A DNA stretch of 64,000 bases, taken from NCBI GenBank assembly GCA_028289585.1, contig JANQPI010000010.1, forward strand, positions 62,001-126,000, given 5' to 3'. The notes beneath the pieces are model-generated. The model was given only the letters and a program-made list of their open reading frames with translations. It was not told the DNA's origin and did no database searches. Positions 1-64,000 of the stretch are shown one piece after another. The stretch is from Candidatus Zixiibacteriota bacterium. GTDB lineage: Bacteria; Zixibacteria; MSB-5A5; GN15; FEB-12. Each line of letters begins with the position of its first letter. Position 1 is the stretch's first letter. The position numbers and the translations under genes were made by a program.

Positions 1-547
1 TGATAACGATGGTGACGAGGATCTGTTCGTTGCTAGCGGCACTGAGAACTATGCCGATGTCAGAAATCTCTACTTCCGCAACGATGGCAACGGCATTTTG
101 ACGAGAATGTATGCCGGTGCACTCGTCTCGCATGAGAACATCTCTGCGGGAGCAGCATCCTCGGACTTCGACAGCGACGGCGATCTTGACATTATGGTCG
201 CCAACTGGGGAGGGCTGGGCGAACAGAACATATTGTATGAGAACAGAAGTGAAAATATGCGGGGCAACTGGTTGGCTGTGAGGCTCAGAGGTGTGGAGTC
301 CAACTCTCACGGTATCGGAGCAAGAGTGAGAATCATTACTCCCGACGGTAAGTCCCAGTCCCGCTGGGTCAACGCATCAACTGGCTATGGCAGTCAAAAC
401 TCGTATGCGGTTCACTTTGGTATCGGTGCAAATGATGTCGTCGATTCGTTGGTCATCTATTGGCCTTCCACTTTAGTGAATAGACACATCAATATGGAAC
501 CGAACAAGTATTACACTGTCACTGAGGGCGCAGGAGTCGATTCTTAA
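1..547 (+). CDS. FG-GAP/VCBS repeat protein with C-terminal ASPIC/UnbV domain (5' end outside window)
   Basis: The reading frame is open from base 2 and stops at 545-547, so only about 181 C-terminal residues are present. The start shows calcium-binding repeat motifs of the FG-GAP/VCBS type (DNDGDEDLF near the beginning, then DFDSDGDLDIMVANWGG). They are followed by an ASPIC/UnbV domain (NWLAVRLRG ... GIGARVRI ... SLVIYWPS). Proteins of this architecture (CRTAC1-like) are usually secreted beta-propellers used in adhesion or surface display. The end carries no type IX sorting tail. The signal peptide and most of the propeller lie upstream, so the family is clear but the function is not. The gene appears to stand alone at its 3' end. 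Confidence 0.85.
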   Translation, partial: DNDGDEDLFVASGTENYADVRNLYFRNDGNGILTRMYAGALVSHENISAGAASSDFDSDGDLDIMVANWGGLGEQNILYENRSENMRGNWLAVRLRGVESNSHGIGARVRIITPDGKSQSRWVNASTGYGSQNSYAVHFGIGANDVVDSLVIYWPSTLVNRHINMEPNKYYTVTEGAGVDS

Positions 548-932
548 GCAATGGGTAAACAGCAATCGTCGCCTGGCCGGTCTTCCGGTTGGATTCCACT
601 ATCTGTCGCTCATTGTCGTACGCTCTCAATCGGTGAGGGAGTCGGGAGGTTTGCGTGACCCACCTCCAAGTGGGCTCCCCACTCTTCTTCAAGCGACTTG
701 CTGCTCTTTCGGGAAGCGCTTCTGATTGGTACGTCAGATGGATCCCCGCCTGCGCGGGGATGACAGCCAGTGTGGCCAGAGTGACTACCGCTCCTTCGAC
801 AACGACGAATATCCTGTTCGTAAACTAGATTCGTCATCTTTCTCCGGCCGATCGGCCAAATTTGTTGTATAGAGACATATGTCCCAGCCAAAACGGTTGG
901 GGATCCCACCACTGCAGCAAGGAGCGTTACGC
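548..932. other. Intergenic stretch
   Basis: No convincing gene lies between the ASPIC protein and the SDR gene. The one clear feature is the palindromic repeat at 742-761. The small minus-strand frame across it encodes a CHPRAGGDPS peptide, which is just the translation of that repeat and its flanks, so I do not call it a gene. I saw no strong terminator or promoter. Confidence 0.6.
742..761. repeat. Short perfect palindrome resembling REP/dRS3-type intergenic repeats
   Basis: Two 8-base arms, ATCCCCGC and GCGGGGAT, flank a CTGC loop, with conserved-looking flanks (GTCAGATGG before, GACAG after). The layout resembles dispersed intergenic repeats such as the Neisseria dRS3 element (ATTCCC-N-GGGAAT). 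Only one copy is present in this window, so dispersal cannot be shown here. It lacks a T-run and is not a typical terminator. Confidence 0.55.
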
Positions 933-1670
933 GTGAGCACGAATCTCAATCAGGTCGTCGTCATTACAGGAGCCAGCAGCGGTATCGGCGAGGCAACCGC
1001 CCGCCTGCTTGCCAACGATGGCGCCCAAATCGTTGCCGTCGCCCGCAGGAAGTCGCGGCTCGACCAGCTCGTTAAGGATATCGAAGGCGCCGGGGGGAAG
1101 GCGATCGCAATAGAGGCCGACGTAACCTCGCACGAGGATATGAAGCGTGCCGCCGAGACGGCGAAAGAGACGTTTGGCAGTCTCGACGTCTGGGTCAATA
1201 ATGCCGGCGTGATGCCGCTCTCCCCCGTGGAGATGAACCGGATCGACGAGTGGAACTGGATGGTCGACGTTAACATCAAAGGCGTACTCAACGGTGTCGC
1301 CGCGGCCCAGCCGATCATGCGCGCCCAGGGGTCCGGTCAGTTTGTCAATGTCAGTTCGGTCGCCGGCCATCTTGTCTTCAAAGGAGCTGCGGTCTACTGC
1401 GCGACCAAGTTTGCCGTCCGGGCCTTAAGCGAGGGAATCCGCATGGAATCGGACGGGAGTATCCGGGTAACGAACATCAGCCCGGGGGCGATCAGGACCG
1501 AGTTGGCTGACCATATTGCAGTTCCCGAGATTCGAGAAGGGGTTAAGCAGTTCACCGATATCGCCATCGATGCCGACGCGATTGCCCGGGCGATTCACTT
1601 TGCGGTGGCCCAGCCGGCCGACGTTGATGTCAATGAGATGATCGTCCGTCCGTCAAAGCAGGACCTCTAA
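933..1670 (+). CDS. Short-chain dehydrogenase/reductase (SDR)
   Basis: This is a classical NAD(P)-dependent oxidoreductase of about 245 residues, the usual length for the family. From the GTG start the cofactor motif TGASSGIG is at residues 12-19, NNAG at 89-92, the structural Asn at 114, and the catalytic Ser (141/142), Tyr155 and Lys159 in YCATK. The basic ARR after the second strand suggests NADP preference (inference). GTG 933 is chosen because AAGGAG lies 8 bases upstream and the family begins just before the Rossmann strand; an ATG at 879 would add 18 unrelated residues. The substrate cannot be read from the sequence. An NTF2-like gene follows 54 bases downstream and may share the transcript. 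Confidence 0.92.
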   Translation: MSTNLNQVVVITGASSGIGEATARLLANDGAQIVAVARRKSRLDQLVKDIEGAGGKAIAIEADVTSHEDMKRAAETAKETFGSLDVWVNNAGVMPLSPVEMNRIDEWNWMVDVNIKGVLNGVAAAQPIMRAQGSGQFVNVSSVAGHLVFKGAAVYCATKFAVRALSEGIRMESDGSIRVTNISPGAIRTELADHIAVPEIREGVKQFTDIAIDADAIARAIHFAVAQPADVDVNEMIVRPSKQDL

Positions 1671-1724
1671 ACAGGCAGTTAGCTTCCTGTTCTACAGACA
1701 GGTGGGGAGTAGAGGAGAGTACAA

Positions 1725-2117
1725 ATGACCAGTCTCACAGCCGCCGACGAGCAATCGTTTGCTGAACACGAAGCAATTGCCACGGCGATCCAGCCGTACA
1801 TCGACGCCGCTAAGTCGGGTGACGGTAAGTCGATGAGGAAGGCATTCTTCGATCACGCGAACATCTTCGGCTCACTCGATGGCAATCTCGGTGTGGTTGA
1901 CGCCGATAGTTTGGCTGAGATTGTCAACGGGCTCGGTCAGTCACCCGAGGTGCGACACCGCATCGCAAGTATAGACGTTTCAGGACCGGCGGCCGCAGTC
2001 CGTCTTGAGTTTATCAACTGGGTTGGAGTTCGGTTCACCGACTTCTTGATCCTGTATAAGCAGGACGGCCAGTGGAAGATTAGTGGGAAGGTTTACGACG
2101 CTCACTCCCGCAACTAA
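1725..2117 (+). CDS. NTF2-like protein (putative lumazine-binding family)
   Basis: This 130-residue protein has the helix-then-strand pattern of small NTF2-like folds of the Lumazine_bd_2/SnoaL kind. The N-terminal helix carries IQPYIDAAKSGD and the end has the typical VRLEFINWVG ... FTDFLILYKQDGQWKISGK. Members are cone-shaped alpha+beta domains that bind or isomerise small molecules, and many have no known activity. A good ribosome site (GAGGAGAG) precedes the ATG. It follows the SDR gene closely on the same strand and could work with it, but no substrate can be inferred. The end HSRN is followed by a convergent terminator. Confidence 0.8.
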   Translation: MTSLTAADEQSFAEHEAIATAIQPYIDAAKSGDGKSMRKAFFDHANIFGSLDGNLGVVDADSLAEIVNGLGQSPEVRHRIASIDVSGPAAAVRLEFINWVGVRFTDFLILYKQDGQWKISGKVYDAHSRN

Positions 2118-2166
2118 CGATCCACATCGACCCGGCTTCGCGAGACTACGGTTGACTTACATGGGC

Positions 2167-2185
2167 GGCAGGCTTCTAGCCTGCC
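2167..2185. terminator. Hairpin between convergent genes
   Basis: GGCAGGC and GCCTGCC form a perfect 7-base stem around TTCTA, in the gap between the NTF2-like gene (+) and the hydrolase gene (-). A pyrimidine-rich CCTCTTCTC follows on the plus strand, so it could terminate the plus transcript. It could also be another dispersed palindrome. Confidence 0.5.
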
Positions 2186-2228
2186 CCTCTTCTCAGCTCC
2201 GGTAGCGCCGTGGCGGCCGGTGTCTGGT

Positions 2229-3143
2229 TTATTCGCTACGAAAATCTCTGACCATATCTAGAACAGTCGCAGTGACCAAATCTGGTGCATCTAGGTAGAT
2301 GTGGTGTGACGATTCCTCTGCCCGAATGAATCTGCCTTGAGTCGACTTCTCAGACAGTTTCCTGCTCTGCTCTGTCCAGAACGCCTGGAATTCTTCCGCG
2401 ACCTCACCGAAAGCAGGATTGGGAATTCCTGATGCGATCACGACCACTGGTATATCGCCGAAAGAAGCGATTGCGTCGATGGCTCTCGCACTCTCGCCAA
2501 ACATCTCGCTATGCTCCGAGGCGATCATTGCGAAGAAGTCCGATTGTGATCTCTCTCGACTATCGGAAGACTGCGCCAGTTCGGTTGCCTGTTGCTGCCA
2601 CTGAGTCGTCATTTGCTCAGCCATGTCGGCAAGACCAGTGTACTGCCGTCCTAACACAAAATCCAACGGTGGTGGATCGAGCAGCACCAGCCCTGCTACG
2701 TGATTCGGAAATCTAGCCGCAAATGCTTGAACGACAAATGCCCCCAGAGAGTGGCCGACGAGCACATAGGGAGAGGAGCCAGCCACTTCATCCAGGAGGA
2801 GCTTCAACTCTTCAGCTTCGCGCACGGCGCTGCGAGGTAACGGACCAGCTTCACTGGTACCGTATCCCGCCCGGTTATAGGTGATGACATGAGTCACTTC
2901 CGCTAGCCGCTCCTGCAAGGCTGATACTCTTGCCATTGGATCTGCTATACCGGTTTCAATCACAACGCTTGGTTCACCTGATCCAATCTGGTGCATTTGC
3001 AGGCTGTGGGTGCCAATGTCAACGCTGGTGTCAGTAAGTGTCGTCTCATTTTCATTGCATCCAGTAAAAAGTCCGGCTGCGATGAGCGGACCCAGGAGCA
3101 CTCGAAAATACGGTACACCTCGCCTTATTCGAGAAGGGATCAT
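2229..3143 (-). CDS. Alpha/beta hydrolase, predicted lipoprotein
   Basis: This 304-residue protein has a lipoprotein signal: positive MIPSRIRRG, a hydrophobic stretch, then the lipobox LFTGC with Cys29. The mature part is an alpha/beta hydrolase with the oxyanion/lid region (YNRAGYGTSEAG), the nucleophile elbow GHSLGAF (Ser132) and a C-terminal His in SSHHIYLDAP. It is probably anchored in the periplasm or outer membrane and hydrolyses an ester or amide; the substrate is unknown. ATG 3143 is chosen because the signal peptide begins there. It stands alone, convergent with the NTF2-like gene. Family assignment is firm, function generic. Confidence 0.87.
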   Translation of the reverse strand: MIPSRIRRGVPYFRVLLGPLIAAGLFTGCNENETTLTDTSVDIGTHSLQMHQIGSGEPSVVIETGIADPMARVSALQERLAEVTHVITYNRAGYGTSEAGPLPRSAVREAEELKLLLDEVAGSSPYVLVGHSLGAFVVQAFAARFPNHVAGLVLLDPPPLDFVLGRQYTGLADMAEQMTTQWQQQATELAQSSDSRERSQSDFFAMIASEHSEMFGESARAIDAIASFGDIPVVVIASGIPNPAFGEVAEEFQAFWTEQSRKLSEKSTQGRFIRAEESSHHIYLDAPDLVTATVLDMVRDFRSE

Positions 3144-3376
3144 AGAACACCACCATCTGTTTGTATGTCTGTCGTCTCTTTTTCACTACGTACGCCGAAC
3201 TGCACTGTTTCCGTCGTATCCATCGATCAGCAGAGCGTTGTACCGATAAACTGGGTCACGTTCTTAATGGCTTCAGTACCAGGATGAAATGAGTCCGAAA
3301 ATGAATCTGTTTTTCGCGAGATCGCTTGTGATTGTCAATTGTGATCAAAGATGTTCGGTTAAAGTGGGTATGCCTG

Positions 3377-3805
3377 TTAATCCGAGCGGCCGGGACCACC
3401 GCCTCTGAAAAAGAGACTGCGGACCCGTACTGGGGGGCGGAGAATATACATCAGCAAGGTGAAGCTGGCGATAATGAAGGTCGGGACCAGCACGACTTCA
3501 ATCGGGACATCGGGATAGATTACGCGCTCCAGCCAGTCAATGATAAACGACTGACCTCCGTCGGCATCCGGAGCCACTCTTCGTCGCAGCTCATACTCCC
3601 ACTCTGTCAGTGGACAGAGACGATTTAAGAGCGGCATCGCCGCAACGAACAGTATCCCCAGCAGGTGAATTGTTCGGAATGCCGTACGATTCCAGAACGC
3701 CGGACGCCAGAATCCGCGTATGGTGAGCACGAACCCCCAGATCATGAAGATGATCCAGGCGAAATGGATGAGCATGAGAAGAGTGGCGAGCAGTCCGTAG
3801 GGCAC
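3377..3805 (-). CDS. DUF2784 small membrane protein
   Basis: This 142-residue integral membrane protein starts at GTG 3805. It has about four hydrophobic segments: LLATLLMLIHFAWIIFMIWG, the FRTIHLLGILFVAAMPLL stretch, and a C-terminal VVLVPTFIIASFTLLMYIL. The pattern of an N-terminal His-containing helix, then FWRPAFWN, then LCPLTEWEYELRR matches the DUF2784 family of inner-membrane proteins, which have no established role. The ribosome site is weak; an internal ATG in the first helix is a less likely start because it would cut into that helix. The C-terminal tail is basic and glycine-rich. Confidence 0.8.
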   Translation of the reverse strand: MPYGLLATLLMLIHFAWIIFMIWGFVLTIRGFWRPAFWNRTAFRTIHLLGILFVAAMPLLNRLCPLTEWEYELRRRVAPDADGGQSFIIDWLERVIYPDVPIEVVLVPTFIIASFTLLMYILRPPVRVRSLFFRGGGPGRSD

Positions 3806-3885
3806 TAGTCAATCAGCAAAGCAAGTCAGTAACATTGTTGATATACATGGTACGAGCAATCGGATGCAGAGAGTACGTCGTTTTG

Positions 3886-4554
3886 CTATCCAATATTCTC
3901 AGCAGCGTTCTCGTAGCGTCCAGGTCGCTCCAGCGCGTCGACTATCCATCGAGCGACGGCGTCTCTTGAGATCATCGACAACAGTCCGTATCGCTCTATG
4001 ATTCTCGCGTTGCTTCTGACCGGGAGATCCGTAAGTGTAACGGGCCGCACGATCAAGGTGTCGCGGGAGCTGCTGATCAACTGGGGTTCCATATTGCCCA
4101 GATCAGCATACGCGGTCTTGAGATGACCTACCTTAAGCAGTTGTCGCACGGGGTGGGTCACAATCACGTAACTATCCCCAACACCTGCAGCGCTGATTGC
4201 GACCAGCCTCTCGACCCCTGTTTCATTCATGGCACGGATGATCAGTCCGGCGCATCGAGTCATGAAGTCCGGAGGAGAGAGCAAGTCTGATAACGGATTA
4301 ACTGCCGATTTTCGCTTGATGCCCAGACAGCATGCAACAGCGTTTTGACCACGCATTGCCTCAACCAGGGTAGCGTAGTCTAGTACATTGCCATTCAGTA
4401 CTCGTGCACCGAGCTCAGCCAGGTGATCATGTCGCGACTTTGTCAGTGCGGTGACAACGAATCCTCTTCGAATCGCCTCTCGGGTAACGCGTCGTCCACA
4501 ACGTCCGCTCGCACCGAGAATGAGTAGCCTTCTAGGCGAATCGGTCATTGGCAT
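3886..4554 (-). CDS. NAD(P)-binding protein, atypical SDR (NmrA-like)
   Basis: This 222-residue Rossmann-fold protein has the cofactor motif LILGASGRCGRRV near the N-terminus, then RGFVVTALTKSRHD, and the typical VLDYATLVEAMRGQNAVACCLG. This is the arrangement of the NAD(P)H-binding (PF13460-like) atypical SDRs, which lack the YxxxK active site and often act as redox sensors or NAD(P)H reductases of flavin or biliverdin type. Two in-frame ATGs (4554 and 4548) are equally plausible. It is a separate gene, upstream of and divergent from the DUF2200 gene. Physiological role unknown. Confidence 0.82.
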   Translation of the reverse strand: MPMTDSPRRLLILGASGRCGRRVTREAIRRGFVVTALTKSRHDHLAELGARVLNGNVLDYATLVEAMRGQNAVACCLGIKRKSAVNPLSDLLSPPDFMTRCAGLIIRAMNETGVERLVAISAAGVGDSYVIVTHPVRQLLKVGHLKTAYADLGNMEPQLISSSRDTLIVRPVTLTDLPVRSNARIIERYGLLSMISRDAVARWIVDALERPGRYENAAENIG

Positions 4555-4783
4555 TTAGATTACGCCTATCCGTGTCAGTGTCAGATGGCTCGAATCCAGC
4601 TTCGACTCTTCGGGCGATCCACAGGCAATCAGGAAGCTATCGCGAGCGTAAGGTGTTGCTGTTAAGACGTTTTTGTTTATATCGGCAGAGGTGTCGATTC
4701 TGTCAAGGCAGGTGTGTGATTGCTCGCGAGTTTGCTATATCTTGGATTGACGTGTCGCTGGTGAGACTTAGGGAGTCAGATGT

Positions 4784-5134
4784 ATGTCCTATGAGCGCGT
4801 TTTCAGAATGACGTTTGCCTCCGTCTATCCGCATTACGTTGCGAAGGCGGAGAAGAAGAATCGCACAAAGGCTGAGGTCGACGAAATCATCTGCTGGTTA
4901 ACGGGTTACGATATGGCCGGTCTCAAGAAGCAGATCGATCTGAAGAATGATTTCGAGACGTTCTTTGCCGAAGCTCCGGAGATGCATCCGAAGTGCTCAT
5001 TGATCAAGGGGGTCGTCTGTGGGGTTCGCGTCGAGGAGGTCGAGGACCCGTTAATGCAGAAAATTCGTTACCTCGACAAACTGATCGATGAATTGGCTCG
5101 GGGCAAAGCGATGGAGAAGATCCTCCGTCAGTAG
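4784..5134 (+). CDS. DUF2200 family protein
   Basis: This 116-residue cytosolic protein starts [19 protein letters not shown] and contains [19 protein letters not shown], both signatures of DUF2200. Length and start fit the family exactly. Members are small helical proteins found sporadically across bacteria, without known function. GGGAG lies upstream of the ATG. The next gene (VOC family) starts 63 bases downstream and may be co-transcribed. Confidence 0.85.
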
Positions 5135-5197
5135 TGTCTTCGTGAGACGAAAGATTGTGAACCGACCATCGACTTTCCACCAGATCGGAATCCAACG

Positions 5198-5764
5198 TTG
5201 AACCGTCTCAGTCATGTTGCCTTGTTAGTTCCGTCGGTAGACGATTCGGCCGCGTTTCTCAGTGACCGTGGCTTCAACTGCGGTGAACCTGAGGTTTTTG
5301 ATGCTGAGGGAACGAAGGAGGTCTACGTCGGCTCATATCAGGAGCAAGCCGGGCTGCTGCTTCTGGTCGAGGCTGTTAGCGATGGTCCGTACCGACGCGC
5401 GTTGAACAAGCGTGGCCCTTCATTGCATCACGTCGCTATTGACGTCGTGGACATCTCCGGTGCTACGGCACGAGCCGAATCAGCAGGTTGGACTCTCCAT
5501 CCAATCAGCACGCAAACGCTGCCATCGACGCGAACCGCATGGTGGTACCGCCGGGGTATTCCGATGCTTATCGAGGTCTGTGAGCGGGAGCTGTCCGAGT
5601 TACCGTCTCTGATCTCCAGAATCGAGATCCCCGTACCTGAAGACTGTCGACCAATCACCGACGCCCTGGGTTTGGGGGCACAGCTTGACCTCGGCTCTAC
5701 GGAGCTGCAGTTGACACTTGCTGATCAGTGTCTGTCGTTCTCAGAGATTGCCCGTACCGTATAG
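5198..5764 (+). CDS. VOC (glyoxalase/bleomycin-resistance) family protein
   Basis: This 188-residue protein has the betaalphabetabetabeta start of a VOC domain: LSHVALLVPSVDDSAAFL, then GLLLLVEAV, and a second half beginning PSLHHVAIDVVDISGATA. The pair of His residues (in SHVAL and LHHVAI) and Glu residues (VEAV, IEVCE) fit the metal-binding positions of glyoxalase-like enzymes, but the substrate cannot be told. The start is TTG 5198, chosen because the domain begins at once; I see no good ribosome site, so the start is uncertain. About 60 residues after the first VOC unit form a second, shorter half. Confidence 0.8.
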   Translation: MNRLSHVALLVPSVDDSAAFLSDRGFNCGEPEVFDAEGTKEVYVGSYQEQAGLLLLVEAVSDGPYRRALNKRGPSLHHVAIDVVDISGATARAESAGWTLHPISTQTLPSTRTAWWYRRGIPMLIEVCERELSELPSLISRIEIPVPEDCRPITDALGLGAQLDLGSTELQLTLADQCLSFSEIARTV

Positions 5765-5986
5765 CGCGGGTGAGTTGACTGTCACCTTGATGCGGTAAAG
5801 TCCCGGTGACCCGGCAGCTTTGTTTCGCTTACCGGATGCTTCGGTCAGCTATGACCGTGAGTGTTGGTAGCAGCGAATCGACGCTGGCTCTTTCGGGCTC
5901 GTACTATCATATTGAGGAAGACTGCCTTACGGGAGTCGGATGTCTCCCTTGAAGGTAGCATGGGACTAAAGCCGGAGAGGTGGGAT

Positions 5987-6184
5987 ATGGAAACTTCGAG
6001 CATGTCAGAGGACAAGAGCTCCTGGGCCGTGGGCGGTGGCCTGATGTTGGGTGTCGGCGTTGGATTTTTCTTTTGGGATGTTCCGCCTTATGAGTTTGTC
6101 GGGAGTATCATCGGCGGGCTCGGGCTGGGTTTACTGGTGGCAGCGCTCCTATCGGCCTGGAGGCGCTCAGGCACCTCGGTGTAA
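5987..6184 (+). CDS. Small two-helix membrane protein
   Basis: This 65-residue protein has two predicted membrane segments (AVGGGLMLGVGVGFFFW and a Gly-rich SIIGGLGLGLLVAALLSAW) joined by DVPPYEFVG, and a basic C-terminal end. ATG 5987 is chosen because GGAGAGG sits 6 bases upstream; longer in-frame starts would add low-quality sequence. The glycine-rich helices suggest tight packing or oligomerisation. I do not recognise a family, and no neighbour indicates a role. Confidence 0.6.
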   Translation: METSSMSEDKSSWAVGGGLMLGVGVGFFFWDVPPYEFVGSIIGGLGLGLLVAALLSAWRRSGTSV

Positions 6185-6268
6185 TGATGTAGCACTCGTT
6201 CGCGTGCCATTTGCCGACCGCTAGGGGTAAGATAATCTGCTGCACGAGTTTCCGTTGGCAGGAGAGAA

Positions 6269-7615
6269 ATGAAAGCTGACATGATGCGCAGGATCTTCGT
6301 TTCAGTGCTAGTAGGCGTCGTTGCTTGCTCAACAGCCAAGGCTCAAGTCGAAGAAGAAACTCCGGTCTGGTTCGGTCCAGCGATTGGCAGTGTCGATATG
6401 CTGCAATTGTTCTCCGATTCCGCCACTTGGGAGACAGCGCGGTCGGAGATCGATGTTTTTCAGTTCCTTACCCATCATGTCAACAGCTGGCCCTGCTTTG
6501 GTAGCCTCTGCAGCACCAATGTTCTCTCTAATCTCGTCGCGATTCAGGCATTTCAACGATTGGAAGACTGGGGGATCGAGATTGCCATCGAGGGCGCCGG
6601 CATCCTTCCCCAGACGCCGTTTGGTAGTCCCGCGAACTGTGCGTTAGAACGCCAAACGGCAGTTCAGAACGCGTTCAACTGGACCGCTGATGCGATTAAC
6701 AATGTCTATGCCAACGGCGGAACTGTTGACCACATCGCCATTGATGAACCAATCCGGCGTTGGTATGCACCGATCTACCCGCCCGGACAGGGACCGGCGT
6801 GTCAAACCGACAGTCTACCACTGATCGCTGAGATGGTCGCCAGTTTCATCACACAGATGAACAGTGCGGCACCGTGGATTTCAATCGGTCAGATCATTCT
6901 CTACCCGGAGCTGGATGTGGATGGCATTCAGGAATACGTGATCGCCCTCGAACAACTAGGAGTCACGCTTGACTTCGTTCATCTCGACGTTCATGGACTG
7001 CGAATCATCGACTATGCCGGACCGGTATATGGACGTGTTACGTTGGCTCAGTTGCGCGACGATCTGCAGGAATTGAAATCGTTCTTCGCCGCGCGGAGCA
7101 TTCCGTTTGCACCGATTCTGATCGATCTCTCGTTCACGTACCAGGCGTTTCTGTTCGGCGAATACACCGACGAGCACTACTATGAGGGTGCCATCGACTG
7201 GATTCATCAGGTCGATTCGGCCATGGGGTTGCCCGATCGTCTCGTGTTTGAGAGCTGGGCGCGACCTCAGTATATTGATACAAATCTCATTCATGTCACG
7301 ACACCGATTAATCTTCCCGAGAACGACACGACTGTGTTTAGCCATACCCGGTTGGTCAACGAGGGGATCGCGATTCTTCGGCCGCCTCAGTCATGTTGCG
7401 TCGGGACAACAGGCAACGTTGATGGAAGCAGCGACGATGTCGCGAGTTTAGTCGATCTGATTCGACTGATCGACTACCTGTTCATCTCATATACACCGCT
7501 CGTTTGTGAGGCGGAGGCGGACACCGACGGTAGCGGTGATGTCGGGCTACCGGACCTTTCTCGGTTGATCGATCATCTCTTTGTCTCAACGTCGCCGACG
7601 GCTTCATGCCTCTGA
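6269..7615 (+). CDS. Secreted protein with dockerin-like C-terminal repeats, possible TIM-barrel domain
   Basis: This 448-residue exported protein has a signal peptide (MMRRIFVSVLVGVVACSTAKA) and a good ribosome site (GGAGAG). The middle (about residues 30-370) has a strand-helix rhythm with IEIAIEGAG, DHIAIDEPI and LDFVHLDVHG, which resembles the strand ends of a TIM barrel such as a glycosidase or related lyase; this is an inference. The end (about 375-448) holds two copies of a calcium-loop plus helix unit: GNVDGS...LVDLIRLIDYLF and ADTDGSGDVGLPDLSRLIDHLF, each flanked by Cys. These resemble type I dockerin repeats, and similar tails occur on many secreted proteins of Zixibacteria-like genomes. 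The partner (a cohesin-like module) is not certain; the protein at 29777-31945 has cohesin-like domains. Confidence 0.78.
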   Translation: MKADMMRRIFVSVLVGVVACSTAKAQVEEETPVWFGPAIGSVDMLQLFSDSATWETARSEIDVFQFLTHHVNSWPCFGSLCSTNVLSNLVAIQAFQRLEDWGIEIAIEGAGILPQTPFGSPANCALERQTAVQNAFNWTADAINNVYANGGTVDHIAIDEPIRRWYAPIYPPGQGPACQTDSLPLIAEMVASFITQMNSAAPWISIGQIILYPELDVDGIQEYVIALEQLGVTLDFVHLDVHGLRIIDYAGPVYGRVTLAQLRDDLQELKSFFAARSIPFAPILIDLSFTYQAFLFGEYTDEHYYEGAIDWIHQVDSAMGLPDRLVFESWARPQYIDTNLIHVTTPINLPENDTTVFSHTRLVNEGIAILRPPQSCCVGTTGNVDGSSDDVASLVDLIRLIDYLFISYTPLVCEAEADTDGSGDVGLPDLSRLIDHLFVSTSPTASCL

Positions 7616-7642
7616 ATGCGTACTCAGTGTGAGGGAGGTGAC

Positions 7643-8203
7643 GTGGCACCGAAACGACTCAGCGCGGCACAAGAATCGCACGTGATCGAGGTTCTTGCCG
7701 CGCGGTTCAGCGCGAACATGTATCGGCACAAGAACGTCCGATGGGATAACGTATTCGCCCGGCTCGAGGCCAACCCCACCAAGCTTTGGTCGCTCGATCA
7801 GATGGAGGCTACCGGGGGCGAGCCGGACGTGATCGGTTACGACCGCAAGTCCGGCTTTGTCACATTCTGTGATTGCTCGCCGGAGAGTCCGGCCGGTCGC
7901 CGCTCGCTCTGTTATGACCGCGATGCGCTGGAATCCCGCAAGAAGCACAAGCCGAAAGATAACGCTCTCGATGTTGCCGCGGCGATCGGCATCGATATCC
8001 TCACCGAGGATCAGTACCGGGCCTTGCAGAAGATCGAGCCGTTCGATTTGAAGACATCGAGCTGGATCTACACACCACCCGAGATACGAGCGCTCGGCGG
8101 AGCACTATTTTGCGACCGGCGATACGACACGGTGTTCGTTTACCACAACGGCGCAGAATCGTACTATGCAGCCCGCGGGTTCCGCGGAACACTTTGTGTC
8201 TAA
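7643..8203 (+). CDS. DUF4256 family protein
   Basis: This roughly 186-residue cytosolic protein has the DUF4256 hallmarks: MYRHKNVRW, PTKLWSLDQMEATGGEPDV, a conserved CDCSPESPAGRRSLCYDR block with several Cys, and a C-terminal YTPPEIRALGGALF followed by the DTVFVYHNGAESYYAARGF block. No enzymatic activity is established for the family. I choose GTG 7643, which has GGAGG just upstream and matches where the family begins; an ATG at 7616 abuts the stop of the previous gene and is an alternative. A small hairpin (8200-8216) sits across the stop codon. Confidence 0.85.
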   Translation: MAPKRLSAAQESHVIEVLAARFSANMYRHKNVRWDNVFARLEANPTKLWSLDQMEATGGEPDVIGYDRKSGFVTFCDCSPESPAGRRSLCYDRDALESRKKHKPKDNALDVAAAIGIDILTEDQYRALQKIEPFDLKTSSWIYTPPEIRALGGALFCDRRYDTVFVYHNGAESYYAARGFRGTLCV

Positions 8204-8229
8204 GCCGAACGCTTAGCCGTGTCAGATGT

Positions 8230-8266
8230 CAAACTAGTTCATGCTGATTTAGCAGTAGCTAGTTTG
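8230..8266 (+). other. Leader hairpin upstream of YQGRL surface gene
   Basis: CAAACTAG (8230-8237) pairs with CTAGTTTG (8259-8266), with a nested TGCT/AGCA stem inside. It lies about 60 bases before the ATG at 8323. No T-run follows directly. It could be the end of the upstream transcript or a structured leader. I could not find a convincing promoter for 8323. Confidence 0.4.
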
Positions 8267-8322
8267 GCAGAATTGCTTATTCTGGCTTTTGCGACGATAA
8301 ATCCACAGATGGAGATCAAACC

Positions 8323-9399
8323 ATGACTCTTCTCCGACGGGGGGCGATGCTCCTCATTCTCTGCTTGATTGCTGCCAGCACCGCCGACGCGGCGATTTCA
8401 CCCAAACTGACTTACCAGGGTCGGCTGCTCGATTCGGCCGGTGTTCCGGTTGCCAATGGTGACTACCTGCTCCGCTTTCGCATCTACGATGCTCTCGCCG
8501 GCGGCAACACGCTCTGGGATGATGGTACCCGTCAGTTAACGATCACCAACGGTCTGTTGACCTATGTCCTCGGCGACAGTACAGCGATTCCAAACAACCT
8601 GTTCGCCAACAACAGCTCGCTCTGGCTCGGTGTGAAAGTCGGTGTTGATGATGAAATGTCGCCCCGTACCGAGGTGACGGCGGCGGCGTTCTCGTTCCAG
8701 ACCCTTCGGGCCGATACGGCTGAAGTCGCCGTCTCTGTTGGTCCTAACGCGGTGACATCGGCCTCGATAGTCGATGGCTCGATTGGCATAATCGATGTCG
8801 ACGACTCTCAAATCCAGCGACGAGTGACCGGTGAGGCTGGACCAAATCAAGCGATTCGCGCGGTCAATGCGAATGGTTCGGTTAGTCTCATCACCGTCGG
8901 CGACGGTGACATCACCGGTATAACAACTTCCTCAAGCTCCGGTCTTAATGGTGGTGTGTCATCTGGCACAGCCAATCTGTCTGTAGATCCAACCGACTTC
9001 AATGGCTCGGCGCCTATGCAGGAGTCGTATTTCTCCGGCTCGTTGATCTCAAGTGGCAGTGATATAACAATTCGCACCGCAAGCATTGCTGTTCCCGGTC
9101 CTGGACGGATTGTCGCAATGGGTAACGTTGTTGTAAGATGTCTTGGATGTATCACATCAACGTCAGGTTACTACCTGACGATCAGTAGTTCCTCTACCGC
9201 ATCCTCCGTATCGGGTTCGTATGGTCGCGGCGAAGTGGATGGCGACACCCGAGACGCAGCAACCCGTATGGACGTGTTTACGGTCAGCAGTCCAGGAACA
9301 TACACCTACTACTTGCGCGGACGGCAGTCGTCGGGGCCGGTTGGCTCTACCATCGACTTCCTGTATTCGCAGTTGGTGCTTCTTTTCATTCCGAATTAG
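8323..9399 (+). CDS. Secreted surface protein with N-terminal YQGRL domain
   Basis: This 358-residue exported protein has a signal peptide (about residues 1-23, ending STADA) and a good ribosome site (GGAGATC). Residues 25-130 form a domain shared with the protein at 13393-14784: TYQGRLLDSAGVPVANGDY, RIYDALAGGNTLWDD, a DGL(F/L)-like turn and LWLGVKV, ending in a TAAAFSFQTLRADTA helix. The C-terminal half is Ser/Thr/Gly-rich beta sequence typical of adhesins or fibres. No sorting tail is seen. A strong terminator follows at 9426. The function is unknown; these domains recur in predicted surface or fibre proteins. Confidence 0.78.
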   Translation: MTLLRRGAMLLILCLIAASTADAAISPKLTYQGRLLDSAGVPVANGDYLLRFRIYDALAGGNTLWDDGTRQLTITNGLLTYVLGDSTAIPNNLFANNSSLWLGVKVGVDDEMSPRTEVTAAAFSFQTLRADTAEVAVSVGPNAVTSASIVDGSIGIIDVDDSQIQRRVTGEAGPNQAIRAVNANGSVSLITVGDGDITGITTSSSSGLNGGVSSGTANLSVDPTDFNGSAPMQESYFSGSLISSGSDITIRTASIAVPGPGRIVAMGNVVVRCLGCITSTSGYYLTISSSSTASSVSGSYGRGEVDGDTRDAATRMDVFTVSSPGTYTYYLRGRQSSGPVGSTIDFLYSQLVLLFIPN

Positions 9400-9425
9400 G
9401 CGACGAGTCGCCAGTCGATCAGTAG

Positions 9426-9463
9426 TAGATAGAAGCCCCCGGGAGACCGGGGGCTTCTATCTA
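9426..9463. terminator. Strong symmetric terminator hairpin
   Basis: A perfect 17-base stem (TAGATAGAAGCCCCCGG against its complement) closes a GAGA loop. It stands 26 bases after the stop of the surface gene. The tail lacks a long T-run, but the outer stem is A/T-rich and symmetric, so it could act in both directions. Confidence 0.8.
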
Positions 9464-9555
9464 TCCATCGCTCAGGAAGAGCGGACGGCGCTAAGCGCTC
9501 GTTCAGCTGCCAAGCTGAGCGACATCGATGCGACTAACTTTAGGCTTGCCCATAT

Positions 9556-9588
9556 GTAAGTATATACTTACTGTAAGTTGTGACTTAC
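9556..9588 (+). promoter_or_regulatory. Double operator of the ArsR-family gene
   Basis: Two 16-base inverted repeats of form GTAAGT-N4-ACTTAC lie in tandem: GTAAGTATATACTTAC (9556-9571) and GTAAGTTGTGACTTAC (9573-9588), 17 bases apart centre to centre. Their repetition and position just before an ArsR-type repressor gene suggest that they are its own binding sites. A weak promoter (TTGCCC at 9546, TACTGT at 9569, 17-base spacer) would be overlapped by both sites (inference). Confidence 0.75.
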
Positions 9589-9597
9589 CAAAGGCGG

Positions 9598-9948
9598 GTG
9601 AACGATTCGGCTCTTACGATACTTGCCGACCCGACCCGGCAGCGCATCATTCATTGTTTGCGACGTGGCCCCGCCACCGTTGGGGAGATTGCGGCCGGGC
9701 TACCGGTCAGTCGCCCGGCGGTGTCGCAGCACCTTCGTCAATTGAAGGCGGCCCGACTCGTCAATGAGGAGCGACAGGGCACCCGCCATTACTTCCGGCT
9801 CAATCCCCAGGGGTTTGCACAGCTCCGGGATCATATCGATCAGATGTGGCAGTCAGCGCTCGATGCGTTCGCCATGCACATTGACAAGAAAACGAAACCG
9901 CAAGGGACACCTCGCCGCCACGCGGCACGACGGAGGGACCGCAAATGA
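9598..9948 (+). CDS. ArsR-family winged-helix transcriptional regulator
   Basis: This repressor-type protein of about 116 residues starts with LADPTRQRIIHCLRRGPATVGEIAAGL and has the recognition helix VSRPAVSQHLRQLKAARLV followed by the wing NEERQGTRHYFRLNPQG. It lacks the metal-binding CxC of arsenic or cadmium sensors, so it belongs to the SdpR/SRPBCC-partner branch. GTG 9598 is preferred over GTG 9580 because 9580 falls inside the second operator copy. It overlaps the next gene by ATGA, so the pair is translationally coupled. It most likely represses its own operon through the sites at 9556-9588. The basic C-terminal tail (HAARRRDRK) is low-complexity. Confidence 0.88.
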   Translation: MNDSALTILADPTRQRIIHCLRRGPATVGEIAAGLPVSRPAVSQHLRQLKAARLVNEERQGTRHYFRLNPQGFAQLRDHIDQMWQSALDAFAMHIDKKTKPQGTPRRHAARRRDRK

Positions 9949-10430
9949 ACCGCGAAGCTAATGCTGATGGATTCGAACCGGTAGTCAAGGAGATCGAGGT
10001 CGCGTGTGCACCGGTAGATGCATGGCGCATTTTTACCGAGGGAATCGCCGAGTGGTGGCCGTTGGCGACACATTCCTGTTTTGCGGGTGATGAATCGGGC
10101 GATGAAACCGCAGCGTTGTGCGTAATTGAACCACACGTCGACGGACGTATTTATGAGCGTGGTAGCAATGGTACCGAGCATGAATGGGGTGTCGTCACCG
10201 CCTGGGAGCCCCCAGCACGGCTGGTCTTCAGTTGGCATCCGAGCCGGAATCCTGGTTCTGCGCAAACGGTAGAGGTGTCGTTTACTGGAACCGAGTCGGG
10301 TACTTGCGTCAAGTTAGTCCATACCGGCTGGGAACGATGGGGCAACGGAGCGAAAGAAGCGCGCAACGGCTACGAGACTGGGTGGGAGATGGTCTTCACG
10401 AAGTGTTATGGGGAACGTGCGAACCTTTGA
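9945..10430 (+). CDS. SRPBCC/AHSA1-domain protein
   Basis: This 161-residue START-like fold protein has a first strand/helix VKEIEVACAPVDAWRIFTEGIAEWWP, a middle RIYERGSNGTEHEWGVVTAWEPPARLVFSWHP and a last part VEVSFTGTESGTCVKLVHTGWE. This is the AHSA1 (Aha1-like) branch of SRPBCC proteins, which bind small hydrophobic molecules in a deep cavity. Pairing with an ArsR regulator is common and suggests a ligand-responsive unit: the regulator senses, the SRPBCC protein binds or detoxifies. It starts inside the regulator's stop codon (ATGA). Confidence 0.87.
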   Translation: MNREANADGFEPVVKEIEVACAPVDAWRIFTEGIAEWWPLATHSCFAGDESGDETAALCVIEPHVDGRIYERGSNGTEHEWGVVTAWEPPARLVFSWHPSRNPGSAQTVEVSFTGTESGTCVKLVHTGWERWGNGAKEARNGYETGWEMVFTKCYGERANL

Positions 10431-10663
10431 CACTTGGCCGAGGCCGCTTATGATGTCGCTTCGAATACAATCGACTTCCAGATGCATGTGTTGTGGTTCA
10501 CGCCTTAGAACTGCTGCATCCTAACAGAGGTCTGCTACTTGCCTTGAGCAATCATCTTTCGCCGTTTGGCCAAACCTTGAGCGAGTATGCTGTTTGATGG
10601 CTTCCGCGTCGCACCGGAAGACCAGCCGAATCTCACGAATAGTCCGGTTCGCCTCGGGGATTC

Positions 10664-13363
10664 TTGACAGACGCTCCCGTGGGTGATACATCCGTGACTA
10701 TGCAGTCAAACGTTCCTCCAACACAAGTCGACCCCCACCTTCCCCTGCGACAGAACATCCGCATGTTGGGAGACATGCTTGGCGAAGCGATCGTAGTGTC
10801 GGAAGGAGAGAACGTGCTCACGCTTGTCGCCCAGCTGAGATCGATGTCGCAGGAGTCCCGGAGTGGCGATCGCGGCGCCCGCCAGCAACTGGTCGCGGCG
10901 ATTGCCTCAATCGATGATCAACAACTGCTGGTGATGGCCAAGGCGTTTGGGCAGTTCCTCACAATGGCCAACATTGCCGAACAGCATCATCGCATTCGGA
11001 GACGACGAGACTACCGACGGGAGGCGCAGTCAACTCCACAGCAGGGATCGTTGGAGGAGTTACTGCCCCGACTTCGCGAGCGTGGTATCGATGCGCATCG
11101 TGTTGTTCAGCATTTGCTGACAAGTACTGTCGATTTCGTTTTAACCGCTCATCCAACCGAAACACAGCGGCGCACAATGATTCAGAAGCACGATCGAATT
11201 GCCGAGTTGCTCGGGACACTCGATCGACCGGATCTGACTGCTGAGGAACGACGAACGACTGAAGATCTGATCCGTCAAACGCTCCTTGCAACCTGGAACA
11301 CCGATGATTTGCGTTCGGATCGACCGACACCGGCACAGGAGGCGCGCTGGGGTTTTGCGGTAGTCGAGCAAACGCTTTGGGACGTCGTACCCGAGTTTCT
11401 GCGTCACCTCGAAACCGTCCTTCGCTTGGCAACGGGTGAGTCGCTGCCGCCCGATTTCAGTCCGATTCGATTTTCTTCATGGATGGGTGGAGACCGCGAT
11501 GGCAATCCGAACGTCACGGCAACGGTCACACGCGAAGTGCTACTGCTTGGTCAGTGGCAGTTTATCGAGCTCCTTCGTCGTGACCTGCACGAACTTCGCT
11601 CGGAGTTGTCCATCGCAACCGGCTCATCGGAACTCCATCAACATGTAGGTGAAAGTCGAGAGCCGTACCGTGATCTACTCGCCGATGTCGTAGCAAATCT
11701 GAACCGAGATCAGCAACAGATCGAACGAGTCCTCAACGGAAGCACTGATGAATTTAAACCTTCCTATATGTCGACGGCCGATCTCAAGGCGCCGTTGATG
11801 CTCTGTTATCGATCGCTTGTCGACACGGGTTTGGTTTCGCTTGCCGAAGGTCAACTGACCGACATTCTACGAAAACTTGCCTGTTTCGGCCGTGGCCTAC
11901 TGCGCCTCGATATTCGGCAGGATTCAGCGCGCCACGTGCGATTACTCAATGCGATAACGAGAGCCATGGGCGGAGAGGTTTATGACGCACTATCGGAAGA
12001 GGAGCGGTGTCAGTTTCTTACCGACGGACTCGCCGCCGATACGCTCAGTCTTCCGCAATCGATTGAATTGGATGATGACGACCGCGAAGTCTTAGAGACG
12101 CTGCAACTGATCGCGCGTGAAGATCCCTCGCTCTTCGGTGCCTATGTGATCTCGATGACTCGCGCCGCATCCGACATCCTTGCGGTCTATTATCTCCAAC
12201 GCCTGGCCGGTATCGCGGAGACGATGCGCGTTGTTCCACTCTTCGAGACGCTCAATGACTTGAATGCCGCAAGCGGCATCATCGATACCCTGCTTGGAAA
12301 CGATTGGTTTCGCGGTCAGGTGCCGTCGATCGAGGTGATGATTGGCTATTCCGATTCGGCGAAAGACGCCGGTTTTCTTGCCGCATCCTGGGCCCAGTAC
12401 CGAGCTCAGGAGCAACTTACCGCAGTTTGTGCGAAACATGAGATGCCGCTCATTCTCTTTCATGGTCGCGGCGGATCGATCAGTCGCGGGGGAGCATCGG
12501 CACACCAGGCGCTGTTGTCGCAACCTCCCGGTGCGGTGAACCATGGCCTGCGCGTTACCGAACAGGGGGAGGTGATTCGCTATAAGTTTGGGTTACCAGG
12601 CGTCGCCATGCGGACTCTGGAGGTCTATCTCTCGGCGATGCTTGAGGCACAACTGATGCCACCCGAGAGCCCCAAACCGGAGTGGCGGGAGACGATGGAT
12701 CAAGTCGCTGCCGAATCAGCCCGTGCCTACCGTGAGATAGTGAACGAGACAGCAGTGTTTCATGACTACTTTGCCCAAACGACGCCGATTCGGGAATTGC
12801 AGGAGATTGCCATCGGCAGCCGGCCGGCGAAACGGAGTAGTGGAACGGCCGCCGGCAACTTGCGGGCGATTCCCTGGGTGTTCGGTTGGACCCAGATCCG
12901 GCTCATGCTGCCGGCATGGCTCGGGACACAGCGGATCTTCGACTCACCGCATATCGACCAGGGTCAGTTACGAGCAATGCTTCGTGAGTGGGTGTACTTC
13001 CGCAATGTGATCGACATGCAGGAGATGGTTCTCGCCAAGGCGCTGCCGGATATCGCCGAGCACTACGAAATGCAGCTCACCGACGATGCACTGCATCCTT
13101 TCGGTCAACAACTCCGCAATGATCTGGCTCGAGTCCGCGAAGGCTGGTTGGCGCTGACCGAAAAAGAAGACCTGTTGAGTGACAAACCGGTTATCCAGCG
13201 ATCTATTGCCGTGCGGAATCCGTACACCGACGTTCTGAATCTGCTCCAGGTCGAAGCGTTGCAACGCTACCGATCACCGTTGTCGGACGCATCATCCGCG
13301 GTCCGCATCGCGTTGCTATTGACGATTATCGGCATCGCCGCGGGAATGCGTAATACCGGTTGA
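10664..13363 (+). CDS. ppc: Phosphoenolpyruvate carboxylase
   Basis: This 899-residue enzyme adds bicarbonate to PEP to give oxaloacetate, replenishing the TCA cycle in the cytosol. The family's catalytic motifs are present: VLTAHPTETQRRTM with His163, MGGDRDGNPNVT, GYSDSAKDAGFLAASW, and the glycine-rich FHGRGGSISRGG loop with the catalytic Arg. The C-terminus ends IAAGMRNTG, as in all members. The length is typical. The start is TTG 10664 (GGGG upstream); an ATG 36 bases downstream is possible and would remove only a non-conserved leader. It is a single gene; allosteric sites were not checked residue by residue. Confidence 0.96.
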   Translation: MTDAPVGDTSVTMQSNVPPTQVDPHLPLRQNIRMLGDMLGEAIVVSEGENVLTLVAQLRSMSQESRSGDRGARQQLVAAIASIDDQQLLVMAKAFGQFLTMANIAEQHHRIRRRRDYRREAQSTPQQGSLEELLPRLRERGIDAHRVVQHLLTSTVDFVLTAHPTETQRRTMIQKHDRIAELLGTLDRPDLTAEERRTTEDLIRQTLLATWNTDDLRSDRPTPAQEARWGFAVVEQTLWDVVPEFLRHLETVLRLATGESLPPDFSPIRFSSWMGGDRDGNPNVTATVTREVLLLGQWQFIELLRRDLHELRSELSIATGSSELHQHVGESREPYRDLLADVVANLNRDQQQIERVLNGSTDEFKPSYMSTADLKAPLMLCYRSLVDTGLVSLAEGQLTDILRKLACFGRGLLRLDIRQDSARHVRLLNAITRAMGGEVYDALSEEERCQFLTDGLAADTLSLPQSIELDDDDREVLETLQLIAREDPSLFGAYVISMTRAASDILAVYYLQRLAGIAETMRVVPLFETLNDLNAASGIIDTLLGNDWFRGQVPSIEVMIGYSDSAKDAGFLAASWAQYRAQEQLTAVCAKHEMPLILFHGRGGSISRGGASAHQALLSQPPGAVNHGLRVTEQGEVIRYKFGLPGVAMRTLEVYLSAMLEAQLMPPESPKPEWRETMDQVAAESARAYREIVNETAVFHDYFAQTTPIRELQEIAIGSRPAKRSSGTAAGNLRAIPWVFGWTQIRLMLPAWLGTQRIFDSPHIDQGQLRAMLREWVYFRNVIDMQEMVLAKALPDIAEHYEMQLTDDALHPFGQQLRNDLARVREGWLALTEKEDLLSDKPVIQRSIAVRNPYTDVLNLLQVEALQRYRSPLSDASSAVRIALLLTIIGIAAGMRNTG

Positions 13364-13392
13364 ACGCAATACCGGCTACGACCGACTGGCAA

Positions 13393-14784
13393 CTACTTCG
13401 TAACTCCCTTTTCTAGCTCCTCTCGTTCGGCACGGCGTTGGGCTTCGCGAAGACGGAGTTCCGCCTCCAATGCTTCGTTGCGTTTCCGCAGTGCTTCCAT
13501 CTCCAGCTGGCGCAGATCCTCAACGACATATTCAGTCATTTCCCCGGTCATCGGATCGATTCCTCGTTCGACACGGGCATTGGCCGAGGCTGGGCGAAGG
13601 CTTCCCGGCGACGATTCGATCGCACCGTACGAGGTCGGGAGATAGAGGGCGCGGATTCGCGTCGGCGGACCAAAGGTAGTGGCATCGACGCTCGCGTCGG
13701 TCAATGTGGTCATGTTCCCCTGGACGTAGAACGTGTGCGTACCGGCGGCAACAAAGAAGACGCGTGAGAGACTGACATAATGCAGTCGACGATATCCGGT
13801 GTTTGTCGTCGTGTTGAAACTCGCTCCAATTGTGACAAAATCGAACCCGATATCCTGAGGCGCATTGCTCGTTTCAGAGATCTGCAGATAGACCTGAGCA
13901 CGCGTTGGGTTTCCGTTGTAGTCGATTGCGAAAGAGACGTCTCCAGTCACCAGGACGTAACCATCGGCGGGGGTCGTAATCGTCACCTCGCCAATATCTT
14001 GAGACGTGCTCGAGCGAACCAGGAATGCATTGCTATAGCCGAACTCTTGAGCGATTCCCGGCTCGTTGAGCATTTCCAGCGAGTTGACCGCGTTCTCCTG
14101 CAGAACTGCCGAGAAATCTCCCGTCGCTCCCGCGTCCAGGAAGATCCGCTTAGACGGATCATTCGGTCGACGCAACTCCAACTCACCACCACTAAAACCG
14201 CCAGCGGACATTCGCGCCATCAACGTATCACCATTTCCGAACAGGAGTAACTCGCCCGATGCCGGACCCCAGAGCCGTACTTTTTCTGTGCCGGAGAGGC
14301 CACCAAATGCCTGGTAAGTGGAGAACTCGCTGTTCGTTCGAATCCCTCTAAGGGGGTCGAATTCCGACTGCCCGCCGAGGTCTCGGGCGGCCTGGGCGTA
14401 CGGTACGCTGTGGAGTTGCGTACGTGGACTCTGCAGCTCTCCGTCGACGGTTATCTCCAGCCAGAGCGTGGTGTTCGGGACAACAAACGGCGAAACAGCC
14501 TCGAAGCCAAACTCTGGGCTTTGCGGGAACGGCGTGTTGTCGCCGAGTACCGTCGCAAACAGACCGTCGCTGGGCGTAACGACATCACCCGTTTCGCTCC
14601 AGAGCAGTGTGCCGCCACTGGCGGCATCGTAGAGCGCAAAGTCGAGCGTGTAGTTACCATCGGCGACTGGAGTACCGGAGGCATCAGTCAGTCGTCCTTG
14701 ATAGGTGATCGTAACAGGAACCTCGGCGATGGCCGAGACAGCAATCAAGAGGCAGAGGATGAGGAGGGAGGGGAATCTACGCAT
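13393..14784 (-). CDS. Secreted surface protein with YQGRL domain and C-terminal coiled coil
   Basis: This 463-residue exported protein has a signal peptide (MRRFPSLLILCLLIAVSAIA) and GAGAGGT before the ATG. Residues 22-135 repeat the domain of the 8323-9399 protein: TITYQGRLTDASGTPVADG, LDFALYDAASGGTLLW, DGLFATVLGD, LWLEITVDGE, ending PRTQLHSVPYAQAARDLGG. The middle is beta-rich. Residues about 405-463 (EYVVEDLRQLEMEALRKRNE onward) form a long charged helix, probably a trimeric or dimeric coiled coil. Together this suggests a fibre-like surface protein. Its own promoter and 5' hairpin lie at 14850-14924. It converges with ppc. Confidence 0.78.
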   Translation of the reverse strand: MRRFPSLLILCLLIAVSAIAEVPVTITYQGRLTDASGTPVADGNYTLDFALYDAASGGTLLWSETGDVVTPSDGLFATVLGDNTPFPQSPEFGFEAVSPFVVPNTTLWLEITVDGELQSPRTQLHSVPYAQAARDLGGQSEFDPLRGIRTNSEFSTYQAFGGLSGTEKVRLWGPASGELLLFGNGDTLMARMSAGGFSGGELELRRPNDPSKRIFLDAGATGDFSAVLQENAVNSLEMLNEPGIAQEFGYSNAFLVRSSTSQDIGEVTITTPADGYVLVTGDVSFAIDYNGNPTRAQVYLQISETSNAPQDIGFDFVTIGASFNTTTNTGYRRLHYVSLSRVFFVAAGTHTFYVQGNMTTLTDASVDATTFGPPTRIRALYLPTSYGAIESSPGSLRPASANARVERGIDPMTGEMTEYVVEDLRQLEMEALRKRNEALEAELRLREAQRRAEREELEKGVTK

Positions 14785-14849
14785 GGTGACGACCTCTCGT
14801 CATTCTGGGGTATTGCTTAGGTACTTCGATTCGTGTTCAGTCAATTGGT

Positions 14850-14889
14850 ACGGGAGAACCTTCGCATGGTTCGGCAACCGTTCTCCCGT
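14850..14889 (-). other. 5' leader hairpin
   Basis: ACGGGAGAAC (14850-14859) pairs perfectly over 10 bases with GTTCTCCCGT (14880-14889), and an inner GGTT/AACC stem sits against it. The predicted transcription start on the minus strand is near 14890, so the stem would be at the very 5' end of the mRNA. This position is typical of stabilising 5' stem-loops or of regulatory leaders. It has no recognised riboswitch signature. Confidence 0.55.
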
Positions 14890-14896
14890 CGCTCCA

Positions 14897-14924
14897 AGTA
14901 TACCGAACTAGCTCTCTTTGTCAA
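14897..14924 (-). promoter_or_regulatory. Sigma-70-type promoter of the coiled-coil surface gene
   Basis: Read on the minus strand, TTGACA (14924-14919) is followed after 16 bases by TATACT (14902-14897). This is close to consensus (6/6 and 5/6). It points at the ATG at 14784, giving a leader of about 105 bases. Confidence 0.72.
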
Positions 14925-15278
14925 TTTCGCACCACCGTCGTCGATTCCGGCGCATCATCAACTCGTCTGTTTACAACGACTGGGAAGCACGGGCATTGGC
15001 ATGGATCGAGCGCGGCACCGAACCGCATCTCGAATCGCAGCACAGGCTGGGCTAGAGACGTTCGACAATCTAATCAGAACGTTCTAACAAGATCGACTTC
15101 GCGGGAACCCAACGATCACTCGTGGGTGAAAGCTCGTAGCAAGCAACAGAACCATCTCACAACCGTCGCTTGCTGTCACAGCGACCCTGTCGGCGCCCAG
15201 GAGGTGGGGACTCCGTAACCACGACCGCGGTGACATTAACGCCAACGGCCTGTTCGTGGCCAGGTAAAGGGGTGTCGT

Positions 15279-16634
15279 GTGTCTATCGTCGATCTCCGTC
15301 AATCGATCGGTCTTCGACTGGTCCTTATCTTTGGAGTCTCTCTCGCCCTCGCAATCCCGGTAGCGAGGATCATGATGCTCATTGACGAACGTAAGGAACG
15401 TCGCGATGAAGTCGTTGCCGATATCGGACAGCACTGGGGCGGTGAACAGACGATTGTCGGGCCGATCCTCGCCATCCCGTACCGCGAGGTTATTCGAAAT
15501 GAAAATCATGCTGAGATGACTGTTACCCGGCAGGCCTATTTCCTGCCCGATGAACTTCGTGTCAACGGCGAGTTGCGGCCCGATGTTCGTCAACGCGGCA
15601 TTTATGAAGCGACAGTGTACGACAGCCAGCTCACGATTTCCGGGCAGTTCGGACCTCTTGACTGGGAAGCGCTGGATGCTAATCCGTCTGAGATCCTCTG
15701 GGATCGGGCACGGCTCTCGCTCGGAATCACGGATCTGACCGGACTGGCCTCAGCTGCCACGATCGAATGGAATGGCCAGCAGCTCAAGCCAACGACAACG
15801 ATCGATATGGCTCGACTCACGCGATCGGGGGTTGGTGTTCCGGTTGATCTCGGCACCGACCGCGATCAATCGTTTGCGTTTTCATCGGAGATCAGTCTCC
15901 GCGGAACGTCGGCTCTGAAGATCTTTCCCGGTGGCGGCGAAACCGAGGTGAATCTCGCGTCGACCTGGTCATCGCCCAGCTTTGTTGGTGACTGGCTACC
16001 GGCCAAGCGGACGGTCACCGATTCAGGATTCACGGCCTCATGGACGGTCTTTGACATCAGTCGTGAGATGCCGCGACAATGGGTCAGCTCCAGCGGTTGG
16101 TCAGAACTGGCGACATTCGGCGTGAAGCTCATACCGCTCATTGATCCGTATCAGAAGACGATGCGGACCGTCAAGTATGCGATTCTCTTCATCGGGCTGA
16201 CGTTTCTTACCTTCTTCATGATCGAGGCGCTGACGCGACGACCTTTGCACCCGCTGCACTATGCACTCATTGGGCTCGGTTTGATTGTTTTCTACAGCCT
16301 TCTGTTGTCACTTTCGGAATACATTTCGTTCGGACTGGCGTATCTGATATCGGCGACTGCGATTATCAGTCTCATTGTCTTCTACGCTCGGGGAATTCTC
16401 AGCGGCGCACGTTCAACGCTGTCGGTCACCGGAGTTCTCATTGTGCTTTATGGATACCTCTACACGATTCTACAACTAAGCGACTACGCCTTACTGCTCG
16501 GTTCGCTGCTGCTTTTTGTCGCGGTGGCATTGGCCATGGCGTTTACCCGGAGCATCGACTGGTTCAGTGTCTTCCGGGCTCGAATTCCAGCTACGGAGAG
16601 TCGGAAGGGTCTCCCACCGATTGACCGTGAGTAA
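15279..16634 (+). CDS. creD: CreD-family inner membrane protein
   Basis: This 451-residue protein has one N-terminal membrane helix (LVLIFGVSLALAIPV), a large periplasmic beta-rich domain (about residues 30-290, with GGEQTIVGPILAIPY and FGPLDWEAL) and a C-terminal block of about six membrane helices starting VKYAILFIGLTFLTFFMIEAL. The sequence VKLIPLIDPYQKTMRTVKYA before the helices is a signature of CreD. CreD is linked to envelope stress and colicin/beta-lactam tolerance under CreBC or similar control in Enterobacteria; its biochemical role is not settled. GTG 15279 has AAAGGGG upstream. No two-component genes are adjacent, so regulation here is unknown. Confidence 0.9.
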   Translation: MSIVDLRQSIGLRLVLIFGVSLALAIPVARIMMLIDERKERRDEVVADIGQHWGGEQTIVGPILAIPYREVIRNENHAEMTVTRQAYFLPDELRVNGELRPDVRQRGIYEATVYDSQLTISGQFGPLDWEALDANPSEILWDRARLSLGITDLTGLASAATIEWNGQQLKPTTTIDMARLTRSGVGVPVDLGTDRDQSFAFSSEISLRGTSALKIFPGGGETEVNLASTWSSPSFVGDWLPAKRTVTDSGFTASWTVFDISREMPRQWVSSSGWSELATFGVKLIPLIDPYQKTMRTVKYAILFIGLTFLTFFMIEALTRRPLHPLHYALIGLGLIVFYSLLLSLSEYISFGLAYLISATAIISLIVFYARGILSGARSTLSVTGVLIVLYGYLYTILQLSDYALLLGSLLLFVAVALAMAFTRSIDWFSVFRARIPATESRKGLPPIDRE

Positions 16635-16646
16635 ATCGGCGTGCGC

Positions 16647-18698
16647 CTAGGGAAGTAGGAGATCGGGCCAGCGTTCGACCAGCGTGGTACTGTCTTCGGT
16701 CGACACTCCTCGATCGAGAGCGTAGCGAAACGCTGTCCGACCGTTACTCGTGTGACCGGCCATCAGATAGGCTTCGGCTGCCTGCAGGTAGTAGTTCGCC
16801 GTGAACTCGTTCAGGTGGTAGAGACGCGTCACATAGGTGATCGATTGATCCGGATTTCCCGCCTGTAAATGGGCCGAGGCAAGACCAACGAGCGTGTTGA
16901 GATTCAGGCTGTCAATCCGGTACGCCTCCGTGAAGGCGTCGAGCGCGGACTCGTACGCGCGTTGTCGGAGATGAACCGTGCCGACATTGCTGATCGTCTC
17001 GGCGTTATAGGGGTTGAGGCCATCAGCGATCTCAAGAAGCAGTAGGGCGCTGTCGAATGCGTTCCGCTCCGTCAGGCAAACGCCCAGATTGCCGTAGGCG
17101 TCATAAAACAGGGGATTCAACGCAATCGCCCGGCGAAATGAGATCTCCGCCTCGGCGAGGCGACCGGCGACGATCAGTTCCTTGCCGCGATTGTTGTGGG
17201 CGAGTTCGGGGAAGTCTTGAGTTGCCGCGGTCAATTCTCGGGCTGCCGCGGCATGATCGCCGGTCCGCTCGTAGTAGGTGATGAGCAACGAACGGGCGTT
17301 GCGATTGCGGATACGATCAAACTCCAGGTAATTCTTGAAGTGCGCAATGCCGATCTCGGGAGTTGCCTGTGCGATGACCCGTGGTGTCAACACGAGTACC
17401 CCGGCCCAGCACATTAGGCCGGCCGCGGCGAGGTGCATTCGCCCTGATGATTGATTGCTCAATGCGATCAGATAACCAAGAAACGCCAGCGGTACCCCTA
17501 CAATCGAAAACAAGTCCCAGTTGCGTGGCATCCCGATTCCCGGATTGAACACGTAGACCGTTGCCAGCGTCCCGAGCAACATCACAAGGAGGAACACGCG
17601 GTCGGGAGCGGAGACAAGTGACCGTCCCCGCTTGGTAGCTACGACGAAGGCGATGATTGGAAGGCCCGGCAGGAGAAGAATCAGCAAATTGAGGGTGTCG
17701 ACGATGTGCTTGATCGAAAACAGCCAGTCTCCTTCGACGGTGAATTGATCGGGAATGATCGGCAGGAACGCGAAGGTGAAGAAGTACGACGTTGTGTTGA
17801 GGTAGTGGTAGACCGCTAGACCCACGACCACTATGGCTCCCGCGATGATCCAGCGAGTCCGCGGTGCGAGAGCTGCCAGGCGCCTGGCCAGCGATGTATC
17901 CCGGGCGACGAGATAGACGAAACTTGGCAGCAACGCCAAGCCGAAGATATGGAGCAGGGACGCCATAATCAGTGGCACCAGTGCCCACCACGCCGACAGT
18001 TGATTCCGAGTGGCTAAGACGCCGATCCCAGCATAGAGGAGCAGCATGGTGATGAGCAGGGCGTAGTTCTCAACGTAGCCGAACCACATCAGCGCGTAAC
18101 CGGCGGTCATCAGGCCGAGAAAAAACAGAACGCGGCGCAGGGTGTCCGGCCATAAACGTAGTGCCAGGAATCCGGTTACTACCAGCGCCACAACTCCCGA
18201 CCCAACCGCGATGATTCGATACGTAGAGAGCGCTTTCGCTTCTCCGGCCCCCGGAACGACTGAATGAACAACATCAGTGAGGCTCGACGCACCGATGTCC
18301 CATGCCTTCTTCGACTCCACGCCATCGACTAAACGAGCCAGCAACTGGTAGCCATCGCCGAGAAAATGGGTCGCACTTGGGAAGAGCATCCAGGCGGCGG
18401 CCATGAGCATACCGAAGCTTCCAGCGAAGATCAGAAAGCGGCCGGGAGAGACAGCAGCCTCGGATTCCGTTCGTCGGAGGGAGCGAAAGAGGATGAGGGG
18501 AGTTGCTACTGCGAGTACGACCAGTCCGACGAGGACGGGCGTGGAAAGAAAAGCCCACCAATTCACGCCCCAGAGCCTCGCGGTCGGTGCCAGTACCCCC
18601 AATAGTAGCAGCGCGATTAGGACAACATAACCAATGAGACCTGATTGGATCGATGCGGCGTGATCTGATCGACCTTGGCGCTGTCGTTTGGCGGGCAT
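16647..18698 (-). CDS. Polytopic membrane protein with C-terminal TPR domain
   Basis: This 683-residue protein has roughly eleven membrane helices in residues 20-460 and then a soluble end of about 220 residues with tetratricopeptide repeats: NNRGKELIVAGRLAEAEISF, FYDAYGNLGVCLTERNAFDS, AETISNVGTVHLRQRAYESA and LNTLVGLASAHLQAGNPDQS. The overall plan (multi-helix membrane part with an early FLGDGYQLLARL loop, then TPR) recalls glycosyltransferase-like or O-antigen ligase-like membrane proteins with TPR tails in this phylum. I do not see a clear catalytic motif, so the enzyme class is a guess. It stands between creD and another membrane protein gene on the same strand. Confidence 0.72.
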   Translation of the reverse strand: MPAKRQRQGRSDHAASIQSGLIGYVVLIALLLLGVLAPTARLWGVNWWAFLSTPVLVGLVVLAVATPLILFRSLRRTESEAAVSPGRFLIFAGSFGMLMAAAWMLFPSATHFLGDGYQLLARLVDGVESKKAWDIGASSLTDVVHSVVPGAGEAKALSTYRIIAVGSGVVALVVTGFLALRLWPDTLRRVLFFLGLMTAGYALMWFGYVENYALLITMLLLYAGIGVLATRNQLSAWWALVPLIMASLLHIFGLALLPSFVYLVARDTSLARRLAALAPRTRWIIAGAIVVVGLAVYHYLNTTSYFFTFAFLPIIPDQFTVEGDWLFSIKHIVDTLNLLILLLPGLPIIAFVVATKRGRSLVSAPDRVFLLVMLLGTLATVYVFNPGIGMPRNWDLFSIVGVPLAFLGYLIALSNQSSGRMHLAAAGLMCWAGVLVLTPRVIAQATPEIGIAHFKNYLEFDRIRNRNARSLLITYYERTGDHAAAARELTAATQDFPELAHNNRGKELIVAGRLAEAEISFRRAIALNPLFYDAYGNLGVCLTERNAFDSALLLLEIADGLNPYNAETISNVGTVHLRQRAYESALDAFTEAYRIDSLNLNTLVGLASAHLQAGNPDQSITYVTRLYHLNEFTANYYLQAAEAYLMAGHTSNGRTAFRYALDRGVSTEDSTTLVERWPDLLLP

Positions 18699-18771
18699 GA
18701 TGAATCCGGATTTGCCTGTGAAGATCTGACAACAGTATAGGCTTCGCTGCTATCCGGCGCCAGCGGAGCTG

Positions 18772-19527
18772 CTACGGCAACGGAATCAGCGGACTAGCCT
18801 TGGCCGCTTGCCACCACACCCAGACAAAAAGTCCGACGATCAGACCAGCGACAGCAAAGACTGCGACCATCGACCAGGCGGTAGAGCGCTCGAAATCATT
18901 GCCGCCGCTGGCGACATAGCCGGCGAACGGGATAATCTGCAGGGCATGAAGACCCACGAAGTGGGCTATGCGCAGGTCACCATGCTGGGTACTCCAATTC
19001 ACAAATGGAAGCCCCGGGCCACCGTCGGTACCTCCCACCGAGTGGCTCAGGCGGGAGGCGATCAGGAAGCCTTGCATGCTGGCGGCTAGAAAGACTATCA
19101 GGCCTAGACGGATACCCCATGCATAGGCAGGAGTGAGCGTGGGTACGTCGCGGAAAAACAGGATCAAGACAACCACCAGTGCAACCGTGTTGATGGCCAC
19201 TGCGACGCCCATGATGCTGAAGACCACCGAATCGAACGGTGTCGCATTGTTGAAGTGCGACGTGGTACCGCGGAGCGACTGCAGAGAAATCAGGATAATT
19301 TCAATCAACATTGTGCCGGCAATCGTGTAGCTGATGGGTATCAGCACGCGGTTGTTGTTCGTCAGGTAGGAGAGGAAGAGCGCAATCGTGACGAGATAGA
19401 TCGAAATTGACACCGCGAACTTAAGCGGCTTCACCCACGGATTGATCCCGAGGATCGTACGGGAATCAACGATCAGGCCGATCGCCATACCAACCGCCAG
19501 CGTAACATGAATAAGCGCCGTCAGCAT
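18772..19527 (-). CDS. Seven-helix membrane protein of unknown function
   Basis: This 251-residue protein has about seven hydrophobic segments and polar landmarks GINPWVKPLKFAVSISIY, GTTSHFNNATPFDSVVFSI, STQHGDLRIAHFVGLHALQI and a last helix ending VWVWWQAAKA. The His/Asn residues within the helices (TSHFN, HGDLRIAHF, GLHALQ) could bind metal or heme, but I know no characterised member. The ATG 19527 has no clear ribosome site, and the frame stays open upstream (RLTIEIIADLYRKQP precedes it), so the true start may be an upstream non-ATG codon. Confidence 0.65.
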   Translation of the reverse strand: MLTALIHVTLAVGMAIGLIVDSRTILGINPWVKPLKFAVSISIYLVTIALFLSYLTNNNRVLIPISYTIAGTMLIEIILISLQSLRGTTSHFNNATPFDSVVFSIMGVAVAINTVALVVVLILFFRDVPTLTPAYAWGIRLGLIVFLAASMQGFLIASRLSHSVGGTDGGPGLPFVNWSTQHGDLRIAHFVGLHALQIIPFAGYVASGGNDFERSTAWSMVAVFAVAGLIVGLFVWVWWQAAKASPLIPLP

Positions 19528-19775
19528 GATGGCCGGCTGTTTGCGGTAGAGGTCAGCGATGATTTCGATCGTCAGTCGTCTCCAGCTTACGGTTCCGAGT
19601 CTGCCAGGTTGGCACCCACGGCCGGATGTCTAAGTTCAGGGTCACTCCTGGACAACACCGACTGATATTTCAATGTTCTTCGGGCAATTCTACTTCCTTT
19701 TGGTTCAATAGGGTAGCATGCTGCCCTCGCTTTCGACGACAGAAGTTTCTCCGACCTGTAAAGGTGCCCTTCCTG

Positions 19776-20804
19776 ATGTCTCATCATGCAACCGCTACCG
19801 CCGTAGCTCCGTCCCCTGCTCTCACCAAACGCGTCGCTGCCTACCAGAAGCCGAGTCGAGGACGCGCAATCTGGCAGCTTGTCAATACTCTTGGTCCGTA
19901 CGTGCTGACCTGGGTAGCTGCCTGGTATGCCTTCCAAATCTCGCCGTGGTTAACGATTCTGCCCATTATCCTGCTCGCCTTCCTGACGATCCGGACGTTC
20001 ATCCTTTTTCACGATTGTGGTCACATGTCGTTCTTCCCCTCACGGCGGGCCAATAACATCTGGGGCATTATCCTCGGCATCCTCACCTTTACGCCGTACA
20101 ACTACTGGCATGCCGGACATGCTCGCCATCATGCGACATCGGCGAATCTCGACAAGCGGGGATTCGGTGACGTCTGGATGCTCACCGTGCGCGAGTATTA
20201 TGACGCCTCCCCCAAGGAGCAGCGAAAGTATCGCATGTATCGCAATCCGTTCATGATGTTTCTCCTTGGCCCACTGTTGATCATTCTGGTCAACAATCGC
20301 ACGGTCACGCGTAACGCCTCAGCGAAAGAGAAGCGGAATATCCTGATCACCAATATTGGGATCGTGGTCGTAGGTGTTACCCTGTCGCTCTTGATCGGGT
20401 GGCAGGAGTACCTGTTGATTCAGTTCGGGTCACTTTACCTGGGATTGGTCATGGGCGTCTGGCTGTTCTACGTGCAGCATCAGTTCGAAGACGTGTACTG
20501 GACGCGCCAGGAGAACTGGGATTTTGTGCGTGCGGCTTTGGAGGGTGGATCGTTCTATGACTTGCCGCCTGTGTTCCGCTGGTTCACCGGTTCAATCGGC
20601 TACCACCACGTTCACCATCTCAACTCACGAATACCCAATTATCATCTTGCCGCCTGCCATGAGGCAATTCCTGAACTGCAGGACTGCCCACGCATTAACT
20701 TCTTCACGAGTTTGAAGGCTTTGAACTACCGCCTGCTCGATGAGGACACCGGTCGCATGGTCAATTACCGCGAGGCGCGGGAACTCATGGCGTCTCGGGC
20801 GTAG
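19776..20804 (+). CDS. Fatty acid desaturase
   Basis: This 342-residue integral membrane di-iron enzyme introduces a double bond into acyl chains, adjusting membrane fluidity. All three histidine clusters are present: HDCGH at 79-83, HAGHARHH at 112-119 and HHVHH at 277-281. Membrane segments flank them (VLTWVAAWYAFQ, LTILPIILLAFLTI, ILITNIGIVVVGVTLSLLI, GSLYLGLVMGVWLFYVQ). ATG 19776 is chosen over a longer upstream frame because family members begin shortly before the first helix and an AAAGGTG lies nearby. The nitrilase gene starts 24 bases downstream on the same strand. Regiospecificity cannot be read here. Confidence 0.93.
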   Translation: MSHHATATAVAPSPALTKRVAAYQKPSRGRAIWQLVNTLGPYVLTWVAAWYAFQISPWLTILPIILLAFLTIRTFILFHDCGHMSFFPSRRANNIWGIILGILTFTPYNYWHAGHARHHATSANLDKRGFGDVWMLTVREYYDASPKEQRKYRMYRNPFMMFLLGPLLIILVNNRTVTRNASAKEKRNILITNIGIVVVGVTLSLLIGWQEYLLIQFGSLYLGLVMGVWLFYVQHQFEDVYWTRQENWDFVRAALEGGSFYDLPPVFRWFTGSIGYHHVHHLNSRIPNYHLAACHEAIPELQDCPRINFFTSLKALNYRLLDEDTGRMVNYREARELMASRA

Positions 20805-20828
20805 GTGCTTAAGCATCGGTAGGCGATA

Positions 20829-21800
20829 GTGAGCAATCCGGATCACCTAACCGTTGCCCTGGCCCAACTGACGCCCGTCTGGACCGACCGAAGCGGCACC
20901 CTCGATAAAGTAACCGCGACTATTGCCGATGCCGCCGCACGCGGCGCCGAGGTGGTTGCTTTCCCCGAAGCTTTTGTTCCCGGTTATCCGTTCTGGGTTG
21001 AGCGTCTCGACGGTGCACGTTTCGATTCACCTCTGCAAAAGAAGCTATTCGCACACTACGTTGATCAGTCCGTAACGATCGAAGCGGGACATCTGGCATC
21101 GGTGACGCAGGCGGCGAATCAGCACAGCCTCACCGTCGTCCTCGGCATTATCGAACGGCCGTCGGACCGTGGCGAGTCGCTGTACGCATCCGTGGTCTGG
21201 ATCAATCCCCAGGGGGTTATTGAGTCGACGCATCGCAAACTCATGCCGACCTACGACGAGCGTCTTGTCTGGTCTCCGGGGGATGGACACGGGCTGGTCA
21301 CGCATTCACTGGGCGCGTTTACCGGCGGTGCGCTCAACTGCTGGGAGAATTGGCTCCCGCTCGTTCGCGCTTCTCTCTACGCACAAGGAGAGGATTTACA
21401 TGTTGCGATCTGGCCGGGCTCCCGCCGCAACACCGAGGACATCACGCGGTTCATGGCCCGAGAGGCGCGGTCGTACGTACTATCTGTTTCCGCGCTGATG
21501 TCGCGCGACACGATCCCCGATACCTTCCCCGCTGCCGCGGAGCTGCGCGCGTTGCCAGCTGAGGCGTATACCGACGGCGGCTCGTGCATCGCTGCCCCCG
21601 ACGGTACGTGGGTCGTCGAGCCGGTCGTTGATCGTGAAGAGCTGATTGTTGCCGAACTCGACCATGGATGCGTGCGCGAGGAACGGCAGAATATGGACGT
21701 TGCCGGACACTATTCTCGCCCCGATGTTACGCAGCTACGAGTCGATCGCCGTCGCCAAACGACGGCCTCGTTTGTCGACGCCGATAACTCGTCAGAATGA
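20829..21800 (+). CDS. Nitrilase-family carbon-nitrogen hydrolase
   Basis: This 323-residue cytosolic hydrolase has the Glu-Lys-Cys catalytic set in the expected places: E47 (FPEAFVPGYP), K137 (HRKLMPTYDERLVW) and C171 (GALNCWENWLP). The GYPFW after the Glu and LNCWEN around the Cys are typical of true nitrilases (nitrile to carboxylic acid plus ammonia) rather than amidases. GTG 20829 is the start; it lies 24 bases after the desaturase stop, so the two could share an mRNA. The C-terminal 25 residues are polar and probably disordered. Substrate range unknown. Confidence 0.9.
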   Translation: MSNPDHLTVALAQLTPVWTDRSGTLDKVTATIADAAARGAEVVAFPEAFVPGYPFWVERLDGARFDSPLQKKLFAHYVDQSVTIEAGHLASVTQAANQHSLTVVLGIIERPSDRGESLYASVVWINPQGVIESTHRKLMPTYDERLVWSPGDGHGLVTHSLGAFTGGALNCWENWLPLVRASLYAQGEDLHVAIWPGSRRNTEDITRFMAREARSYVLSVSALMSRDTIPDTFPAAAELRALPAEAYTDGGSCIAAPDGTWVVEPVVDREELIVAELDHGCVREERQNMDVAGHYSRPDVTQLRVDRRRQTTASFVDADNSSE

Positions 21801-21835
21801 AGCGGTCGTAGCTGTTCGAAAGAGAGTGACAATCG

Positions 21836-23551
21836 TCACCAGCTGCCGCCGCCACCCCCCCCACCGCCACCGCCGGAGAATCCACCCCCGCCGCTGCTGG
21901 AACCGAGTCCACTGCCTCGTGGAGCGGAATAGACGGTCTGTCCGAACGCGCTCGTTGCCTGGTTGATCGAGTGAGCGAAAGCCATTGGAGCGATCATCTG
22001 ATGCGTTCCGATCGGAACATACCATGACGGTGGTTCGAGCGTGAGGTCCTTAAACGCCTCGGCCCATTGGTCGGTAACGTTGAGCGCGATGGCGTAGGGA
22101 AGATACTCGTAGAAGACCGACGGTCCGAGCCGTTCGATGCGGTCTTTGTCGGCTCGGGTCATGAACTCTTGAAAACCAACGATATAGTTGCGGGTGCGGG
22201 CACCCTTGACAGTCTTTGCTGGCATCACAACGCCAAATCCGATGATGATACCCGCTGTCGCTAAAGCGGCGATGACACCATAGATCGGTGACAGGGATGC
22301 GGTGAGAAATGTGATCACCATCAGGAAAACGAAACTGACGACCGCTACACCAACCCACATTGTCTGTACCGAACTTGGGGATCGCAGGAAATACCCGCCG
22401 TCGACCAGCATGCGTGTGGCCGCTCGATATATCCCGGGGAGGTGTGTGTAGAATTTCTTCTTGAGATCAGAGATCATGACCTGATCACCGCCCTCAGCGA
22501 AGAGTCCCGCAAACACCAGCGCTTCGACTGGTCCTAAACCATCATCGGCCTGCTTCAATCGCGTTAACTCGTAGTCGGTAGCATCGAACAGCAACCGATC
22601 GACCTTCTTTTCCTCGATGCGTAGATACCCCTTGGCTCCAAGGGACATAATTGCCGCAGTAAGGTCGCGCTGATCGAAACGCTCGTCGACAAGTGTCCCA
22701 ACCAGGGCCGGGGTCAGAGGTGCGCCCTTCTCCTCCGGCGGTCGATACTGCACGGCGATGGCGGCCTGAACCACCGGGTCCCGTCCTTTTGTCCACCACT
22801 CCCGCCACATGTAGACGAGCGCGAGCAGAGGAAAGAGCAATAACCAGCTCCCATTCGGAATGACACTGTAGCGAAGACGGTCCCACCAGGTCGGCGCGGC
22901 GATAGCACCCTTGGGCCAACCGACGGCAATCGTCATCCCTTCATAGGCATCGAGAGATCGCAGGGACACAAACCGAGCGCTGTTTTCATCTACATCGGCC
23001 CGGCAGGCAGCCTCGCGAGCGCCGTACCCTCCGGTGTAGCACGCTGTCTCAAGCTCAGAAACGACTTTGCTCAACTCGAGAGTGACTTCGGCGGTGACTC
23101 GCCCGATCGAGGTTCCCCAACCGTTACCGGTGACGTTCCAGTAGAGTTCATCGTGGTCGTCGAGAAACAGCAGGATATTCTCGATCGTGTAGGTAATGGC
23201 GTACACCTGCCGACCGGAAACGTAGATATCAGGATCTCCGATACGGATTCGGATTTCAGAGCCTTCGCGAAGCACTTTGTACGGCCGGCGATTGCCGTGA
23301 CCATCGGTCACGCTCTTGACCGATATCGGCGCATAACGATCGCTGCCGATGTCCGACTGGTAACGAACGGGAAGGTCACGGAAGATACCGCGACGGGCTC
23401 GACGGAAATCAACCGTGATCGTTTCAGTCACAGTCACGGTGCCATTGGGAGCGATCGAGATACTGGCGTCAAACTGATCAATCGTAAAGAACTCGGCGGA
23501 GAGCGGACCCGTCAGGATCGCCAGTCCGATGGCAATCAGGAGCGGACGCAC
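21836..23551 (-). CDS. DUF2207 membrane protein with glycine-rich tail
   Basis: This 571-residue protein has a signal peptide (MRPLLIAIGLAILTGPLSA) and an extracytoplasmic DUF2207 domain (FTIDQFDASISIAPNGTVTV, RRGIFRDLPVRY), which is followed by one helix (about 235-252), a cytosolic stretch (EALVFAGLF, DLKKKFYTHLPGIYRA) and two more helices (about 390-440). The end is SSSGGGGFSGGGGGGGGGGSW-like, a low-complexity tail typical of this family. The start is GTG 23551 and its first base is the last base of the lemA stop codon (TAGTG), so translation is coupled. Function is unknown; in other bacteria this pair is linked to the cell envelope. Confidence 0.88.
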   Translation of the reverse strand: MRPLLIAIGLAILTGPLSAEFFTIDQFDASISIAPNGTVTVTETITVDFRRARRGIFRDLPVRYQSDIGSDRYAPISVKSVTDGHGNRRPYKVLREGSEIRIRIGDPDIYVSGRQVYAITYTIENILLFLDDHDELYWNVTGNGWGTSIGRVTAEVTLELSKVVSELETACYTGGYGAREAACRADVDENSARFVSLRSLDAYEGMTIAVGWPKGAIAAPTWWDRLRYSVIPNGSWLLLFPLLALVYMWREWWTKGRDPVVQAAIAVQYRPPEEKGAPLTPALVGTLVDERFDQRDLTAAIMSLGAKGYLRIEEKKVDRLLFDATDYELTRLKQADDGLGPVEALVFAGLFAEGGDQVMISDLKKKFYTHLPGIYRAATRMLVDGGYFLRSPSSVQTMWVGVAVVSFVFLMVITFLTASLSPIYGVIAALATAGIIIGFGVVMPAKTVKGARTRNYIVGFQEFMTRADKDRIERLGPSVFYEYLPYAIALNVTDQWAEAFKDLTLEPPSWYVPIGTHQMIAPMAFAHSINQATSAFGQTVYSAPRGSGLGSSSGGGGFSGGGGGGGGGGSW

Positions 23552-24108
23552 TACGAGAAATCCGGTTTGATGGGGTTCCGCTCCGCCGGGGAATCGAGTT
23601 CGAAGAACTCCCGCTTCAGGAAGCGAAAGAGATTGGCAATGATGTTTGACGGAAAGAGATCGACCCGCGTGTTGTAATCCCGAACAACCGCATTGTAGTA
23701 CCGTCGCGCTCCCTCAATATCATCTTCAATCCGCTCAAACTGTGCTTGGAGCTCTACGAAATTGGTGTTCGCTTTGAGATCGGGATATGCTTCGGAGAGT
23801 GCAAAGAGCGACTTGAGCGCACCCGTGAGGAAGTTTTCTGACTTGGCCTGATCACCAGGATTCCCGGCAGCCATCGCCTGCGAGCGAGCGCTGATAACGG
23901 CATCAAGCGTTTCCCGCTCATGTTTGGCGTAGCCCTTAACCGTCTCAACGAGACTCGGTACGAGATCGTAACGCTTCTTAAGCTGGACGTCGATATCCGA
24001 CCAGGCCGATTCAGCGGCAACTCGCAGGCGGGCCAGGCCGTTATAGATACCGGCGATGAGCATTCCCGCACCGATCAGGAGGCCGGTTCCGATTATCCAA
24101 CCAAGCAT
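23551..24108 (-). CDS. lemA: LemA family protein
   Basis: This 185-residue protein has one N-terminal membrane helix (LGWIIGTGLLIGAGMLIAGIY) and a helical domain with the LemA signatures AWSDIDVQLKKRYDLVPSLV, VKGYAKHE, LKANTNFVELQAQFERIEDD, ARRYYNAVVRDYNTRVDLFP. It probably sits at the inner membrane with the helical bundle outside. ATG 24108 is preferred to an upstream start at 24141 because GGGAG lies just before it. It is the first gene of a two-gene operon with DUF2207. No histidine-kinase feature is present despite the historic name. Confidence 0.92.
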   Translation of the reverse strand: MLGWIIGTGLLIGAGMLIAGIYNGLARLRVAAESAWSDIDVQLKKRYDLVPSLVETVKGYAKHERETLDAVISARSQAMAAGNPGDQAKSENFLTGALKSLFALSEAYPDLKANTNFVELQAQFERIEDDIEGARRYYNAVVRDYNTRVDLFPSNIIANLFRFLKREFFELDSPAERNPIKPDFS

Positions 24109-24263
24109 ACCTACTCCCTTCTTGTGGTCCCCCGTGACCAACTCCTACCGAACGTACCCGACGGGCGACGCATTATTCATGACCGTCGATTCCAAGGCAA
24201 CTTGTGCCGATAACGTGAATAGCCGTCGGCTCATGACTGGCGCCGGCATATAACGGTAACCCT

Positions 24264-25355
24264 ATGATGATGACCCGACTTCCACGCCTTGTCTACTTCA
24301 TATTGGTGCTCATCGTTACCACTGAGGGGAGCCTCGCGGTAACCTGTGACTACTGTTCTAAGGAGATAACGGGTCGGTACATTCAGATTGGCGAGTTCAC
24401 GTTTCATCCGCACCACTGGAAGTGCGGTGCCTGCCGCCAGCCGATCGGCGACCAGCCGTACTACGTGCAGGATAGCATGTGGTTTGATTCAACCTGCTTT
24501 GCCAATCTTCGAGCGCCTCGATGTGGGGAATGTGCCCGACCGATTCTTGATCTGGCGGTGATTTCAAACGGTCAGAAGTACCATCAGTCGTGCTACGACC
24601 GTTCCCACGGCGGGCAATGCCTCGTCTGTCAACAACCCGTCCGTGGTGCGTTCTATCGGGATCGGGATGGTCGCGTCGTGTGCGCCGATCACAAAGAAGA
24701 GGGTCGGGCCTGTTTCGTCTGCAACCGCTTTAGTTCGCCTTGGGTTGGTTCGGGGACAGTGACTCTCGACGACGGACGGTACGCCTGTGCCACGTGTCGG
24801 GCAACGGAGATTACTGACGATCGGCAGGGGATGCAGATTGCCCGCGACGTGCTAGAGGAGTTGGCCGATCTCGGTGTCGAGTTTGATGCCGATTTCGATC
24901 TGGAACTGGTCGATCGACCAACCCTGGTGCGTAAGGCGGACCAGTTTGGCCATTACACGACTGGTTTGACGGTCCGAAAGGAATACAGCTCGGCGTTCGG
25001 ACTCGTTCGGCGGATCGACTACGATATTTTCGTCCTCGACCACCTCCCCGAGACGTTTTTCCGTGAGGTGGTCGCCCATGAGTTGATGCATGTCTGGTTC
25101 CACGAGCAGGCACCCGACGTAACCGACCTTATCATTATAGAGGGGACGTGTGAGTACGTTGCTAGCCTCCTCCTGGAGCGGTCCCCGGCTCTCGATGCAC
25201 CATACTTTCTTGAGCGGATGCGTTCACGACCGGATCCGATCTACGGAGCCGGGTACCGCCTGGTTGCCGCTCAGCTGGCCGATCGGCCCCTCGATGACTG
25301 GTTGAACGCTCTCCGCCATAACACCTTCGCGGACTTTGATTTCACCACGGAATAG
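24264..25355 (+). CDS. Secreted LIM-domain protein with DA1-like metallopeptidase domain
   Basis: This 363-residue protein starts with a signal-like helix (LPRLVYFILVLIVTTEGSLA), so it should be exported. Residues 28-180 hold LIM-type zinc modules: C28-x2-C31 with HHWKC54-x2-C57, C87-x2-C90 with H107-x2-C110, C119-x2-C122 with C140-x2-H143, and C150-x2-C153 with C175-x2-C178. The C-terminal half has a zinc-peptidase site, HELMH (272-276), with E293 or E297 in IIEGTCEYVASLLLE as the likely third ligand. This order, LIM then HExxH then EGxC, matches plant DA1-family peptidases that cut ubiquitin-pathway proteins. Bacterial members exist in databases but are scarcely studied. An exported form cannot meet cytosolic ubiquitin, so its target is unknown. 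Confidence 0.83.
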   Translation: MMMTRLPRLVYFILVLIVTTEGSLAVTCDYCSKEITGRYIQIGEFTFHPHHWKCGACRQPIGDQPYYVQDSMWFDSTCFANLRAPRCGECARPILDLAVISNGQKYHQSCYDRSHGGQCLVCQQPVRGAFYRDRDGRVVCADHKEEGRACFVCNRFSSPWVGSGTVTLDDGRYACATCRATEITDDRQGMQIARDVLEELADLGVEFDADFDLELVDRPTLVRKADQFGHYTTGLTVRKEYSSAFGLVRRIDYDIFVLDHLPETFFREVVAHELMHVWFHEQAPDVTDLIIIEGTCEYVASLLLERSPALDAPYFLERMRSRPDPIYGAGYRLVAAQLADRPLDDWLNALRHNTFADFDFTTE

Positions 25356-25579
25356 CGCCATCGCGCTCGGTTTTCGCTTTCATCGGTCGGATCTGCGCCG
25401 CCCGTCTCGGCCGATGTTAAGCCGAATTTAATCCTTACTCTTTTCTATCTGATTGTCCCACAAGAGGAAAATCGTCATCCTTGTGCGAAAAATCACAAAG
25501 AAATACTTGCGTTCATTGGTCCGGTATAGCGATCATGATCCATGACACTGCGATGACAGAGACGCAGGGAGTGAGGATT

Positions 25580-26539
25580 GTGGGTAGATTCAAGTACAGC
25601 CGCTCGGGGGGGCAGTTGATCGTTCTCCCCGTTGTAGTATTACTGACAGCGCTAACGTTTCTGGCACTCGATTCATCCGGTCAGGCCGATATGACATCGG
25701 CCGACGACGAACTGTGCCTCGCCTGCCACGAGGGCTACATGGATGGCCTCGTCGACGGTGCTCATCGGTTGACCTCCGACGGCGCGGGAGGGATGGCGAT
25801 CGCGTGTGTCAGTTGCCATCCCAATGGTGACGACCATCTGGACAACCCGGTTTTGGGGAACATTGTCAACCCCGCCAATGCGGAGGCGGGCGTCATTGAG
25901 GCGGTCTGTGCCGACTGCCACAATCCTCATCTTGAGTTTCGCACGGCCGGCTGGGACGCGCACTTGTCGCTCGACCAGTCGTGTGTCTCGTGCCATGCGG
26001 TTCACAAGGGGACAATCGACGGACAGATGATTGATGCCGACGGTGACTATTGCCAGACCTGTCACGTCTCGGTCGCTAACCAGTTCCGCAAAGTGTCCAA
26101 CCACCCGCTGACTGACCAGAATGTTACCTGCGCTTCGTGTCACGTCATGTCGCCTGATGCACAGCCAATTATGGGTCACGGTCCGACCGAGACTTGCCTG
26201 GAGTGCCATTCCGATGTCGCGGGACCGTTCCGCTTTACGCATGCGCCGGCGAGTTCGTTCTCGGCGATGAGCGACGAGGGCTGTGTGTCCTGCCACGAGC
26301 CGCACGGGAGTTCGAACGACCGGCTGCTGAATCAGACGGGCGATATGCTCTGCTTCCAATGCCATGGCACACCGCCCACGCACGCCGGAGCGCATAATGG
26401 TGAATTCGACGGCCTGAGCTGCATGGAGTGTCACTCCGAGGTTCACGGTTCTTTCGATAATCTCTTCCTGCTCGATCCCGACCTGGGCCTCAAGCTCCGT
26501 GGCGAACAGGATGGTTGTTTCTGTCACGTCTACCGGTGA
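25580..26539 (+). CDS. Decaheme c-type cytochrome, MtrA/DmsE-like
   Basis: This roughly 319-residue exported protein has exactly ten CXXCH heme-attachment motifs (CLACH, CVSCH, CADCH, CVSCH, CQTCH, CASCH, CLECH, CVSCH, CFQCH, CMECH). Shewanella MtrA also has ten hemes in a similar length. MtrA-type proteins carry electrons from periplasmic donors through an outer-membrane barrel. A hydrophobic signal (LIVLPVVVLLTALTFLAL) lies near the N-terminus. GTG 25580 is chosen for GGGAG 8 bases upstream; longer starts with weak sites exist. The end CFCH has one residue too few and is not a heme site. It is the first gene of a three-gene operon with the barrel and the lipoprotein cytochrome. Confidence 0.9.
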   Translation: MGRFKYSRSGGQLIVLPVVVLLTALTFLALDSSGQADMTSADDELCLACHEGYMDGLVDGAHRLTSDGAGGMAIACVSCHPNGDDHLDNPVLGNIVNPANAEAGVIEAVCADCHNPHLEFRTAGWDAHLSLDQSCVSCHAVHKGTIDGQMIDADGDYCQTCHVSVANQFRKVSNHPLTDQNVTCASCHVMSPDAQPIMGHGPTETCLECHSDVAGPFRFTHAPASSFSAMSDEGCVSCHEPHGSSNDRLLNQTGDMLCFQCHGTPPTHAGAHNGEFDGLSCMECHSEVHGSFDNLFLLDPDLGLKLRGEQDGCFCHVYR

Positions 26540-26553
26540 GGAAGGGGAGAACG

Positions 26554-28116
26554 ATGAAACTTCGTTACGTTCTAATGGCGGTCGCCCTCATCCTGTTGGT
26601 GACACCGCTGCCCGCGCAGGAGAACCTGACCGGGCGCGTAAAAATCGGATGGAATCTCGTCGACCGCGAGGGTAACCGTTCTGTTGATCAGGGGACGTTC
26701 AACCTCTACCAGGGCGGCGCTCTAGATCTGGAGAACTTCCGGTATCGTTTTGACAACGGTATCTCACTGCGCGGAAATCTTCGCTCGATCTTGCTGCCGA
26801 ACCGCAATCTGACGATTACCGCCGATAAGCGGGGCGTTGGTGGCGTGACTGTGCACCACGACGGCTACCGCCGTTCGTACAATTTCGACGGTGATATCGA
26901 AACGAAACGCTTTCGGACCAACGCCCGGGCGTGGGTCGACGTTACCGACCGGATTCGCGTTACCGCGGGCGGTGGTGTGACAAGCAAGTCGGGCGAGTCA
27001 CTTGAATTGACCGAACCGGTCGGTGGCAACCCGCTCGCGTTGACTGATTTCCAGCACACGTTCTATCAGGCCGGAGTGACGTATCGTAACGGCCGACGGA
27101 TCGTTCGCGCTACGTATCACGGATCGAACTTCGCGAACGACATTGATAGCCGGAACGATCGGAATACGATGCAAATTCGGGTCACCGGCTCCGACCCGAT
27201 GCCCGGATTCGAGCGGCTCGTCTTTAACGCCGGTTACCAGTACTATCAGGCCAAACTGACCGAGCGCGGCGACACAACCCTTGATGCCAACACATTGTGG
27301 GGCGGAGCGCGCCTCTTCTGGCCGGGTGGCTGGACGTTTGAGTACAGCATCTTCTTCGATCGCGCCGAGCGCGAGTCCGATGTTGTCGCGACCGATCAGA
27401 TCACCCAGGCATTCACCGCGGCCAAGACGTTTGGCGCCTTCGCGGGGCTCTCCGCCGGCTACCGGTTCGGAGCCAACGATGATCTCTTCACCGAGAATAG
27501 CGACGAGGGCTTCAATGTCGCCGGTTGGGTAAAGCCGATTCGCAATCTGACGTTGCGGGCGGGCTATGGTATTGATAATCGGGACCTCGAGTCCGGTGTG
27601 CGGGCCCTGGGTAAACGGGAGTCCTCTCGCGGCTATGCCATCGCTCGCTATCGCACGCCATTCGGGTGGGTGCGAGCCGCAGCCCGCAATCGTACCGTTG
27701 ATTACGATGATATCGGTTCCTCGACCGAGTACATGTCGGGAGCATTCGATGCCGGCCTGAATCTCTTCCGCTACGGTCAGTTCCGGGCCGCCTACTCCTA
27801 CCGGAATGGTGAGTTCGAAAACGCCGAGGGGATGTTCGAGTTCTCCGAACACCTGGTAAGTGGCGAGGTCGAGACGGCAACGTATTGGCGGACGAACCTC
27901 GGGTTTGGGGGAAGCTACCTGCGGAGCCGTCAGGATATCGATATCGAGCGGTTCTCGGTCCGCTTCTTCGGTCGCTATGCACTCGACAACGGTATCGGCC
28001 TGGAGGCCGAGTATCGTGCCGTGAATTTCGACGATTTCAATGATATCACCATACCGTACACGCAGTACCTCACCGAGAACATCGTGCGGGTGGTTCTCAC
28101 ATACGACCTGCGTTGA
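26554..28116 (+). CDS. Outer membrane beta-barrel of the porin-cytochrome module
   Basis: This roughly 520-residue protein has a signal peptide (MKLRYVLMAVALILLVTPLPAQ) and GGGGAG before the ATG. The mature part is a continuous series of amphipathic beta strands with aromatic girdles (RYRFDNGISLRGN, RVTAGGGVTSKSG, FERLVFNAGYQYYQA and so on) ending VRVVLTYDLR, as expected of a large barrel of more than 20 strands. It lies 14 bases after the decaheme gene and 83 before the multiheme lipoprotein. In Mtr- or Geobacter-type complexes a barrel encloses the periplasmic cytochrome. It has no N-terminal CXXC of canonical MtrB, so assignment as the porin rests on barrel character plus context. Confidence 0.82.
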   Translation: MKLRYVLMAVALILLVTPLPAQENLTGRVKIGWNLVDREGNRSVDQGTFNLYQGGALDLENFRYRFDNGISLRGNLRSILLPNRNLTITADKRGVGGVTVHHDGYRRSYNFDGDIETKRFRTNARAWVDVTDRIRVTAGGGVTSKSGESLELTEPVGGNPLALTDFQHTFYQAGVTYRNGRRIVRATYHGSNFANDIDSRNDRNTMQIRVTGSDPMPGFERLVFNAGYQYYQAKLTERGDTTLDANTLWGGARLFWPGGWTFEYSIFFDRAERESDVVATDQITQAFTAAKTFGAFAGLSAGYRFGANDDLFTENSDEGFNVAGWVKPIRNLTLRAGYGIDNRDLESGVRALGKRESSRGYAIARYRTPFGWVRAAARNRTVDYDDIGSSTEYMSGAFDAGLNLFRYGQFRAAYSYRNGEFENAEGMFEFSEHLVSGEVETATYWRTNLGFGGSYLRSRQDIDIERFSVRFFGRYALDNGIGLEAEYRAVNFDDFNDITIPYTQYLTENIVRVVLTYDLR

Positions 28117-28199
28117 GGAGTGATGGACGGGAGATGACGCCAATGAAACAGAGCATGAATTCAACTAGCTGTGGGATAGACGAACATAAGGGAGGTCCT

Positions 28200-29297
28200 A
28201 TGAACAAGTCGCGACAACTGTTAGTCGGCTTGCTCGGGCTACTGGTGGTGTTTGCGGGGTGCGAACGCGAGATAACCGGCACGTTGCCGACCGCGTCAAA
28301 CGAAAGCGACAACTGCTTCGAATGCCACAATGGTCTGCTCGATCAGGCCCAAGGGGAATGGGCGAACTCGGTCCATGCCTCAGGCAACAACATCGATTAC
28401 ACCAACCGCGGTGGACTCGACTGTACCCGTTGCCACAACCAGGAAGGCTATCTGTTCTACCTGGAAACCGGGCAGGTTGCGGCCGAGCCGTTTGCTAACG
28501 TCAGCGCCATCGGCTGTTTTGCCTGTCATAATCCGCACGAGGACGGTGATAACTCGATTCGTTTCGAAGGTGCCGTTACCCTGCCCAACGGTGTCCTGTT
28601 CGACTACATGGCGGGTAACCAGTGTGCCACCTGTCACCAGTCCCGGTTTGACGTTCGTAACATCACCGACGACTTCAACGTGACCAGCTTCCGCTTTGGT
28701 CCGCACCACGGCCCGCAGGGTGAGATGGTGGCCGGAACCGGTGGTTGGGAGTTTGAGGGTGCCGGCGTCTTTACCTATGCGACCACGCCGCACCGCGTCG
28801 TTGTCCGCGATGCCTGCGCCGGCTGCCACATGGGTGATGTGGCCACGCATATTGGCTACCAGATTGGTGGTCACTCGTTCCGGATGCGCGACGAAGGGCT
28901 TACTGAGGATATGTCCCAGTTCTGTGCCGACCCATCATGCCACCCCGGAGTCGAGTCGTTTGACTTCATGGCCAACGGCGACTTCGATGGCAACGGCCTG
29001 ACTGAGGGCTATCAGACCGAATTCCAGGGACTTGTCGATTCGCTCGAAGCGATCCTGTTCGCACGCGGATTGATCGAGGCGAACGGCCGTCGTGTCACCG
29101 GTGTCATCGCCGATCGTCACGTTGCCGGATCCGTCTACAACTGGGTGTTCGCCTGGGAAGATCAGTCGAACGGGAGCCACAATTGGCAGTACATCAGCCG
29201 TCTGCTGATTGCCTCGATCGATTACCTGAATGCGAACCCGGCGCCTCCTGGCGGTGACTTCGTGCAACCCCTGGCTGACGACGGCACCTACTACTAG
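28200..29297 (+). CDS. Multiheme c-type cytochrome lipoprotein (outer-surface candidate)
   Basis: This 365-residue protein begins with a lipoprotein signal: MNKSRQLLVGLLGLLVV then FAGC with Cys21 as the lipidated residue. Five CXXCH motifs are clear (CFECH, CTRCH, CFACH, CATCH, CAGCH) and a CADPSCH gives a possible CX4CH heme. The C-terminal 120 residues are heme-free and helical. ATG 28200 has GGGAGGT directly upstream; an upstream frame to 28113 is ignored. In porin-cytochrome systems a lipoprotein of this kind sits outside the barrel and passes electrons to extracellular acceptors. With the two preceding genes it gives the complete three-part set. A terminator follows at 29331. Confidence 0.87.
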   Translation: MNKSRQLLVGLLGLLVVFAGCEREITGTLPTASNESDNCFECHNGLLDQAQGEWANSVHASGNNIDYTNRGGLDCTRCHNQEGYLFYLETGQVAAEPFANVSAIGCFACHNPHEDGDNSIRFEGAVTLPNGVLFDYMAGNQCATCHQSRFDVRNITDDFNVTSFRFGPHHGPQGEMVAGTGGWEFEGAGVFTYATTPHRVVVRDACAGCHMGDVATHIGYQIGGHSFRMRDEGLTEDMSQFCADPSCHPGVESFDFMANGDFDGNGLTEGYQTEFQGLVDSLEAILFARGLIEANGRRVTGVIADRHVAGSVYNWVFAWEDQSNGSHNWQYISRLLIASIDYLNANPAPPGGDFVQPLADDGTYY

Positions 29298-29330
29298 ATC
29301 TCATTTTCTCTTCATTACCGTTGGTTTCCG

Positions 29331-29354
29331 CGGGCGGCTCATTCGAGCCGCCCG
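29331..29354 (+). terminator. Terminator of porin-cytochrome operon
   Basis: CGGGCGGCTC and GAGCCGCCCG form a perfect 10-base stem around ATTC, followed by TTTCC. It lies 33 bases after the stop codon of the lipoprotein cytochrome. Confidence 0.85.
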
Positions 29355-29533
29355 TTTCCGTGTTGCGAACTACTTCGGATTACCATCTGTGTGATAGCTA
29401 CTTAGCGACAGCGCTTGTGAAAAAACGAGCGAAGTACCCCTCGCTAGCTCCCTGACAAAACGCTAATCTCTGAGTCAAGCCGTTGTCTGACTATGCGTTC
29501 AGAAATAGCTACGAGTCACTATTAGTCAGTGAA

Positions 29534-29563
29534 TTGACAATTCGGTACCCCAGTGCCTAGATT
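29534..29563 (+). promoter_or_regulatory. Promoter for the type IX cargo gene
   Basis: TTGACA (29534-29539) and TAGATT (29558-29563) are separated by 18 bases. The following TTGT also fits the Bacteroidetes-type -7 box loosely. The leader to ATG 29777 is about 207 bases. Confidence 0.5.
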
Positions 29564-29567
29564 GTTC

Positions 29568-29596
29568 GTGGGGAAGGCAATAAGTGCTTCTTCCAC
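29568..29596 (+). other. 5' leader hairpin
   Basis: GTGG-G-GAAG (29568-29576) pairs with CTTC-TT-CCAC (29587-29596), eight pairs with a small internal loop. It would lie at or beside the predicted transcription start near 29570. It is less stable than the leader hairpin at 14850-14889. Confidence 0.4.
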
Positions 29597-29776
29597 GCGC
29601 CGCGTGTGAAAGGCATCGTATCTCAGCCGAACACGGCGCGTTCAGTGGACAACATACCCGAATCATCTTCGGGGAGGCTTGCCGGAGACAAATGTCATTA
29701 TATGTCTCAACCGGCCGGGGTGAGTTCTGTCCAATGGTGATTCATCACACATCATGAATGCCAAGGAGGCATCATC

Positions 29777-31945
29777 ATGCTATCATTAATCGTACGTAGG
29801 ACGCTCGGGGTATTCGCTATTGCGGCGCTTGCTTTGGGCCCAGTGGAGGCGGGCACGTTGTCAAATGACCTGTCCTATCGCCTCACGGATGTTACGGGGG
29901 TCTTCCTCGATTCCACGACTAACATTGATTTCGAACTGCAATACAACGGCCCATCTGATGATGCCATCACCCAGGTATCCGGCCGTTTCTCTTTTGATGC
30001 GCAACGCCTTCGATTCGACAGTGTTACGGTCGGCTCGGCTTGGGGCGGTAACGCGTCCTCGAACGTTGAGGGGACCGGCAACATCAGCTTTACGCTAACC
30101 GGCGACCGTGTGGATGCAGATGTGACATCCTTCGAGCAGTTTGCACTCATTTGGTTCACGGCGCTCTGCAACTATGAACTGACGACGGAAGTCGTGAGTT
30201 TTGATACCGGGAGCGCCAGCTATAACGAAATCGACGTCGATACTTCCGGCGGCTTCATCGGAGTCTTTACGCCCACGTCGTATGACAACGGTAGCGTGAC
30301 GAGCGGTGACTACGAACTCACGTTGGAGTTAAACGATATCACCATTACCGATGCCAACCAGACCGGCATCGTGGAAATGCGTGCAACAACGAACGTCGAT
30401 CACTTCGGTTTTCAGGCTGATATGACGTATGACACCACTAAGCTCAAGATCGTTTCGATCACTAATATGGGAGTCTATCCTAACTTTACGCTGGATACAA
30501 GCACCGCAGGACTCATCGATGTCTACTTCTATGACGGCGTGATGTTTTCGTTGCCGGCGTACACGGATACGTTGGTGCTCAAGGTAGAGTTTGAGCCGAT
30601 CTGCGGGACGTTCACGTTTGACTCGACAACGGTTGATATCGATGAGGACAGCACGAAGACGTTTCTCCTGGTCCAGGCCTTCTGCAGCCTCACGTTCTTT
30701 GTTAAAGCAGATGTCGATACGTCCGTGTTTGCCTTTACTCCGAGCGCCACTTATCGGCTCACGCCAACCGCTACCGGAACGGCGCTCTCCGCCGCGAGTG
30801 ACCTTGTCTACGATCTGGCGGTTAAGAGTACATTTCCCATCGGTCAGAATAATGGTGCCGATGATCCAATCGGCCTTGTCTTCGATGCCGGAGACTACTT
30901 GCAACACATTTCAACTGACGGGTTTACCGAAATCTCTCAGGGGAATTTCGTTTATCTCGAGCAGGATAGTGTGTTTGCCTGGCCCGATACGAGCCTCTTT
31001 GTCGATCGCAACCAACTCACGTTCAATTTCGATACGTCGGGGTACGCTATCGAATGGGAAGATCGGACATTCGGCGTTGAGTGGTTGGGCCTGAAGACGA
31101 TCAGCTCAAATGATCGAAAGACGACGGCACCCGATACCTCGGGTTGCTTTGTCGCTGACTCGGCCAATGGTGGTCTGACCTACAGTGTGGTTGAACAGGA
31201 GGTTGCCGTGGCTCGGTTCTATCTGAGTTCGTCAGTCTCGTGGGATGGTTATGCCTGTGGTTATCGGGGGCAGGTCTACATGCAGGCGAATTTTAATGTC
31301 AACGATTTCGAGGTCACCTTCACCGCCAATTCGAATCGAACGTTAGCGCTTGTCGATTTGGCAGCGGGTCTCACGGCGACGACCATCAACGCCTACACGG
31401 TAAAGCTCTCTGCCAATGGCTCCTGGTCAGGTTACTCGGGCTCGATCAGCTCCAATGATCCTGTTCAGCTTTGCCGGTTTGCGCCGGGACCGGGCAGTGC
31501 GTGCGGTATTGGCGTCAACAACTACTCGATCACCATAACGCCGAGTGCGGGTGAGGTAATCAATGATGCCAACAGCTCGAAAGAACTGATCGACTACGAC
31601 GGCCAGAGCCTCACGGTCTCATGCTTCAGCCAGGGCTGCATCGGCTTAAGCCCCAACGTTGAGACCGAAGCGGAGCTGCCGATTACATTCGACGTGGGGA
31701 ACAACTACCCCAATCCGTTCAACCCGACGACGACAATCAACTTCACCGTACCGACTGCGACCGAGTGGTCCGTGACGATCTACAACGTCACCGGTCAGAT
31801 CGTTTCAACCTTCTCCGGAATGACTGCCGCAGCGGGTCCGGTCGAGGTCATTTGGGATGCCTCGGATGTCGCATCCGGTGTCTATCTCTACCGAGTCACC
31901 GCCGGTGAAAACACCGCCACGAAGAAGATGATGCTGCTCAAGTAA
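29777..31945 (+). CDS. Type IX secreted protein with cohesin-like domains
   Basis: This 722-residue exported protein has AAGGAGG before the ATG and a signal peptide (RRTLGVFAIAALALGPVEAG). Residues about 30-165 and 180-310 look like tandem cohesin-type beta-sandwiches: FELQYNGPSDDAITQVSG with FSFDAQRLRFDSVTVG, and LELNDITITDANQTGIVEMR with DMTYDTTKLKIVSITNMG. The middle is further beta-rich sequence. The last 85 residues are a type IX sorting domain: NNYPNPFNPTTTINFTVP, SVTIYNVTGQIVSTFSG, ASDVASGVYLYRVTAG, TKKMMLLK. It is therefore predicted to be exported by type IX secretion and held on the cell surface. The cohesin-like part could bind dockerin-like tails such as that at 6269-7615 (inference). 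A terminator follows. Confidence 0.85.
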   Translation: MLSLIVRRTLGVFAIAALALGPVEAGTLSNDLSYRLTDVTGVFLDSTTNIDFELQYNGPSDDAITQVSGRFSFDAQRLRFDSVTVGSAWGGNASSNVEGTGNISFTLTGDRVDADVTSFEQFALIWFTALCNYELTTEVVSFDTGSASYNEIDVDTSGGFIGVFTPTSYDNGSVTSGDYELTLELNDITITDANQTGIVEMRATTNVDHFGFQADMTYDTTKLKIVSITNMGVYPNFTLDTSTAGLIDVYFYDGVMFSLPAYTDTLVLKVEFEPICGTFTFDSTTVDIDEDSTKTFLLVQAFCSLTFFVKADVDTSVFAFTPSATYRLTPTATGTALSAASDLVYDLAVKSTFPIGQNNGADDPIGLVFDAGDYLQHISTDGFTEISQGNFVYLEQDSVFAWPDTSLFVDRNQLTFNFDTSGYAIEWEDRTFGVEWLGLKTISSNDRKTTAPDTSGCFVADSANGGLTYSVVEQEVAVARFYLSSSVSWDGYACGYRGQVYMQANFNVNDFEVTFTANSNRTLALVDLAAGLTATTINAYTVKLSANGSWSGYSGSISSNDPVQLCRFAPGPGSACGIGVNNYSITITPSAGEVINDANSSKELIDYDGQSLTVSCFSQGCIGLSPNVETEAELPITFDVGNNYPNPFNPTTTINFTVPTATEWSVTIYNVTGQIVSTFSGMTAAAGPVEVIWDASDVASGVYLYRVTAGENTATKKMMLLK

Positions 31946-31981
31946 TCCCCCTCCTGTATGTTGCCATAACGGTGTCATCGC

Positions 31982-32014
31982 GCAGCCGATCCCGATTGGG
32001 ATCGGCTGCTTTTT
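31982..32014 (+). terminator. Rho-independent terminator
   Basis: GCAGCCGATCCC and GGGATCGGCTGC form a perfect 12-base stem around GATT and are followed by five T. It closes the type IX cargo gene. Confidence 0.95.
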
Positions 32015-32183
32015 AGTGATTCCGGACTCCGAGACCGAACTTCCATTGCCTCCGCCGCGGTATCCTTCTACCTTGGCCGCAATTTCCGGGGGCACCAAGC
32101 CGCAGTCCGTCCGCCAAGAGTGGCGTTCGGAAGTCGCGCGCGACCCTCGGCGTGAGACTTTCGGAGGACGGCACCGCGCAGCC

Positions 32184-35100
32184 ATGACCACGACAACCGA
32201 CAGCCGGTTCTTGCTTGAGCATCTTCACGACTATTTCCCCCTATCGCTGCCGCTTCACGAACTTGCTTGGCGGCAGTACGAACTGAAGCCGCTGCTAACG
32301 TCGGATGACCGACGCTTCACCAATCTCGTTCACCATTTACGGATCGTTGCTCTCCACTTCAACGAGCAGGAGTTTCGGCGAACCGGACAACCAAGCCATA
32401 TCCCCCCCGGTGACCTCGTCACGGCCGCGGTGTTGACCGATATCTTCCGCTGGGTTCTCCACTGCTACGCGCATCTCGAACAGGCGCATGTTTTCGATCG
32501 TGCCCATGATCAGGTCGCCCTCCGGATCCGCGATGCTGGCGGCGTGGAGCGGACCAAGCGGCGTACAATCACCCATTACCCGCCGCTTCCGATGCTTCGT
32601 GACGGACTCACGTTGGATGCGTGGATCGCGGCCCCGGCCCCTGCGCTCAGCAATCGCGAACTCGCTATTGGTGAGATCGTTCTTCTTGCGCTTGCGCATG
32701 AGAATCGTGCGTTTCGCCCCTTCCGACGACTGTTTGATGACACCGAGCTTACGGTTCGCACGTCCCTGCGTACCTATCAGCGCGAATGTGACACCGTCCT
32801 CGCCAACGAACCGCCGTTTTCGCGCAGCGGTCTACCGATTCTCGAGACTCTCCGGCTACCCCTGCGGGCGGCACCAGATTCACTCGACGGTCAGTTGGAA
32901 TATGTCCGCCGCGAGTGGGGTGCGTGGTTGCCGTCGGAGCTGATGGAGATGCTTCTCCATGCCCGCGATGTTCGTGAGGAGGAGCGCCGGCTGCGCGGGA
33001 TGGGGGATGGTCCACCACCCGTCTTGCGATTCGGGTACGCATCGATCTATGACGACTACGCCGAGCCGGAAGCGTTCTCACAGGATCGTGACTGGATGTC
33101 GAATGTCGTGATTATTGCGAAGTCGACATTGGTGTGGCTCGATCAACTCGCTAAGCGCTATCGGCGACCAATTGAGCGGCTCGACCAGATTCCCGATGAG
33201 GAGCTCGACCGACTCGCCCGCTGGGGCTTTTCCGGGCTCTGGCTCATCGGTTTATGGGAGCGGTCGGCGGCATCGGCAGAGATCAAACGGATGACTGGCA
33301 ATCCCGAAGCAGCCTCGTCAGCGTACTCACTCTACGACTATGAGATCGCGCATGAGTTGGGCGGTTATGACGCTTTCGCGAACCTCCGCGATCGGGCCTG
33401 GCAGCGGGGCATTCGACTCGCCTCCGATATGGTCCCCAATCATGTTGGTGTTCACTCTCGCTGGGTGATTGAACACCCTGACTGGTTTGTTCAGCTCTCC
33501 CAGCCACCATTCCCGTGGTACTCCTACACCGGTGTGAACCTTGCCCACGACGATCGCGTGGTCGTGCAGATTGAGGACGGCTACTGGGACCGGCGCGACG
33601 CTGCGGTCGTGTTTAAGCGAATCGACACGCACACGGGCGACACACGCTACATTTATCACGGGAACGACGGTACGTCGATGCCGTGGAACGACACCGCACA
33701 GCTGAATTTTCTCATCCCCGAGGTACGCGAGGCGGTGATCCAGACGATCCTTCATGTTGCACGGCAGTTCCCCATTATCCGTTTCGATGCTGCCATGACC
33801 CTTGCCAAGCGCCACTTCCAACGACTGTGGTTTCCGATTCCGGGGGACGGTGGTGCCATTCCGACGCGTGCGGAACACGGCCTGTCGCGTCCTGAGTTCG
33901 ACGCTGTCTTTCCCCTTGAGTTCTGGCGTGAGGTCGTCGATCGGGTAGCGGTCGAATGTCCCGATACGCTCCTGCTTGCGGAAGCGTTCTGGTTGATGGA
34001 GGGGTACTTCGTTCGCACGCTCGGAATGCATCGCGTCTACAACTCTGCCTTCATGAACATGCTCAAAATGGAGGAGAATCAGAAATACCGCGAGACGGTC
34101 AAGAATGTCCTCGAGTTCTCACCGGAAGTCTTGAAGCGATTTGTGAATTTCATGTCAAATCCGGATGAACGAACCGCGATTGATCAGTTTGGTGACGGCG
34201 ACAAGTACTTCGGCGTCGCCATGATGATGGTCACCATGCCCGGCTTACCAATGTGGGGACACGGCCAGATCGAGGGGTTCACTGAGAAGTATGGGATGGA
34301 GTACCGTCGCGCCTATCACGACGAGCAGCCCAACGATGGTCTGGTCCGACGACATGAGCACGAGATCTTTCCCCTCATGCGGCGGCGTCATCTGTTTAGT
34401 GGGGCGGAACTCTTTGCCCTCTATGACTACATCACGCCCGATGGCCACGTTGACGAAGATGTGCATGCCTATACGAACCGAGCCGGAGAGGAACGGGCGA
34501 TTGTTGTCTTCAATAACAAATTCAAGGAGACGCGGGGTTGGATCAAGATGTCGACTCCGATCAACATCGGTCCGGCCGACTCACCACAACTGATTACCCG
34601 TTCGCTCTCCGAAGCACTGGCGTTACGCTCGGACGATCGCGTGTGGTATACATTCCGAGACCGGAAGTCAGGTGTCGAGTACCTTCGTTCGGGTTCCGAG
34701 CTCGCTAACAGCGGCCTCTACACGGAACTCCATGCGTATCAGTACTACGTCTTCACTGACTGGCACGAACGGTACGATAGCGACGGTAGTCTGGAGGAAC
34801 TCGCGGCTGAATTGGGCGGTGGGGGTGTCGATTCGGTCGAGCGACTGCTGGCCGAGCGTCGTCATGCGCCGGTTATGGCGCCGTTTGCCACGTTGTTGGA
34901 GCCGATGCTTATCCGTGACCTCAGCGGAGCGAACCACGCTACTGCGGAGGGGATCTGGCGAGAACGAGTCCTCGACTGGCTACACGCGGCCGGAGAGTTC
35001 GCCGATCGTCCAGGTGAGGTATCCGTTGCCGGTAAGGCAGTTGTGACCGCCTGGGAACGACTGATTGCGCTCGACCCCACACACGAGACGGAGACCCTGG

Positions 35101-35702
35101 AGCCAGTACTACTCCCACCCCTGGCTACCTATCTGGCCGCCCGGGCGATTGGTGGTCTGTTCGCCAAACCCGGATCGGCGGCAGGCGATCAAGCTGCTGC
35201 CGAACGTTATGACCAGTGGTTACTTGGCCTCGTTGCAGAACGCCAATTTGTTCACTGGGAAGGACACGAACAGTTTGCCGCACGCTATGCCTGGTCGGTA
35301 GCGATCCTTCTGCGTCATCCCGGTCTGCTTGCCTATCGGAGTCGAAGCGGCCTTAGGGAAAGTCTCGTCTCGTTCTTCGGTGACTGGACCGTCCGGCAAT
35401 TCCTGGCCGTGAATTCCTGGCAGGGAGACGATTGGTTCAATAAGGAACAGTTCGAATGGATCATCCGTCTTATCGCCGAACGGGAGCGGGCCGAGGTTGG
35501 ACTCGCGACTAAGTCGGGCCGAACGCGTCTCATCAAACGGCAGCAGACGGCGACGGAGTTGATTGCGCTCGCCGCCGAGCACTCGTACCAGGTCGCTGGC
35601 TTCCTGGATGCCGTGGCTCCAGTGACGACTGCCAAGCCGAAGCCGCGCGCACGAAAGACAGCAGCGAAGAAACGTCAGTCTCAGCCCAAGCGCCGTTCCT
35701 GA
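32184..35702 (+). CDS. Very large GH13 (alpha-amylase family) protein
   Basis: This roughly 1172-residue protein has no signal peptide. Residues 1-340 are an all-helical extension (ELAWRQYELKPLL, DLVTAAVLTDIFRWVLHCYA). The GH13 barrel follows: SDMVPNHVG (region I, about 415), IRFDAAMTLAKRH with nucleophile D535, LLAEAFW with acid/base E600, and SNPDERTA with the third Asp at 661. Region IV reads NPD in place of the usual NHD. A C-terminal part of about 400 residues is mostly helical and ends in an Ala/Lys/Arg-rich tail (KPRARKTAAKKRQS). It probably acts on intracellular alpha-glucan or trehalose-like sugars. ATG 32184 is chosen because an upstream GTG at 32016 touches the terminator. Confidence 0.85.
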   Translation: MTTTTDSRFLLEHLHDYFPLSLPLHELAWRQYELKPLLTSDDRRFTNLVHHLRIVALHFNEQEFRRTGQPSHIPPGDLVTAAVLTDIFRWVLHCYAHLEQAHVFDRAHDQVALRIRDAGGVERTKRRTITHYPPLPMLRDGLTLDAWIAAPAPALSNRELAIGEIVLLALAHENRAFRPFRRLFDDTELTVRTSLRTYQRECDTVLANEPPFSRSGLPILETLRLPLRAAPDSLDGQLEYVRREWGAWLPSELMEMLLHARDVREEERRLRGMGDGPPPVLRFGYASIYDDYAEPEAFSQDRDWMSNVVIIAKSTLVWLDQLAKRYRRPIERLDQIPDEELDRLARWGFSGLWLIGLWERSAASAEIKRMTGNPEAASSAYSLYDYEIAHELGGYDAFANLRDRAWQRGIRLASDMVPNHVGVHSRWVIEHPDWFVQLSQPPFPWYSYTGVNLAHDDRVVVQIEDGYWDRRDAAVVFKRIDTHTGDTRYIYHGNDGTSMPWNDTAQLNFLIPEVREAVIQTILHVARQFPIIRFDAAMTLAKRHFQRLWFPIPGDGGAIPTRAEHGLSRPEFDAVFPLEFWREVVDRVAVECPDTLLLAEAFWLMEGYFVRTLGMHRVYNSAFMNMLKMEENQKYRETVKNVLEFSPEVLKRFVNFMSNPDERTAIDQFGDGDKYFGVAMMMVTMPGLPMWGHGQIEGFTEKYGMEYRRAYHDEQPNDGLVRRHEHEIFPLMRRRHLFSGAELFALYDYITPDGHVDEDVHAYTNRAGEERAIVVFNNKFKETRGWIKMSTPINIGPADSPQLITRSLSEALALRSDDRVWYTFRDRKSGVEYLRSGSELANSGLYTELHAYQYYVFTDWHERYDSDGSLEELAAELGGGGVDSVERLLAERRHAPVMAPFATLLEPMLIRDLSGANHATAEGIWRERVLDWLHAAGEFADRPGEVSVAGKAVVTAWERLIALDPTHETETLEPVLLPPLATYLAARAIGGLFAKPGSAAGDQAAAERYDQWLLGLVAERQFVHWEGHEQFAARYAWSVAILLRHPGLLAYRSRSGLRESLVSFFGDWTVRQFLAVNSWQGDDWFNKEQFEWIIRLIAERERAEVGLATKSGRTRLIKRQQTATELIALAAEHSYQVAGFLDAVAPVTTAKPKPRARKTAAKKRQSQPKRRS

Positions 35703-35707
35703 GCGTA

Positions 35708-36007
35708 ATGGGGGTACCGGAATCGAGCGATGAGTCGCGCAATCAACGTGACGAGGTTCCACCGATCTATCGAACGGTCCGGCGCATCATTGTCGTCGTT
35801 ATCGGTGGCACGATTATCGCCATTGGCGTCGTCCTTTTCGTTCTCCCCGGACCGGGTCTGCCTGTTCTTCTGCTCGGCCTCGGTATTCTGGCCCTTGAAT
35901 TCTACTGGGCGAAACGATGGCTGGTAAAGACCCGACGCATGGCTCGAAAGACCGGTCTCTTTCGCAAGAAGCGTCGGTCATCGTCACCTGAATCCGGCGA
36001 CTCCTGA
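35708..36007 (+). CDS. Small transmembrane protein, PGPGW-type family
   Basis: This 99-residue protein has a hydrophobic pair of segments joined by the turn VLPGPGLPVLLLGLGILALEF, the signature of the PGPGW putative membrane family (here PGPGL). Flanking segments are charged: QRDEVPPIYRTVRRI before and KRWLVKTRRMARKTGLFRKK after. The function is unknown. It begins 5 bases after the GH13 stop, so it is probably co-transcribed. Confidence 0.82.
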   Translation: MGVPESSDESRNQRDEVPPIYRTVRRIIVVVIGGTIIAIGVVLFVLPGPGLPVLLLGLGILALEFYWAKRWLVKTRRMARKTGLFRKKRRSSSPESGDS

Positions 36008-36105
36008 ATCGAAACGCTTGTCCCCGCATATAAGTATTTCGAAATCGTCACAACCCGTCTAACACGAGCTGTTGTCGACACGACAAGGAACCGTGGGAGT
36101 ACGCA

Positions 36106-37557
36106 ATGTATCGCCTCACTCGCACCACAGCACATTTCGTTGCCCTTTTGATGGTGGCTTCGCTGCCCTCCTTGGGACAGACCATTGATAGTCCGCAGGA
36201 CCGTCCGTTAACGTCCCTTCGCGACTTCAACAACGCCCTGGTCGATATCGTCGATCAGGTCCGGCCGGCCGTTGTAACGGTATCGACCCAACGACTTGTT
36301 ACCGCGCGACCATCCCCCTTTGGCGGCGATCGGTTTTTCAATTTCTTTTTCCCCGATCAGGGCCGGCAAGAGGCCGAGCCCCGTCAGTTTGCCCAACGCG
36401 GGCTGGGTTCAGGAGTGATCGTGGATGCCAACGGCCTCGTTATCACCAATAATCATGTGATTGCCGATGCCGATTCAATCTATGTGCAGTTGTCAGATGA
36501 TCGTAGTTTTCTCGCTGACGTCGTTGGTACCGATCCGGCTACCGACATTGCCGTTCTCCGCATCGCGGGGGAGAACCTTCCACATGTCGACTTTGGAGAT
36601 TCTGACGACCTCCGTGTGGGAGAGATGGTCATGGCGATCGGTTCGCCCCTGACCGCCAACTTCGCATCGTCGGTAACAATGGGCATCGTCTCGGCCTTGG
36701 GTCGCACGGGTGTGCGTCTCAATATCGACTACCAAGACTTCATTCAAACCGATGCGGCCATCAACCCTGGAAACTCGGGGGGACCGCTGATCAATCTCGA
36801 TGGTCGCATCGTGGGTATCAACACCGCGATTGCCAGCCGCTCCGGTGGCAATCAGGGGATCGGCTTTGCCATTCCCGCCAACATGGTAGGCTCGGTTGTG
36901 AATTCTCTGGTTGAGACCGGGCGTGTGATTCGCGGTTGGCTCGGCGTCACGATTCAGGATGTCGATGACAATATGGCCGCAGCGCTTGGACTGAATCAGA
37001 TGCAGGGTGCTCTGGTCGGCGACGTGCTGAATAACTCGCCTGCCGCACGTGCAGGACTGGCAGCCGGAGATGTGATCGTTGCTATTGATGGACGATCAAT
37101 CGAGTCCTCCGAGGCGTTGCGCAGTCAGGTTGCGGCAATTGCGCCAGGAACGAAGATAGCCATGACTGTCCTGCGTGATGGCCAGGAGATGCAGAAGCGT
37201 GTCCTTCTCGGCGAACGACCCACTAACGATGCACTCGCCCGCTCTCCGGAAGCTCCCGATCGGCCCGATGAGGAGAAGCTTGGATTCACTGCCGTCGATT
37301 TGACTCCTGCAATCGCTCGCGAGTTCAACCTGAATCCCGAGCAGACCGGTGTCGTCGTCACGGCGTTGCAACCCGGGCGAACCGCCGCGACGGCGGGCTT
37401 GCGCCAGGGTGATATTGTGCGAGCCGTGAACCGTCGTCGAGTCACCTCGGTGGAGGATTTTCTACAGGTTTTAGGCGCCGTTCCAACGGGCGAATCGGTG
37501 CTGCTGAGAGCCTCCCGTGCCGGGACCGGGTTTTTCGCCGCCTTTCGTATGCCGTAG
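36106..37557 (+). CDS. degP: Periplasmic serine protease, HtrA/Do family
   Basis: This 483-residue protein has a signal peptide (TTAHFVALLMVASLPSLGQ) and then a trypsin-like domain with the catalytic triad H117 (ITNNHVIAD), D147 (TDIAVLRI) and S224 (GNSGGPLI). Two PDZ domains follow: GWLGVTIQDVDDN...AGLAAGDVIVAIDG and a second ending AGLRQGDIVRAVNRRRVTS. Do-type proteases degrade or chaperone misfolded envelope proteins, here fitting a window rich in outer-membrane proteins. The long acid/Phe-rich FFNFFFPDQ loop before the domain is the LA-loop region. ATG 36106 has GGGAG upstream. It stands alone, and no sigma-E-type promoter could be identified with confidence. Confidence 0.95.
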   Translation: MYRLTRTTAHFVALLMVASLPSLGQTIDSPQDRPLTSLRDFNNALVDIVDQVRPAVVTVSTQRLVTARPSPFGGDRFFNFFFPDQGRQEAEPRQFAQRGLGSGVIVDANGLVITNNHVIADADSIYVQLSDDRSFLADVVGTDPATDIAVLRIAGENLPHVDFGDSDDLRVGEMVMAIGSPLTANFASSVTMGIVSALGRTGVRLNIDYQDFIQTDAAINPGNSGGPLINLDGRIVGINTAIASRSGGNQGIGFAIPANMVGSVVNSLVETGRVIRGWLGVTIQDVDDNMAAALGLNQMQGALVGDVLNNSPAARAGLAAGDVIVAIDGRSIESSEALRSQVAAIAPGTKIAMTVLRDGQEMQKRVLLGERPTNDALARSPEAPDRPDEEKLGFTAVDLTPAIAREFNLNPEQTGVVVTALQPGRTAATAGLRQGDIVRAVNRRRVTSVEDFLQVLGAVPTGESVLLRASRAGTGFFAAFRMP

Positions 37558-37671
37558 AGATATATCGGTGGTCAGAAAGACGGAATCGATCGTTCTCATC
37601 CGTGCTGCCGATGCTTGCGGTGACAGGAGTCGAGGCGTAACCTTTGCGGAAGCCTTGACTACCTGCCTGCC

Positions 37672-39996
37672 TTGGTGAACCGCCCCGCTACGGAGTCCGC
37701 TATCATTTCCAAGCTTCCAACGGCTGTTGTCATCTTTCTTCTTCTGGTTATCCTGACGGGCTCGGCTCACGGTATGGCGGCGTTAGATGCTGTCGCTCGG
37801 GTTCTTGATGCCGATACCGAATCGCCAATCGTTGGCGCAACGGTCCGCCTGTCAGCAACGACCGGACGCATTGCCGACGCTGACGGGTACTTTCTCATCG
37901 CCTCGTCACCTCGGCTTACGCCTCTGACAATTTCGGCTGTCGGCTACGTATCACTCGACACATCGGTTCACATCAACACGGGCGATACGCTGCTTTTCCG
38001 GCTCAGCCGAACCGCTCTCGAAGGTGATGTGGTTTCGGTCACTGCCTCTCGATTTGCCGAAACGGTCTTCCAGTCCGTCCTGGCAACCGAGGTGACGTCG
38101 GACGTTGAAGTCAGCGAACGAGTCGCTGCTGTTACGGCCGACGTGTTGCGGGAAGAACCGGGCATTCAGGTACAACAGACGACTGCTGCTCACGGCACCC
38201 CGATAATCCGCGGACTGATCGGCCGCTATGTGTTGCTCCTCTATGACGGGATACGACTCAACCGACCTACTTTTCGATTTGGTGGCAACCAGTATCTCAG
38301 TACCGTCGAGCCCGAATTCATTTCATCAATCGACGTGGTGCGGGGTCCCGCATCGGTGCTGTATGGTTCCGATGCCCTCGGTGGCACCGTTAATCTCGTT
38401 CCGTCCTTGTTGCTACCCGCAACGCGACCAACCCTCGATGTGTCGCTCGTTAACCGACTCCGCTCGGCAGATCGCGGGGTCGGTGGCTTTGCGGAAATGA
38501 CCTACCGAGGTCGTCAGGCAGCCGTTCAGATCGGCATCGGTGGTCAGCAAACGGGAGACTTGCGCGCTGCCGAGCCGACAGGTGTTCAGTCTCCGACAGG
38601 TTGGTCTGAGGGGTCGTTGTCAGCTCGTGCGGCTCTCTTCGTTTCACCCGAACTGACGTTTACAGGAGATCTGCTGGCCGTTCGGCAGGACCGGGTACCA
38701 CGTTACGATCGGATCATCGACGGCAGTTTCGAGGAATTCACCTACGATCCACAGGACCGTGACCTGATCGCTCTCACCGCCGAACTGCGTGAGCCATCCT
38801 CGTGGCTGAGTGGCGTTCGGGCGACCGTCGCCTACCAAAGCGAGCGCGAGGGGCGGCGCCGTCTGCGAACCGGTCAGACGATCGGTGATGAATCTCGCGA
38901 TGAGACAACAACCTGGGGTGGATTCGTGCAATTGGACGTACCCATCCATGATCGCCATCGGTTGATCGTTGGCGGCGAGTACTACGACGATCGTCTGGAT
39001 GCCGAATCGTTCCGCCTCGATTCGAACCGCACCCCGCGGGCGACAACCATTCCCAACGGTGCTGAGCAACAGGCACTCGGTCTGTTTCTGAATGATCGCT
39101 GGACGGTAACGTCGCGTCTCTCATTTGATCTTGGCATCCGATTCTCTCGATATCGGATAGTTGCGACACTTGATTCAACATTCGGGCGTTTCGACGATGC
39201 GTTTACCGCGATCACCGGGTCGATCCGCGCGCGATGGCATCTTGATCACTCCCATAATCTAATTGCCGGAATCAGTCAGGGTTTCCGAGCTCCTAACTGG
39301 AACGATGCTCTCGTCCTCGACTTCTCCAGCAGTGGATTCGATGTTCCCTCACCGGGCATTGCCGAGGAACGATCGGTTAGTTACGAAGTCGGATGGCGGC
39401 ATCGGACATCCTCTCGTCGAGCCTCTTTGTTCGTGTACTACACGCGCTTGAGCGACCTCATTGATCGACGGCCAGCGACGCTAAATGGGCTACCGTTTCT
39501 CGACGAAAACGGCAACGGCGTACGGGATCTGGGCGAGGTTGCCGTCTTTGCTAAACGCAATGTCGGATCGGGGGAGATCTGGGGCGTGGAGTTCGATGGT
39601 CAGGTGGCGTTGGCACCCCACCTGACGATTGCCGGTAACGTGACCTACACGTACGGACGAAACATCACAGCCAGCGAGCCGTTGAGCCGAATTCCACCCC
39701 TGATGGGCCTGGCGCGGGTGAGGTATTCGCTCTCATCAGACACATGGCTCGAACTCTTCACGCGGGCAGCCGCTGATCAGACGCGACTGTCGGCCCGCGA
39801 TGTAGAGGACTCTCGTATCCCGACAGGTGGGACACCCGGCTGGATTACGTGGAATCTCCGGGGACGACTGTCCCGCGATGCCTGGGCGGTGACTGTAACG
39901 TTGGAGAATCTCACCGACGCGTCCGTACGAGAGCACGGATCGGGTGTCCTGAGCTCTGGGCGGGGCGTGGCTCTGACCACCTCGTTTCACTTGTAA
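37672..39996 (+). CDS. TonB-dependent outer membrane receptor
   Basis: This roughly 774-residue receptor has a signal peptide (AVVIFLLLVILTGSAHG), then a carboxypeptidase-regulatory-like (beta-sandwich) domain of about 85 residues (VARVLDADTESPIVGATVRL, FLIASSPRLTPLTISAVGY). The plug follows (GTPIIRGLIGRYVLLLYDGIR, VRGPASVLYGSDALGG), and then a barrel ending VLSSGRGVALTTSFHL. Such receptors import siderophores, vitamins or sugars using TonB energy. A calcium-like loop DENGNGVRDLGE lies in one extracellular region. The start is TTG 37672 or GTG 37675, with no clear ribosome site. No tonB or exbBD is in the window, and the ligand is unknown. Confidence 0.92.
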   Translation: MVNRPATESAIISKLPTAVVIFLLLVILTGSAHGMAALDAVARVLDADTESPIVGATVRLSATTGRIADADGYFLIASSPRLTPLTISAVGYVSLDTSVHINTGDTLLFRLSRTALEGDVVSVTASRFAETVFQSVLATEVTSDVEVSERVAAVTADVLREEPGIQVQQTTAAHGTPIIRGLIGRYVLLLYDGIRLNRPTFRFGGNQYLSTVEPEFISSIDVVRGPASVLYGSDALGGTVNLVPSLLLPATRPTLDVSLVNRLRSADRGVGGFAEMTYRGRQAAVQIGIGGQQTGDLRAAEPTGVQSPTGWSEGSLSARAALFVSPELTFTGDLLAVRQDRVPRYDRIIDGSFEEFTYDPQDRDLIALTAELREPSSWLSGVRATVAYQSEREGRRRLRTGQTIGDESRDETTTWGGFVQLDVPIHDRHRLIVGGEYYDDRLDAESFRLDSNRTPRATTIPNGAEQQALGLFLNDRWTVTSRLSFDLGIRFSRYRIVATLDSTFGRFDDAFTAITGSIRARWHLDHSHNLIAGISQGFRAPNWNDALVLDFSSSGFDVPSPGIAEERSVSYEVGWRHRTSSRRASLFVYYTRLSDLIDRRPATLNGLPFLDENGNGVRDLGEVAVFAKRNVGSGEIWGVEFDGQVALAPHLTIAGNVTYTYGRNITASEPLSRIPPLMGLARVRYSLSSDTWLELFTRAAADQTRLSARDVEDSRIPTGGTPGWITWNLRGRLSRDAWAVTVTLENLTDASVREHGSGVLSSGRGVALTTSFHL

Positions 39997-40084
39997 GGCC
40001 GGTGACTTCCACTCGACAGATGCGGACCTGGCCCCTACGTTGTCGGGCCTGTACAAACGATTACCACACACTGAGGAGTTAACG

Positions 40085-40870
40085 ATGATGCGAACAGTTG
40101 CCGTGCTGGCAGTATCCGGCGCGATGGTAACGATGATCGCTTGTTCACAAGGGGAGACGACGTCAGAGGAGACGACAACCATGACCCAGGAACAGGCCGC
40201 GATAAACATTCCGTCGTTACAGGACCAGCTCGATGAGATGCGAGCGAATTGGTCACAACGGGCCGACGAGGAGACGAAAACGGCCTTTGACGAAGGTGTT
40301 CGCTTGGTCGGTGCGACGGGAGTGCTTGGCACGGCCAAGAATGTTGGTGATGCCGCGCCCGATTTCACTTTAGCCAATGCCATGGGTGATCAGATAGCGC
40401 TTTCGACTCTGCTTTCCGAAGGTCCGGTCGTTCTGACCTGGTATCGCGGTGGATGGTGTCCCTACTGCAATCTCCAGCTCCGCTCAATGCAGGAGGTTCT
40501 GCCCGAGCTGCATGCTGCCGGCGCGCAGTTCGTGGCGCTTTCACCGGAGTTGCCGGATAGCACGATGTCGACCAAGGAGAAGTCGATGCTCGAGTACCAG
40601 GTTCTGTCCGACATCGGCAACGCTGTAGGTAAGCAGTACGGTATCGTGTACGAACTTCCAGAGATCGTGAAGACGCGCTTCCAGGGCCGCCTCGACATCC
40701 CCGGCTATAATGGTGATGAATCGTGGGAACTGCCGCTGGCCGCTACCTATGTGATCGATACCGACGGAGCGATTACGTATGCGTTTGTCGATGAAGATTA
40801 TCGGAAACGCGCGGAGCCGTCGACAATCGTCGCCGAAGTCAAAAAGCTTGCTGAAAAGAAACAGTCGTAG
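40085..40870 (+). CDS. Peroxiredoxin-like (AhpC/TSA) lipoprotein
   Basis: This 261-residue protein has a lipoprotein signal ending MVTMIAC (Cys about 20), so it is probably anchored facing the periplasm. The thioredoxin-fold domain has VGDAAPDFTLANAMGDQIAL, then VVLTWYRGGWCPYCNLQLRS with a CPYC motif, and the Prx-like LSPELPDSTMSTKEKSMLEY. It likely reduces peroxides or thiols in the envelope. ATG 40085 is chosen because GAGGAG lies upstream and the signal begins there; an upstream frame to 40040 is ignored. It ends before a terminator shared with the opposing operon. Confidence 0.88.
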   Translation: MMRTVAVLAVSGAMVTMIACSQGETTSEETTTMTQEQAAINIPSLQDQLDEMRANWSQRADEETKTAFDEGVRLVGATGVLGTAKNVGDAAPDFTLANAMGDQIALSTLLSEGPVVLTWYRGGWCPYCNLQLRSMQEVLPELHAAGAQFVALSPELPDSTMSTKEKSMLEYQVLSDIGNAVGKQYGIVYELPEIVKTRFQGRLDIPGYNGDESWELPLAATYVIDTDGAITYAFVDEDYRKRAEPSTIVAEVKKLAEKKQS

Positions 40871-40896
40871 TCATAACGCACGGACGAAACGTATCT

Positions 40897-40930
40897 CGGC
40901 GGTCGGAAGCTCAGCTACCGGCCGCCGTTT
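40897..40930. terminator. Terminator between convergent genes
   Basis: CGGCGGTCGG and CCGGCCGCCG form a 10-base stem with one G-U pair, followed by TTTCATTTA on the plus strand. It lies between the peroxiredoxin gene and the stop codon of the minus-strand lipoprotein gene. Confidence 0.75.
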
Positions 40931-40933
40931 CAT

Positions 40934-41467
40934 TTAGCGATAGCGAGCTCGGAAGCGACCGTCGAGCGTGTACTGTGCACCTAATGAGTTCTCGAAGACG
41001 GCATCGATGGTCAGGTACAAGTCCGACGAGCGGAGCGAATCGATTGCCAAAGTTCCTGACACCGGAAAATAGAGTTTCGCCTCGGCGGGTATGTCGTATA
41101 GGCCGAGGACCTGTATGACGCTGGTTTCCGACGTTAACGTTTGGACTACTGGCTCGAGTTCGGTGGGGAGCTGACAGAAGAGATTCAGCCGCAGCGACTC
41201 ATCAACAAAGAACTCGGTGATGATACTGTCGTTGACCATGCGCCCTCGGGTGAGAATCGATACAACCAGGACATTGGCGGTTCCCGGACGATACTTGGCG
41301 GCCTCTCGGGGGGTCAGTTCGGTGTTCGTGACCAGTTGCGTTCCTTGAATCTCTACCGTCCGTCGCCCTTCGGGATCGGTCAGGGCGAGACGAAGGATCG
41401 ATTTGCCGGTGCACGCGCCAAGGAGCACGCTCACGAACAGGAGAGCGGCGAGACTTCCGTACCTCAC
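40934..41467 (-). CDS. Predicted lipoprotein of unknown function
   Basis: This roughly 177-residue protein starts with MRYGSLAALLFVSVLLGAC, a clean lipobox (LGAC). The rest is a single beta-rich domain (RRTVEIQGTQLVTNTELT, RLNLFCQLPTELEPVVQTLT, LYFPVSGTLAIDSLR) ending RFRARYR. I know no family for it. GTG 41467 overlaps the GNAT stop by four bases (GTGA), so it is translationally coupled to that gene. This suggests a shared job, perhaps in lipid handling, since the two genes ahead look like sphingolipid genes. Confidence 0.72.
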   Translation of the reverse strand: MRYGSLAALLFVSVLLGACTGKSILRLALTDPEGRRTVEIQGTQLVTNTELTPREAAKYRPGTANVLVVSILTRGRMVNDSIITEFFVDESLRLNLFCQLPTELEPVVQTLTSETSVIQVLGLYDIPAEAKLYFPVSGTLAIDSLRSSDLYLTIDAVFENSLGAQYTLDGRFRARYR

Positions 41468-42621
41468 GAACCGGTGCTCGCATAGGCAACGTTGTGGAGC
41501 GGAAGCTCCACGAGGCGATATCGTTTCCGCGGTGTCGCCCCCATCTCGACCAGAGCCCGACGCATCAAGGCGTTCGTCTCCAGAACCCACGACATCTCTG
41601 CCTGCTGATACCCCCGTTCGATTGCTTTGTCAACTGTCTCAACATAAAGCAGCGTGTCGATGCCTCGCTTCTGATACTCAGGTATGACGCCGAATGTCAC
41701 CATTCGAATGCGATCAACCTTGTTGCGCACTTTCGTATGCCACAGCAACTGCGCCAGGCCAAACGGGAAGAGTCGCCCGTTGAGATGTACGAGCGCCTGA
41801 TTGATGTCGGGTAATGCCATCGAGAAGGCAACCGGCTCATCATCAACTAAGGCGATGAACACCAGATCGGGGTCGACAATCTGTTTGAACTGACTCGCCA
41901 TATAGGTGATCTGGGCATCGTCGAGCGGAACGAACCCCCAGTTCTCCGCCCAGGCCCGATTGTAGACATCCTTGATCTGGCCGACATCGGCATTGAATTG
42001 TTTCATGTTCAACGGACGGATCGTCACCCGGTTCCGTTTACGCAGGCGATCGACGATCGGTTGAAAGCGCGATATCCGCAGCTCCTCTTTGGTCACCTGA
42101 TACGCGAGCCAGTCCATGACCTTTGTAAACCCAAACCGCTCGGCCAGCTCGATCTGGTAGGGATGGGTCCAGGTCATCATGATCGTTGGTGGTTGTTCAA
42201 ATCCTTCGATCAGGAATCCGCCCTCATGATTGGTGGAGAAGTTGAGCGGCCCCCGCATCGACTCCATCCCCTCCTTCTTGAGCGTAATCATCGCCACTTT
42301 GAGCAACCGTTGGGCAACCTCATAGTCATTTTCGGTATCGAAGAATCCGAAGAATCCCGTCTTGTCCATATGGAACTCGTTGTGCTGATAGTTCAGGCAC
42401 GTCGCGATGCGACCAACGATCTTGCCCCCGCGCCGAGCGAGAAAGAGGCGGACCTTAGCCGTCCGGAAGAATGGATTCTTTTCGGGATCAAAGAACTCAA
42501 AGCGCTCCACCAGCAGATGTTGCACGTACTGCGGAACGTCGGCATAGAGCGAGAGGGGATAGGTAATGAACTGGCGACGAAGACTCTGAGAGTCCGCCTC
42601 GACGACTTCAATGTCGTTCAT
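41464..42621 (-). CDS. GNAT-fold acyltransferase, candidate bacterial ceramide synthase
   Basis: This 385-residue protein has two GNAT-like halves. The N-terminal half has VRLFLARRGGKIVGRIATCL and GFFGFFDTENDYEVAQRLLK; the second half has DVGQIKDVYNRAWAENWGFV, LVFIALVDDEPVAFSMALPD, IRMVTFGVIPEYQKRGIDTL and ETNALMRRALVEMGATPRKR. The last two are the acyl-CoA binding stretch and following helix. Its gene ends the serine-palmitoyltransferase transcript, only 5 bases after it. In Caulobacter the bacterial ceramide synthase (bCerS) is a GNAT-superfamily protein in the spt cluster, which supports the same role here. No biochemical proof in the sequence; a simple N-acetyltransferase cannot be excluded. 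Confidence 0.75.
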   Translation of the reverse strand: MNDIEVVEADSQSLRRQFITYPLSLYADVPQYVQHLLVERFEFFDPEKNPFFRTAKVRLFLARRGGKIVGRIATCLNYQHNEFHMDKTGFFGFFDTENDYEVAQRLLKVAMITLKKEGMESMRGPLNFSTNHEGGFLIEGFEQPPTIMMTWTHPYQIELAERFGFTKVMDWLAYQVTKEELRISRFQPIVDRLRKRNRVTIRPLNMKQFNADVGQIKDVYNRAWAENWGFVPLDDAQITYMASQFKQIVDPDLVFIALVDDEPVAFSMALPDINQALVHLNGRLFPFGLAQLLWHTKVRNKVDRIRMVTFGVIPEYQKRGIDTLLYVETVDKAIERGYQQAEMSWVLETNALMRRALVEMGATPRKRYRLVELPLHNVAYASTGS

Positions 42622-42626
42622 GTCGG

Positions 42627-43856
42627 TCAGGCAATCAGGCCCTTTTCCCGACCGACGCTGGCCAGGACTTCGATGACGCGATCAATGTGGGCATCGGTCA
42701 TTGTCGCGGTATATGAGGTGCGAATCATCGCCTGTCCGGGTGGGACGGCCGGGGAGATGACCGGATTGGTAAAGACGCCCTCATCGAACAGGCGTTTCCA
42801 GAACGCAAAGCAATCGAGATCCTCACCAACGACTATCGGTACGATCGGCGTGGCCGAATGACCGGTATTGAATCCAAGATCGCGATATTCCTTCTGCACT
42901 CGCTCGGCGTTCTTCCAGAGGTTCAGACGACGCTCCGGTTCGGCCTCTATGATATCGAGCGCTGCGATTACGGCAGCTGCCGACGACGGCGTAATTGACG
43001 CGGAGAATATGAGTGCACGTGCGTGGTGCTGGATGTAGTTGATGATCTGGGCATCGCCTACAACGAAGCCGCCCAGGGCCGCGAATGACTTAGAGAATGT
43101 CCCCGTCGTCAGATCAACCTGGTCGATAACTCCGAAATGCTCCGCGGTACCCGCACCGGTATCTCCCAGAACACCGATCGAGTGGGCATCGTCGACCATC
43201 AGCCGAGCTCCGTACCGCTCACACAGCGTGACGACACTGGGAAGGTCAATGATGTCTCCTTCCATCGAGAAGACCCCATCAACGGCCACGAGAATGCCGC
43301 CCTTGCCGTTGTTCGCCCGGATGTTTCGCAGCACCCGCTCGAGATCGTCCATATCGTTATGAGCAAACTTGTAAACTTTGCCGTACGACAGTCGGCAACC
43401 GTCAACGATGCAGGCGTGGACTTGGCGGTCGATGACGATCGCGTCGTTCTTGCCAACGAGCGATGAAATTACGCCCAGATTAGTCTGGAAACCGGTGGAG
43501 AAGACGAGTGCCTTCTCCTTGCCCATGAATTTGGCGAGTCGCTCTTCGAGCTCAAGGTGGAGATCCAGTGTGCCGTTGAGGAATCGGGAACCGGTGCAGC
43601 CGGAGCCATACTTGCGCGCGGCCTCGGCCGAGGCCTCTTTGACGCGCGGATCATTGACAAGTCCGAGGTAATTGTTAGAGCCGACCATCACACATTCGTG
43701 ACCATCGACCATTACCGTATCGCCGGGTGCCGACTGGATGGGGTGAAAATAGGGGTAAATCCCCATCGCTTTCACCTCATCGGCGGTCGAGAAGGCAAGG
43801 GCGCGATCGAACAGGTCGCCGCGGACGGCCTCTGTCAACTGTTCTTCAGCTTTCAC
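42627..43856 (-). CDS. spt: Serine palmitoyltransferase-like alpha-oxoamine synthase
   Basis: This 409-residue PLP enzyme condenses an amino acid with an acyl-thioester. Key points: GIYPYFHPIQS near the N-terminus, SNNYLGL, GSGCTGSRFLNGT, H147 (stacks on PLP), VDDAHSIGVLG, and TTGTFSKSFAALGGF with the PLP Lys256. The Phe-rich FHPIQ and the FSKSFA(A/S)LGGF string fit bacterial serine palmitoyltransferase better than BioF or Kbl, which usually have TLGKA/TLGKA-like strings. Substrates would be L-serine and palmitoyl-thioester, giving 3-ketodihydrosphingosine. GTG 43856 is chosen because AAGGAG lies 8 bases upstream. The adjacent GNAT gene strengthens the sphingolipid reading; 8-amino-7-oxononanoate synthase is the alternative. 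Confidence 0.85.
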   Translation of the reverse strand: MKAEEQLTEAVRGDLFDRALAFSTADEVKAMGIYPYFHPIQSAPGDTVMVDGHECVMVGSNNYLGLVNDPRVKEASAEAARKYGSGCTGSRFLNGTLDLHLELEERLAKFMGKEKALVFSTGFQTNLGVISSLVGKNDAIVIDRQVHACIVDGCRLSYGKVYKFAHNDMDDLERVLRNIRANNGKGGILVAVDGVFSMEGDIIDLPSVVTLCERYGARLMVDDAHSIGVLGDTGAGTAEHFGVIDQVDLTTGTFSKSFAALGGFVVGDAQIINYIQHHARALIFSASITPSSAAAVIAALDIIEAEPERRLNLWKNAERVQKEYRDLGFNTGHSATPIVPIVVGEDLDCFAFWKRLFDEGVFTNPVISPAVPPGQAMIRTSYTATMTDAHIDRVIEVLASVGREKGLIA

Positions 43857-44043
43857 CGGGTTGGCTCCTTCTGTCCACATCCGCCGGTCACCCGGTACCA
43901 GCGGACGCTCCACTCAGGCTAGACTGGGGGGAAGGAAACGCTTCCGCCGCCGGTATGTCAAGAAGTTCAACCGGTTAGGCGAATCGCTTGGGTCCGGGTC
44001 GCCCCCCACTCTGAGTTGTCCCCTCTGCCAATGCCACTCCGTA

Positions 44044-45171
44044 TCAGGCAGACTTCCGAAAATCAGCCATGAATCTAACCAATTGCTCAATACCCGCAGT
44101 CGGCATCGCATTGTAGGCCGAGATCCGAATACCACCCACCGATCGATGTCCCTTCAGTCCGGCAAAGCCAGCAGCTTTGGCCTCGGTAATCAGACGACTT
44201 TCAAGTTCCTCAGACGGAAGACGCAGTGTGATGTTCATCCAGCTGCGCGAGTCCGGACGCACCGTACCCCGGAAGAAATCTGAGTCGCTGTCGATCAGGT
44301 CGTAGACCAGCTGCTGCTTGCGCTGATTGATCGCTTCAATCCAGCTGAGCCCGCCATGCTCCTTCAACCACTCCATCACCAGCTTGATGATGTAGACCGC
44401 GAAGACAGGAGGAGTATTGTACAGTGACTTCTTGTTCGTGTGCGTTCGGTAATCGAACATTGTCGGGAGACCTTCTTTGGCCGTTGCAAGGAAGTCATCC
44501 CGGATAATCACCATCGTTGCACCAGCCGGCCCGATGTTCTTCTGGGCGCCAGCGTAAATGAGTGAGAAATCGGAAAACGGATGACGTCGGGACATGAAGT
44601 CTGAGGACATATCGGCGACCAACGGGACTGTTGGTTTCGGAAGTGACTGCCACTGAGTGCCAAAGATCGTGTTGTTGGTCGTCAAATGGAGATATGCTGC
44701 GTCCGACGGAACCGTGAAGTCACCTGGCTGAGGGATGAACGTGTAGTCGCTCTCCTTTGAGGAAGCGACGACTTCGACCGACCCGAAGTGCTTGGCCTCT
44801 TTGATCGCTTTGGCTGACCAGGATCCGGTATCGACATACGCCGCAATCTTTCCCTCGGGAAGGAAACTCATGGGCACGTGTGCAAACTGAGTCGAGGCGC
44901 CACCTCCGACGAAGATGACATGAAAGCGATCATCGAGTCCGAGGAGTTCGCGAGTTAGCGCAATCGCTTCTTCGTTGATTGCATCGTACTCTTTAGAGCG
45001 GTGCGACGACTCGATAATCGACATGCCGCTGCCGCGATAATCGAGAAATTCGTTCTTCGCGATCTCCAGGACTTCCAGAGGGAGCGTCGCCGGCCCGGGC
45101 GAGAAGTTAAAGACGCGATGACGGTTCGTGTCCGTCGTTGGACCATCGGTAAGAGTCGACTCACTTGCCAT
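44044..45171 (-). CDS. serC: Phosphoserine aminotransferase
   Basis: This 372-residue PLP enzyme converts 3-phosphohydroxypyruvate to phosphoserine. It starts with the family hallmark FNFSPGPATLPLEVLE, contains GSGMSIIESSHRSKEY and VGGGASTQFAHVPM, and carries the PLP lysine K211 in YAGAQKNIGPAG. The C-terminus has HRSVGGIRISAYNAMP. ATG 45171 lies inside the end of serA (11-base overlap), with GGAG upstream, so the two are coupled. An upstream frame to 45273 is rejected since it runs through serA. The product feeds serine synthesis and possibly the neighbouring serine palmitoyltransferase. Confidence 0.96.
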   Translation of the reverse strand: MASESTLTDGPTTDTNRHRVFNFSPGPATLPLEVLEIAKNEFLDYRGSGMSIIESSHRSKEYDAINEEAIALTRELLGLDDRFHVIFVGGGASTQFAHVPMSFLPEGKIAAYVDTGSWSAKAIKEAKHFGSVEVVASSKESDYTFIPQPGDFTVPSDAAYLHLTTNNTIFGTQWQSLPKPTVPLVADMSSDFMSRRHPFSDFSLIYAGAQKNIGPAGATMVIIRDDFLATAKEGLPTMFDYRTHTNKKSLYNTPPVFAVYIIKLVMEWLKEHGGLSWIEAINQRKQQLVYDLIDSDSDFFRGTVRPDSRSWMNITLRLPSEELESRLITEAKAAGFAGLKGHRSVGGIRISAYNAMPTAGIEQLVRFMADFRKSA

Positions 45172-46039
45172 CACGGTACTCCTTAATGATGTTTTCGATG
45201 ATCTCGCCGATCCGAAGCATGTTTTCGCGGGTCGAGGCACCAAGATGTGGTAGGCACACGGTGTGGGGTGCACTCAGGATCGGCGAGCCGTTCGGGGGCT
45301 CCTGATGCCAGACGTCGGTGCCGTAGCCGCCTAGCTTGCCGGACTGCAGGGCCGCGGCGACATCTTCCTCGACAACCAGACCGCCCCGGCCGGTGTTGAT
45401 GATGATCGCACCATCTTTCATGCGGGCAATCGAATCACTATTGATGATCCCCCGTGTACTGTCCACCAACGGCATGTTGAGACTCAGGAAGTCGGAGTCA
45501 CGCAGGACAGAGTCGAGGTCGGAACGAATCTCAGCAAAGTCCGAGAAACGGGTCGCCGGATGCCAGGCGAGGCAATGCATACGAAAAGCGCGGGCCCGCA
45601 GGGCAAGCGCGCTACCGATCCGACCCATGCCGAGAATACCGAGGGTCTTACCCCACAGCTCCTGGCGTTTCAGCTCTTTCTTCAGCCACTTTCCCTCGCG
45701 CATTGAGGCGTCGGCCTGGGTAATGCTGTTGGCGACAGCGATCATGAGTGCGAAGGCGAGTTCGGCAACGGCCGTGGTCGATGCCTCAGCCGTGTTAAGG
45801 GCGGTAATCCCGCGCTCACGGCAGTACTCAAGATCGATATTGTCCATCCCCACACCACCCCGGACAACCAGCTTCAGTTTCGGAGCGGAGTCGATGTACT
45901 CACGGGTGACTTTCGTCTTGCTGCGAACGAGAACGACCTCGGCGTCGGCCAACCGACCCTTGTCATCGGTCACATCCCCGAAAGGGGTGAGTTTGGTCGG
46001 TAGTGTCTTGTCAAACGCATCGGATATCAGAATGACCAT
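45161..46039 (-). CDS. serA: D-3-phosphoglycerate dehydrogenase, short form
   Basis: This 292-residue 2-hydroxyacid dehydrogenase lacks the C-terminal ACT regulatory domain. The NAD-binding motif GILGMGRIGSALA follows the catalytic N-terminal half (LVVRGGVGMDNIDLEYC). The active-site Arg lies in INTGRGG, the Glu in DVWHQEPP and the His in LPHLGAST. It oxidises 3-phosphoglycerate to begin serine synthesis; loss of ACT suggests no serine feedback. ATG 46039 is chosen because the upstream frame reads through the DUF1015 gene. It sits between DUF1015 and serC with a 13-base gap and an 11-base overlap. Confidence 0.93.
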   Translation of the reverse strand: MVILISDAFDKTLPTKLTPFGDVTDDKGRLADAEVVLVRSKTKVTREYIDSAPKLKLVVRGGVGMDNIDLEYCRERGITALNTAEASTTAVAELAFALMIAVANSITQADASMREGKWLKKELKRQELWGKTLGILGMGRIGSALALRARAFRMHCLAWHPATRFSDFAEIRSDLDSVLRDSDFLSLNMPLVDSTRGIINSDSIARMKDGAIIINTGRGGLVVEEDVAAALQSGKLGGYGTDVWHQEPPNGSPILSAPHTVCLPHLGASTRENMLRIGEIIENIIKEYRDGK

Positions 46040-46052
46040 GGTGGGGTTTCTC

Positions 46053-47306
46053 TCACTGACTATCGAGCCGGTGGACGACCAGCCCGCTTTTGAGCTTCGG
46101 TTCAAACCACGTCGACTTTGGCGGCATGACCGCGCCGGAGTCGGCGACCCGGAGGAGTTGTTCGATTCGTGTAGCAGCGAGTGAAAACGCGAGTGCGAAT
46201 TCACCCGATTCGACCAGGCGGACCAATTCCCGAGTGCCGCGAATACCTCCGACGAATTCGATGCGCGAATCCGTCCGGGGGTTCTCGATACCTAGCCGGG
46301 GAGCAATCAGGTTGTCGCCCAGAATAGCGGCATCTATCGAGCGGACCGGATCGTCGTCGGGAAAACTCCCGGCGCGAGCGCTCAAACGATACCAACGCCC
46401 TTCTGCATACATATCGAAAGCGGCGTGGGGGGGGGGGGTCCCATCGTGATCGCTCAGCACTTCAACCTCGAACTTCGAGCCCACACCCTCTAGCAGTGCG
46501 GCCACGGACAGCCCGTTCATGTCTCGTAGAACACGGTTGTACGGCAGAATCGCAAGTTCGCTGGCCGGGAAGATGCCGTTGAGGAAAAAACGCTCGGGAG
46601 CATCGGCTGGAAGATCTGGATTCGTTTCCCGGGCTCGACGGCAGACTTCCGACGCCGCTTCGGACCGATGGTGTCCATCGGCAATGTAAAGCGCGTCCAG
46701 TTTCGCAAAGGCCGTAATCATGGCGTCGATCGCTTCGGGGTCACGAACAACCCAGAATTCTTGTCGCACATTGTCATCGGCCGACACGAAGTCGAGCAGC
46801 GGCGTTTCCGCCGTTAACTGGGCCAGGAGGTGTTCGATTTCCGCATGGGGATGGAATGTCGTCAGTACCGATGAAGCCTGAGCCTGGCAGCCGATGATAT
46901 GATTCGCCCGATCGTTGACCTTCACCGGACGTGTGTGTTCGTGCTTTTTAATGATGCCCCGATCGTACTCATCAACCGAGGCTAACGCGAGGAGTCCGGT
47001 TTGCGATCGCCCGTTCATCGTCTGACGAATCGGATACAGGCACGGAGAATCGTCCTGGATCATCGCACCGCCTTCGATCAGCCGCGCGAGTTCGGTCCGC
47101 CCTCGTTCATAGACAGCGGCCGAATAGGGATCGATATCCTCGGGGAAGCCGATCTCCGGTTTATCGACATGCAGAAATGAGTACGTGTTGCCGGCCGCCA
47201 TTGAACGAGCCTCGGCGGTCGACAGGGTGTCGTAGGGGGGACACGCAACGCGAGTGACGAATTCGGGAGCGGCCCGCACTCCCCGGAACGCTCGGATGAC
47301 AGCCAC
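46053..47306 (-). CDS. DUF1015 family protein with 12-base C homopolymer in coding sequence
   Basis: This 417-residue cytosolic protein has the family features: VIRAFRGVRAA at the start, PPYDTLSTAEAR, SFLHVDKPE, DRGIIKKHEHTRPVKVNDRA and YIADGHHRSEAA. DUF1015 (COG4198) has no firmly assigned activity. It is the first gene of a serA-serC operon, which suggests a serine-pathway role, for instance as an alternative phosphoserine phosphatase (inference; no serB is seen here). Near residue 290 the sequence GTPPPHAAF is encoded by twelve consecutive C (12 G on the plus strand, 46427-46438). Slippage there would truncate the last third. A sequencing error in this tract is also possible. Confidence 0.88.
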   Translation of the reverse strand: MAVIRAFRGVRAAPEFVTRVACPPYDTLSTAEARSMAAGNTYSFLHVDKPEIGFPEDIDPYSAAVYERGRTELARLIEGGAMIQDDSPCLYPIRQTMNGRSQTGLLALASVDEYDRGIIKKHEHTRPVKVNDRANHIIGCQAQASSVLTTFHPHAEIEHLLAQLTAETPLLDFVSADDNVRQEFWVVRDPEAIDAMITAFAKLDALYIADGHHRSEAASEVCRRARETNPDLPADAPERFFLNGIFPASELAILPYNRVLRDMNGLSVAALLEGVGSKFEVEVLSDHDGTPPPHAAFDMYAEGRWYRLSARAGSFPDDDPVRSIDAAILGDNLIAPRLGIENPRTDSRIEFVGGIRGTRELVRLVESGEFALAFSLAATRIEQLLRVADSGAVMPPKSTWFEPKLKSGLVVHRLDSQ

Positions 47307-47417
47307 AGCACCTCCTTACCGAGTTAATCTGGCAGTAACTCGGTCTGATCACCGAACGCCCGCAAGCTCATATCGGGGTGCCTTCGGGGCAACCGATTTC
47401 TTGGTCGGGCATACGAA

Positions 47418-47450
47418 AACGGGCCGGCTGCACATGGCTTCCGGCCCGTT
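47418..47450 (-). terminator. Terminator after the SWIB gene
   Basis: On the minus strand a 10-base stem (AACGGGCCGG with CCGGCCCGTT, 13-base loop) is followed by TTTTCG. It sits 20 bases after the stop codon of the SWIB-domain gene. Confidence 0.8.
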
Positions 47451-47470
47451 AATCCCTACGTGAACGGAGA

Positions 47471-48058
47471 CTACGAGAGATGTTTCGACACAAGCTTCGT
47501 CATGTCGAACATTGATACCTGCTTCTTGCCACCGAAGATCGGAGACAGCTTCTCGTCCGCATTGATCATGCGCCGATTCTTGGCATCCTGAAGCCCGTGC
47601 TTCTTGATGTATTGCCAGAGCTTCTTAGTCACTTCGGTCCGTGGAAGCGGCTTGTTGCCAACGACCGCGCCCAAGGCCGGCGAGACAGTCATCGCCTTCA
47701 TGAAGGCAGCGTTTGGTTTACGCTTTGACTTCTTCTTGGCGACTTTCTTCCGCGTTGCCTTCTTGGCTGTTTTCTTCTTCGCAACCTTACGGGTCGTTTT
47801 CTTGGTCGCTTTCTTCCGCGTTACCTTTTTCGCCGTTTTCTTGCGAGCGGTCTTTTTCTTGGCGACCTTGCGAGTGGTCTTCTTGGTGGCTTTCTTACGA
47901 GTCACCTTTTTGGCCGTCTTCTTCTTCGCGACTTTGCGCGTTGTCTTCTTAGTGGACTTGCGCGTCGTCTTTTTGCGAGTGGCCGCCTTCTTGGTTGTCT
48001 TCCGGGCGGTTTTCTTTTTTGCCGCCTTTCGGGCTGTCTTCTTGCGCGCTACTGCCAT
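47471..48058 (-). CDS. Histone H1-like lysine-rich tail fused to a SWIB domain
   Basis: This 195-residue protein has two parts. Residues 1-115 are almost only Lys, Arg, Ala, Thr and Val, built from imperfect repeats around TRKVAKKKTAKK and KKVTRKKATKKTT, which resemble histone H1 tails and chlamydial HctB. Residues about 120-195 form a SWIB/MDM2 domain: AALGAVVGNKPLPRTEVTKK-type start (SPALGAVVGNKPLPRTEV), KLWQYIKKHGLQD, ADEKLSPIFGGKKQVSMFDM. The tail should bind DNA; the SWIB fold is a eukaryotic chromatin-remodelling fold, found in some bacteria with unknown role. It is a candidate nucleoid-associated protein. It is monocistronic with its own terminator. Confidence 0.88.
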   Translation of the reverse strand: MAVARKKTARKAAKKKTARKTTKKAATRKKTTRKSTKKTTRKVAKKKTAKKVTRKKATKKTTRKVAKKKTARKKTAKKVTRKKATKKTTRKVAKKKTAKKATRKKVAKKKSKRKPNAAFMKAMTVSPALGAVVGNKPLPRTEVTKKLWQYIKKHGLQDAKNRRMINADEKLSPIFGGKKQVSMFDMTKLVSKHLS

Positions 48059-48264
48059 CTGTTACTCCTCCAGCATCGGCAATGGTTTCGCTGAGCTTCC
48101 CTGTATTCCATCGGTCAGTTTCGCCATCAGGAGACACCCCTCCTCGGGCGATTGAGAAAAAAGAGGGGGCGTTTAAAACCTATCGCAACAAAAAAGACGT
48201 TGCTGCAGGCCGGACTGTGGGAACGTCCTGATCTTCTCGTCAGTGGGGAATTCGACGTTTTACG

Positions 48265-49539
48265 TCAGCTGGGAATCAGCTCAATGACCGGTGCCTCCTG
48301 AGGGCAACCGAGCCGGAAGGGGAACCAGTGGCCGGCCCCGCAGGAGGTGTACAGCCGCGAAGTCGACTTGGCATACTCGCCCCACAGGTAGCGGTCGGGG
48401 AAGCGGCGTTCAAAGATTGACCGCCCCATGAACCCGATTTGTCCCCCGTGAGTGTGGCCGGCCAGCGTCACGTCGATTGCCTCGGTCGCCGCTACGTCAA
48501 ACGCGTCTGGGCGGTGCGAAAGCAGAATGACTGTATCGTCGGCTCGACGTTCCCGGGTTGCCTCCCTGATCGTCGTTTCGAAGAAGGAACTTTGCAGGTC
48601 ACGCATGCGCACGGGGTCGTCAATGCCGGCGATCAAGACCGGTGAGTCGTTGATGGTTACCCGGACGCTTTCGTTTACCAACAAGGGGACGGGTGAGCGA
48701 TCGTAGATCTGCCGGACACGGCGCACGCCTCGGAAGTATTCATGATTCCCAAGGGTCGCGTAGGTTCCGTAGGGTGGCTTCAACTCACTGAGGAGTTGCA
48801 ACCCATCGCTGAGCTGATCCAGGTCATCCGCAACGTCCCCGGTGACACAGACCAAATCCGGTCGATAGTCGGCTGCCTGCTCCAGGAGCGGTTCAATGTC
48901 GGCCACCGTGACGTAGTGACGGAGATGCAGGTCGGACACGTGCAGGATTCGCAAGCCAGTGAGAGTCGGGGGAAGATTCGGTACGGCAAGTTCCCGACGG
49001 TAGACCGTGATGCCGGCCAACGCCTGAGCTTTGCCGCCAAGCGCCAGGCCGATCGTGGTCATCGGAACCGCTGCCGCCGCGTACTTAAGTAATCGTCGTC
49101 GGGCCATGTTCGGTTTCTCCTCGGCGGTTTCGTCGGTCGTTGAGCGGTTGAATAGTCTTTGTAGCCCCCAGTCGATGCCGTGAATCAATCCGGAGATCGG
49201 CAACGCGATCAACGTAGCGATCTGCAGAACGCCCACGGTCGCGGTGATCCACATGCCGGTTAGCTCCCACGCCGTCCAGGGCACACCTGGCCACCAGAGG
49301 ATCAGGGCGCCCAAGCCGATGAGGGTGACGGCCCAGACGGCAACGCGGAGCCACCGGTGTCGCCACCACGCGGGAGCGAAAAGGCGGAAGAGCAGTGCAA
49401 GCGCTAGCCCCTGTGCGGCAACAAACAGGCCGGAGAAGAGCGCTGGTGACCACCGGCCGAAAACAAACATCTGCAACGCCACGAAGATGGCCGCGGCGAG
49501 GACAACGAGAAAGCTGATCGAGGGGCGGGGTATACTCAT
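48265..49539 (-). CDS. Membrane-anchored metallophosphoesterase
   Basis: This roughly 424-residue protein has four N-terminal membrane helices (FLVVLAAAIFVALQMFVFG through VGVLQIATLIALPISGLIHG), then an internal RRR-LLKYAAAA stretch that looks like a twin-arginine-type segment before the catalytic domain. The calcineurin-like site is complete: LHVSDLHLRHY, CVTGDVADD, TLGNHEYF, LLSHRPD and LAGHTHGGQ, so it binds two metals. The family includes YkuE/YaeI-type phosphodiesterases that may act on phospholipids or UDP-lipids. ATG 49539 is chosen over a TTG at 49563. The substrate is not known. Confidence 0.88.
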   Translation of the reverse strand: MSIPRPSISFLVVLAAAIFVALQMFVFGRWSPALFSGLFVAAQGLALALLFRLFAPAWWRHRWLRVAVWAVTLIGLGALILWWPGVPWTAWELTGMWITATVGVLQIATLIALPISGLIHGIDWGLQRLFNRSTTDETAEEKPNMARRRLLKYAAAAVPMTTIGLALGGKAQALAGITVYRRELAVPNLPPTLTGLRILHVSDLHLRHYVTVADIEPLLEQAADYRPDLVCVTGDVADDLDQLSDGLQLLSELKPPYGTYATLGNHEYFRGVRRVRQIYDRSPVPLLVNESVRVTINDSPVLIAGIDDPVRMRDLQSSFFETTIREATRERRADDTVILLSHRPDAFDVAATEAIDVTLAGHTHGGQIGFMGRSIFERRFPDRYLWGEYAKSTSRLYTSCGAGHWFPFRLGCPQEAPVIELIPS

Positions 49540-49923
49540 GCCATAATCGGTTCCGGGTTCCAATACCCAACCGACGTGTATAGACGGTACAACCGGGAAG
49601 CGGAATCGTTCGTTTCACCAATCGTTGCGATAGACTCCGTTTACCCGCTCAAGGGTCTTCGAGCACCGAGTGGCGTCAGAATGGGTCGTGTGACGAAGAC
49701 TCCGCCACAAGAATTTCATCGTCATTCGACTCCTAACGTGAAGCTTACCGGCTCGATATGGTCACCTCATCGGACACCGTTCTCATCTGCCTTATCGCGT
49801 TTTGGCGAAACGAAAGCGATTGTCCCAAATGGGTACAGGGACGGTCGGAGTCGCGAGAAAGTTGAACAGAAACGGCCGCCCGTAAACCGGGCGGCCATGC
49901 TTGAGACGATAGCGGCGACTCGG
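49540..49923. other. Intergenic stretch with terminator
   Basis: No gene is seen. It contains the terminator of the M32 carboxypeptidase gene (49874-49896, minus strand) and the upstream region of the phosphoesterase. A plus-strand frame here is a shadow. Confidence 0.55.
49874..49896 (-). terminator. Terminator of the M32 carboxypeptidase gene
   Basis: GGCCGCCCG and CGGGCGGCC form a perfect 9-base stem with a 5-base loop. It lies 28 bases after the carboxypeptidase stop; read on the minus strand it is followed by GTTTCTG. Confidence 0.75.
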
Positions 49924-51438
49924 CTAGAATCCGTAGATCGCGCCAAACTTCGTGTTGAGCGAATCGATGAGCGGTTGCGGCGAGAGTTCCTTGCCGGTCA
50001 CGCGTTGCGCCAATTCGGTTGCCCGATAGCGGCGACCATGGACATGGATGTTTTCCCGTAACCAGGTCAGAAGGTGTTCGAAGTTGCCGTGGGCAAATCC
50101 GGCCTTGAGGTTAGGTAGGTCGGCTTCCGCTTTGGCGAAGAACTGAGCCGCGTACAGATTACCGAGAGAGTACGTCGGGAAGTACCCGATCAAACCGGCC
50201 GACCAGTGGACATCCTGAAGTACCCCCTGCCGATCGTTATCGACCGGAATACCGAGGTACTCCTCGAAACGCTTGCGCCACTCGCCGGCGAGATCTTTGG
50301 TCGCGATCTCATCCCGCATCATGGCCCGTTCCAGCTCGAAGCGAAGCAGGATATGCAGGTTGTAGGTGGCTTCATCAGCCTCCACCCGGATGTACGACGG
50401 GCGTACGTCATTGATCGCGGCGTAGAAGTCGTCGAGAGCGACATCCGAGAGGGCATCGCGGAAGATCCCCTGCGCCATCGGGAAGAAGTACGTCCAGAAC
50501 TCTTTCGAGCGTCCGACCTGATTCTCCCACATCCGCGACTGTGATTCATGGATGCCGAGCGAAACTGACTCGCCCATGGGGGTACCGAAGTGGTCTTCTT
50601 TCTTGATACCCATTTCGTAGAGGGCATGTCCCGCCTCGTGCATCGTGCCGAATAGGGCATCGTTGAGGCGGTTCGGATTGTAGCGGGTCGTGATCCGTGT
50701 ATCGCCGATCCCAAATCCGGAACAGAACGGATGTGTGGTGATGTCGAGGCGGCCGGCGGAGAAGTCGAACCCGATCGCCCGACAGACCATCTCACCGAAG
50801 ACGCGCTGTTTCTCAACATCGAACGCCTGCTCTACGATCTTGGTATTGGGCTTGCGCGGGGCATCCTTGATCTTGCCGAGTAGTGTGACGAGCTCCTTGC
50901 GCAAGACCGTAAAGACCTCGGCGACCTCTTCAGTCTTGGCTCCTGGTTCGTACTGGTCGAGGAGAGCGTTGTACCGTTCCCCCTCCCAGCCGTAGGCATC
51001 GGCCATCTGCTTGGTCAAGCCGATCACGGTTTCCAGGTTGGGCAGGAACGACTGAAAGTCATCCTTCTTGCGGGCTTCGACCCACACCCCTTGGGCGATC
51101 GTTGTTTCACGCGTTATCTCTTCGACAAGTGACTTCGGCAGCTTGGTTGCGAGGTCGTATTCCCGGCGCCATTCCCGAAGATTGACCGCTTCGACCGATT
51201 CCGGTTGATCCTGAAAGCCGTCCGATTCGGCCGTGGCGAGGAGTTCGCCAAACTGTGGGGAGGTGAACTTCTCATGGCGTAGCCCGGCCAGATAGCCAAG
51301 CTGCTCAGCGCGGAACTGAGAGCCGCGCCGCGGCATATAGGTGCGCTCGTCCCATCCGAGCAGGCCGGAGCAGGAATCGATAATGGCCACTTCGCGGGCG
51401 TGTTGTTTCAGTGATTCATATGCTTCATGTGCTGTCAT
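49924..51438 (-). CDS. Carboxypeptidase Taq family metallopeptidase (M32)
   Basis: This 504-residue cytosolic zinc carboxypeptidase has the HExxH site as HEAGH (267-271), followed by HESQSR at 297-302 which supplies the downstream Glu ligand. Other family marks include LGWDERTYMPRRGSQFRAEQ at the start, FSAGRLDITTHPF, and DDFYAAINDVRPSYIRVEAD near the end. It removes C-terminal residues from peptides with broad specificity. Length and order are typical. ATG 51438 gives the normal start (MTAHEAYESLKQ). It stands alone with its own terminator. Confidence 0.95.
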   Translation of the reverse strand: MTAHEAYESLKQHAREVAIIDSCSGLLGWDERTYMPRRGSQFRAEQLGYLAGLRHEKFTSPQFGELLATAESDGFQDQPESVEAVNLREWRREYDLATKLPKSLVEEITRETTIAQGVWVEARKKDDFQSFLPNLETVIGLTKQMADAYGWEGERYNALLDQYEPGAKTEEVAEVFTVLRKELVTLLGKIKDAPRKPNTKIVEQAFDVEKQRVFGEMVCRAIGFDFSAGRLDITTHPFCSGFGIGDTRITTRYNPNRLNDALFGTMHEAGHALYEMGIKKEDHFGTPMGESVSLGIHESQSRMWENQVGRSKEFWTYFFPMAQGIFRDALSDVALDDFYAAINDVRPSYIRVEADEATYNLHILLRFELERAMMRDEIATKDLAGEWRKRFEEYLGIPVDNDRQGVLQDVHWSAGLIGYFPTYSLGNLYAAQFFAKAEADLPNLKAGFAHGNFEHLLTWLRENIHVHGRRYRATELAQRVTGKELSPQPLIDSLNTKFGAIYGF

Positions 51439-51880
51439 GACAGAGCTCTCCTCGTGTGCGACGCCACCGCTGATAGCGTGGCGAAAAGCGTTGCGTCATT
51501 GTGAGACAAGTATACATGGCGATATTTCTGGGGTCAATTGGGGGGCCTGCACATCAGCGTTAGGTAGTTGTCGGTAGGGGACTTATCCGTTAGGGTGCGA
51601 CCGCAAAGTCTGCGTGCGCAGTTTCAACGACGCAATTTCCGCGTTTTTTCCGTTGACTCAGCGTCGGCTACCTGCTTACCTCGGGCGTTCGCTAGGGAGG
51701 AGCGATCCCACGAGGGACGAGGAAACAACACGACAATCGAATCGGAACTGTAGACAGGCGATCGACGGCCTCTGTGCCGTTTGGTTGTAATCACAAACTG
51801 TCTGGAGGCATTGCGGGAAGGCTGCGATGTCACAGGCTGTCGCGTGTCTGGCTGCCCGACACGGGAGGAGGAGAATCAGT
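51439..51880. other. Divergent region between M32 peptidase and subtilisin
   Basis: I see no gene here. A TTGACT at 51653-51658 has no good -10 partner, so no promoter is called. The strong ribosome site GGGAGGAGGAG is just before ATG 51881. Confidence 0.5.
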
Positions 51881-54742
51881 ATGCGAAGAGTCGTTACAGT
51901 ACTAGCAGCAGCAATGTTGCTGATTCCGTCGGTAAGTTTTGCGGTAGACCAGCCGCGTCACGCAGACGTGGCACCTGTACCTGACAACATTCCGGATTTC
52001 TTTGGGTATGTGCCGGGCGAGATTATCGTCGTTTTCAAGGAATCCCCGGATGAATCGCGGGCGCGTCGGGATGCTAACGGCGCATTGGCGATCGGCGTCG
52101 AGTCGCTGGATGAGCTCGCTCGTCAGTACCGGGTTTCGGAGCTGGAGCAATTGTTTGTGGGGGCGCGACCCAAGGTTCTGGAAGGACGACCGTACGATCT
52201 GTCCCGTCACTACCGCGTTCGGTTCGACAACGGTGATGCGGTCGAAGATGTCGTTGCTGCCTATCAAGCCGATCCGAATGTCGCCTCGGCCGAGCCGATC
52301 GGTATTCACCGGCTCTATGCAACCCCCAACGACGGATTCTATGCCCAGCAGTGGCATCTGAATCGCGCTGATGATAACGACATCGACGCTCCCGAAGCTT
52401 GGGATACCGAAACCGGATCGTCCACGATCACGGTGGCTATCCTCGATAGTGGTGTGCGTTACTACCACAAGGACCTGGGGGGGGTGAATGCCTCGTCGAC
52501 CAATCCGACCGCGGCCGACGGAAACATGTGGATTAACCTCGCCGAAAAGAACGGTACCCCCGGCATCGATGACGATGGCAACGGCTTTGTCGATGACTGG
52601 GTTGGTTGGGACTTCGTCAACGGCGCTTCCCAGTGTTGGAGTGGCGAAGACTGTAATGGCCAAGACAATGATCCGCGCGACTTCAACGGTCACGGAACGC
52701 ATTGCGCGGGTAATGTTGGAGCAATCAATAATAACGGTTACGCGACTGCATCACCCTCGGGCGGCTATGGCAACGGTACGCTTCAGGCAACCGCCAATGG
52801 CGTGAAGGTCATGGCGTGCCGAATTGGTTGGTCGGGTAGCTTTTTTGGTCAAGAGGTTGGCTATGTCCGGATGGACTTCATTGCGCAGGCTCTTTACTAC
52901 GCCGCCGATAACGGTGCTCAGATCGCATCGTGCAGCTGGGGCTCCTCCAATAGCGGTGGCCTCGCTGCTGCCCTGAACTATTTCCTCGCTAGCGGTGGAC
53001 TGATTTTCAAGGCTGCCGGAAATGATGGTAGTCAAACTGCTGACTACATGGGCAATCGTACTGACATCATCAATGTCGCGGCAACCGACACCACCGATAA
53101 CAAGGCCGATTTCTCAACCTACGGAACCTGGATTGACATTAGTGCTCCGGGTACTGGAATCCTCAGTTCTTATCACGTTCATCAAGACCCGGCTGGCGAC
53201 TATGTGTCGACACTCGACGGTACCTCGATGGCGACTCCATTGGCTGCTTCAGTCGCGGCCTTGATCTGGTCACAGAATCCCGGATGGAGTGCAACCCAGG
53301 TCCGCGATCATCTGTTTGCCACCGCCGACAACATTGACGCTTCTCTATCCGCTCAATACATCGGTCGTATGGGGGCTGGTCGCATCAACGCCGCGGCCGC
53401 CGTGGCCGGTGGTGGTAGCAGCAATCCGCCGGTGGCCGACTTCACAGGATCGCCGACATCGGGCACCGCTCCGCTTGCCGTCTCATTCAGCGACCAGTCG
53501 ACCAACAGCCCAACCTCGTGGTCGTGGACGTTCGGGGATGGCGGTTCGTCGAGCGCCCAGAATCCGTCGCACACGTACAGCGCTCCCGGCACGTATTCGG
53601 TTTCGCTGACCGTAACCAATGCCGACGGATCTGATACCGAAACCAAGACGAATTACATTACCGTAAACCCGGCTTGTACTGCACCAGTTGCGAACTTCAG
53701 TGGCAACCCCACTTCTGGCACCGCACCACTGGCAGTTAGTTTCACTGATCTGTCCTCTAACGCCAGCTCGTGGAGCTGGGACTTTGGCGATGGGGGCAGT
53801 TCATCAGCCGCCAATCCGTCTCATACTTATGCGAGTGCCGGGACCTACACCGTGTCGCTTACCGTAACCAACGCCTGTGGCAGCGATAGCGAAACGAAGA
53901 CCGGATACGTCACTGTAACGTCAGGTGGCGGCACTGGTGAGGTCACCCTCACGTTCGATGACTTTGAGGGTGGTTTCGGAAACTACGTCGATGGCGGCAA
54001 TGATTGCCGCCGGTACACCGGTGGTACGTACGCCTGGAGCGGGCGTGCGGCGATTAACATTCAGGACAACTCAGGCGTGGCGTCGTCGTTCTATCACGCT
54101 ACCGGTTATGATGTTTCCGCCTACACGTATCAGCAGGTCGAGTTTTACTTCATCGCGATCAGTATGGAGAACCGTGAAGACTTCTTCGTTGAGTACTACA
54201 ACGGCTCGTCGTGGGTACTGCTCGCCTCATTCGTGCGTGGTGTCGATTTCCAGAACGGAACGTTCTATAACGGAGTGGTAAGTTGGAATTCCAGTCAAGT
54301 TGCGTTCCCGACGAACGCGCAGCTTCGATTCCGGTGTGATGCCAGTGGCAATCGAGACGATGTCCTGATCGACGACGTTACGTGGAAGGCATCCGATGCA
54401 CCGATTACAACGACCAGCGGTGCCACACCGACCGATGTAATCGTCAGTGTTGCCGAGTTTGAAAGCGACGAAGTCGCCGATGATTTCACGCTCGATCAGA
54501 ACTTCCCGAATCCGTTTAACCCGTCGACAACGATCGCGTATAGCCTCGCCGAACCGGCGGATGTTCGCCTTGATATTTTCAATGTTCTCGGCCAGCGTGT
54601 TGCCACGCTAGTGAATGCGCATCAGTCGGCCGGTGCGTATGAGGCGGTTTGGGATGCACGAGCTCAAGCCTCGGGAGTCTATCTCTACCGTCTGACAGTC
54701 GGAGACGAAATCGAGACACGTCGCATGCTGCTGCTCAAGTAG
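51881..54742 (+). CDS. Secreted subtilisin-like protease with two PKD domains and type IX tail
   Basis: This roughly 953-residue protein has a signal peptide (RRVVTVLAAAMLLIPSVSFA) followed by a propeptide region. The S8 domain has D189 (AILDSGV), H271 (NGHGTHCAG) and S449 (DGTSMATPLA). Two PKD domains follow (VADFTGSPTSGTAPLAVSFS, then VANFSGNPTSGTAPLAVSFT), each ending in an ETKT-NYITV or TGYVTV strand. After a beta-rich domain of about 170 residues comes the sorting tail: NFPNPFNPSTTIAYSLAEPA, DIFNVLGQRVATLVNAHQSA, ASGVYLYRLTVGDEIETRRM. It is predicted to be a cell-surface or secreted endopeptidase. A terminator follows at 54771. Confidence 0.93.
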   Translation: MRRVVTVLAAAMLLIPSVSFAVDQPRHADVAPVPDNIPDFFGYVPGEIIVVFKESPDESRARRDANGALAIGVESLDELARQYRVSELEQLFVGARPKVLEGRPYDLSRHYRVRFDNGDAVEDVVAAYQADPNVASAEPIGIHRLYATPNDGFYAQQWHLNRADDNDIDAPEAWDTETGSSTITVAILDSGVRYYHKDLGGVNASSTNPTAADGNMWINLAEKNGTPGIDDDGNGFVDDWVGWDFVNGASQCWSGEDCNGQDNDPRDFNGHGTHCAGNVGAINNNGYATASPSGGYGNGTLQATANGVKVMACRIGWSGSFFGQEVGYVRMDFIAQALYYAADNGAQIASCSWGSSNSGGLAAALNYFLASGGLIFKAAGNDGSQTADYMGNRTDIINVAATDTTDNKADFSTYGTWIDISAPGTGILSSYHVHQDPAGDYVSTLDGTSMATPLAASVAALIWSQNPGWSATQVRDHLFATADNIDASLSAQYIGRMGAGRINAAAAVAGGGSSNPPVADFTGSPTSGTAPLAVSFSDQSTNSPTSWSWTFGDGGSSSAQNPSHTYSAPGTYSVSLTVTNADGSDTETKTNYITVNPACTAPVANFSGNPTSGTAPLAVSFTDLSSNASSWSWDFGDGGSSSAANPSHTYASAGTYTVSLTVTNACGSDSETKTGYVTVTSGGGTGEVTLTFDDFEGGFGNYVDGGNDCRRYTGGTYAWSGRAAINIQDNSGVASSFYHATGYDVSAYTYQQVEFYFIAISMENREDFFVEYYNGSSWVLLASFVRGVDFQNGTFYNGVVSWNSSQVAFPTNAQLRFRCDASGNRDDVLIDDVTWKASDAPITTTSGATPTDVIVSVAEFESDEVADDFTLDQNFPNPFNPSTTIAYSLAEPADVRLDIFNVLGQRVATLVNAHQSAGAYEAVWDARAQASGVYLYRLTVGDEIETRRMLLLK

Positions 54743-54770
54743 TCACTACTCAGTTATCTTGATCTTCTGT

Positions 54771-54804
54771 ACGGAGGGCTGCCTGTTGGCGACCCTCCGT
54801 TTTT
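54771..54804 (+). terminator. Terminator of the subtilisin gene
   Basis: ACGGAGGG and CCCTCCGT form the outer 8-base stem, with GCC/GGC pairing inside the loop, then TTTTTG. Confidence 0.85.
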
Positions 54805-54918
54805 GTTCCTGAGTTTCGCCGGTGCCCTCCCTTGCGCCGTTCTCGCCATTCCTGCTATATTGTGGCACGGGGATGGACGGCCGAGTGCGTTTCTGTCGCG
54901 GCGGCCAGGAGCAAAGCT

Positions 54919-56832
54919 ATGTTGCGTCTTTTCGTCGTTGTGAGCGTTTTGGCAACCGTTCTCCCTGTCGCCGCGGTTCCGGACTGGGCGAAAGAGGTCA
55001 TTGCCCAGCCTGTTCCGGAAACTGATTTCGCGGCTTCGTCGGTCACCCTCTTCTATCACGTCGATCTTGAAGTCCGTAAGAATGGAGAGTGCATTCGGCG
55101 TGAACGTCGCGTTGAGTTGGGGCTGCGCCACTATGTTTCGTTGACCAATTGGCTCTACGGTCACCAGTACACTCGGCTCAAGAAAGCCAAGGCCTGGCTT
55201 CTTGATGGTGATCACGAAGTGCAGGATCGCATGGATAAAGATGATGTCATCGTGATCGGCGATTGGTATGACGGTGACTACGTCTATACCGATGATCAGG
55301 ACATAATCTTGGGGTGGCCATCTCTCGATTCGGGTTCCATCGGCGTATTCGAGAGCGAGATGGTCATTCGTCCGCCCTGGTCAGCCTGCTACCAGGCGGT
55401 GACGATCCACGTACAGGAACCGATTCTTCGTGCCTACGTCACTGTCGATCTGCCGAACGAATGGGGGCTCAGTTATCACTACTCCGGAAGCGCCACCGAT
55501 CCGGTTCGGGATCCCGCCGAAAACTCCTGGCGGTGGACATTTGGCCCGTTGTCGTTCGTTCCCGACGAGCCGATGATGCCGGATTGGTTGACCGTGATGA
55601 GCGTTCTACAGATTCAGGCACACGACCTACAGTCACGCCGGGCCGAACTCCGACAGAGCAGTTGGGAGGCTGTCTCTGACTGGGTTACGTCTATCCATAA
55701 TCCTCCGGCCGACCCGACCACCGAGGTTACCGGAATCTTCTCCGGCACGGGGCTCGACAACTGGCGCGACAAGTTGCAGTACTTCCAGAAGTCGATTCGT
55801 TACACCTCTCTCTCGATCGGCGAAGGACGATTCATCCCCCGTTCAGCCAGCGAGACCCTCCGGGCTCGCTTTGGTGACTGCAAGGATAAGGCCGCATTGG
55901 CGCGCGCTGTGCTAACCTACAGCGGCGTGCCGTCGGCATCCGTCCTGACCGCGGTATTGGACCCGTTTGTCGATTCGTTCGCAACGCCCTTTCAATTCAA
56001 TCACTGCATCGTGGGCGTGCCGGCCTCAACTCTCCATCCCACCGACTACTCTCCGGCAGCACGGGTCGGCGATTGGGTGCTCTATGATCCAACCGATGAA
56101 TCGACGCCGTTCGGTGAGTTACCGCCAATACTCAGAGGTGCGCCAGTACTTGTCATCGATTCGTCGACCACCGAACCGCAGTGGATAACCGAACCGACCA
56201 CCGCAGACTATGGCAGCAATCAGACGATCACGATTACGGTCAACGAACGTGGAGACGTCCAAGTCGATGGTACTAAGCAGTTATCAACTCTCACCAGTCG
56301 ACTGCAGCGCTACTTTCTTCACTCGATCGGTCCTGATCTCTACCGTGATTCGGCGCTCGTATCCTGGACTGAGCAGGGTTGGTCCATGACGGAATTCGTC
56401 ATCGATTCGTCAGGTTCGGAGTGGACGATTACGTTCGCCGGGTTCAATGATCGCTTCGCACGCGAGATGGATGGGTATCTCGTCCTGCCGTCACTTCCGC
56501 AGCTCCTGGTCCCGTTCGACCACTTGCCCGACGGCCCGCGGCATCACGCCATCGATTTGACCGTTCCGCGAGAAAGTACCCGTGAAATTGAATGGCGTCT
56601 TCCCGAGGGGTGGCGGCTTTCGGATGAGTATCCGGAGTTTAGTTACGAGTCAGATATTGGGTTACTGTTCAGTCAGTTGCACTCAACCGATCAGGGTGTG
56701 CGCCTCTCGATTCAGCATCGGGTCGAGGGGGGAGTTTGGCCGAAAGAGTGGTATGAGGAAGTCCAGCAACTCGGTCGGGTCATTGACCGGGTAAACCGCC
56801 TGCGACTGCTGCTCGAACAGGAGGAGACGTGA
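54919..56832 (+). CDS. DUF3857/transglutaminase-like exported protein with intact triad
   Basis: This 637-residue protein has a signal peptide (MLRLFVVVSVLATVLPVAAV) and CAGGAG before the ATG. Residues 30-250 are the DUF3857 beta domain. A transglutaminase-like domain follows with a Cys-His-Asp set: C321 (RFGDCKDKAALARAVL), H362 (FNHCIVGV) and D390 (WVLYDPTDESTPFGELPP). These proteases or transamidases cut or cross-link amide bonds; the target is unknown. It is the first of three related genes, and the next starts inside its stop codon. An upstream frame from 54832 runs through the terminator region and is ignored. Confidence 0.85.
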   Translation: MLRLFVVVSVLATVLPVAAVPDWAKEVIAQPVPETDFAASSVTLFYHVDLEVRKNGECIRRERRVELGLRHYVSLTNWLYGHQYTRLKKAKAWLLDGDHEVQDRMDKDDVIVIGDWYDGDYVYTDDQDIILGWPSLDSGSIGVFESEMVIRPPWSACYQAVTIHVQEPILRAYVTVDLPNEWGLSYHYSGSATDPVRDPAENSWRWTFGPLSFVPDEPMMPDWLTVMSVLQIQAHDLQSRRAELRQSSWEAVSDWVTSIHNPPADPTTEVTGIFSGTGLDNWRDKLQYFQKSIRYTSLSIGEGRFIPRSASETLRARFGDCKDKAALARAVLTYSGVPSASVLTAVLDPFVDSFATPFQFNHCIVGVPASTLHPTDYSPAARVGDWVLYDPTDESTPFGELPPILRGAPVLVIDSSTTEPQWITEPTTADYGSNQTITITVNERGDVQVDGTKQLSTLTSRLQRYFLHSIGPDLYRDSALVSWTEQGWSMTEFVIDSSGSEWTITFAGFNDRFAREMDGYLVLPSLPQLLVPFDHLPDGPRHHAIDLTVPRESTREIEWRLPEGWRLSDEYPEFSYESDIGLLFSQLHSTDQGVRLSIQHRVEGGVWPKEWYEEVQQLGRVIDRVNRLRLLLEQEET

Positions 56833-58856
56833 TGCGATTCCTGGCGATTGTCATCGCGAGTCTTGTTGTTATCGCCACATCAAGTATGAGTCAGGTACGA
56901 GACTACGACTGGCCCGATATCCCGTCCTGGGTGTGGGAATTGTCGACCGTCGATTCGCTGGCCGACTATGACCTTGTTTATGTCGAATGGGAGATGGTGG
57001 AGGACCATCGCGAGCTCACCCGGCGGGACAAAGTAACTCGTAGCTATCGCTACCGATGGCGTGTGCTTGGAGAGCAGGGTCGAGAGATCGCCGATCATGT
57101 CATCTCTCGATCATCTCGTAGCATGAAAGTAAAGCAGATATCCGGTCGGGTTGTTCGTCCCAACGGTGCCGTCGTCGAATTGACGCGTGACGATCTACGG
57201 GAACGGGAGACTCTTGCGTTCGGCGACGAGAAGATAACCGAGACCTACGTCGTCTTTCCGGGGGTCGAATCGGATTGTGTGATCGATCTCTTTTGGAAAA
57301 TGGAATCAGAGGCACCGTTGCGGACGATAGAGTTCCAGGCGGACTATCCGATTCTTTCTGCCCGTGTCGTTTGGCATCCGGATCTTCCCAATTTATCGCG
57401 GGCCGATGAGCGTCGCCGATATTTCAACCTCGGCCCCCGTGAGAGCAGCCGCGTTCCTCACTACTACCTCTCCGGTTTCGGGGAGATACCATTCGACGTA
57501 CAGGAGATTCAGAAGGACGGTTTTCTCGAAACACTCGTGTTTACCGCCGACCAGCTGCCGGCCGCAAGCCCGATCGATTACTGGATACCGGAATCCGAGC
57601 AGGTAGCTCGGCTCTATGTTTACTACACGCGAACCCAATCTCCCCACGAGTATTGGAGTGCCTACTCGAAGAATGTCCACGACGTTCGACATCGCATGTT
57701 GGAGCGGGCTCCCTCGCTTAACCTCTTGGTCGAAAGTCGATGGGATCGGAGTTGGCCAGCACGCGAACTGGCGGTGGCCGTCAACACATGGGTCCGAGAT
57801 TCAATCGCGATCATCAGTGACTCGTATGTCGATGGCGAGATGTCCATTCACGTTCCCACCCCCCTTCGTCTGGAGTACATCGTTTCCATGCGTCGGGCGT
57901 ACGAAAGCGATCTCACCGAGGTCATCTGGGCGCTCCTGCAGACGTTGGGTGTCGATGCGCGGTTGGTGTATGCCGCGAATCGTGAACGCCGTGTCGTGCA
58001 TCGACCTCTCAAGCTTCTTCAGTTTACGGACTTTCTCCTGGCAATTCCGGAGCCTGGTCCGACTTCGGAAACCGAAGAGTTTTTCTTCTTTGGTCCCTAC
58101 TACCCAGAGTATGTCGAAGGACAACTCCCCTGGTTTCTTGAGAACACGAGTGTGCTGATCGGGGGCGAACCGGATCGTCCGTTCCGACCGACAGGCTACT
58201 CGCCCTCAGACATGAATCGCTCCTCGACCCGGATTGCCATCCAGATTGATTCGGCATCCACTACGGGTTCGCTCTCCTACACCATGACCGGACACCCGTC
58301 CTGGATTTGGCGTATGCCGCCAACGGGGATGCGCGACGAAGATATTGCTCAGATGGCAGCCGAGGCGTTCGATTCTCTTTGGCTAGCCCTTTCCTTTGAT
58401 TCGTTGTCGTTTTCCAATCTAAGCGATGCCAGTCGACCGATCGTTTTCGATGCTCGAGTTGCGTTTTCAGAAGATCCGATTTCGGAGATTGGCGGGCGGC
58501 GCTTTATTGATCCCGCTACCTATCTGCGAAACTGGGAGAATCCCTTTGGCCCCAAACGGACAAAACCCGTCATTTATCCGGGGACATTCTTGTCGGTCGA
58601 TACTGTCGTTTTGGTACTCTCTCCCGATCTTGCGATTGATGCCGAGGAGATCGATACTTCGTTTACTAATGCGGTCGGCGCCTTTTCTCTTCATCTATGG
58701 GAGCAGCACGATACGCTCCGGCTCGCGCGAACCGTCGAACTTTCCGTCCCGGTGATTGACACGTCGGCATACGGAGACCTGCGTGAGCTCTTCGCGGCGC
58801 CATTGGCTTTTACCAGTCTGCCGCTCTCCGTTGTGGCTAGCGAGAGAGCGCCGTAA
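56832..58856 (+). CDS. DUF3857-type exported paralogue without catalytic triad
   Basis: This roughly 674-residue protein has a signal peptide (MRFLAIVIASLVVIATSSMS). The DUF3857 domain (EMVEDHRELTRRDKVTRSYR, SGRVVRPNGAVVELTRDD, GVESDCVIDLFWKMESEAP) is clear. In the transglutaminase position the family GDCKDKA is replaced by RRAYESD (before LTEVIWALLQTLGVDARLVY), and NH and DPTD are replaced by TDFLLAI and PYYPEYVEGQLP. All three catalytic residues therefore appear lost. It begins inside the previous stop codon (TGATG). It may bind rather than cut, or support its neighbour. Confidence 0.8.
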   Translation: MRFLAIVIASLVVIATSSMSQVRDYDWPDIPSWVWELSTVDSLADYDLVYVEWEMVEDHRELTRRDKVTRSYRYRWRVLGEQGREIADHVISRSSRSMKVKQISGRVVRPNGAVVELTRDDLRERETLAFGDEKITETYVVFPGVESDCVIDLFWKMESEAPLRTIEFQADYPILSARVVWHPDLPNLSRADERRRYFNLGPRESSRVPHYYLSGFGEIPFDVQEIQKDGFLETLVFTADQLPAASPIDYWIPESEQVARLYVYYTRTQSPHEYWSAYSKNVHDVRHRMLERAPSLNLLVESRWDRSWPARELAVAVNTWVRDSIAIISDSYVDGEMSIHVPTPLRLEYIVSMRRAYESDLTEVIWALLQTLGVDARLVYAANRERRVVHRPLKLLQFTDFLLAIPEPGPTSETEEFFFFGPYYPEYVEGQLPWFLENTSVLIGGEPDRPFRPTGYSPSDMNRSSTRIAIQIDSASTTGSLSYTMTGHPSWIWRMPPTGMRDEDIAQMAAEAFDSLWLALSFDSLSFSNLSDASRPIVFDARVAFSEDPISEIGGRRFIDPATYLRNWENPFGPKRTKPVIYPGTFLSVDTVVLVLSPDLAIDAEEIDTSFTNAVGAFSLHLWEQHDTLRLARTVELSVPVIDTSAYGDLRELFAAPLAFTSLPLSVVASERAP

Positions 58857-58912
58857 GGAATAGGTGATCGCAGCGTGAGGGCGTGGTGCCACTCCCCGTT
58901 GGAGGGGTCACT

Positions 58913-61009
58913 GTGAAGCCAAACTGTTTGTTTCGTTTGTTCGCGGTTGTCGTTTGCACAACTGTCGTTCCAACGGCAGTCGCCGATGACAGGGCAATTG
59001 CGTGGAAGCCAATTCCTGACTCCATCTGGAAGATGTCAAGTGATTCACAGTTTGCAGGTCAAGCGGCAGTCTGTGTCAATCATGACATCACGATTGATCA
59101 TCGCAAACTAGCCGACGACAAAGTCCGACACACGGTCTGGAAACGCTACCGTGTCCTCAGCGACGCCGGACGGGCGATAGCAGACCAGCGCATCGGCTAC
59201 GCCCTCGGTGGGGCAAAGGTCAGGAGCCTGGCCGGTCGCGTTGTTTATCCTGATGGTCGCGAAGTTGCTGTCGGGCTGGACGATACCCAGACTCGGGAAC
59301 GGTCGATCCCTGGAGGGGATGACTTGTTAGAGACTTTTCTTGTCATGCCGGGCGTTTCTAATGACTGTGTGGTCGATCTGTGGTGGGAAACCGAGCCCGA
59401 AGCTCCGATCTTTGGCTGGCGACTACAGCAGGATGTGACGATCCTTTCTACAACCGTCACCTGGTATCCGATGCTTGTGTTACCCGAGTTGGGCTCAGAC
59501 TTCTTTGAAAACCTCCGAATACTCGGGGAGGCCGATCAGAATTCCCCCCAGTACGTTGCTTTCAATCTGAATTCCACCGCATTTGACGTGAATGCGATCC
59601 CAGCTCGCCGCGACTTAGAGGCCTATCGCTTCGATTTCGGCGTCATGCCACCGTTAACCGTGCTGCCGTTCTCCCTGCCGCCGAACGCCCAGGGGACACA
59701 ACTCCATATCTATTATGCGACCAGTGATGATTACCATGTCTATTGGGCGTCACTGTCGGCGCAGCTTCCCGAGACAGTTTCAGACTTTCTCGACAACAAG
59801 AAGAAACTTAAGGCCTTCGCGGAGTCACGATGGGACGCGGAGAGCGATCCACGGGAGCTCGCCAAAGCCATCACGATATGGCTTAGAGATTCGCTGGCGG
59901 CGTTTGAGTTGATGACACCGGGGGAGCAAAGGAACGTGAAGGCGAAGAATCTCCGCAAGGCGACCCGCATCCTCGATCGACGCATCGCGCTGGAGCAAAA
60001 TCTGCCGGTGCTTGCCTATGGTCTGCTGAGAGCGCTTGGCGTTGACGTTCGTCTTGCGAAGGCGCTATCGCGAGGCCACGGGTTGTTCATCGAGAAAGCC
60101 AAATACTGGCAGTTTGATCGCACGCTTCTTGCACTCCCGACCGGTCCCGCCGCTAATCCGACGGCCTCGCTGTTCTTCTTTGACCCCGGGTGTCGCGTCT
60201 GTCCCTTCGGGCAGCTGCCGTGGACGTATGAGAATGTGAGCGCGCTGATCAGCGAGGAAGCGCAGGTCATTCCGGTCGATGACGGGTCTGAGATTGGCCT
60301 AACATTCACGCGTATCGATAACGAGCCGATCCGCTCAACGGGTTACTCGTCAGCCAGGGAGAACGCCGTTCGGATTACGTCGAATCTGGTCCTGAGTGGC
60401 GACGGCTCCGCCCGCGGTACGTTCGAGTATCAACTCAACGGCCAGAACGGATCGTTTAGCCGCGCTGTGTATGCAGGCGTGTCGGAACCTCAGATCGCCG
60501 AATTCCTCGTTACCCGGTTCGACACGATATGGCCGGGTGTCGATGTCTCCGAGCCGACGATCACCAATCTCACGTCTCCAGAGCAGCCACTGACGGTGAG
60601 TGGTAACGTGGAGACTCGCGACCCGCTGCTGAGCGATATTGCCGGACGCGAGGTGATTGATCCGTCACCGTTATTGCGACCTTGGTCGAATCCGTTCGTC
60701 CTGCCGGACCGTTCGGAGCCAGTCATCTATCCCTTTGCGTTCGAACAGTTTGAGACCGCGGTGGTGACCCTCGACGCTGACCACGAGTTCGAAATGATCC
60801 AGCTCGATACGTCGGTCGTGACGGCTGTGGGCAGTTTTCATCTGCGGATCGCCGCTGGAGGATCAACACTGACGCTTCAACGAAAGATAACACTCTCGTT
60901 GCCGGTGATTCCGGCAGAGTACTACCAAGATCTGCAGGCGATTTTTGCCCATCCACTGTACTTTGCCCAGATGGCGATCCCGGTTCAACGCATCAATCCC
61001 TCTCAGTAG
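58913..61009 (+). CDS. Second DUF3857-type exported paralogue without catalytic Cys
   Basis: This roughly 698-residue protein has a signal peptide (CLFRLFAVVVCTTVVPTAVA) and a GGAGG 7 bases before GTG 58913. It is more similar in layout to the preceding paralogue than to the first: AGRVVYPDGREVAVGLDD, PGVSNDCVVDLWWETEPEAP and SRWDAESDPRELAKAITIWL. In the active-site region RRIALEQNLPVLAYGLLRAL stands where Cys would be, and RTLLALP replaces the His strand; a Asp remains in FFFDPGCRVCPFGQLPW. The two Cys of DPGCRVC are new. It is the third gene of the run, 56 bases after the second. Confidence 0.8.
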   Translation: MKPNCLFRLFAVVVCTTVVPTAVADDRAIAWKPIPDSIWKMSSDSQFAGQAAVCVNHDITIDHRKLADDKVRHTVWKRYRVLSDAGRAIADQRIGYALGGAKVRSLAGRVVYPDGREVAVGLDDTQTRERSIPGGDDLLETFLVMPGVSNDCVVDLWWETEPEAPIFGWRLQQDVTILSTTVTWYPMLVLPELGSDFFENLRILGEADQNSPQYVAFNLNSTAFDVNAIPARRDLEAYRFDFGVMPPLTVLPFSLPPNAQGTQLHIYYATSDDYHVYWASLSAQLPETVSDFLDNKKKLKAFAESRWDAESDPRELAKAITIWLRDSLAAFELMTPGEQRNVKAKNLRKATRILDRRIALEQNLPVLAYGLLRALGVDVRLAKALSRGHGLFIEKAKYWQFDRTLLALPTGPAANPTASLFFFDPGCRVCPFGQLPWTYENVSALISEEAQVIPVDDGSEIGLTFTRIDNEPIRSTGYSSARENAVRITSNLVLSGDGSARGTFEYQLNGQNGSFSRAVYAGVSEPQIAEFLVTRFDTIWPGVDVSEPTITNLTSPEQPLTVSGNVETRDPLLSDIAGREVIDPSPLLRPWSNPFVLPDRSEPVIYPFAFEQFETAVVTLDADHEFEMIQLDTSVVTAVGSFHLRIAAGGSTLTLQRKITLSLPVIPAEYYQDLQAIFAHPLYFAQMAIPVQRINPSQ

Positions 61010-61089
61010 CTGATTGGTCGTTACTTGCGCTGTGGTCCGAGGGGCTCTATGCTGAAACAGGGGAGGAAAGCAGACTGATCGAGGTGATC

Positions 61090-61965
61090 ATGGCACATTC
61101 ACATTCGGAAGCGGCCGACGCGCTGCTCGACAAGGAGTTCAAGGTCCTCGACCATGGTTTCGTCCGCTTGGTCGATTATATGGGTTCGGACAGCTCGATT
61201 GTGCAGGCGGCCCGGGTCAGCTACGGTTCGGGGACGAAGAAAGTCCGCGAGGATCGACAGCTGATTCGCTATCTTCTGCGTCATCGACACACGACACCGT
61301 TTGAGATGGTGGAGTTTAAATTCCACGTCAAACTGCCCATTTTCGTTGCCCGCCAATGGATTAGGCATCGTTCCGCCAGTGTGAACGAGTATTCGGCACG
61401 GTATTCGGTGATGGAGGATGAGTTCTACCTCCCTGATCCGGACCAGATTCGAAAGCAATCAAAGGCGAATCGCCAGGGATCGTCAGCCGAAATGGTAGAT
61501 CAGGATGTCACCGATCAGCTGCGCGCAGCGTTGACGCGGACCAATGATCAGACCTACACGCTGTACAAGGACTGGATTGATGGTGGGATCGCCCGCGAGC
61601 TCGCCCGGATCAATCTGCCAATCGCCCTGTACACCCAGTGGTACTGGAAGATCGATCTGCATAACTTGATGCACTTCTTGCGGTTACGCATGGATCACCA
61701 CGCTCAGTACGAGATTCGCGTCTACGCCGAGGTGATGGCGCAGATGGTCGAAGCGGTCTGTCCGGTCGCCTGGGAAGCGTTTTGCGACTATGTGCGCGAT
61801 GGGGTGCACTTTTCCGGTCCCGAATTGGCCATCCTGCGCGATCGCATCGCGGATATCGATCTCTCTGTTGAGGAACTCGTTGAACGCGGGCTATCTAAGG
61901 GGGAAGCCCGGGAATTCCGGGATAAACTGGCCGCGCTGCGCACCTCAGAACGGCTGACATCCTAG
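61090..61965 (+). CDS. thyX: Flavin-dependent thymidylate synthase
   Basis: This roughly 291-residue enzyme makes dTMP from dUMP using FAD and methylene-tetrahydrofolate. The ThyX signature is complete: RHRSASVNEYSARYS, with QWIRHR before it. Other family features include RVSYGSGTKKVREDRQLIRY and RINLPIALYTQWYWKIDLHN. ATG 61090 is chosen because GAGG lies 5 bases upstream; GTG 61084 is an alternative two codons earlier. It replaces ThyA where ThyA is absent. It stands after the DUF3857 run and before the large secreted gene. Confidence 0.96.
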   Translation: MAHSHSEAADALLDKEFKVLDHGFVRLVDYMGSDSSIVQAARVSYGSGTKKVREDRQLIRYLLRHRHTTPFEMVEFKFHVKLPIFVARQWIRHRSASVNEYSARYSVMEDEFYLPDPDQIRKQSKANRQGSSAEMVDQDVTDQLRAALTRTNDQTYTLYKDWIDGGIARELARINLPIALYTQWYWKIDLHNLMHFLRLRMDHHAQYEIRVYAEVMAQMVEAVCPVAWEAFCDYVRDGVHFSGPELAILRDRIADIDLSVEELVERGLSKGEAREFRDKLAALRTSERLTS

Positions 61966-61998
61966 GTCTTTAAGTCCTCGTTCGGACCCTCTTCGGCC

Positions 61999-62027
61999 TT
62001 GACAGACTCGGCCTCGTGGTACATACT
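61999..62027 (+). promoter_or_regulatory. Promoter of the 62239 secreted gene
   Basis: TTGACA (61999-62004) is followed after 17 bases by CATACT (62022-62027). The spacing is optimal. The predicted start of transcription is near 62034, so the leader would be about 205 bases. Confidence 0.6.
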
Positions 62028-62028
62028 A

Positions 62029-62074
62029 CTAAGGTATGGGTGGGAAAGTTTTGCCCATACGGGACGAATCTTAG
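62029..62074 (+). other. Structured 5' leader
   Basis: GTATGGG (62034-62040) pairs with CCCATAC (62054-62060), and CTAAG (62029-62033) pairs with CTTAG (62070-62074) outside it. The inner stem begins at the predicted first bases of the transcript. A second hairpin (CTGTAGCCG with CGGCTACAG, 62145-62165) lies later in the same leader; it has no T-run. Confidence 0.45.
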
Positions 62075-62238
62075 GTGGTCTCGCGGGAGAGTGCATAGAC
62101 GGTTGCTCAATCACATCACACAGTAGTGCATTAGCTGTAAGTGTCTGTAGCCGAATCGGCTACAGGTAACCTCGTGTGTTTCTCCCGCAGTACCTCCTGA
62201 GACTTTCAGTACAACCGGCTGCCGGCCGTAATACAGGT

Positions 62239-64000
62239 ATGTTTACCATGGGTAACCGATCAGGAACGGGGTGGACTTCGATCACGGGTCGTCTGCTTGC
62301 AGGCGTACTCATCCTCTGTGGATCACTGGCACCGCTGAGTGCCCAAAGCCGTATCGACGGTGGCATCTCCGATCGTGGATTTGACCCAGCCTTTATCGAT
62401 TCGCTGCAGAATGAGATGGCGCAGCAGAGCGAGAGCTCGCTGCAACAGCTGCTCGACTCGCTCGGCTATTCGATCAATGTCGCGACCGACGAACTTTCGT
62501 GGGAAACGTTCTGCGTTGTCCTCGATTCGGTGAACTGGGCGACGATCATCATTGAAGCGGCCCAGTCAGCGAGCTATGCCACCTCCGGTTACTATCGGGC
62601 CGGAAAGCGGCATCGACGCTACCAGTTGTTCGGGCCATCAGACGGTCCCGGAGATTCGGTGTCGTTTGATGTTTCCAAGGCTCGTGACACGATCATTGGC
62701 TTCTACATGTTCCCCAACATTGGTCAGAACAATGACCGATGGTATACGGAAAACCAGTACAACAACGATGGCTACGACCACGCCAAAGTCTTTCCGACCG
62801 GCCAACCGCACGAGTACATCATCTGCTGGGAAGACGTGTACGGCGGAGGAGACCAGGATCACCAGGATCTCGTTTTCCGTGTTACCTTCTACAACGATCC
62901 CCCGGAGGTTGAGCTACCCGAAGATTACTCAGTGATCTACACGCCGGGGATGTCGATCGAGGTACCCGTAACGGCAACCGATGCCAATTGCTTGGGCGAT
63001 TCGATTACGCTAACCCTCATCGACGTGCCCGCTGGCTTGGCTCCAGGTCGATTCACTACACCGACTTCCGCGGCATTTTCGTTTGGTCCGGTTGACGGTG
63101 TCGGTCTGATCGACACCAGCTTCTCATTCTCGCCGCCGGGCGGTGGCGATTACACGTTTGTCGCCGAAGCGAACGATCCGTTCAATGGCTCCGACACCGA
63201 CACGATCACAATTACCGTTCTCCAATCGACGGTCCCGATCGTCGAACTCGGCAACGATACGACAATCTTCGCGTGCGATCCGTTCGAACTGTGTGTGCCG
63301 GTGACGATCACTGATCCGGATTGCGACGTTGCAACGGTCATCTCCGATCCCCCGGGATTTGGCGGCTCGACCGCTGGCTTTGATCAGATTGAGCGTATTG
63401 TCTCGCTGGGTGGTACGGTGACCCAGATTGGCGGCGGTAACCCGGGTGGGATACTTCTGCAATCGAGTGATTTTGTGGCTCCGACAAACTCTCAGTCAGG
63501 CGTCGCGGTCACACTCCCCAATTTCGTCTTCGCTGACACGATCATCGCAGGTGGCTCGTTCCCCGTTAACCTCAGTAACAACGGTGCTCTGAATCTCCTC
63601 GGTGCTCCAACTGACATTACGTTCACGACCCCGGGCGCCGGCGGACCCGATGGTGGTTCCGGCGACGGTTCGATTGACTTCAGTAATGGCCAGTCGACCG
63701 AAGTTGGTTTCACCCAGATCATTACATCTTGCTACGGTGCCCCGGTCGATTTCTATATGTTCACCAACACCGGTGGCGGCGGTACCGTCGAGTTGACGTT
63801 CAAATTCAACGGTTCTCCCGTCTGGACCGTTACCGAACCACTCACGGGTGGCTCGGCGGGAACTGGATTTGGTGGGCTGACCGTCGACCTTCCCGATGGC
63901 ATTAGCTTCAATAGCGTTGAGGTTGAGTGTGTCGGGCATGCGATCGAGGTTGATGCGTTCGCAGCGCGTGTCGGACAGTCGCCGTCGACTGAAGACCTCT
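62239..64000 (+). CDS. Large secreted protein with DUF4114-like domain (3' end outside window)
   Basis: The frame is open from ATG 62239 (or ATG 62248) to the window end, 587 codons without a stop. A signal peptide is clear (TGRLLAGVLILCGSLAPLSA). A region near residue 190 reads YIICWEDVYGGGDQDHQDLV, which fits the DUF4114 calcium-type motif (EDlpgGGDrDynDvvf). Ig- or cadherin-like repeats follow (VPVTATDANCLGDSITLTLI, YTFVAEANDPFNGSDTDTIT). Such proteins are usually exported and surface-bound, often with a type IX tail, which would be outside the window. Function unknown; a strong promoter and leader lie upstream. Confidence 0.8.
   Translation, partial: MFTMGNRSGTGWTSITGRLLAGVLILCGSLAPLSAQSRIDGGISDRGFDPAFIDSLQNEMAQQSESSLQQLLDSLGYSINVATDELSWETFCVVLDSVNWATIIIEAAQSASYATSGYYRAGKRHRRYQLFGPSDGPGDSVSFDVSKARDTIIGFYMFPNIGQNNDRWYTENQYNNDGYDHAKVFPTGQPHEYIICWEDVYGGGDQDHQDLVFRVTFYNDPPEVELPEDYSVIYTPGMSIEVPVTATDANCLGDSITLTLIDVPAGLAPGRFTTPTSAAFSFGPVDGVGLIDTSFSFSPPGGGDYTFVAEANDPFNGSDTDTITITVLQSTVPIVELGNDTTIFACDPFELCVPVTITDPDCDVATVISDPPGFGGSTAGFDQIERIVSLGGTVTQIGGGNPGGILLQSSDFVAPTNSQSGVAVTLPNFVFADTIIAGGSFPVNLSNNGALNLLGAPTDITFTTPGAGGPDGGSGDGSIDFSNGQSTEVGFTQIITSCYGAPVDFYMFTNTGGGGTVELTFKFNGSPVWTVTEPLTGGSAGTGFGGLTVDLPDGISFNSVEVECVGHAIEVDAFAARVGQSPSTEDL

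Follow-up and report, generated by a model that had tools for sequence, protein, structure and literature searches.

An Mtr-type porin-cytochrome locus of Candidatus Zixiibacteriota with a compact barrel and a candidate eleventh heme site

Porin-cytochrome systems and the layout of the locus

The Mtr complex of Shewanella (6r2q; PMC7198977) joins MtrA, a wire of 10 hemes, with MtrB, a 26-strand barrel of about 650 mature residues, and with the surface cytochrome MtrC; in the crystal structure the C-terminus of MtrA points outward and heme 10 touches MtrC. Every MtrA, MtoA or PioA identified has, or is predicted to have, ten hemes (Shi et al., PMC4245776), and the MtoAB and PioAB systems consist of an MtrA/MtrB-type pair without a surface cytochrome (PMC7096707). 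The Pcc systems of Geobacter (OmaB/OmbB/OmcB; PMC4245776) follow a three-part porin-cytochrome logic, with barrels that are smaller than classical MtrB and predicted to have 18-22 strands, and with periplasmic cytochromes of 5-14 hemes. The GSU2203/GSU2204 pair (NF041028/NF041027) is of the MtrA/MtrB type, with ten hemes and a long barrel that contains a Sec (TGA) codon and a CXXCH. The undecaheme electron transfer pathway, Uet (PMC10734462), is likewise a porin-cytochrome system; its cytochrome UetJ has 11-12 hemes, and its genes include triheme cytochromes, NHL proteins and a peptidylprolyl isomerase.

Here we describe a locus within a window of 64,000 nucleotides from a genome of Candidatus Zixiibacteriota (3.15 Mb, 99.6% complete), an origin that agrees with the FCB-type bacterium named in the initial annotation. 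Like MtrCAB, the locus encodes an MtrA homologue, a 26-strand barrel with the MtrB fold and a predicted surface lipoprotein cytochrome, in what appears to be the same functional layout. It differs from MtrCAB in having 11 candidate heme sites in the wire, a barrel of about 500 mature residues that lacks a CXXC, a third protein that is not MtrC, and the gene order A, B, surface cytochrome. The first protein matches MtrA directly; Geobacter Pcc is set apart by description, and the gene set of Uet, compared by description only, differs. The proteins encoded in the window score below the models NF041028 and NF041027 or are not covered by them, and a pair of the GSU2203/GSU2204 type is present elsewhere in the same genome.

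Three open reading frames stand in tandem on the + strand (25580-26539, 26554-28116 and 28200-29297), each with a purine-rich, Shine-Dalgarno-like stretch just 5' of its start, and 14 bases separate the end of gene 1 from the start of gene 2. The initial annotation had read them as a complete porin-cytochrome module, and an MtrA homologue, a barrel with the MtrB fold and a lipoprotein cytochrome are indeed what we find. Outside genes 1 and 3, CXXCH occurs in the window as isolated motifs only, in short unrelated frames. The strong terminator that was thought to close the module is an 11-bp GC-rich hairpin 3' of gene 3 (29330-29355, + strand) with a folding energy of -25.2 kcal/mol (z -4.9); its T tract is poor, and because only three T follow the hairpin the terminator scan did not call it.

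The three proteins

Gene 1 (P0001, 319 aa; 25580-26539, + strand) begins with GTG and encodes a signal peptide and a multiheme cytochrome with exactly ten CXXCH motifs (residues 46-285); shuffles of its own composition contain 0.11 on average and 4 at most. Gene 1 as a single sequence finds MtrA from the Mtr crystal structure of Shewanella baltica (6r2q_A; 3.5e-23 over residues 43-291), and the family profile reaches it at 3.2e-47. The homology to MtrA is full-length, with the ten heme motifs in register, and yet the chain does not stop soon after heme 10 as that of MtrA does; it continues into an extension with a further candidate site. Gene 1 scores 150.4 bits against the curated DmsE-family model TIGR03508, below the cut-off of 192.2. 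A tree built from 83 MtrA-type proteins sets the window protein together with 27 relatives apart from all others by a single branch (support 100/99), and the named nearest relatives are mostly from Candidatus Zixiibacteriota. The barrel alignment proved too variable for a pattern scan, and the MtrA alignment served instead.

Gene 2 (P0002, 520 aa; 26554-28116, + strand) encodes a protein without a single Cys. Its AlphaFold2 model (pLDDT 88.4, pTM 0.76) is a barrel of 26 strands, the number known for MtrB (PMC7198977), so that the large outer-membrane barrel proposed for this gene is borne out. The top PDB structural match is MtrB itself (6r2q_B: TM 0.80, Z 27.4, 2.6 A over 488 residues), and the other barrels listed reach at most Z 18.4 and TM 0.55. 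In sequence searches gene 2 of the window, used alone, had no match in Pfam, NCBIfam or PDB; the search against PF11854 (MtrB_PioB) suggested at the outset thus missed gene 2 but found 3 of 27 relatives, at best with 3.2e-6. A profile of 39 canonical barrels picks up six of the short barrels (2e-9 to 3.3e-15) and zero reversed decoys, and the profile-profile alignment of short with canonical barrels gives 99.6% over 516 columns. The short barrels measure 509-616 residues (median 522) as against 631-840 (median 734) for the canonical ones, and the modelled extracellular loops of gene 2 do not exceed about 13 residues, as counted from the strand list with a periplasmic N-terminus assumed. The absence of the N-terminal CXXC of MtrB had been taken as a sign of a separate family. 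We rejected it as such a mark: among the barrels checked only MtrB of Shewanella and Ferrimonas has the motif, and since it is confined to these two genera in the sample it is not diagnostic of the wider family. Canonical profile and fold together make gene 2 a divergent branch of MtrB.

Gene 3 (P0003, 365 aa; 28200-29297, + strand) encodes a lipoprotein with a lipobox (VFAG followed by the lipid-anchor residue C21, 28260-28262, + strand). The multiheme lipoprotein of the initial annotation stands; it has five CXXCH and, in addition, a sixth candidate heme site, C242-ADPS-C-H248 (CX4CH; 28923-28943, + strand), invariant in position among homologues and variable in spacing. The C-terminal part resembles the OcwA/NrfA superfamily: the best PDB match of the family profile is OcwA (6i5b, 2.3e-6), the outer cell wall cytochrome of Thermincola, and the C-terminal halves of NrfA and of octaheme nitrite reductases are matched as well. 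Against the OmcA/MtrC model TIGR03507 the score is 30.2 bits, with a cut-off of 209.3. A match to PF22113 (MtrC domain) was rejected as generic, gene 1 matching that domain too. Judged by sequence, gene 3 is closest to OcwA/NrfA-type cytochromes and is not a homologue of MtrC, and the MtrABC composition first proposed holds for the A/B pair, by homology and fold, and does not hold for the third protein or for a wire of ten sites. OcwA is a Gram-positive cell wall protein; like the predicted gene 3 product it is a terminal surface cytochrome, from which gene 3 differs in its six sites and its lipid anchor. C21 opens a conserved signature, C-[ED]-R-[EK]. In the homologues the lipobox is followed by C-[EDT]-R-[EK], nearly all having [ED]R[EK], and the signature C-[ED]-R-[EK] follows the lipid Cys in all 37 multiheme lipoproteins compared and in none of 8 other lipoproteins. 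A surface-export signal was suspected but is not claimed, eight controls being too few.

The C-terminal site and the spread of the clade

The periplasmic decaheme cytochrome of the initial annotation is correct as to its ten CXXCH and misses a site at the very C-terminus, C313-F-C-H316 (CXCH; 26516-26527, + strand), which lies in an extension absent from canonical MtrA. A Cys followed by CysHis occurs at this position, about 20-30 residues past the tenth motif, in every one of the 28 clade members whose end is intact, the window counted. It occurs in none of the 51 ten-heme MtrA proteins that form the canonical comparison set, whose chains stop about 14-16 residues past the tenth motif. Across the clade neither the second Cys nor the His ever varies, whereas the spacing is 1, 2 or 4 residues: the window protein and those closely related to it have CXCH, most members CX4CH and a small number CXXCH. 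About six changes are needed to account for the three spellings on a tree of 53 proteins built without the motif. We conclude that the wire of gene 1 has 11 candidate heme sites, not 10. Heme attachment at CXCH is, to our knowledge, seldom documented. A review (PMC7096707) reports a functional CKCH heme site in a Kuenenia cytochrome.

The histidines outside the motifs point in the same direction. The His after heme 6 is found in all 51 canonical proteins and in none of the 28 clade members, whereas two His between hemes 9 and 10 are found in 28/28 clade members and in 4/51 canonical ones. A His at most 5 residues after heme 3, present in every clade member, is weaker evidence, as 23 of the 51 canonical proteins have it by position count. 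Given that canonical MtrA also has spare histidines (11 to 16 outside the motifs), the count of eleven ligands is suggestive and not exact.

In the synteny survey that had been proposed for the module, 34 of the 36 relatives checked for a third gene have gene 1 followed by gene 2 and then by a multiheme gene, and one of the two exceptions lies at a contig end. The third slot is taken by a protein of 5-6 hemes like gene 3, by an 8-heme protein, or by a protein of about 700 residues with 12-16 motifs, which consists of an 8-heme part joined to a gene-3-like part or of the 8-heme part doubled. Of the phylum's 132 genomes, 71 have a match to the barrel profile, and among the 78 better ones 49 do. 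Spread to other phyla is not claimed, the submitter labels Calditrichota and Latescibacterota on some relatives being doubtful. Porin-cytochrome and mtrAB genes have already been noted in Zixibacteria (PMC7005843; PMC9769843). What appears to be new is the eleven-site, compact-barrel clade as a variant of the Mtr-type conduit, in which site 11 is a candidate for heme; we found no description of the clade in the literature searched, subscription journals lying mostly outside that search.

When only the barrel served as query, a search for related loci among genome contigs gave no match. Contig 16 of the genome carries another Mtr-type locus, which contains a GSU2203-type cytochrome with ten hemes, a barrel of the GSU2204 type whose frame is interrupted by one TGA, and two proteins in which 11 or 19 heme motifs are fused to a cytochrome b-like membrane part. 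The genome further encodes two cytochrome c assembly proteins, assigned by protein size to the CcmF and CcmC types, a heme-copper oxidase and one NapC/NrfH-type match; no ResB was found in it. The assembly proteins and the two multiheme-cytochrome b membrane proteins are consistent with a conduit.

The proposed conduit and its alternatives

We propose that genes 1-3 encode a trans-outer-membrane electron conduit of the Mtr type with heme 11 at the outward end of the gene 1 protein, and give this reading a probability of about 80%. The barrel of gene 2 would enclose the cytochrome and insulate it as a heme wire, whose N-terminal hemes would receive electrons from periplasmic carriers. As the C-terminus of MtrA faces outward (PMC7198977), that of gene 1 should do so too, bringing heme 11 just past the point where an ordinary MtrA stops. 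Because the barrel is compact and its modelled extracellular loops are short, heme 11 is probably at the barrel mouth, from where it would hand electrons to the lipoprotein cytochrome on the cell surface. This placement is not taken from the AlphaFold2 model of gene 1, which is poor, with pLDDT below 50 at the C-terminus. The gene 3 protein would then reduce, or less likely oxidise, an extracellular substrate, for example Fe(III) minerals, humics or a partner cell.

A question is whether the C-terminal Cys/His group binds heme at all. In an ordinary ten-heme Mtr conduit the CXCH, CX4CH or CXXCH would be a structural or metal-binding cluster, or a disulfide, a reading we regard as rather improbable. 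CXCH departs from the standard heme motif, and the gene 1 model cannot place it; nevertheless a second Cys and a His that never vary while the spacing shifts between 1, 2 and 4 fit a heme site better, some clade members have the standard CXXCH there, and the Kuenenia CKCH site reported in the review (PMC7096707) is a precedent. A different matter is what gene 3 does with the electrons. The matches of its profile, at 2e-6 to 2e-5 for chains of OcwA, NrfA and octaheme nitrite reductase, would suit a catalytic NrfA/ONR relative, a nitrite- or sulfite-type reductase at the surface fed by genes 1 and 2. Its six candidate sites all terminate in CH, leaving no equivalent of the heme with a Lys ligand that is characteristic of the NrfA active site, and the 8-heme or 12-16-heme proteins that occupy the same slot elsewhere in the clade fit a general surface reductase better; we therefore hold the catalytic alternative to be very unlikely.

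The direction of flow is where the alternative is least easily dismissed, though it too seems unlikely to us. MtrA/MtrB-type pairs run both ways, MtoAB and PioAB serving iron oxidation and MtrCAB reduction (PMC7005843), and the genome encodes a heme-copper oxidase, so that electrons might enter from Fe(II) or from a partner cell through an oxidising conduit like MtoAB/PioAB. On the other hand, the third position of the locus is conserved for a lipoprotein cytochrome of the surface, a component that the complexes of Sideroxydans and Rhodopseudomonas do without (PMC7096707), and the second locus pairs an Mtr-type module with quinol-oxidase-like membrane cytochromes. Neither observation settles the direction, and we keep the outward-flowing conduit as the preferred reading.

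Beyond the single locus, it is reasonably likely that the clade forms a branch of its own within the Mtr superfamily, one that is widespread among Zixibacteria and combines a wire of eleven hemes with a minimal 26-strand barrel, the outermost heme being attached by naturally interchangeable CXCH, CXXCH or CX4CH. A survey of mtrCAB reported three phyla, Zixibacteria not among them (PMC8805035); an Mtr-type conduit is thus indicated for an uncultured phylum absent from that survey, in roughly one of every two genomes sampled. Conduits of this kind will be undercounted by annotation pipelines, as neither of the curated models PF11854 and TIGR03508 picks up the window proteins. In structural terms the compact barrel with its longer wire is a simple counterpart for comparison with MtrAB. 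Should heme 11 be real, the occurrence of CXCH, CX4CH and CXXCH at one position would widen the single reported contracted motif to a whole clade, and if the branch is what it appears to be, its members would form a set of natural variants on which heme attachment through contracted and through expanded motifs could be tested.

In-frame TGA in the second-locus barrel

On contig 16 of the genome that holds the window, outside the window itself, the second Mtr-type pair includes an MtrB-like barrel (L042:5356-7572, minus strand) with a single in-frame TGA codon at residue 583, the site being the conserved motif VALFDGU. This single TGA is common to nearly every full-length homologue within the phylum, and the genome carries a tRNA-Sec that scores above the gathering score. 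The barrel matches NF041027 with 417 bits versus a cut-off of 350; it is a member of this known GSU2204 (seleno)protein family.

Lipid-anchor motif and flanking genes

Among the multiheme lipoproteins homologous to gene 3 that a simple scan detected, C-[ED]-R-[EK], starting at the lipid-anchor cysteine (window example, 28260-28271), is conserved in 37 of 37; in the same comparison none of the other lipoproteins, eight controls only, has it. Perhaps this motif acts as a surface-sorting signal.

Domain matches describe the genes on either side of the conduit genes, both on the plus strand. Window 24264-25355 encodes a secreted-looking protein, unusual for a bacterium, that combines LIM domains with a DA1-like metallopeptidase domain containing HELMH. 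Directly following the conduit genes, 29777-31945 encodes a protein of 722 aa that carries a C-terminal sorting domain for type IX secretion and also matches cohesin weakly.

As to the relatives, the submitter phylum labels (Calditrichota, FCB group) of loci L074, L075 and L082 appear at odds with the genome grouping used.

Membrane multiheme proteins beside the second pair

Adjoining the second Mtr-type pair, two minus-strand genes (L042:367-5200) encode proteins of 681 and 927 aa with 11 and 19 CXXCH motifs, respectively, each fusing a cytochrome b-like membrane domain to the CXXCH part. These proteins are candidate quinol oxidases, which would feed the conduits.
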